From: a virus
Reading direction: 5' to 3' (one strand)
Virus record (IMG/VR): IMGVR_UViG_3300020283_000018
Span: 1-29,742 of that record
Length of the DNA: 29,742 nt
Part shown: piece after piece, positions 1 through 29,742 of the stretch
How positions within the stretch are numbered: position 1 is the stretch's first letter
Layout of the letters: each line of letters starts with the position of its first letter
The notes under the pieces: generated by a model
The model's database searches: none
Told to the model about the DNA's origin: nothing
Seen by the model: only the letters and a program-made list of their open reading frames with translations
Program-made: the position numbers and the translations under genes

Positions 1-1
1 T

Positions 2-3000
2 GTACAATTTTTAGAATTAACAGTGTTTGGTAATAAATCTGAATTAGAATTACTATGTTTAGAATATGATTTATCTGATCCAGAATATAAAAGAAGGATT
101 TATCTAACGAATGCTGATGCTGCAGCAGATACTAATGAGTTTGGATTTATTGTAGATTATTCTGATATTATTACTCCTATTATTGGAAAAACAAAACCAA
201 GTAATATATTCCTACAGCAAAGAGGATCTGGATTTAATTCAGATTCGGATATTGTTTTATCCAAAGGTCGTTTAGAAGCAGGAACATCTGCTTACAATAC
301 CACATTTGGTTATTCATATTTTGATCCACAGTTCTTCACTAAGATTATACTAGAAAGTATTCCTGCAGGTGCTAATGCATTTGATGAAGGTAAATACGTA
401 TTTGGTCTTGGTAGTAATGCGTATGGAGTTGTAGAAGGATCATCTGCTGGTGTTTATAGTACAGGAAGAATTCTTTTTGTTAAAACTCTATCTGGTAAGT
501 TCTTATCTGGTGAGACAATTAGAGATGAAGATGGTAATACTGTAAAAATTGCAAAAGACAATACAATTTCACACTTTGTTGTGCAAAACAGAGGTTTAGG
601 ATACGCTGATGGTTGTACTCTATTAATAAATGGTCTTGAATTTGATGCATCAAAAATTTCTATAGGTAAAACTATTGCAGGTAACATTTATAATGCAATT
701 ATTATTAATAGAAAAGCAGTCAATGTTGAATACGCTCAACCTCCTGCTATAACTGTAAAGAATCCAGACGGTGCATCTGTTCCTAGTTCAGCAGCTGCTG
801 TAGTGCCAGTTCTAGTCAGAAACTCTGTTACAACTTATACTCCACAAAATGTAAAATCTATTGGTTGTGAGTATGGTTCTGGAAACTCCAATACTTTTTC
901 TGCTGATGTTGTTGTAGATAGTCAAAGTTTTTCTGAGATTAAGGCAGTTACCAACTACACATTCTTCGGTTCAAAGGGATCTAACTTTATTGAATCTACT
1001 AGTTTTAGTGCTGATGCTTCTGTATTACTACAGCAAGGAGATCTTGTACAATTCTCTGATGATAGTAATAATTTAGTTCGTGCCATTGTACAATTTGCAA
1101 CTAAACAAGAAGGAGCTTCTAAATCTAGAGTTTATCTAGATACAGTTTTACCTGGCGATGTTACAAATACAAGTATTGTACGTCTACGTCCAAAAGTAAG
1201 CAATACTAACTCTGGTACATTATTATTTCCAACTGGTAGTAAACAAGTATCACAAATTTCTGTTGGTGGAGATGATACTAAAATAAAGTATTATTTCCGT
1301 AGAGATTTTGTAACTACTGCATCTTCTGGTGGTGGTACAATTACATTTGCTGCTCAGTTACCATTTGGAACACAAAGATTTTCTGCATTTAGTGAAAGTA
1401 ATTTTATTATTACTGTGCTAGATCCTGGTGATGCACCTGATATTGTAAAAGGTGATATTCTTTATGTTTCAGATGATTCAGTAGAAATTACATCTGCTAC
1501 CGATACTGCTAGTGGTCTTACATCTGGTAGTATTAGTTTACAGTTACCATCAACTTACTTTGGAACTATTCCTTCTAATGGAACATTCCCTAAACTAAAA
1601 CTTACTGCAACTCTAGAAGTAACTAACGCAAAACCAAGACTTAAGACCGCTGTTAGAAACAAGAGAGTTGTTATTGCTTCTGCTGGTGATCGCATCGTTC
1701 CATTTAGAGGACAAGATTACGATAATGAAGTTGTAGAAACTCTATCATATTCTGATGCGTTTAAATTAAGATATGTTTACGAAGGAACTTCTTCTCAAGC
1801 ACCTGACGTAGATTCTGCTGGTAATTTAATTTCTGGAACTGATGTTACTGGTAGATATTCATTTGATAACGGTCAGAGAGATACATTATATGATGTTTCT
1901 CGTATTGTTCTAAAACCAGGATTTGAACCTGCAGTTGGTCAACTACTTATTGCATTTGATTATTTTGAACAATCTCAAGGTGACTTTGTTACTATTGACA
2001 GTTATCTACATGAGGCAGGTGTTCCAGAAGATGAAATTCCATCTTTCAATTCATCAGTTCATGGAAATTTAGAACTTAAGAATGTAATTGATTTCAGACC
2101 TAAGGTAGATAGTAATGCTATTATACCAGGTTTCCTTAATATTGCGTCTCTAGAGACTACTACTGGATCTTTTGCTGGTGCTGGTGCCATAGTTTCTAGC
2201 ACACCAGCTCCTGATTCAAATTTAGAATATACATTTTCCTTCAGTCAGATTCAATACTTAGATCGTATTGATGGTATTTTCTTAGACAAGAAGGGACAGT
2301 TTATTGTTAAAGAAGGTAATTCATCTCTTAACCCATCTAAACCAGATCCTATTGATGATGCTGTACCTCTTTTCTATGCATATATTCCTGCATTTACGAA
2401 GACAACTAAAGATGTAAGAATTACTCCTGTTGATAACCGCCGTTACACAATGCGTGATATCGGTAAGTTAGAGAAGCGTATTGAAAGACTTGAGTACTAT
2501 ACTACTCTTAGTATCCTAGAACAACAAGCTCTTAACATGCAAGTTAAGGATGAGATTGGTCTAGACAGATTTAAGTCTGGTTTCTTTGTTGATAACTTTG
2601 AAGCACACAAGGTTGGTAATCTTTCTTCTCTTGATTACAGATGTGCAGTGGACAGTCAGCAAAGTGTCCTACGTCCTCAAGCAAAAGAAGATTCTGTAAA
2701 TCTGGAAGAAGTTAATAATAGAGAAGATCAAAGAGCAGTTTCTGGATATCAAAAATCAGGAGATATGGTAACACTACCATATTCACCATTAAATTTACTT
2801 GGTAATGATTTTGCATCTAAGACTTTGAATCCAAATCCATTTGTTGTATTACAATATGTTGGTGATGGAGAAATATCTCCATCTATTGATCATTGGTATG
2901 ATCAATCTGAAGAACCATTAGTAGTAGATACTAATACAGATCTATTCAACATATTCCTTGCAAAAGAAAATGTAAAGGAAAGTTTTTCAAGTTTGTTTAA

Positions 3001-6000
3001 TTCTTTTGTAGTTAACTGGGTTGGAACATCTACATCTTTCACTGCAATTAATTCTTTAGGTCAAGTTAATACACAACAAGCTGTAACTTCTGTTGCTAGT
3101 GCATCTGTAGCAAGTTCTTCCAATATTAGTCCTCAAAATAATGAGGTAGGAAAAGGAATTCAAACTAAGAGTGTTGGAGAGAGTTTAGTTTCAACTTCTT
3201 TAGCTTTCTTTGCTAGAAGTATTCCTATAAAATATGTGATCAAGAGAATGAAACCTAACACAAAGATGTATGTTTTCTTAGAAGGAAGAAATATTGGTCG
3301 TTGGGTAAATCCTGATCTAAGATTTACTGGTATTGCTGGAAACTCATTATCAGCATTTAATGGTGAAATAACCACTGATGAGTATGGTAATGCTAGTGGA
3401 CTAATTGTTGTTCCTGCTGGTCTACCACCATCTGAAAATGCAACTTGGACTGGTGATGTAGATACTTTACCATATGACACTTCTGCTGAAGAAATATCAA
3501 TTACTTCTGGTATATTGACATTTAGATTTACATCTAGCGCAACTAACCAACCAAAAGAGGAAGTTGATAGTTATACAGAAGTTAAGTACTATGCTACTGG
3601 TCTTCTTCCAGAAAATCCATCAAGTATTGTATCTACAAAACCATCTTACTTTAAATCTAATGAAGGTATTCAATTAATTGAAAGTAATACTGATAATCCT
3701 ATAAGACCTAATCCTCTTGCACAAACATTTAAAGTGGAAAATCTAGATGGTGGTTGTTTTGTAACTGGTGTTGATCTTTTCTTTAGTAAGAAGAGTACTA
3801 ATATCCCAGTCAAAGCTTACATCTCTAATGTTGATGCAGAAAAACCTGCTAAGAATATTGTGCCTGGTTCTGAAAAAACTCTTTCTCCAAATACATTTCT
3901 TAGGTGTTTCGCTAGTGGAAATGTATCAGTTCTCAAAGGAGAAAATGTAACTGGTGCATCTTCTTCTGCTTCAGGTCCTATTCTTAAAATTTTTGATAAG
4001 AACAATGTAGAATTAGTAGCTACTGCATCTGGTAGATATAGTCTAACTAACGAACAAGTATACACCATTGTTCTTAGTAACCACAATGGTAAATCTTTTG
4101 TACAAAATGAAGATTTAATTATTCCATCTGTTACAGAAGCAAACGCATTAAACAATACTGATCTTGTTCTTTCTATCGCAAAAAATAGTGGTAAGGTTTC
4201 TAAGATGAGAATTACTAACACTGGTCAAAATTATGACAGTGCGATTCTTACTATTGAAAGTCCACAATTACCTGGTGGATCTACTGCTACAGCGAGCATA
4301 GAAGTTTCTAATGGTAAAATATACAATGCTGAGATATCACTCAGTGGATTTGGATATACAGAGGCACCATCAGTTGTTGTGAAAGGCGTCGGAAATGGTG
4401 CTGGAGGGTGTGAAATACAAACCTTTATAGAAATAGATACACCAGCAGTTAGAATGGGTGTAGCGGTTGATGCAGGAGAGGTAACAAACTCTACAACACC
4501 TACACATTTTGCATTTGATTATCCTGTTTATTTACAGAATGATACTGAATATGCACTGGTGGTAGAGACTGATTCTACTGATTATGAACTTTGGGTTTCC
4601 AAACTTGGTGAAACTGATATCGCCACAAGTACGGTTATCACAACTCAACCATCATTAGGTTCGGTTTACCGATCACAAAATACTGAGAGTTGGACAGAAG
4701 ATATATTTGAAGATCTTAAGTTTACTCTTTACAGAGCAGAGTTTGATACAACAAGACCTGCAGAACTTCTTCTTAAGAATACTAATCTTGGTTATGAACT
4801 CTTAGATGCAAATCCAATTGAAACAAATGCAAGCTCCAATTCTGCTAGTACATCTGTACTATTCAAGAATAATAACTCTGTTATTAAAGTAAATCATAGA
4901 GATCATGGTTTTGAAGATAGTGGTAAGTCATATGTCTTCTATAGAACTGCTGTTGAAACTGGAGGTATTACTGCTTCCACTATTAATAGTAATCTATTTA
5001 AAGTAACTAATTCTGGTATTGATTCTTACAATATTCTTTCACCATCTCAAGCTGCAGGAAACTCTCTTGGTGGTGGAACTTCTGTGTATGCCAGTCATAA
5101 CAGAAAATTTGAAACTTTATATCCTCAAATTCATTATCTAACATTTACAGGTACAACACTAGATGTTTCTGTAAAAACTACAAATGTAGTTCCTGTAGAT
5201 TCTTCTACAACAAATTATGTTTCATATTCACAAGCAGAATATGAAAGAACTTTCTTAAATGAACCACACTACTTTACAAACCAGAAGATGATTGCTTCTG
5301 AGATTAATGAAACATTAAACAATTTACAAAGATCTCTAACTTACAAGATGCAATTATCTTCTACATCTAGTAATCTTTCTCCAATCATTGATCTTTCCAG
5401 TGCTTCTGTTAAGACAGTAAGTAATAGAATTGAAAATGCAAAAGGAGAGGAGAATAGATTTGGTAGAAGAGATCAGATAGTTGAGTTCTTCCCAGTATAT
5501 CAGTTCCAACTTGCTGGTAATGGTGGAACACAAATACAAGCTGATCAAACAATTGAAGGACAAACTTCTAAAACAACTGGAACTATTGCAAGAGTTAATG
5601 GTAATGTTGTTTATGTAAGAGTTAAAACAAGTCAATTCTTCCAGAAAGGAGAAACTGTTTCCTTAGGTAATCAATCTTCATTAACAAGTGTTAGCGTTGA
5701 CTCTAATCCATCACAGGTTCTTGCATCTATAGATGATGGTGCTACTATTGTAGCTAGAAATCCATCTGTAATTCTTGAGACATATGACAATATTATTACT
5801 GGTAAAGCAGTTATCTGGAATTCTCAAACTCAGGAACTAACTGCTAGAGTTGATGTAAATCCAATCAATGATAATTACACTGATAAAATTATTGATAATG
5901 TATTGTACAATAGAAATGCTGTTGTTGGTGATCAAATTGCAGATATTTTCCGTGTAGGAGACTTTATTAAATATCCTAATCAACCAGATGAAGAAGCAAA

Positions 6001-6457
6001 TTATTTAGAAGTAGGTAAAATTACTTATACTAACGGTGTTGATTTTGTTGCTGAGGACACTTCTAAAAATGGTTCAGCAGTAGCTAAGTATGTAACTAAA
6101 GAGGTTGTTATTAGCAGTCCAGCAACTGCTATTGATGTGCATCTAATGGCGAATGTAAAAGATATTTCTAATATTCAAGTTCTTTACAAATTTAAGAAAG
6201 CTTCCAGTCAAGAAAATTTTGAGGATATTGATTGGGTATTGTTTAATGGTAATGGACAACCTGATACTTTGGAATTAGCAACTACAGAAAACACAATTTC
6301 AAGTGTTGTTGAAAAACAATCTTCTTATCAAGATTTAAAATATAGTGTATCTGATATAGAAGAATTTTCATCATTTGCTATCAAAGTTGTAATGCTTGGT
6401 GTTGATCCTGCATTTGCTCCTAAGATTCAAGACATTCGTTCTGTCGCAGCATTCTAA
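2..6457 (+). CDS. Giant baseplate/tail structural protein, DUF4815-like (5' partial)
   Basis: The reading frame is open to the left edge, so the true start lies outside the window; the GTG at 23 is internal. About 2150 residues are visible. A central region resembles the DUF4815 family of phage structural proteins: a segment with GQRDTLYDVSRI near residue 625, DFRPKVD near 700, and the charged helix YTMRDIGKLEKRIERLEYY near 815-833, followed by FKSGFFVDNF. A later part (about 1230-1600) contains TFKVENLDGGCFVTGVDLFF and a section ending in YALVVETDSTDYELWVSKLG, typical of large marine myovirus virion proteins. Small beta modules occur at both ends (about 163-187 and 1847-1887), and GxGY-type repeats near 200, 1410 and 1450. 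No signal peptide or membrane segment is evident. The role as a baseplate wedge or tail protein, perhaps replacing T4 gp7/gp10, is inferred from family and context. Confidence 0.75.
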   Translation, partial: VQFLELTVFGNKSELELLCLEYDLSDPEYKRRIYLTNADAAADTNEFGFIVDYSDIITPIIGKTKPSNIFLQQRGSGFNSDSDIVLSKGRLEAGTSAYNTTFGYSYFDPQFFTKIILESIPAGANAFDEGKYVFGLGSNAYGVVEGSSAGVYSTGRILFVKTLSGKFLSGETIRDEDGNTVKIAKDNTISHFVVQNRGLGYADGCTLLINGLEFDASKISIGKTIAGNIYNAIIINRKAVNVEYAQPPAITVKNPDGASVPSSAAAVVPVLVRNSVTTYTPQNVKSIGCEYGSGNSNTFSADVVVDSQSFSEIKAVTNYTFFGSKGSNFIESTSFSADASVLLQQGDLVQFSDDSNNLVRAIVQFATKQEGASKSRVYLDTVLPGDVTNTSIVRLRPKVSNTNSGTLLFPTGSKQVSQISVGGDDTKIKYYFRRDFVTTASSGGGTITFAAQLPFGTQRFSAFSESNFIITVLDPGDAPDIVKGDILYVSDDSVEITSATDTASGLTSGSISLQLPSTYFGTIPSNGTFPKLKLTATLEVTNAKPRLKTAVRNKRVVIASAGDRIVPFRGQDYDNEVVETLSYSDAFKLRYVYEGTSSQAPDVDSAGNLISGTDVTGRYSFDNGQRDTLYDVSRIVLKPGFEPAVGQLLIAFDYFEQSQGDFVTIDSYLHEAGVPEDEIPSFNSSVHGNLELKNVIDFRPKVDSNAIIPGFLNIASLETTTGSFAGAGAIVSSTPAPDSNLEYTFSFSQIQYLDRIDGIFLDKKGQFIVKEGNSSLNPSKPDPIDDAVPLFYAYIPAFTKTTKDVRITPVDNRRYTMRDIGKLEKRIERLEYYTTLSILEQQALNMQVKDEIGLDRFKSGFFVDNFEAHKVGNLSSLDYRCAVDSQQSVLRPQAKEDSVNLEEVNNREDQRAVSGYQKSGDMVTLPYSPLNLLGNDFASKTLNPNPFVVLQYVGDGEISPSIDHWYDQSEEPLVVDTNTDLFNIFLAKENVKESFSSLFNSFVVNWVGTSTSFTAINSLGQVNTQQAVTSVASASVASSSNISPQNNEVGKGIQTKSVGESLVSTSLAFFARSIPIKYVIKRMKPNTKMYVFLEGRNIGRWVNPDLRFTGIAGNSLSAFNGEITTDEYGNASGLIVVPAGLPPSENATWTGDVDTLPYDTSAEEISITSGILTFRFTSSATNQPKEEVDSYTEVKYYATGLLPENPSSIVSTKPSYFKSNEGIQLIESNTDNPIRPNPLAQTFKVENLDGGCFVTGVDLFFSKKSTNIPVKAYISNVDAEKPAKNIVPGSEKTLSPNTFLRCFASGNVSVLKGENVTGASSSASGPILKIFDKNNVELVATASGRYSLTNEQVYTIVLSNHNGKSFVQNEDLIIPSVTEANALNNTDLVLSIAKNSGKVSKMRITNTGQNYDSAILTIESPQLPGGSTATASIEVSNGKIYNAEISLSGFGYTEAPSVVVKGVGNGAGGCEIQTFIEIDTPAVRMGVAVDAGEVTNSTTPTHFAFDYPVYLQNDTEYALVVETDSTDYELWVSKLGETDIATSTVITTQPSLGSVYRSQNTESWTEDIFEDLKFTLYRAEFDTTRPAELLLKNTNLGYELLDANPIETNASSNSASTSVLFKNNNSVIKVNHRDHGFEDSGKSYVFYRTAVETGGITASTINSNLFKVTNSGIDSYNILSPSQAAGNSLGGGTSVYASHNRKFETLYPQIHYLTFTGTTLDVSVKTTNVVPVDSSTTNYVSYSQAEYERTFLNEPHYFTNQKMIASEINETLNNLQRSLTYKMQLSSTSSNLSPIIDLSSASVKTVSNRIENAKGEENRFGRRDQIVEFFPVYQFQLAGNGGTQIQADQTIEGQTSKTTGTIARVNGNVVYVRVKTSQFFQKGETVSLGNQSSLTSVSVDSNPSQVLASIDDGATIVARNPSVILETYDNIITGKAVIWNSQTQELTARVDVNPINDNYTDKIIDNVLYNRNAVVGDQIADIFRVGDFIKYPNQPDEEANYLEVGKITYTNGVDFVAEDTSKNGSAVAKYVTKEVVISSPATAIDVHLMANVKDISNIQVLYKFKKASSQENFEDIDWVLFNGNGQPDTLELATTENTISSVVEKQSSYQDLKYSVSDIEEFSSFAIKVVMLGVDPAFAPKIQDIRSVAAF

Positions 6458-6466
6458 TCTCCGCGT

Positions 6467-6682
6467 ATGGACTATATTAAAGTTGAGGGACATGATGGTC
6501 TTGTAAGAGACAAAAACACTGGTGCCATAATAAATTTGGATGATTCTGCCATAGTTGCAAGACGTAAGTCAAAACAGTTGAGTTCCGCGTTGGATGACAT
6601 AAATACATTGAAGAATGAAGTTTCTGAGCTCAAATTTTTACTTAGAGAGTTAACAAAAAATGCCAGCAATTCAAGTAGCTAA
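6467..6682 (+). CDS. Small conserved coiled-coil phage protein
   Basis: A 71-residue protein. The N-terminus carries DGLVRDKNTGAIINLDDSA, a signature I recognise from small proteins in T4-like cyanophage structural modules. The C-terminal half (about residues 35-63) is a predicted coiled coil with heptad-spaced Leu/Val (LDDINTLKNEVSELKFLLREL). It begins nine bases after the preceding stop, and its last 23 bases overlap the start of the giant fibre gene, suggesting translational coupling. The function is unknown; a small structural adaptor or fibre-assembly helper is an inference from position only. Confidence 0.75.
   Translation: MDYIKVEGHDGLVRDKNTGAIINLDDSAIVARRKSKQLSSALDDINTLKNEVSELKFLLRELTKNASNSSS
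6598..6605 (+). promoter_or_regulatory. Possible late-promoter motif CATAAATA
   Basis: CATAAATA matches the T4-like late promoter form NATAAATA and lies 54 bases before the ATG at 6660, inside the coding region of the small upstream gene. In AT-rich DNA a chance match is easily possible, and the distance is longer than for the intergenic motifs in this window. Confidence 0.25.
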
Positions 6683-9600
6683 AACTGATACCTTTGAACG
6701 TCAGAGGCAGAAGATAAATGATATTGGAACACAGATTTTTAATATTTCCGCTGGTGGTAGTGATCTATCTACTGGATTATTAAAAATTGGAGATGGAACA
6801 AGACTTGCACCATCCTTAGCTTTTAGTAATGACGTTCAAGTTGGTGTATACAGACCAGCGAATGGTGTATTTGGAATTGTAAGTAACGCAAAAAATATTT
6901 TTGATTTTTCAAATAACGATGTTTTTTCTTATCGTGATTTAGTTTTTAGAAAAAAAGTTTTAGCAAATACTAACCTTTCTCTTGCTAGTTCTGGATCTTC
7001 ATATGATCCTGGATCATATACTGGAGTTTCTGTTCTTGGTGGATCTGGTGATTTAGGAACTCTTGATATTGTTGTTACAGAATTTGTTGGAACTATTACA
7101 AACGCTGGACAAAATTATAATCCAGGATCATTCTCAAATATTTCTTTAGGTGGAGGAAATGGTTCAGGAGCTACCGTAAATTTTGTAGTTGATCCTATTA
7201 ATGGTACAATTACAAATGCTGGATCTTTATATGCACCTGGTCTATACTTAGGAGTTCCACTTCAAAACGGATCTGGTAGTTCGGCAACAGCAGATATTAC
7301 GATTACTGGTTCTGCAACTATAACAGGTTCTGTAGGAAACGCTGGATCTGCATATACGGATGGTACTTATAGTAATATTAAACTTAGAAACGTACCTGCT
7401 AATAATTACGTAGTTACTAGTGTAGCAAATCCAGGAACTCCTCCTCCAAATAATGTGTATCAAATTAATGGTATTACACAGCAAGCATTATCACTAACAA
7501 AAGGAAATACATATACATTTGATATTTCAAGTGCAACTCTAAGTTCTCACCCATTTGAACTTGCAGATAGTAACGGAGTTGCTTTAGACTTTCAATATTA
7601 TATTGTCAACAAGGTTGGTTCTGAAGGAACTGCTGGTTCCTTTGTTGAATTAACTATTTTACCAGGAGCAGCAACAGAAACAATTCAATATTATTGTGCT
7701 AATCACACTGGCATGGGTGCAAACATGACAGTAAGTGCTGGATCTGCTGGAAATTATGGTTCTGGTGCTCAGTGTAGTTTTGAAGTTACAAGTGGATCTG
7801 TAACTAATTTTTCAATTACTACACAAGGTAGTAATTATAAAGCAGGAGACACTGTATCCATTGCTGCATTTGATATTGGTGGAACTGGATCTGGATTTTT
7901 ATATAACATCCAATCAATTGCATACACTGGAACTGTAACTAATGTAAATATAGTTTCATCAGGTCAAGACTATGCATTAGGTGATGTTTTAACAGCTAAT
8001 GATTCTGATTTAGGTGGAGGAGGTGGATCTGGATTTCTGTATACTGTTGAAACTAGTCCTGGTGTTGTAAAGAACTTAGATTTTACATCAAAAGGATCTG
8101 GATATCAACCTAATGATATACTAACACTCCCAACAGGTGTTACTGGAGTTACTGGTGATTTTAAAATAGATTTGTCTGGAGTAGCAGCAACTTTAACTTC
8201 TGGATCATTAAATGTAACTGTTGCTTCAACTACAGGAATTTATGCTGGAATGACTGTTACTGCTGCATCAGGTTCCACTGGAGATGTTGCTCCACAAACT
8301 ACTGTAGCTACAGTTGTTAACGCAACAACATTTACATTATCACAAAATGCAACAGCAAGTGGTGCAGCAAACTTAAATTTTGCAGCTGCTGGTTCACAAC
8401 AAGAAGTTGTTGTTTCTTCTATAAGTGGTATTAATCCTGGAGATATTGTTACAGTTACATCAGGGTCTGGTACATTACCTGCTAATACAACTGTTAGCAA
8501 CATTAATCAATTAAACACATCTATTTCCTTAAGTAATACTCCCACTGCTGGAGGTCCTGTTACACTAAGTTTTGTTCCTGGTTTTGGATCAGGAACTACT
8601 CCATTTGCATATCAAATTTCAGCATTAGGAGCTGTTGAATCTTTCCTTGTTAATAACGCAGGAAACGGATATAACCAAGGGGATATTATTTCTGTCTCTC
8701 CTAATGATTTAATTCAACCAATTACATATGCAGTAAAAGCTCCAGAAATTCAAACGTTTACATTTACTACAACAGTAGCATCTAGTTTTTTAAATGTTGG
8801 AGATTTTATAGATTATGATGATGGAACTTTTGTTACCAGTTCTGAAATTATATCTAAAACAGTTTCTGGAAGTAATATTGCTACGATTACAGTTATTGGA
8901 AATGCTTTATCATCAACAAACGTTGTTGTAAAACAAGGCACTACAAGTCCACAGTTAACAATTGATACCATAGAAACTGGTTTCAAATTTTTAATTGATA
9001 CAGGAAGTGGATTTGAAATAACTCCAAATTTAACTTTATATGTTGGAAGCACATATGCGTTTGATTTAAGTGATGCTTCAAATTCTAGTCATACTTTTGC
9101 ATTATCTCAATTTAGAGATGGTATACATGCACCAAGTAAAGTTGAAAATGTTTCTACTACATTTGCTACAGGATCTAAAGTAATTACAGTTTCTTCAACT
9201 ACTGGCATTTTAGCTGGTATGGAAATTGAGAAAGTATCTGGAGATGGTGAGTTTTTACCAGGAACAATTGTTGAAAGTGTAGATAATGCAACTCAAATTA
9301 CTTTATCACAAAATCCAACAACTGCTGGAGCAATTATTCTTAATTTTAAAGGGACTGAATATACAGACGGTGTAACAAGATCTGGAAGTTCCTTAACTGT
9401 TAAAGTAACATCAACAACACCCACACCGTTATACTATTTCTGTAGTAGATCAGGTACTACTCACGAAAATATGGGTGGTAGTGACAATTCAGAAGCTACT
9501 ATAACTATAGATCCAAATAACCCAAAAACTTTCGGATCAGGTTTTCAGGTTTCTGTTGATCAATCTTCTTCAACTGATTCTGTATCCATAGACATTATTG

Positions 9601-11510
9601 ATGGTATTATTAATAGCGCAGATGTAAAATCAACAAATGCTACGATTCCAACATTAAACTCTACATCATTTACTTCAGATACTGTTACTTCTAATTCTGT
9701 AACTACAGATTCTATAAACGCTTCTGGAGATTTAAGCGTTATATCTACAACAAACTTTGTTTCTGATTTATCTGTAGGTAGTAATTTTAGTGTTACTGCT
9801 TCAAATGGTAGTCTTACAACCAGTGGAGTTTTAAGATCTAACAATAGTTTAAACATAAATGGAAGACTTAGTATTATTGATAATACTATTTCATCTATCG
9901 GATCTTATGATTTAGTATTGTCTCCAGCTGGAGGAAGATTAACACAAGTTGCTGGAACATCTGCTTTTGTAATTCCTGTTGGAACTTCTCTAGAAAGACC
10001 AACTTTTGGTGTTGGTGCAGGAAACGGAGCTATTCGTTTCAATACAGTAAACGGTCAGTATGAGGGTTATAATTCTACTACAACATCTTGGTCTTCTCTC
10101 GGTGGTGTTCGTGATATTGATGGAAATACTTATATCTTAGCAGAACTTACTGCTGGAGCAAATGATAATACACTGTGGTTTTATAATGATGCACAAAATA
10201 CTTTACAATTAACTACACAAAGATTAGACTTTAGATCAGTAAAAACTATTTCTTCAACTAAACTGGGATTACCTGCATTTACAGTGTGGGCTGCAAATAC
10301 TCCAGTTCAAATAGGTGATTATGTAAAATATAGAAACAATCTATATGAAGTAACTGCTGCAGGTACAACTGGTTCTGCTGGAACTGAACCAACTCATGAA
10401 AGTGGAGCTCAAAACAATGGTACTGCACAATTAACTTGGTCTCAATTAGCAGTTTCTCCACTTATATTTGATGATATACAAGAAGTTAGAATAGGTCCTA
10501 ATAAAAATTGTCCATTAATTATTGGACAAGATTTAACTATTAATGAAAATACTATTTCAACACAAGTTCAAGATTTAGTTATTCAACCAAACGCAGGAAA
10601 ACAAGTTATTGTTAATTCTGTAACACACTTTAGAATTCCTGCAGGAAATAACAACCAAAAAAGTATTGCTGCTCCTGGTCCTGGATCTATTAGATTCAAT
10701 ACACAAATTCAACAATATGAGGGATATAGTGGAACTAACTGGTCATCACTTGGTGGTGTAAGAGATGTTGATGGAAACACATATATTATTCCAGAATCTG
10801 CTCCTGCAGCGAATGAAAATATATTGTATTTCTATAATAATAATGTTAATACGATTCAACTAACTGAAACAGCATTAGACTTTACTGGAATTGATACAGT
10901 CACAACTACTAGTGGAAATAGTTTAGCAATTGAAACAGAAGTCTTTACATTAAATTCTAATGATACTACTGTTGATAACAGTGATGCAACTAGAACATTT
11001 ATCCATACATCTAAGCAATACCTAGATTTAGGATTGTCTAGTGGTTTAAATGTAGATCCTGTGTTGAGATTGGATAATCAGGGTGATGTTTATCTTAACA
11101 CTACATTTGGTACTGGTAGTTTCAATGGTGTTAAAATACTTGATGGTGACCTCAAAGAGTTTGAACTAGCAGATTACAAAATTAAGTCTTCTACTTTTAC
11201 ACTAGATAAAGGTGGTTTAGAATCTTCTGCTGTAGTTCTTTATCCAAGCGGAACTTCCAAAGGGTGTAAAGTTACTGTGGTTTCTAAATCTAGTTCTGGA
11301 AAAAGATCTATGTCTGAGTATGCAGTTATAGATAATGGAACAGATATTTTCCATAATGAATATGCTTCCTTGAATAGTTCTGATGATCAGTATACAGCAG
11401 CGTTTGATTTTACTGCTTCTACAGAACCAAGGATTACCTTGACTTTGACAAATGATCATGCGACTTCAGATGTTATCAACTTTACCGTACTAGTTCAGGA
11501 GATCAAGTAA
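6660..11510 (+). CDS. Giant modular fibre-like protein with two cupredoxin-like domains
   Basis: A 1616-residue protein. The start ATG at 6660 gives the N-terminus MPAIQVAKTDTFERQRQKIN, resembling marine T4-like fibre proteins. Visible modules in order: four beta repeats of about 40 residues (NAGxxYxPGxY, near 112, 149, 186, 227); a cupredoxin-like domain (about 263-360) with H297, C346, H349, M352; three GxxYxxGD repeats (about 386-480); TTGIxAGM beta modules near 523 and 585; a second cupredoxin-like domain with H811, C928, H935, M938 that contains another TTGILAGM module near 844; a beta-fibre stretch (about 1005-1100); two copies of an IRFNTxxxQYEGY...GGVRDxDGNTYI module (about 1124-1190 and 1343-1407) flanking a Trp/Tyr-rich CBM-like segment (about 1207-1260). 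There is no recognisable self-cleaving chaperone at the C-terminus. Probably a tail fibre or baseplate-attached fibre; actual copper binding is untested. Confidence 0.75.
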   Translation: MPAIQVAKTDTFERQRQKINDIGTQIFNISAGGSDLSTGLLKIGDGTRLAPSLAFSNDVQVGVYRPANGVFGIVSNAKNIFDFSNNDVFSYRDLVFRKKVLANTNLSLASSGSSYDPGSYTGVSVLGGSGDLGTLDIVVTEFVGTITNAGQNYNPGSFSNISLGGGNGSGATVNFVVDPINGTITNAGSLYAPGLYLGVPLQNGSGSSATADITITGSATITGSVGNAGSAYTDGTYSNIKLRNVPANNYVVTSVANPGTPPPNNVYQINGITQQALSLTKGNTYTFDISSATLSSHPFELADSNGVALDFQYYIVNKVGSEGTAGSFVELTILPGAATETIQYYCANHTGMGANMTVSAGSAGNYGSGAQCSFEVTSGSVTNFSITTQGSNYKAGDTVSIAAFDIGGTGSGFLYNIQSIAYTGTVTNVNIVSSGQDYALGDVLTANDSDLGGGGGSGFLYTVETSPGVVKNLDFTSKGSGYQPNDILTLPTGVTGVTGDFKIDLSGVAATLTSGSLNVTVASTTGIYAGMTVTAASGSTGDVAPQTTVATVVNATTFTLSQNATASGAANLNFAAAGSQQEVVVSSISGINPGDIVTVTSGSGTLPANTTVSNINQLNTSISLSNTPTAGGPVTLSFVPGFGSGTTPFAYQISALGAVESFLVNNAGNGYNQGDIISVSPNDLIQPITYAVKAPEIQTFTFTTTVASSFLNVGDFIDYDDGTFVTSSEIISKTVSGSNIATITVIGNALSSTNVVVKQGTTSPQLTIDTIETGFKFLIDTGSGFEITPNLTLYVGSTYAFDLSDASNSSHTFALSQFRDGIHAPSKVENVSTTFATGSKVITVSSTTGILAGMEIEKVSGDGEFLPGTIVESVDNATQITLSQNPTTAGAIILNFKGTEYTDGVTRSGSSLTVKVTSTTPTPLYYFCSRSGTTHENMGGSDNSEATITIDPNNPKTFGSGFQVSVDQSSSTDSVSIDIIDGIINSADVKSTNATIPTLNSTSFTSDTVTSNSVTTDSINASGDLSVISTTNFVSDLSVGSNFSVTASNGSLTTSGVLRSNNSLNINGRLSIIDNTISSIGSYDLVLSPAGGRLTQVAGTSAFVIPVGTSLERPTFGVGAGNGAIRFNTVNGQYEGYNSTTTSWSSLGGVRDIDGNTYILAELTAGANDNTLWFYNDAQNTLQLTTQRLDFRSVKTISSTKLGLPAFTVWAANTPVQIGDYVKYRNNLYEVTAAGTTGSAGTEPTHESGAQNNGTAQLTWSQLAVSPLIFDDIQEVRIGPNKNCPLIIGQDLTINENTISTQVQDLVIQPNAGKQVIVNSVTHFRIPAGNNNQKSIAAPGPGSIRFNTQIQQYEGYSGTNWSSLGGVRDVDGNTYIIPESAPAANENILYFYNNNVNTIQLTETALDFTGIDTVTTTSGNSLAIETEVFTLNSNDTTVDNSDATRTFIHTSKQYLDLGLSSGLNVDPVLRLDNQGDVYLNTTFGTGSFNGVKILDGDLKEFELADYKIKSSTFTLDKGGLESSAVVLYPSGTSKGCKVTVVSKSSSGKRSMSEYAVIDNGTDIFHNEYASLNSSDDQYTAAFDFTASTEPRITLTLTNDHATSDVINFTVLVQEIK

Positions 11511-12011
11511 ATGGCAACTAACTTAAAAGAATTTGAATCACTAGGAGGTTTTTCTATTGGAGAAACTTCTATAATTGATAAGGATAAAAATGCTAAAGAT
11601 ATTAATACACTTGAAGTAAAAAATTCTTTTTTTACCGACAGTAAGAAAGTTAATTATATTTTAAGAGGTGTTAACACTGCAACACTTCAGTTAGATAACG
11701 TTGGTACTCAAATTACAATTGATAGTAATACTGTTAATTTTGTTACAGGTCATTTTCTCGGTGTCAATCCTACAGGAGTTGTATTTTCTGGAAAAATAGA
11801 AAGTGCAGTTTATAGTAATGCAGTTGGTGCAACATCAGTTCTTTCTAGTATGCTGACAATTATTAAAGATGATATTCCATCTGGTGAGTCTTGGACTATT
11901 AATCCTTTTACAGCAACAAACAGATTTAGTTATTCTACTGTAAGAACTGGAACTGTACAAACAATTAAGTGGGTAGTATCTACAGAAGTTATTAGTATTG
12001 CTTGGACTTAA
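11511..12011 (+). CDS. Conserved phage structural protein, 166 residues
   Basis: The gene starts on the base immediately after the preceding stop codon, so it is almost certainly co-translated with the giant fibre gene. The protein is beta-rich, with no signal peptide, membrane helix or cysteine cluster. The N-terminus (MATNLKEFESLGGFSIGE) and the C-terminal half, with ESWTINPFTATNRFSYSTV, look like the C-terminal beta domains seen in marine myovirus fibre proteins. A small fibre-associated or baseplate-decorating protein is likely from context, but I cannot assign a T4 counterpart. Confidence 0.65.
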   Translation: MATNLKEFESLGGFSIGETSIIDKDKNAKDINTLEVKNSFFTDSKKVNYILRGVNTATLQLDNVGTQITIDSNTVNFVTGHFLGVNPTGVVFSGKIESAVYSNAVGATSVLSSMLTIIKDDIPSGESWTINPFTATNRFSYSTVRTGTVQTIKWVVSTEVISIAWT

Positions 12012-12012
12012 T

Positions 12013-12020
12013 GCTAAATA
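12013..12020 (+). promoter_or_regulatory. Putative T4-like late promoter (GCTAAATA)
   Basis: GCTAAATA lies in a 44-base gap, starting two bases after the preceding stop, and ends 35 bases before the ATG of the 3499-residue fibre gene. The motif matches the late promoter class of T4-like cyanophages (TATAAATA relatives). No -35 box would be expected for sigma-gp55-type recognition. The same octamer recurs before the gene at 27302. Confidence 0.5.
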
Positions 12021-12055
12021 CAAAGTAGGTAAAAAGTCAAGAGCACGGGAACACC

Positions 12056-15000
12056 ATGAGTTTTCATATTAATTCCGATAAAGAAAAAATTAGAGGCGTA
12101 AACCCTAAACTTATTGGTGATAATGAGACTACCATCAGAGTTGGCAGTGGAGCTGACGAAAGAGAAGTAATGCGTTTAGAGTTAGATGCTCAAAGCGGGT
12201 TACCTCGTGTTGGTATTAATAGAACGGGTCAGAGAGTAAACAATATTGATGTAACTGCAGGTGGTTCTGGATATACGTTAGCACCTACTGTTGTTATTGA
12301 TGCTCCTCCTAGTGGAGGAACCCAAGCTCTTGCTTCCGCATTTATTTTTAACGGTTCTGTTGTCTCTGTTGCAGTTAACGATCCTGGCAACGGATATACT
12401 ACTGCTCCAAATGTTTCTTTTACTGGTGGTAACGGTGCTGGTGCTGCAGCTACTGCAGTTCTTGATACTGTTGATTTTGAACTTGATATTAATGGTGCTA
12501 TCAGAACTTCAACATCTATTATTTCAGATACTGCAAGAATTCTGAACATTGATGTTGAGAATTTTGTTACACCAGATTTGAATATGAGGGCACCGAACCT
12601 CAAAACATACATGAATGGAACTGGTACGCCATGGGCTGCCAATGTTATTGTATCTAAAGATGCTTACAGATATGCACAAGGAAATGTATATCAAGCAACT
12701 AATACAGGAACCACTGGTTCAAGTCTTCCTACCCATAAGGATGGAATTGCACTTAACGGTGAGGTAAACTTTAAACATATTGGTTTTAGAGTTTCAGATC
12801 CTAACGACTTTCAATTTCTTCAAACTGGAGACTCTGGTGTATTTCCAAGATCTATCACACCTATACTTGGTGACAGATCAGATAAGATTGCAACTACAGA
12901 ATACGTACTTAACCTAGCAACAAATGACGTTGGTGGTCGTGTTTACGTTTCTCAACAAATTGGTTCTGACCTTAACGATGGTCGTTCTGCTGTAAACCCA
13001 GTTAGAACAATCAAAAAGGCAGCACAAATTGCATGGTCAACACCTGGTATTAAAGAAACTCTAATTGTTTCTGGTGGAGACTATGTAGAAGACAACCCAA
13101 TTTCATTACCACCAGATTGTTCAGTTGTTGGTGATAACCTTCGTTTAGTTATTATTAGACCAGCAAACTTAGGAAAGCACATATTTAAGTTTGGTGATAA
13201 AAACTATGTTACTGGTGTAACATACCGAGATAAAGTTGACTCTAATGGAGATTCAATTGGAACTTGGGACTTTGCTATGGTCTTTGATGACAAGCAAAGA
13301 ATCATTGTTGATAATGAGGTCAATGGAGATTTTGGTGTAGATTTTCCAATCGGTCATCAAATTTTCGGACCTGAAAAATTCCGTATTGGATTCCAAAACA
13401 ACACAGGATTAGCACTTTTACAGAGTGGTGTTGAAGCTGTAGGTCTCAACACTGGTGCTAGAACAAATGTAATTGGCGTTGATTTTACCTCAACTACAGG
13501 TGCTAATGCATATGTTTCTGGTACTATTGATGTACAAATAAAATCTGGTTCTCTAATTGAAGGTGATCAATATAGTTACATTACATCTGCTGCCACTGGT
13601 GCAGCAATATCATTAACTATTTCATCTACAGCTGGTGCAAATAAACTAAGGTTTACTACAGATCCAACAACTGATATTCCAGTAAGTACTGTCGTATTTT
13701 TAAATGACGCTGACAATTCTAGTTTCTCGTCAGGTTATTATCAAGTAGCTAGTATTGATACTTCAAATGCACCAACTTATTGGGATGTTGAATTTGTTCC
13801 AATTTTAGGTGCTTCTAGTTGGGATACAACACTAACAGAAACAATCTCAATCAATTCTGCTACAACAGTATCTAATACAATAGATACCGTTAATTTAAAA
13901 TCAATAAGAGCTGAGGGTGAAGTTGTTTCTTATGATAGTGATGTAACATCAACTTTACCTATTTCTAGAATTGACTTCTCTTTACAAGGAGATCCAAGCA
14001 TTGCTACTGGAGGATTTCAACAAGCACAGTTTGGTAGTGCAGAAGACTTAGGTGGTATCGTATTCTATACAAACGCACTCGTAGGTAGAACAAATTTTCA
14101 TGAATTTAAAGAAGGACAAGAAATTATCATTACTGGAATGCCAACGGTATCTCCAGATTTGTCTTTCCTTAATGGTAAACAAAGAATTTATAAAGTTTTA
14201 GAAGATGCTGATGGTCGTGCGAGAAGATTTGTAATTCCTAAAAAATTACCATCATTAACAACATCAAATTTTGATCCTGGTGAATTTGCAACAGTACAGT
14301 CATATTCAAAGAGCATTACTCTATCTTTATTAAACTCTCCAAACAAGTTTTCTCTTTCTACACCTGTTGAAAGAAGATACCAAGATGCTTGTCAGTTAAT
14401 TAGAAATAATAGAGACTATATTGCAGAAGAAGTAGTTGGTATTATTAATGAGCAATTCTCAAAAGATTATTTTGCTGTATATAATATTGATACCTCTAAC
14501 AATACGTTTGATATCTTCTTAGGTACAACAGATCATGTAAACACTTATGTTAGCGGTGGTACAGTAACATTTGGTGGAACTTCTTATGCCATCAGCAATT
14601 TTGTATACGATAATGCTGTAACTGGTGTTGCCACAATTACAACGACAAATGCTGCGGTCAATGCATTATCTGAAGATGATATTGTTAAACTGGCAGATAT
14701 CCTTATCTCATGTAGTGCAGGTCAAAAGATATATCCATCCTATAGTTCTCCTACTTCTGGAAACAATACTGGAACTGATGGTGACGAACAGTGTAAGCAA
14801 GATGTTATTCACTTCTTAAATGCTCTAGTAAGAGACCTTGAGTTTGGATCTAACCACAACATTATTGAAGCTGCTAAGAAGTATATTGTTGATGGAAAGA
14901 TTACTTATATTGAAGATGAAATTATTCAGAACGTACGTGCTATTGAATATGCTAGGGAACTAGCAATCTATGCAATGTGTAACTGGAGAATTAAGAACAG

Positions 15001-18000
15001 AACTACTGCTGATCCTCTATACACTACAAAACACGCTACATCTACAAGGTACATTGATCCAACTATTATCAATACAACTGCAGGAAACCCTGCTTGTGAT
15101 GATGTAAGATCTGCTATTGATACTCTATCTTTCTTATGGGTTGATGTTATCTCTAACAATGCATCTGGAACTTACATTGACGCTGCATATTTGATTGCAA
15201 GAAACTATGATGTAATTGCAGATCAAGCACTTATTGATACAGAACTTGCATATCCAAACCTTAATCTTTCTGATTTACATCAAAGAAAATGTCGTAGAGA
15301 TATTAAGATTGTACTAGAAGGATTGGTAAGAGACTTAGTTCTTGGTGGAAACCATGGTATTGTTTCTGCTGCAGAAGCATACTTTAGTGGAACAGTTCTT
15401 TCTGGTATTTCAGAAGCACAAAGACCACAAACAATCTATGCATTCCAAAGAGTAAAACTATATGCCATTTACGCAATGCGTAACTGGTCTGATGGAAACG
15501 TTTTACAAACAACTCCAACAGGATCTACATATGTTCCTACCACTGGAGCTATGACAGTAGTCATTCCAGATCCAGCAGTAGCACCTGTAGCAAACTCTGA
15601 TAGAATTGCTTTTTTAGAGGGAGCACTTACATATAGTTGTGCTTATAACGGTGGAGGTAATGATCCAGCTCCATACAGAACTGACATCGCATTTGGTAAG
15701 AGTTTCTTAATTACCAATGTTGTATCTAGTGGTGGTAATACTACTATTAGTTTAAACGTAGGACAAGCAGGAAGTAATACTGATGCACATACATTTGTAA
15801 GTGCTCTTGCTAATGGAACCAAGATTATCTACGGTCCTATTGAATTAACTTCTCCAATTCCTAAGTTTGAAGATTGGAGTATCTTACAAGGACCTGGCGC
15901 TGCTCCTATTGGCATATTCACTCCAACAAATGCTACTTATGATCCAGCAAATGGTAATCTTACATTTACTACTGCAACTGCACATAATTTAACAACATCT
16001 AACTCAGTTCGTTTCCAACCAGAATCATTGGTGTTTACTTGTGATATGGATGGTGATATTACAGAGCATAAGTATCCAAAAGATGGTCAACCTGCATATG
16101 CAAATAATCTTGTAATTACTGGAACAACAACTAATACAGTTACTGTTAATGTTGGTACTTCAGGTCCTAACGTTCAGTTTACGCCAACTGATGCATCATA
16201 CGATCCTGCAACAGGAATACTAACATTAGAAATTGGTAGTCATACTCTAGACGTTGGAGAAGGTGTTGTTATTGCTAGTGATTCTCTTACATTTACATGT
16301 ACGATGGATGGCAACCAAAGTCAGAAGACTTATCCTCGTGCATCTACAGACTATGCTGCTGAAAGATCTCTTCCAATTACAGGAAAAACAGCAACTACAA
16401 TTTCAGTTAATGTTGGTGTATCTCCTGCAGATCAAGGACTTACTGCGGTTACAGGAACAACATATAATCCTAATACTGGAGACTTAGTTCTTGCAGTTGG
16501 TCAGCATGGTATTGGCGTAGGAAGAAACATTGTACTAGAAGATGGTGCTGTAACATTTACATGTCTACAAGATAATAATCAAACAACTCATGCATATCCT
16601 CGTTCTACCGACCCTGCATCTGGAACATCTCTAGAGGTAACAGCTGTAGGTGAATCACAGCACACAGTTACAAACGCAGTATATACAGGTAGCACTGGTG
16701 TAATGGTAGTTACCAGTGCTGGTCATGGATTTAGTAATGGTGATTATGTTAAATTTGATGATGATTCATTAACATTTACATGTGACTTAGATAATAATGC
16801 AACCAACCATACATATCCACGTTCTACAGACCGTGCTAGTAATAGATGGTTACAGATTTCTAACAAAACTAACGATACATTTGAAGTTAATGTTGGTGTT
16901 AATACAGATGGAGGAACACATGCTTTCGTTACTGCAACATCAAATGGTCTTAAGAGACAGACAGGAACTTTAACAGTCAATGTTGGAACATCATCTAACA
17001 CAACTGCTCATACATTTGTAAGTGGTCTTGGAGGTGGCGTTAAATTCTTACCACAGAGTACACATACATTTGTATCTGCAGCAGCTAACGCTGTAAGTCA
17101 TTCTCCACAAACTACTCACGCATTTAAGAGAGCAAATGCAGATGCTGTAAGTGCATACGCTTCAACTAGTGCTGCTAATAATGCAATTTGTGCAAGTGTA
17201 GAATCTAGTATTGACACAGCACTTGAATTATTTGAAGATATTTTAGACGGAACAACTGTTGCTGGTTCTACCACTCAAACTTTTGGAACTCTATATGATA
17301 CTGCTGGTATCGTTACCTATCCAGACAGTTTTATAACTGATTTCCAAAATCAGAGAATGGCAATTCGTGGTGACTTTGACGACTTCCCAATCATTGAAGC
17401 ATCTCCATATACACAGAACGCATCTGTTATTTCCTTTAGAGGAGGTGGTGGTGCACTTGTTGATGGATCTAAAGTCAAACAACCTAACTGCCCATTTCCT
17501 GGTCTAGAACCAGATGGATCAGCATCCTTCCCTAATCAGGGTAAATCAATGGTTGCTGCTGCGTTTACGATTGTATCGTTTGGTGGTACTGGTTACAAGG
17601 TCATAGAAGATGGTTATACACAGTTAGTTTCTGTGTTTGTTATCTTCTGTCAAGATGGTGTTCTTTGTGAAACTGGTGGTTATGCATCTATTACAAACTC
17701 TGCTACAAACTTTGGTACATTTGCTCTAAGAGGAACTGGATTTAGAAGAGAGTGTTATGAGTTTGACCAAGCGACTGTTAACACTGTTTCTCAAACTCCA
17801 ACTGGAAGAACTACCATGACAATTGGTGGTATTGGTAGAGAACCACTAGAACATTATATTTTAAAAGTTGATGGATATAGAAATCTAGATCCAGATAAAG
17901 AATTCTTTATTGACGCTGTAAGTGCCGTTACTGTAGGACCTCCTTTCTCTGCAACCATTACACTTGATGATGGTATTGGTAATGGTTTAAGTTTAATTAG

Positions 18001-21000
18001 GGAAAGTGATGGTGCTCAGATTCAAGGTTTAACCGCATTACAAGCTGCTCTAACACCAGCAGCTGCTGCTAACGCAACAATCAAGTTACATAGACCATCT
18101 ATTGTTAACTCCTCATCACACACTTGGGAATTTGCTGGTTCTGGTAATAACTATCTTGCACTACCAGAAAACGGTGGTACTAAAGTTGAGGCAAACGAGC
18201 AAGTATCTCAAGATTATGGTCGTGTATACGTCTCTGGTACTGACGAACTTGGTGACTTTAAGGTTGGTACATTTGCTAGAATTGAAAACAGAACTGGTAA
18301 CATTACCTTTACTGGTACGGTTACAATTTCTGAAGTTGAATTCTTGAAGTTGAAAGGTGGTGACGTTGTTGTTACTGGATTTGACGCATCAAACACATTG
18401 GGTGGTGCTAACTCTAGTGACTCTAAACTACCCACTCAGAAGGCAGTTAAAGACTATATCACTAATAACTTAGGTCCTTACATTAACAAACCATACTCTA
18501 CTAACGCTGTTCCTAGAGCACTGGTTGAATTGACTGACTCTGGTAAGATATCTATTGACCAGATTCCTGCACTAAGACCTTTCCAAGTATTTACTGTTGC
18601 AACTCAAGCAGATAGATTAAAGATTGAAGGAGCACTTGCTGGTGACATTGCAATCCAACAAGATACATCACAGTCATTCATCTTAAACAATGACTTAGAA
18701 AGTTTATTCTTAGGATTTGCTGTTGATTCTAATTTAGTATTTAATATCAACGATGTATATACTGGTTCTCCTTCTACAGGTAGAATTCAAGCTACTGAAT
18801 ACAGACAAGGTATAGTTTATCAAATTAATATTACCGATGGTGGTTCTGGATACACTGTTGCTCCTACTGTAACAATCTCTGGTGGTAATCCATCATCTGG
18901 TGCAGTAGCAGCGACTGCAACTGCTACGATTGCTAATGGTGAAGTTGTTACAATTGAAATTACTGAAAATGCCAACTACCTTGGTGGTTTTGGATATACA
19001 ACACAACCAGTAGTTACAATTCAAGCACCTCCTGGCGCTGGTACACAAGCGACTGCAAATGCTTTGATTGAAAGTAGATTATATGGTGATATTGTTAACA
19101 ATATCAAAATGCTTGATACTGATACATTTGATGATAGTGATTCACCATCTGCAAATACTATCAATATCGGTAGAGTTGTTAACACATCTTCCACCAATGC
19201 TAATAACTGGGTATCTCTATCATCTAACCAGATTGCTGCATCAGATATTACATCAGGTGTTATTGAAACAGATAGGTTAGCAACAGGTGGTGCTGCAAAC
19301 TCATTCACGTTCTTACGTGGTGATCAAAACTTTGCTCCTGCTGTACAATCTATCAAAGGTGCAGAAACAAGATACTTTGCAAGACTATACACACAAGCAT
19401 CAAATGGTGCAAGTTCCTTTATCTTTGAAACTAATTCAGATGCATTAATTGGTCATACTGTTGTAGCAAGTGTTGCTGGTATTGCAGCAAGTACAAGCAT
19501 TAATGGAGTTACCACTGTTGGTGGATTGACAACTGTTTCTCTTAATAATCCAATTACAGCAACGATTGCTGCAGGAACAGTTATTGAATTCCAAAGAGGT
19601 GAATCTCCTTTAACATTTGATTCTTCTAATACTGTTGGTGGATTTATTGACAGTGTTGTAATTGCTAATCCTGGTTCAGGATATACTGACGGACAATACT
19701 TTGACATTTCTCTTGATGGTGGATCAGGAACTGATTTAAGAGTTAATTTAATTGTTGCTGGTGGAGCAGTTACTGATGCTACTGTAACAAACGCTGGTTC
19801 TGGTTATACAGCAGATTTTCAAATTACTCCTAATCCCATAGGTATTGGTTCTGGATCTAACTTAGTTCTTCTTGCAAAAGTTAGCACTGTAAATAAACAG
19901 TTTGCTAATGTTGCTGTTGATGTTCAAAGAGTTTCTGATCTAACAATTTCTGCTGATGAGTTTGGAACTATTGGTGTTGCAAGATTTAGAAAGTCTCAAT
20001 TTAATATTGGAACAGAAGGAAATGGTTCTATTACTATTAAAACAGGTCCTGACAGTGGACTTGACGCTGACTTATTAGATGGTCAGCAAGGTGCTTACTA
20101 CCTTAATGGTGCATTCTTCGTTGATAATAGTATTGTACCTGACAAACTAGCTAGTGGAGTATACAGTATTGATATCACTGGTAGATCTACTAACACACTT
20201 CGTGTTGATACTGGTATTAACAACCCAACTTCTAATCCAGCACCAAGTGATTCTGTTCAAGGTTTAACTCTTCAAACAGTCTTTAATAGTTCTAATGGTC
20301 TATTAACAGCATTCCCAAGTGTAGACACTGGTACTTCTAACTCATCTAAACACTTAGTTATGACTCTCCGTAATGGTGAGTCTGGAATTGATGCTACATT
20401 TGGTGGTGTAAGACAACTAGCGTTTGCTAATGATGATAGAATCTATCTACGTGGTTCTGGAGATGGTGTAACAAACTACGGATCTTGGTATGAGATCTGG
20501 AACTCAGGTAACCAAGGTATAGATTCAGGCTTAGACGCTGACAAACTTGATAACAAAGAAGGTGAGTGGTATCAAGATGGTTGGAACATTAAGAAGAATA
20601 CAGTCTTTGATACAAGACTTCCAACATGGAGAAGTTCTACTAAATTTAGAAATAAAATTGAGGTTAAATCATACACTGGAACCGATGTTTCATATAGAAT
20701 TTTAGTAAGATTAGTTCTTGATGTTGGTGTTGGTGGAGACTTTGAACCAGGTTCTCAAATTAACATTTACAACGTCAATAAGCAAGATATAGGTGACTTC
20801 TTTATTGATAATGTACAACAACTAGATGATCAAAATGATTCTTCCAATAGTTACACAATGCTTATTGGTAGACTCGCTTCTGGTGGTAATCTTGAAAATG
20901 CTGTATTCTTAGGTGTTGCTGGTGATGAGAAAAACTTTGAAAACTATGAAATTTTTGATAGCAATACTACACAATTTGCAGAACTTGGAAATAATTCTGG

Positions 21001-22555
21001 AAATGCTTTTGTAAGACTTGGTAGATATGATGGCAACTTTGCTACAAATCCATACATTTGGTTTAACTCATCACAAGCACAAGCTGTAGATGGAAATGGA
21101 AATCCAAGTTACAACTCTGCTATCATTGCTGATGGTGGTAATGCAACTCAAGGATCTGGTAGTCTTGAATTTAAAGTTGTAAATGAGAATGAACTTAAGG
21201 TTAATAATAACATTATCTGGAACGCAGGTAACGTTGCATTTAATAATTTAAACGTAGTTTCTACAGCATCACTTAAGTCTGCAGTAATGAGAGATACTAG
21301 TGGTAATTTCTCTGCTGGTACAATCACTGCTACATTAACAGGTGCTGCATCAGAAAACGTATTGAAAACTGGTGATACAATGACTGGTAATCTAGAGATT
21401 ACTGGTAGCAAGAATTTAACTATCCAAGGAACTGGTGCTTTTTCAGTTGGTGGTAATGCAACTGTTGGAGCTGATTTGACAGTAGATACAAACACATTAT
21501 ATGTTGATTCTACTGATAGTCGTGTTGCAATGGGTCATACAGATCCAAAAACAAAACTTCATATTGTTGGAACTGGATGGGAAAGTAATATAGTTGGTTC
21601 AAATTTACTAAGATTAGAAGCGACTGGTAATACAGGTTCTGCCATAGCACTTGAAAATGCTAACGGACAATATTGGAACATTTATAATGGAGGTTCTTCT
21701 TCTTGGGCAGGACAAGGTAACCTTGGATTTGTATATGGTGATGGAACAAACGCTGCCACAGACTATAAGATTGCATTTACTAGTGGTGGTGATATTTTAC
21801 CTGGCGACGATAGTGATCAAGACTTTGGTGCTGATGGTGCAAGATGGCAAAATTCTTACGTTGACATTTCACATGTACTTAATAGTGTAAGAATTGCAAA
21901 AGGAGAAGCAAACCAAGAAGCAGATATTCATCTTAGAGGTGGTGGAACTGGTGCTGGTGGAGGTAGAGGATTCCGTCTAGGATCTAACATTGGCGGTGGT
22001 GCTGATGTATTTGAAATCTATTCATCTCAAACCAATGGTCAAGATGATTGGAAGAGTTTAGCATCTGGAGAACCAGCACTTGCTATTCAAGGTACCAATA
22101 ACAGAGTCGGTATCAATACTAATAGTTTCAGTGGTACAGATACATCTGTCAGTCCTAATGTTTCTAGAAATTACATCATGAACATCAATGGAGACATGAA
22201 CATTGATGGTCAGTTATTCCAAAATAATGCTGAGTTTGTAACTTCTAGATGGACAAAATCTGCAAATGATTCTGGTGCTAATATCTACAGAGATTCTAAA
22301 GTTGGTATTGGTAATGTTCCAAGTCCAGCATATACACTAGATGTAGCTGGTGATCAAAACTTAACTGGAAAACTATACATCAATGGTGTAGCACAGTGGT
22401 TAGATGCTGGTGGAATTATTCGTTCTGCAGCAAATCTTGTTGATGAAAATGTTACAATTCCATCTGGACAAACAGCAGTTAGCTTCGGAAGAATTGAGCT
22501 AAATACATCTAAGACCATAACAGTTAGTTCTGGAGCAGTTTGGAAAATAGTTTAA
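12056..22555 (+). CDS. Very large beta-helical tail fibre protein (3499 residues)
   Basis: One unbroken frame of 10.5 kb. Order of modules: GxGY beta repeats near 69 and 113; a CBM-like Trp/Tyr segment (about 193-228); a right-handed beta-helix entry motif with VYVSQQIGSDLNDGR and PVRTIKKA (about 296-320), as in pectate-lyase-like fibres; two alpha-helical modules (about 770-981 and 1014-1144) sharing LVRDL, GxNHxI and YAM(C/R)NW; four tandem repeats with FTC at C1329, C1415, C1503 and C1576, plus a degenerate one at C1195; a beta-helix-like core (about 1762-1911) with RGDFDDFPIIEA; KLPTQKAVKDYI near 2125; more GxGY modules (about 2262-2580); DADLLDG/DADKLDN motifs near 2668 and 2825; and GDTMTGNLEITG near 3102, a common phage fibre motif. 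No S74-type chaperone domain is seen at the C-terminus. A long tail fibre or side fibre adsorption protein is the likely role. Confidence 0.8.
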   Translation: MSFHINSDKEKIRGVNPKLIGDNETTIRVGSGADEREVMRLELDAQSGLPRVGINRTGQRVNNIDVTAGGSGYTLAPTVVIDAPPSGGTQALASAFIFNGSVVSVAVNDPGNGYTTAPNVSFTGGNGAGAAATAVLDTVDFELDINGAIRTSTSIISDTARILNIDVENFVTPDLNMRAPNLKTYMNGTGTPWAANVIVSKDAYRYAQGNVYQATNTGTTGSSLPTHKDGIALNGEVNFKHIGFRVSDPNDFQFLQTGDSGVFPRSITPILGDRSDKIATTEYVLNLATNDVGGRVYVSQQIGSDLNDGRSAVNPVRTIKKAAQIAWSTPGIKETLIVSGGDYVEDNPISLPPDCSVVGDNLRLVIIRPANLGKHIFKFGDKNYVTGVTYRDKVDSNGDSIGTWDFAMVFDDKQRIIVDNEVNGDFGVDFPIGHQIFGPEKFRIGFQNNTGLALLQSGVEAVGLNTGARTNVIGVDFTSTTGANAYVSGTIDVQIKSGSLIEGDQYSYITSAATGAAISLTISSTAGANKLRFTTDPTTDIPVSTVVFLNDADNSSFSSGYYQVASIDTSNAPTYWDVEFVPILGASSWDTTLTETISINSATTVSNTIDTVNLKSIRAEGEVVSYDSDVTSTLPISRIDFSLQGDPSIATGGFQQAQFGSAEDLGGIVFYTNALVGRTNFHEFKEGQEIIITGMPTVSPDLSFLNGKQRIYKVLEDADGRARRFVIPKKLPSLTTSNFDPGEFATVQSYSKSITLSLLNSPNKFSLSTPVERRYQDACQLIRNNRDYIAEEVVGIINEQFSKDYFAVYNIDTSNNTFDIFLGTTDHVNTYVSGGTVTFGGTSYAISNFVYDNAVTGVATITTTNAAVNALSEDDIVKLADILISCSAGQKIYPSYSSPTSGNNTGTDGDEQCKQDVIHFLNALVRDLEFGSNHNIIEAAKKYIVDGKITYIEDEIIQNVRAIEYARELAIYAMCNWRIKNRTTADPLYTTKHATSTRYIDPTIINTTAGNPACDDVRSAIDTLSFLWVDVISNNASGTYIDAAYLIARNYDVIADQALIDTELAYPNLNLSDLHQRKCRRDIKIVLEGLVRDLVLGGNHGIVSAAEAYFSGTVLSGISEAQRPQTIYAFQRVKLYAIYAMRNWSDGNVLQTTPTGSTYVPTTGAMTVVIPDPAVAPVANSDRIAFLEGALTYSCAYNGGGNDPAPYRTDIAFGKSFLITNVVSSGGNTTISLNVGQAGSNTDAHTFVSALANGTKIIYGPIELTSPIPKFEDWSILQGPGAAPIGIFTPTNATYDPANGNLTFTTATAHNLTTSNSVRFQPESLVFTCDMDGDITEHKYPKDGQPAYANNLVITGTTTNTVTVNVGTSGPNVQFTPTDASYDPATGILTLEIGSHTLDVGEGVVIASDSLTFTCTMDGNQSQKTYPRASTDYAAERSLPITGKTATTISVNVGVSPADQGLTAVTGTTYNPNTGDLVLAVGQHGIGVGRNIVLEDGAVTFTCLQDNNQTTHAYPRSTDPASGTSLEVTAVGESQHTVTNAVYTGSTGVMVVTSAGHGFSNGDYVKFDDDSLTFTCDLDNNATNHTYPRSTDRASNRWLQISNKTNDTFEVNVGVNTDGGTHAFVTATSNGLKRQTGTLTVNVGTSSNTTAHTFVSGLGGGVKFLPQSTHTFVSAAANAVSHSPQTTHAFKRANADAVSAYASTSAANNAICASVESSIDTALELFEDILDGTTVAGSTTQTFGTLYDTAGIVTYPDSFITDFQNQRMAIRGDFDDFPIIEASPYTQNASVISFRGGGGALVDGSKVKQPNCPFPGLEPDGSASFPNQGKSMVAAAFTIVSFGGTGYKVIEDGYTQLVSVFVIFCQDGVLCETGGYASITNSATNFGTFALRGTGFRRECYEFDQATVNTVSQTPTGRTTMTIGGIGREPLEHYILKVDGYRNLDPDKEFFIDAVSAVTVGPPFSATITLDDGIGNGLSLIRESDGAQIQGLTALQAALTPAAAANATIKLHRPSIVNSSSHTWEFAGSGNNYLALPENGGTKVEANEQVSQDYGRVYVSGTDELGDFKVGTFARIENRTGNITFTGTVTISEVEFLKLKGGDVVVTGFDASNTLGGANSSDSKLPTQKAVKDYITNNLGPYINKPYSTNAVPRALVELTDSGKISIDQIPALRPFQVFTVATQADRLKIEGALAGDIAIQQDTSQSFILNNDLESLFLGFAVDSNLVFNINDVYTGSPSTGRIQATEYRQGIVYQINITDGGSGYTVAPTVTISGGNPSSGAVAATATATIANGEVVTIEITENANYLGGFGYTTQPVVTIQAPPGAGTQATANALIESRLYGDIVNNIKMLDTDTFDDSDSPSANTINIGRVVNTSSTNANNWVSLSSNQIAASDITSGVIETDRLATGGAANSFTFLRGDQNFAPAVQSIKGAETRYFARLYTQASNGASSFIFETNSDALIGHTVVASVAGIAASTSINGVTTVGGLTTVSLNNPITATIAAGTVIEFQRGESPLTFDSSNTVGGFIDSVVIANPGSGYTDGQYFDISLDGGSGTDLRVNLIVAGGAVTDATVTNAGSGYTADFQITPNPIGIGSGSNLVLLAKVSTVNKQFANVAVDVQRVSDLTISADEFGTIGVARFRKSQFNIGTEGNGSITIKTGPDSGLDADLLDGQQGAYYLNGAFFVDNSIVPDKLASGVYSIDITGRSTNTLRVDTGINNPTSNPAPSDSVQGLTLQTVFNSSNGLLTAFPSVDTGTSNSSKHLVMTLRNGESGIDATFGGVRQLAFANDDRIYLRGSGDGVTNYGSWYEIWNSGNQGIDSGLDADKLDNKEGEWYQDGWNIKKNTVFDTRLPTWRSSTKFRNKIEVKSYTGTDVSYRILVRLVLDVGVGGDFEPGSQINIYNVNKQDIGDFFIDNVQQLDDQNDSSNSYTMLIGRLASGGNLENAVFLGVAGDEKNFENYEIFDSNTTQFAELGNNSGNAFVRLGRYDGNFATNPYIWFNSSQAQAVDGNGNPSYNSAIIADGGNATQGSGSLEFKVVNENELKVNNNIIWNAGNVAFNNLNVVSTASLKSAVMRDTSGNFSAGTITATLTGAASENVLKTGDTMTGNLEITGSKNLTIQGTGAFSVGGNATVGADLTVDTNTLYVDSTDSRVAMGHTDPKTKLHIVGTGWESNIVGSNLLRLEATGNTGSAIALENANGQYWNIYNGGSSSWAGQGNLGFVYGDGTNAATDYKIAFTSGGDILPGDDSDQDFGADGARWQNSYVDISHVLNSVRIAKGEANQEADIHLRGGGTGAGGGRGFRLGSNIGGGADVFEIYSSQTNGQDDWKSLASGEPALAIQGTNNRVGINTNSFSGTDTSVSPNVSRNYIMNINGDMNIDGQLFQNNAEFVTSRWTKSANDSGANIYRDSKVGIGNVPSPAYTLDVAGDQNLTGKLYINGVAQWLDAGGIIRSAANLVDENVTIPSGQTAVSFGRIELNTSKTITVSSGAVWKIV
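15626..16875 (+). repeat. Tandem Cys/His beta repeats inside the 3499-residue fibre gene
   Basis: Four protein-level repeats of about 73-88 residues carry the core FTCxxDxNxxxHxYPR. The cysteines are residues 1329, 1415, 1503 and 1576 of the fibre. A histidine nine residues later is present in copies 1, 3 and 4 (H1338, H1512, H1585) and is lysine in copy 2. A degenerate fifth copy begins near residue 1191 (SCAYNGGGNDPAPYR, C1195). Each is followed by a strand ending in (V/I)NVG and often by HTFV. The copies are diverged in DNA, so the duplication is old. Confidence 0.75.
22498..22505 (+). promoter_or_regulatory. Possible late-promoter motif GCTAAATA inside fibre gene end
   Basis: GCTAAATA occurs 53 bases before the ATG at 22559, within the last codons of the giant fibre gene. 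It is identical to the intergenic motifs at 12013 and 27266. Because the gap before the next gene is only three bases, any dedicated promoter for that gene would have to lie here. A chance match is possible. Confidence 0.3.
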
Positions 22556-22558
22556 TCA

Positions 22559-23413
22559 ATGGCACGTTTTTATTCTTCTAGATTTCAGTCCGAGCGAGTA
22601 ACTTGCTCTGATGGATTAAAAGTACCCATTTTAGATTCAGATCCTCTTGATGGGGAAGACGCTGAAATGATGTATATTGATGGGCAATTAAAGTATTATT
22701 ATAATGGCGAGTGGCAAAACGTCAAAGTAAAGAGAAGAGATGGATCATCTGCAGCTGCAGCTGCACTTAGCGCAACAGGATTAAAACAAACTTTAGGAGC
22801 TAGTGCTTCTAATGGTCCTTACTGGTATCAACTTATTGATGGAACTACACAACAGTTATACACTGATTTCAATACATTTGCGCCATATAATTTTGTTATG
22901 GTATCTAGAATATCTAATACCACAGTTAATCAATATTTAACAAGTGCTATTGATCCTCAAGATTTAGCACTTACTCCTAATGATACTGCTCCTACAAAAG
23001 TATCTAAATTGACTGATATTAATATGGGAGGAATTCAAACAGGAGGAACAATTAGATGGGTTATTTCTGGAGATAAATGGATGTTTTATAGAATGACAGC
23101 AACACCAAAATGGACTTCTGATTTTGGAACTGTTGCTTGCTGTTCTTGTGGTGGTTTTAATGGATATGATGCGTATGCTACACCTGCTTCTGCTCCAAAT
23201 TGGCAAACTGGATCAATTTACGCAGGTGGATGTGGTGGTGGACAAGATAATGGTGGATCATGGATGACCTTATCTGGAATTCATGTTAATGATAATACTT
23301 ATCCAGGAGGTTATGCTGGTACTTCTGGTGCTCAAGGTAATACAGCTTCTCCATACTTAAACGGTGGTGGAACAGGATGGAGTAGAAATGGTTACGTCTT
23401 AATGTCATGGTAA
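22559..23413 (+). CDS. Fibre-tip protein with fibrinogen/collagen-C-like domain (putative)
   Basis: A 284-residue protein starting three bases after the giant fibre gene stops. The N-terminal region (about 25-58) contains DGQLKYYYNGEWQNV, a short attachment motif common in marine phage fibre proteins and echoed in the two downstream glycine-rich proteins. An Ala-rich linker (about 65-70) precedes a segment with SNGPYWYQLIDGTTQQLYTD (about 84-104) that resembles the entry of fibrinogen-related and fibrillar-collagen C-terminal domains. A cysteine-dense patch follows (C194, C195, C197, C225) in a Gly/Trp/Tyr-rich C-terminal half ending in RNGYVLMSW. The domain match is by motif only. Likely role: receptor-binding tip or distal fibre subunit. 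Confidence 0.6.
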   Translation: MARFYSSRFQSERVTCSDGLKVPILDSDPLDGEDAEMMYIDGQLKYYYNGEWQNVKVKRRDGSSAAAAALSATGLKQTLGASASNGPYWYQLIDGTTQQLYTDFNTFAPYNFVMVSRISNTTVNQYLTSAIDPQDLALTPNDTAPTKVSKLTDINMGGIQTGGTIRWVISGDKWMFYRMTATPKWTSDFGTVACCSCGGFNGYDAYATPASAPNWQTGSIYAGGCGGGQDNGGSWMTLSGIHVNDNTYPGGYAGTSGAQGNTASPYLNGGGTGWSRNGYVLMSW

Positions 23414-23419
23414 TAAATA
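23412..23419 (+). promoter_or_regulatory. Putative T4-like late promoter (AATAAATA)
   Basis: AATAAATA overlaps the stop codon of the preceding gene (TAA at 23411-23413) and ends 22 bases before the next ATG. Spacing and sequence fit the T4-like late promoter class. A GAGG sequence near 23425 is a weak, rather distant ribosome-binding candidate. Confidence 0.5.
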
Positions 23420-23441
23420 TTATTGAGGTATTATAGAAAAA

Positions 23442-24464
23442 ATGGGAATTTTAAATGTTGGTGTTGGAGAAGCTGCGGAATCTATTATCCTTCCAAAAAT
23501 TTCAACTGCTCAAAGAAATGCTCTTCCTCCAGAGACAGGACAATTAATCTTTAATACTGATGATTTTGAGGTTCAGTTCTATAACGGAACAGAATGGAAA
23601 AATGCAGGATCTGCTCCATTTGAAGCTACTGGTGGAACTGTAACTGATGTTGGTGGATATAGAATTCATTCGTTTACTAACGACGGAGCATTTGTCGTAA
23701 CCGCTGGTTCAAGAAGTTGCGAATTCCTAGTCGTCGCTGGAGGCGGTGGCGGAGGAGGCTGGGGTGGCGGTGGCGGTGCTGGTGGATACCGTAATTCCGT
23801 CCAAGGAGAATTATCAGGATCTGCCATTTCAAACGAAGGTCAGTTAGTAGCTGTTCAAGGATCTTATACAATTAAAGTTGGAAACGGAGGATCAAGAGGA
23901 ACCACAGGATATACTGGTGGTGGTCCTGGAGGAGATTCTTATATTATAGGTCCTGGTGGAATTAATATTACATCTATAGGTGGTGCTGGAGGAGGATGGT
24001 GGCAAGCTAATGTCCCTGCTCAAGGCGGTTCTGGTGGCGGTGGATCAGGATCAGGATCAGGTTCTCAAGGAACACCTGGTCAAGGATCAGCTGGAGGACC
24101 TGGTCAAGGGTCTCAAAGTGGTCCTTACTTAGGTCATGGTGGCGGTGGCGGTGCTGGTCAAATTGGTGGCACTGGGTCTGGTGTTATTGGAGGTACAGGT
24201 GGTAACGGACTAACTTCTTCAATTACTGGAGTTGCTCAACAAAGAGCAGGTGGCGGAGGAGGTCATTCTCCTGGTTTAGGAAATGCTTCTGTTGCTCCTG
24301 GTGGTGCTGGTGGTGGTGGAAAAGGTGGTAATTATTATAACGCTGCTCAAGCTGATAATGGTGATGACAATTCTGGTGGTGGCGGTGGTGGAAATTATGG
24401 AGATAATTCCAGACTTTGTGGAGAAGGTGGATCTGGTATTGTCATTATTAGATATCAAATCTAA
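23442..24464 (+). CDS. Glycine-rich adhesin-like fibre protein, copy 1
   Basis: A 340-residue protein. The N-terminus (about 1-55) has TAQRNALPPETGQLIFNTDD and FYNGTEWKN, a short capsid/fibre attachment motif. A beta strand segment (about 65-97) with HSFTNDGAFVV and CEFLVVAGGG leads into a long glycine-rich body with GGYR, WWQANVPA, GPYLGHGGGGGAG and GGGGGHSPGLG blocks, closing with LCGEGGSGIVIIRY at the C-terminus. This architecture matches the glycine-rich domain family found in marine phage fibres and recalls the polyglycine sandwich of T-even gp38 adhesins (analogy, not demonstrated homology). It is closely paralogous to the next gene. Likely a receptor-binding tip protein. Confidence 0.7.
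   Translation: MGILNVGVGEAAESIILPKISTAQRNALPPETGQLIFNTDDFEVQFYNGTEWKNAGSAPFEATGGTVTDVGGYRIHSFTNDGAFVVTAGSRSCEFLVVAGGGGGGGWGGGGGAGGYRNSVQGELSGSAISNEGQLVAVQGSYTIKVGNGGSRGTTGYTGGGPGGDSYIIGPGGINITSIGGAGGGWWQANVPAQGGSGGGGSGSGSGSQGTPGQGSAGGPGQGSQSGPYLGHGGGGGAGQIGGTGSGVIGGTGGNGLTSSITGVAQQRAGGGGGHSPGLGNASVAPGGAGGGGKGGNYYNAAQADNGDDNSGGGGGGNYGDNSRLCGEGGSGIVIIRYQI
24042..24059 (+). repeat. Hexanucleotide tandem repeat (GGATCA)x3
   Basis: Three perfect GGATCA units encode Gly-Ser-Gly-Ser-Gly-Ser in glycine-rich copy 1. The equivalent part of copy 2 reads GSGSGNGG, without the pure repeat. Slippage could change linker length in steps of two residues without breaking the frame. Confidence 0.6.
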
Positions 24465-24467
24465 ATA
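24460..24467 (+). promoter_or_regulatory. Putative T4-like late promoter (TCTAAATA)
   Basis: TCTAAATA contains the stop codon of glycine-rich copy 1 (TAA 24462-24464) and ends 22 bases before the ATG of copy 2, the same spacing seen upstream of copy 1. Confidence 0.45.
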
Positions 24468-24470
24468 AAG

Positions 24471-24487
24471 TTATAAAAGTTTTATAA
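24471..24487. repeat. Perfect AT palindrome between the glycine-rich genes
   Basis: TTATAAAA, one G, then TTTTATAA: a perfect 8+8 inverted repeat ending two bases before the ATG of glycine-rich copy 2. It has only A/T pairs and a one-base spacer and is not followed by a T-tract, so it is a poor terminator. It may be a protein-binding palindrome or simply AT-rich leader. Confidence 0.5.
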
Positions 24488-24489
24488 AA

Positions 24490-25530
24490 ATGTCAAAAAT
24501 TATTGTAGATCAATTAAATGCAACTGAAGCATTTAAAGTTCCAACATTTACTGAAGCACAAAGAGATGCTTTGACAAATGTTCAGGAAGGATTTTTGATT
24601 CATAATTCTACAGCAGAGCAAATGGAAATTTATTATTCTGGTGATTGGAGAAATCCAGGTAATAAAACTGCTGCAGGAGGTGGTACTCTTACAGCTACTG
24701 GAGGTGCTATAAACACTGCTGGTGCTTATAAAGTTCATACTTTTACTACTGATGGTATTTTTAATGTTGCATCTGGAACCGCAGAAATAGAATACTTAGT
24801 TATCGCTGGAGGCGGTGGCGGAGGAGGCTGGGGTGGCGGAGGAGGAGCTGGAGGATATAGATGCTCTGTCCTTGGTGAGCAATCTGGTGGTAACACTCCT
24901 GCCGAAAACAAAATTCAAGTAAGTCCTGGTCAATATAGTATAAAAGTTGGAAGTGGAGGATCAAGAGGAACCACAGGATATACTGGTGGTGGTGCTGGAG
25001 GAAACTCTGAAATTTCTGGTCCTGGTATTTCAGTTACTTCTAAAGGTGGTGCTGGAGGAGGATGGTGGCAAGCTAATGTTCCTGCAGTTGGTGGATCTGG
25101 TGGCGGTGGATCAGGTAGTGGTAATGGTGGAGCAGGAACACCTGGTCAAGGAAATGATGGAGGTCCTGGTCAAGGAAGTCAGTCTGGTCCTTACTTAGGT
25201 CACGGTGGTGGCGGTGGTGCTGGACAAATAGGAGGAACTGGTTCTGGAGTTATCGGTGGTAATGGTGGTGATGGACTTAACTCACTTATTACTGGACAAG
25301 CACTCACACGAGCTGGTGGAGGCGGTGGTCATTCGCCTGGTTTAGGAAACTCAGGAACCTCTTCTGGTGGTTCTGGTGGTGGAGGTGGTGGTGGAAACTA
25401 CTACAACGCACAACAAGCTGACAATGGTCAAGATGGAACAGGTGGTGGCGGTGGTGGAAACTACGGAGATTCAGCTAGACTTTGTGGAGAAGGTGGAGCT
25501 GGTGTTGTAATTATCAGATATCCAGCTTAG
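24490..25530 (+). CDS. Glycine-rich adhesin-like fibre protein, copy 2
   Basis: A 346-residue paralogue of the preceding protein with the same architecture: a short N-terminal attachment region (TEAQRDALTNVQEGFLIHNS, then IYYSGDWRNPG), a beta segment (HTFTTDGIFNV, EYLVIAGGG), then the glycine-rich body with WWQANVPAVGG, GPYLGHGGGGGAG and HSPGLGN blocks and the C-terminal LCGEGGAGVVIIRY. The N-terminal about 55 residues are strongly diverged from copy 1, while several glycine-rich blocks are almost identical. C-terminal cysteine and the single HSP motif are conserved in both. Its own promoter-like motif precedes it. Either a second adhesin subunit with a different attachment site or an alternative receptor-binding tip. 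Confidence 0.7.
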   Translation: MSKIIVDQLNATEAFKVPTFTEAQRDALTNVQEGFLIHNSTAEQMEIYYSGDWRNPGNKTAAGGGTLTATGGAINTAGAYKVHTFTTDGIFNVASGTAEIEYLVIAGGGGGGGWGGGGGAGGYRCSVLGEQSGGNTPAENKIQVSPGQYSIKVGSGGSRGTTGYTGGGAGGNSEISGPGISVTSKGGAGGGWWQANVPAVGGSGGGGSGSGNGGAGTPGQGNDGGPGQGSQSGPYLGHGGGGGAGQIGGTGSGVIGGNGGDGLNSLITGQALTRAGGGGGHSPGLGNSGTSSGGSGGGGGGGNYYNAQQADNGQDGTGGGGGGNYGDSARLCGEGGAGVVIIRYPA

Positions 25531-25537
25531 ATAAATA
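25530..25537 (+). promoter_or_regulatory. Putative T4-like late promoter (GATAAATA)
   Basis: GATAAATA begins on the last base of the preceding stop codon (TAG 25528-25530) and ends 19 bases before the ATG at 25557. It is the best match here to the T4 late consensus TATAAATA (one mismatch). It could drive the group 25557-27274, whose genes are tightly spaced. Confidence 0.55.
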
Positions 25538-25556
25538 TAAAAAACTGATTAATTAG

Positions 25557-26060
25557 ATGGCACATTTTGCAAGATTAAATGAAAATAACGTTGTTGTGGC
25601 TGTACATAGGGTGTCAAACGTTGATTGCTGTGATGAGACTGGTCAAGAAAAGGAACATGTTGGTATTGAATTTCTCAGAAAATTGTGGGGGAGAAATACT
25701 ATCTGGGTGCAGACTTCATATAACGGTAAAATAAGAAAACGTTATGCTTATATTGGCGGAACATATGATACAGGTAGAGATGCTTTTTTACCACCTAAAC
25801 CATTTGATTCGTGGATTTTAGATGAAAACACATGTGACTGGATTCCTCCAGTAAAACATCCAGAACCAAATGGTATTGATTTGAATGATCCATTTAAGTA
25901 TGTTTGGGATGAATCAAAAATGGAATGGCATAAAACAACCTCAGATGAAGATGTTGGTAAATACATGGCACAAATGAAACCTATACCAGTTGATCCAACA
26001 CCAGGAGATAAATCAGTACGTGATACTGGTAAATTTGGAGATTACGTTGCACCTGAATGA
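25557..26060 (+). CDS. Conserved marine-phage protein, QTSYN/PPKPF family
   Basis: A 167-residue protein of a family I recognise from cyanophage and other marine phage tail regions. Hallmarks: an N-terminal MAHFARLNENNVVVAVHRVS strand, WVQTSYN followed by RKRYAYIGGTYD, then RDAFLPPKPFDSWILDE and a Trp-containing end. Members are usually next to fibre genes; a role in fibre assembly or as a minor tail protein has been assumed but I know of no experimental function. Here it lies between the glycine-rich adhesins and two oxygenase-like genes, six bases before the first oxygenase gene, suggesting shared transcription. No signal peptide or membrane segment. Confidence 0.7.
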   Translation: MAHFARLNENNVVVAVHRVSNVDCCDETGQEKEHVGIEFLRKLWGRNTIWVQTSYNGKIRKRYAYIGGTYDTGRDAFLPPKPFDSWILDENTCDWIPPVKHPEPNGIDLNDPFKYVWDESKMEWHKTTSDEDVGKYMAQMKPIPVDPTPGDKSVRDTGKFGDYVAPE

Positions 26061-26066
26061 TAATTT

Positions 26067-26732
26067 ATGAAATTTCCTACATTATGTGTTGATGACTTTT
26101 ATAAAAATCCAGAACAAATAAGAGACTTCGCTCTCTCTTTAGAATATTCAAAACCAGAAGGAATTTATCCTGGCGAAAGAACAAAATATCTTCATGAAAT
26201 AGATAAAAAATTGTTTCAGCAGTTTTGTGAAAAACTGTTTTCTTTATTTTTTAACTATAAAGTAGAACGTTGTGATTGGCAAATTGAGACTAGGTTTCAA
26301 AAAACATATTCATTTACCGATAATCCAAAAAATTTAATTAACTCTGGATGGGATCATTTAGATAACAATGTTTTCGCAGCTGGCATTATCTACTTAAACA
26401 AAAACAATACTATTGATAGTGGAACTACTATCAGCAAATTAACTAAAGATATAGATGTATTTGATTATTCTATAAGAGATAAAATGTATCATGATCGGTT
26501 AGAAGATATTGATAAGTATAAAAATGCATTAGAGAATCACAAGAAACATTTTGAGGATACCATCATATTTAAAAATGTTTTTAATAGAATGATATGCTAT
26601 GATAGTTCACAATGGCACAGAGAAACAAATTTGTTTTATGAAAATGAACCGAGATTGACACAGGTATTTTTTATACATGATGTAAAAGCAGAGTCATTTC
26701 CAGTAGAACGTTGTATGAGTTATCCATTATGA
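26067..26732 (+). CDS. 2OG-Fe(II) oxygenase-like protein (DUF6445-type, putative)
   Basis: A 221-residue protein beginning MKFPTLCVDDFYKNPEQIRDFALSL, a start typical of phage and bacterial 2-oxoglutarate/Fe(II) dioxygenase relatives of the DUF6445 kind. The iron site is readable: H97 and D99 in WDHLDNN, then H184 in SQWHRETN, with R196 (PRLTQVFFI) twelve residues later as the likely 2-oxoglutarate carboxylate binder. The fold would be a double-stranded beta helix in the cytoplasm of the infected cell. Its stop overlaps the next start (ATGA at 26729-26732). The substrate is unknown; neighbours suggest fibre proteins, but small molecules or host proteins are equally possible. Confidence 0.7.
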   Translation: MKFPTLCVDDFYKNPEQIRDFALSLEYSKPEGIYPGERTKYLHEIDKKLFQQFCEKLFSLFFNYKVERCDWQIETRFQKTYSFTDNPKNLINSGWDHLDNNVFAAGIIYLNKNNTIDSGTTISKLTKDIDVFDYSIRDKMYHDRLEDIDKYKNALENHKKHFEDTIIFKNVFNRMICYDSSQWHRETNLFYENEPRLTQVFFIHDVKAESFPVERCMSYPL

Positions 26733-27274
26733 ATAGATTATCTCTTTTTGAAACTCCATTATGGATGACTGAGTTAGACCTTGATTTGAATTCTCTTGAA
26801 AATAAAATTAAATTATTTTCAGATGAAACAGAATCTAAAAAACTTTCAAACGTTGGAGGATATCAAGGACATAATTTTCATGACGAAACTTTATATAACT
26901 CAATAGCAAATTGTATTCCTGTAAATAAAAACAAACCACTTGAAAATGTATCAATATATTCTTGGGTAAACATCAACAAAAAATTTAATAGGAATGAAAG
27001 ACACTGCCACATGCACACTGATACTCTTTTATCAGGTGTTTTTTATGTAAAGTACCCAGAAAATTCTGGTACTATTAGATTTTATGATCCTAGAGGACAT
27101 CTAATTCAGATGCAAAAAGACTATGAATATTACTATGATGGATATGCATACACATATATTAATCCAAAAAATAATTTACTATTACTTTTTCCATCCTGGC
27201 TAGAACATGATGTTGAAGAAAACAAGTCAGATGATGAGAGAATATCAATAGCATTTAACATCAATGCTAAATAA
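26729..27274 (+). CDS. 2OG-Fe(II) oxygenase family protein
   Basis: I place the start at ATG 26729, giving 181 residues; an in-frame TTG at 26711 would add six residues that overlap the previous gene more deeply. The four-base ATGA overlap indicates coupled translation. The protein resembles the putative 2OG-Fe(II) oxygenase family common in cyanophages: N-terminal RLSLFETPLW, a central HCHMHTDTLLSGVFYV block giving H96-x-D98 (H92 and H94 are nearby alternatives), PENSGTIRFYDPR, then LLLFPSWLEHDV with H160 and DDERISIAFNI with R171. All expected ligands are present, so it is probably active. It differs greatly from its neighbour, so this is a pair of distinct enzymes and not a recent duplication. 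Confidence 0.8.
   Translation: MNRLSLFETPLWMTELDLDLNSLENKIKLFSDETESKKLSNVGGYQGHNFHDETLYNSIANCIPVNKNKPLENVSIYSWVNINKKFNRNERHCHMHTDTLLSGVFYVKYPENSGTIRFYDPRGHLIQMQKDYEYYYDGYAYTYINPKNNLLLLFPSWLEHDVEENKSDDERISIAFNINAK
27266..27273 (+). promoter_or_regulatory. Putative T4-like late promoter (GCTAAATA)
   Basis: GCTAAATA overlaps the stop codon at 27272-27274 and ends 28 bases before the ATG at 27302. It is identical to the motif at 12013. Confidence 0.45.
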
Positions 27275-27301
27275 TAACACACACTATTACCTTTGATTAC
27301 T

Positions 27302-27499
27302 ATGGATCCTGCACAATTAAAAAAGAATTTTGAAGAACAAATTGCTAGTACAGTAAAGCAAATTGGAGAACTAGAAACAAATTTAACGAAAGCAAAAGAA
27401 TATAAAATTAAACTAGAGGGTGGTTTAGAAACCTTAAACTTACTAGAAGAAAAACCAGAAGAAACTGCTGCACCAGTACCAGAAACACCAGCAGAATAA
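27302..27499 (+). CDS. Small coiled-coil phage protein
   Basis: Start chosen at ATG 27302 (65 residues, MDPAQLKKNFEEQI); a TTG at 27293 would add only three residues and lacks support. Nearly the whole protein to about residue 50 is a charged amphipathic helix with coiled-coil spacing (IASTVKQIGELETNLTKAKE, then KIKLEGGLETLNLLEE), followed by a Pro/Glu-rich tail (PEETAAPVPETPAE). Similar short proteins occur just upstream of gp13 in T4-like cyanophages. Function unknown; an assembly chaperone or minor structural protein is a guess from size and neighbourhood. Confidence 0.65.
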   Translation: MDPAQLKKNFEEQIASTVKQIGELETNLTKAKEYKIKLEGGLETLNLLEEKPEETAAPVPETPAE

Positions 27500-27502
27500 A
27501 TA
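27495..27502 (+). promoter_or_regulatory. Possible late-promoter motif (AATAAATA)
   Basis: AATAAATA spans the stop codon at 27497-27499, upstream of the terminator hairpin. A transcript started here would have to pass through the hairpin at 27507-27541 to reach gp13, so it is less plausible as the gp13 promoter than the motif at 27517. Confidence 0.3.
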
Positions 27503-27506
27503 CCAG

Positions 27507-27541
27507 ATCCCTTCTTCCTAAATAGGTAGGAAGGGATTTTT
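27507..27541 (+). terminator. Rho-independent terminator upstream of gp13
   Basis: ATCCCTTC (27507-27514) pairs perfectly with GAAGGGAT (27530-27537), followed by a run of five T (27537-27541, sharing one base with the stem). The 15-base loop can form a small inner helix (CCT/AGG), and an alternative pairing of CTTCCTA with TAGGAAG is possible. It is the only clear intrinsic terminator I see in the window and separates the fibre/oxygenase block from the neck genes. Confidence 0.75.
27517..27524 (+). promoter_or_regulatory. Putative late promoter inside the terminator loop (CCTAAATA)
   Basis: CCTAAATA lies between the two arms of the terminator and ends 24 bases before the gp13 ATG at 27549, the same spacing as the other putative late promoters here. 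Initiation about six bases downstream would place the start site within or just before the distal hairpin arm, so the new transcript would not form the full hairpin. Confidence 0.45.
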
Positions 27542-27548
27542 GTGTATA

Positions 27549-28373
27549 ATGGCATCTCCAAGTTCTAGAGCTGAACTCATCACATATTGCAAGAGGCAAC
27601 TTGGTGAACCCGTGTTGCAAGTTAATATTGATGACGAACAGGTTAACAACGTAATAGACGACACGTTTCAGTTTTTTCAAGAGAACTGTTACAATGGTAT
27701 GGAACGTGCTTATTTGTATCACGAAATCAGTGCTGACGATAAAACTCGTTTTGCAGCAACAGTTACTAAGACAGTTACTGATACTAATGTAACACCAAAT
27801 GCTACTGGAACTTGGTTAGAAGCAACAAACTTTATTCCAATTCCTGATCATGTAGTTGGTATTACTAGAGTATTTGGTCTTGTCAGTAACTCAATCCGTT
27901 CTAATCTCTTTGGTGTTGAGTTTCAGTTGTTCTTGAATGATCTATATGCATTTGGATCACTGGATATCCTTAACTACTATATGAATAAACAGTATCTAGA
28001 AACTCTAGATATGGTTCTAAACAATGGATCTTTTCAGCAGTTTAGATTTACAGCACGTAATGATCGTCTATACCTTGATATAGATAAAGACTTTTTAAAA
28101 GAAGGAACTAATGTTCTTATTGAATGTCATCGTCTTATTGATCCTACGGAAGCTACACAGATGAACAATGACGTTTTTGTGAAAAGATATGCCACAGCTC
28201 TTATGAAGAGACAGTGGGGTATGAACCTAATTAAGTATAACAATGTTCAGTTACCTGGCGGAGTTACACTTAATGGTAGAGAAATCTACACAGACGCACT
28301 TGCAGAAATTGAGACACTTGAGTCAGAAGTTCTTAGCAAGTACGCAATACCACCAATGGATATGATCGGATAA
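27549..28373 (+). CDS. gp13: Neck protein, T4 gp13-like
   Basis: Start set at ATG 27549 (MASPSSRAELITYCKRQLGE, 274 residues); the in-frame TTG at 27540 lies in the terminator T-tract and is unlikely. The N-terminal sequence, the following VNIDDEQVNNVIDDTFQFFQ and YLYHEISADD, and the C-terminal MKRQWGMNLIKYNNVQLPGG are characteristic of gp13 neck proteins of T4-like marine phages. T4 gp13 is about 309 residues, so this is a somewhat shorter family member. In T4, gp13 and gp14 form the neck that closes the filled head and docks the tail. gp14 follows after a single spacer base and gp15 next, the expected order. Confidence 0.9.
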   Translation: MASPSSRAELITYCKRQLGEPVLQVNIDDEQVNNVIDDTFQFFQENCYNGMERAYLYHEISADDKTRFAATVTKTVTDTNVTPNATGTWLEATNFIPIPDHVVGITRVFGLVSNSIRSNLFGVEFQLFLNDLYAFGSLDILNYYMNKQYLETLDMVLNNGSFQQFRFTARNDRLYLDIDKDFLKEGTNVLIECHRLIDPTEATQMNNDVFVKRYATALMKRQWGMNLIKYNNVQLPGGVTLNGREIYTDALAEIETLESEVLSKYAIPPMDMIG

Positions 28374-28374
28374 A

Positions 28375-29265
28375 ATGCCTACCAGTCCCTATTTTCCAAC
28401 TTATCATCAAGGTCACAGCGGTGAACAAGGTCTCGTACAAGATCTCGTGGATGAGCAAATCAAACTGTTTGGTTCTGATATATATTATTTGCCCAAAACA
28501 ATCCTAGCGGATAGTACTCTGGATGAAGTTAGATACACTAAGTATCAAGACCAATTCCAAATTGAAATGATGTTAATTAACGTCATGGGTTTTGGAGATA
28601 ATGCAGAATTTGTAAGTAAGTTTGGTTTACAAATTACAGACGAGATAATTTTTCGTGTGTCTACAAAAAGATGGGATGAAGAAGTAGCAGAACATAGTAT
28701 GTCTGCCAAACTTACAGTTCCTGAGAGACCTAATGAGGGAGACTTATTATACTATCCTCTCACACAAAACTTGTATGAAATTAAGTATGTTGGAAAGGAA
28801 GAACCATTCTTCCAGTTTGGTAAGATACAATTTTATGCAATCACCGCAGAACTTTATCAGGTTGGTTCAGACGATCTTGCTACTGGTGTTGCGGAGATAG
28901 ATGCAATAGAAACATTGTTTGATACAGCTATATCTTTAACAATGGGAGTTGGTGGTACTGGAGACTTTACTGTGGGTGAGACAGTAACTGGTGGTACTAC
29001 TTCTACAACTGCAGAAGTTAAATCTTGGGATAGTTCTACAAGAATACTAATAGTACAAAATAGAACTGGTACATTTGCAGCAAATGAATCACTTACTGGT
29101 AATGATAGTAATGCTGTCTGGGTAGTTTCTACCTTTGATACATTACAAAATACTAACAGTGAGTATGATGCAAACAGACAAATTGAAGACGCTGCTGACA
29201 ATATAGTTGATTGGTCAGAGGGTAATCCATTTGGAGAATTTGGTAATTTTACAGGTAGTATCTAA
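28375..29265 (+). CDS. gp14: Neck protein, T4 gp14-like
   Basis: A 296-residue protein starting with MPTSPYFPTYHQGHSGEQGL and containing LVDEQIKLFGSDIYYLPK (about 23-40) and RPNEGDLLYYPLTQNLYEIK, hallmarks of gp14 neck proteins. It acts with gp13 at the head-tail junction. The first about 185 and last about 35 residues (EDAADNIVDWSEGNPFGEFG) are family-like. Between them, at about 190-257, sits a beta module with GDFTVGETVTGG, TSTTAEVKSWDSSTRILIVQ and FAANESLTG that looks inserted, making the protein longer than T4 gp14 (about 256 residues). Its stop overlaps the gp15 start by one base. Confidence 0.9.
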   Translation: MPTSPYFPTYHQGHSGEQGLVQDLVDEQIKLFGSDIYYLPKTILADSTLDEVRYTKYQDQFQIEMMLINVMGFGDNAEFVSKFGLQITDEIIFRVSTKRWDEEVAEHSMSAKLTVPERPNEGDLLYYPLTQNLYEIKYVGKEEPFFQFGKIQFYAITAELYQVGSDDLATGVAEIDAIETLFDTAISLTMGVGGTGDFTVGETVTGGTTSTTAEVKSWDSSTRILIVQNRTGTFAANESLTGNDSNAVWVVSTFDTLQNTNSEYDANRQIEDAADNIVDWSEGNPFGEFGNFTGSI

Positions 29266-29742
29266 TGTTAGGATCACATTTTTACAATCAGATAGTTCGT
29301 AAGAACATCATAGCATTTGGAACACTCTTCAACAATATTACTATGAAGAGCACAGATCCAAGCACTGGTGATGTATTAGAAGAAATTAAAGTTCCGTTAG
29401 CATACGGTCCTAAGCAAAAATTTATTGTACGTTTAGAGGAAAACGCTAGTTCTAGAAAAGTAGCAATTACTTTACCTAGACTGTACTTTGAAATGACTAG
29501 CATTGATTATGATGCTACTCGTAAGACATCTCCTATTCAGAAATATAAAACTATCATTGATGGCAATGGCGGTGAGGTAAGAGTACAGTATGTTCCTGTA
29601 CCATATAACCTTGGTTTTGAACTTGGTGTTATGGCAAAGTCACAGGACGATGCTCTACAAATTACTGAGCAGATACTACCATACTTCCAACCATCATTCA
29701 GTGTTACTCTCAACATGATACCTGATATGAATGAGAAGAGAG
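29265..29742 (+). CDS. gp15: Tail sheath stabilizer/completion protein, T4 gp15-like (3' partial)
   Basis: The ATG at 29265 shares its A with the gp14 stop (TAATG) and opens a frame that stays open to the window end, giving 159 residues. The N-terminus MLGSHFYNQIVRKNIIAFGT and the later YFEMTSIDYDATRK and VPVPYNLGFELGVMAKSQDD are typical of the gp15 family, which in T4 caps the tail tube and sheath and joins the tail to the neck. T4 gp15 is about 272 residues, so roughly the last 40 percent is missing beyond the window edge. Gene order gp13-gp14-gp15 supports the call. Confidence 0.9.
   Translation, partial: MLGSHFYNQIVRKNIIAFGTLFNNITMKSTDPSTGDVLEEIKVPLAYGPKQKFIVRLEENASSRKVAITLPRLYFEMTSIDYDATRKTSPIQKYKTIIDGNGGEVRVQYVPVPYNLGFELGVMAKSQDDALQITEQILPYFQPSFSVTLNMIPDMNEKR

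Follow-up and report, generated by a model that had tools for sequence, protein, structure and literature searches.

Gene order and late-type motifs between the fibre and neck genes

We analysed the virus record IMGVR_UViG_3300020283_000018 over positions 1 to 29,742, and this whole stretch of 29,742 bases is called the window here. It belongs to a marine, T4-like phage of Kyanoviridae type, whose host is inferred; the gp13 protein of the window is 87% identical to gp13 of Synechococcus phage Sf-CH1b. Fibre genes run to position 22555 and are followed by a gene for a 284-aa protein, two glycine-rich genes, a gene for a 167-aa protein, two genes for 2-oxoglutarate (2OG)-type oxygenases (ox1 and ox2), a gene for a 65-aa protein, and gp13-, gp14- and gp15-type neck/tail genes. 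All five genes from the first glycine-rich gene to ox2 are on the same strand, and profile identities bear out the layout described by an earlier sequence-only reading, which had placed the oxygenases downstream of two glycine-rich genes and a further gene. The span given there for the oxygenases, 25557-27274, includes the 167-aa gene; the oxygenases proper occupy 26067-27274. The features of the region are as follows.

23413-23419, plus strand: late-promoter-type motif ATAAATA, before adhesin 1
23442-24464, plus strand: glycine-rich adhesin 1 (340 aa, PF21722, 32% Gly)
24461-24467, plus strand: late-promoter-type motif CTAAATA, before adhesin 2
24490-25530, plus strand: glycine-rich adhesin 2 (346 aa, PF21722, 65.5% identical to adhesin 1)
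25531-25537, plus strand: late-promoter-type motif ATAAATA, 26 bp before the 167-aa gene
25557-26060, plus strand: 167-aa adhesin-partner protein (phrog_7759), in an assembly-factor-like position
26067-26732, plus strand: ox1, DUF6445 (PF20043) 2OG-type oxygenase with H97/D99/H184/R196
26729-27274, plus strand: ox2, 2OG-FeII_Oxy_5 (PF13759, TIGR02466) with invariant H92/H94/H160 and near-invariant R171, in ATGA overlap with ox1
27267-27273, plus strand: late-promoter-type motif CTAAATA, at the end of ox2 and before the 65-aa gene
27302-27499, plus strand: 65-aa phrog_580 protein, between ox2 and gp13
27512-27535, plus strand: terminator-like hairpin with a T tail, before gp13
27549-28373, plus strand: gp13-type neck protein (phrog_211), the anchor of survey 1

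The stop codon TGA of ox1 and the start codon ATG of ox2 share positions 26729-26732, confirming the overlap that had been read from the letters. The two oxygenases had also been called non-paralogous, which is right at the family level.

The motif [AC]TAAATA, which resembles the late promoter of T4, TATAAAT (PMC3037559), occurs in nine plus-strand copies in the window, and each of them is followed by a start codon 26-61 bp downstream (binomial P about 1e-15). Besides the four copies listed above, two further ones precede gp13, at 27496 and 27518, and the latter (CTAAATA) sits inside the terminator-like hairpin. The scan of the window found no copy directly before ox1 or ox2. Because the 167-aa gene has a motif of its own and ox1 and ox2 have none, the two oxygenase genes would most simply be co-transcribed with the 167-aa gene. 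The proposal of one late promoter for the whole set is wrong: separate copies precede each adhesin gene and the 167-aa gene, so that the oxygenases are late-type genes but depend on a different copy of the motif from the adhesins. A sigma-70 promoter scan of the window returned 21 sites, compared with 20.2 in shuffled sequences.

Families, fold and iron ligands of the two oxygenases

Ox1 matches PF20043 with an E-value of 9e-12 and 45.8 bits, above the curated Pfam cut-off of 24. H97, D99, H184 and R196, the ligands named by the sequence-only reading, are invariant in an alignment of 11 divergent proteins, most of them 18-26% identical to ox1, and give it the H-x-D...H...R pattern of the Fe(II)/2OG oxygenase superfamily. 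The structure model of ox1 is too poor to use (pLDDT 61.6), and its Foldseek matches are iron oxygenases at E-values of 0.01 or worse. The PHROG label of its family, "minor coat protein", is rejected for ox1 because of these invariant ligands. Proteins with traits of 2OG oxygenases carry the PHROG names of phrog_1644, phrog_274 and phrog_2297 ("minor coat protein", and possibly "DNA endonuclease V" as well), and annotations of phage genomes taken from these names may be misleading.

Ox2 passes the cut-offs of both PF13759 (E 5e-24; 85.2 bits against 27) and TIGR02466 (88.1 bits against 62.5). Among 39 divergent relatives, W79, H92, H94 and H160 are invariant, and R171, at the position of the usual 2OG-binding arginine of the superfamily, is kept in at least 90%. 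The H-x-D/E...H iron-ligand pattern is not found across these relatives; the invariant set is H-x-H...H (H92, H94 and H160). Of the ligands first read as H96/D98/H160/R171, then, H160 and R171 stand, but H96 and D98 are unconserved and the invariant pair is H92/H94. A comparison with the closest relatives (RHTHLDTEIFLSG versus RHCHMHTDTLLSG) shows that H96 and D98 are not retained even at ~51% identity, and in a profile-profile alignment H92-x-H94 lines up with the HxD/HxE column in families of PF13640 type. Ox2 is accordingly filed here under PF13759, not as a canonical HxD enzyme. Given the invariant H-x-H...H, the loss of H96 and D98 in the closest relatives and the profile alignment, ox2 and the PF13759 family may use three histidines as iron ligands.

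The AF2 model of ox2 (pLDDT 91.2) has a double-stranded beta-helix fold. It matches 3bvc (Z 19.1) and 2rg4 (Z 18.7), as well as the prolyl hydroxylases P. putida P4H (Z 17.0), PHD2 (16.3) and PBCV-1 vCPH (15.6). AlkB and SnoN match it too, and the fold cannot separate protein substrates from small-molecule ones.

Recurrence of the adhesin, partner and oxygenase genes

The two glycine-rich genes of the window score 59.5 and 46.5 bits against PF21722. Concerted evolution of the pair is unsupported, since orthologues are more alike than paralogues. The 167-aa protein has no Pfam match, and its description as a proven tail chaperone was rejected: profile comparison gave no support, with an hhalign probability of 0.2% against the PF16778-type (Phage_tail_APC) group, from shallow profiles. 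The sequence-only reading underrated this gene, whose family is the adhesin partner gene in the surveys that follow.

Survey 1 was anchored on gp13 and covered 80 contigs. The number of 2OG genes at the junction between fibre genes and gp13 ranges from zero to about ten, whether or not glycine-rich genes are present, and several families are represented. We counted by hand the junctions that read through to a fibre gene, one per architecture, and found both kinds of gene in 8, glycine-rich genes only in 3, 2OG genes only in 5 and neither in 7, an association that is not significant (P 0.21). 2OG genes are widespread in 14 named genomes, also where there is no Gly_rich_2 match, and many cyanophages carry numerous 2OG genes distant from adhesins, with PF13759 and PF13640 members scattered genome-wide. 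Taken alone, this null result and the wide spread of 2OG genes would favour reading them as cargo.

Survey 2, anchored on DUF6445, compared the 28 nearest loci with 51 distant ones; many loci are related, and the counts are not independent. A glycine-rich gene was recognised by profile in 16/28 of the nearest loci, and a PF13759 gene adjoins DUF6445 in 18/28; both figures are 0/51 for the distant loci. The order of a glycine-rich gene, a 167-aa family gene and 2OG, DUF6445 or PF13759 genes also occurs at a different genome site in divergent phages (L107, L110, L112, L113, L115, L116 and others), and L115 has the window's own order of adhesin, partner, DUF6445 and PF13759. A further scan, anchored on glycine-rich genes, yielded three loci only and was uninformative.

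Survey 3 was anchored on the 167-aa family and blind to adhesins and oxygenases. Of the 69 viral loci, 62 have a glycine-rich gene at most three genes upstream of the 167-aa family gene. Within two positions of the anchor, 29 of 195 genes are 2OG genes, against 1 of 238 at four or more (P 5e-10), a contrast that persists after dereplication at 70% (P 2e-5) and 60% identity (P 0.002); at 50%, four loci are left and the comparison is uninformative. One clade of 18 related enzymes supplies part of this statistic. We tested eight contigs (10-82 kb; completeness not established) in which the genes run adhesin, small gene, PF13759, 167-aa family; in every one this PF13759 gene is the sole match to its family, and it is about -4 to +6 nt away from the partner gene. 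The module is also present in the named phages DSL-LC04, ctNMl277, S-SSM5, P-RSM4 and S-RSM4. The module thus recurs in unrelated phages, and the co-occurrence of oxygenase and glycine-rich genes that had been proposed as a test is seen in two of the three surveys but not in the gp13-anchored one.

In a tree of 153 PF13759 proteins, the partner-adjacent members fall into 16 separate groups, a clade of 18 and 15 smaller ones, with 14 Fitch changes for adjacency compared with 33 in shuffles. The adhesin neighbourhood therefore arose repeatedly, and many lineages have recruited such enzymes. A 2OG gene is missing from most pairs of glycine-rich and 167-aa genes (51 of 76 viral and 21 of 23 cellular loci); the adhesin as such can thus do without the enzyme. 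In cellular genomes the glycine-rich/partner pair is present in 19/19, and 2OG neighbours were found in 2 of 23 loci (2/52 genes versus 0/88, P 0.14), so that the oxygenase link is not replicated there. A constant pair with rare 2OG genes marks the enzyme as an optional part.

Two close relatives bear on the cassette and on its proposed target sites. L001 carries the 167-aa/ox1/ox2 cassette at ~98-100% DNA identity without the adhesins, and its short open reading frame at 1347-1498 has a different start but still includes, in frame, the final 29 codons of adhesin 2. The adhesin pair was probably either lost there by recent deletion or removed by a contig artefact or wrong join; with this in-frame remnant, L001 says little about independence of the cassette and was rejected as proof of it. 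In L002, ox2 is replaced by another PF13759 protein and the adhesins are 80% identical to those of the window. Of the proline sites said to be conserved, HSPGLG is kept in L002, but GTPGQG is lost (both PGQG sites are gone), one or two GPG are lost and one GPYLGHG reads SPYLGHG. Adhesins next to a 2OG gene are not significantly richer in proline than the others (3.2 versus 2.8%, P 0.15). The link to the adhesin is therefore supported, and the link to those prolines is not. Among the adhesins of L180-L259, tyrosine is lower beside 2OG genes (2.4 versus 3.6%, P 1e-5), a difference confounded by clade; as only tyrosine clearly differs, composition was rejected as a pointer to the modified residue.

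Other enzyme genes stand in these neighbourhoods. Tryptophan halogenase genes (PF04820) occur among 2OG genes at L003:4587-5669, L031:814-2316, L039:5267-6760, L082:1114-2571 and L007:1606-3207, several of them near glycine-rich adhesins. A NodU/NolO-type carbamoyltransferase adjoins adhesin, 2OG and 167-aa genes at L035:5621-7270 and L211:3960-5609 and in L262 (S-SSM5) and L263 (P-RSM4).

Proposed role and comparison with known systems

To our knowledge, cyanophages carry many 2OG oxygenases with no known substrate. We propose that a glycine-rich adhesin, its 167-aa partner and one or more 2OG oxygenases form an adhesin operon of which ox1 and ox2 would be the optional enzyme part. Produced late, alongside the partner protein, ox1 and ox2 would hydroxylate residues of the adhesin, of the fibre it caps or of the partner before assembly, in a reaction that depends on Fe(II), O2 and 2-oxoglutarate, and hydroxylation would tune the folding of the tip or its contact with the receptor. 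The gene identities, the predicted fold of ox2, the conserved ligands, the late-type motif, the overlap and the module's recurrence in unrelated phages are direct observations; from them we infer enzyme activity and the adhesin as substrate, as well as a modified residue and an effect on binding. Adhesin modification is the best single reading of the two genes, and we give about an even chance to their being optional, late-made enzymes whose target is the adhesin itself or a component needed in building it. The idea that oxygenases modify the receptor-binding tips of the virion is thus better founded than the sequence-only reading could know, through the adhesin association in two of three surveys, and wrong in some details, the named proline sites being only partly conserved.

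The enzymes might instead be auxiliary metabolic genes that act on small molecules of host or phage or draw down 2-oxoglutarate, with the fibre-neck junction taking up cargo. Published proposals for cyanophage 2OG enzymes are of this kind, concerning 2-oxoglutarate levels, host metabolism or DNA repair (PMC3037559, PMC9602691), and it fits the zero to about ten 2OG genes at the gp13 junction irrespective of glycine-rich genes and the dispersal of PF13759 and PF13640 through whole genomes. We nevertheless regard it as rather unlikely, because other phages wedge a lone PF13759 gene between adhesin and partner with almost no spacing, and 2OG genes are nearly absent four or more genes away in loci of the 167-aa family.

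Modification of a host surface glycan, a receptor precursor or another late protein, for example in blocking superinfection or aiding release, would agree with the NodU/NolO-type carbamoyltransferases, tryptophan halogenases and a methyltransferase in the same regions of several relatives; the constant partner, however, is the adhesin partner gene and not sugar genes, which makes this improbable. The invariant histidine of PF13759 where the superfamily has Asp or Glu could mean that one or both enzymes are no longer 2OG oxygenases, and that H-x-H...H binds metal for another oxidation or a structural job. The near-invariant R171, the match of the ox2 fold to 2OG hydroxylases and the HxD...H...R retained by ox1 argue against it, and we think it very improbable.

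Since the adhesin operon recurs in many unrelated phages, we suggest that phages of some kinds alter the chemistry of the tips with which they bind receptors. The operon link to a receptor-binding adhesin, also where only one PF13759 gene was found, points to a definite, easily tested substrate. If the suggestion is right, phage host range would have a post-translational layer that is invisible in the genome sequence alone. A broader idea, which we consider unlikely, is that phages of many kinds tailor glycine-rich tip adhesins after translation and so change host recognition, by 2OG hydroxylases of several families (some with three histidines) and, in some phages, by a tryptophan halogenase, carbamoyltransferase or methyltransferase. 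The literature searched described no 2OG enzymes acting on phage fibres, and its papers no description of an adhesin-2OG link, which is not proof of absence.

Several known systems resemble parts of this locus. Ox1 is like other DUF6445 (PF20043)/phrog_1644 members in passing the Pfam cut-off and in its invariant HxD...H...R, with which the coat-protein label is at odds. Ox2 is a PF13759/TIGR02466 protein by both cut-offs, and the solved structures nearest to it, 3bvc and 2rg4, belong to uncharacterised members; in the window it has its place within an adhesin operon. With the prolyl 4-hydroxylases (P. putida P4H, PHD2 and PBCV-1 vCPH), the ox2 model has a common fold at Z 15.6-17.0, but ox2 is 14-17% identical to them and has His instead of Asp at the third ligand column, and no Gly-X-Hyp collagen repeat was recognised in the window adhesins. 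The pair of a Gly_rich_2 (PF21722) adhesin and a phrog_7759 partner is the one found in most surveyed loci, whereas the window has two tandem adhesins for one partner gene and then two oxygenases. The proposed tailoring of phage adhesins would be comparable to the tailoring of peptide natural products.
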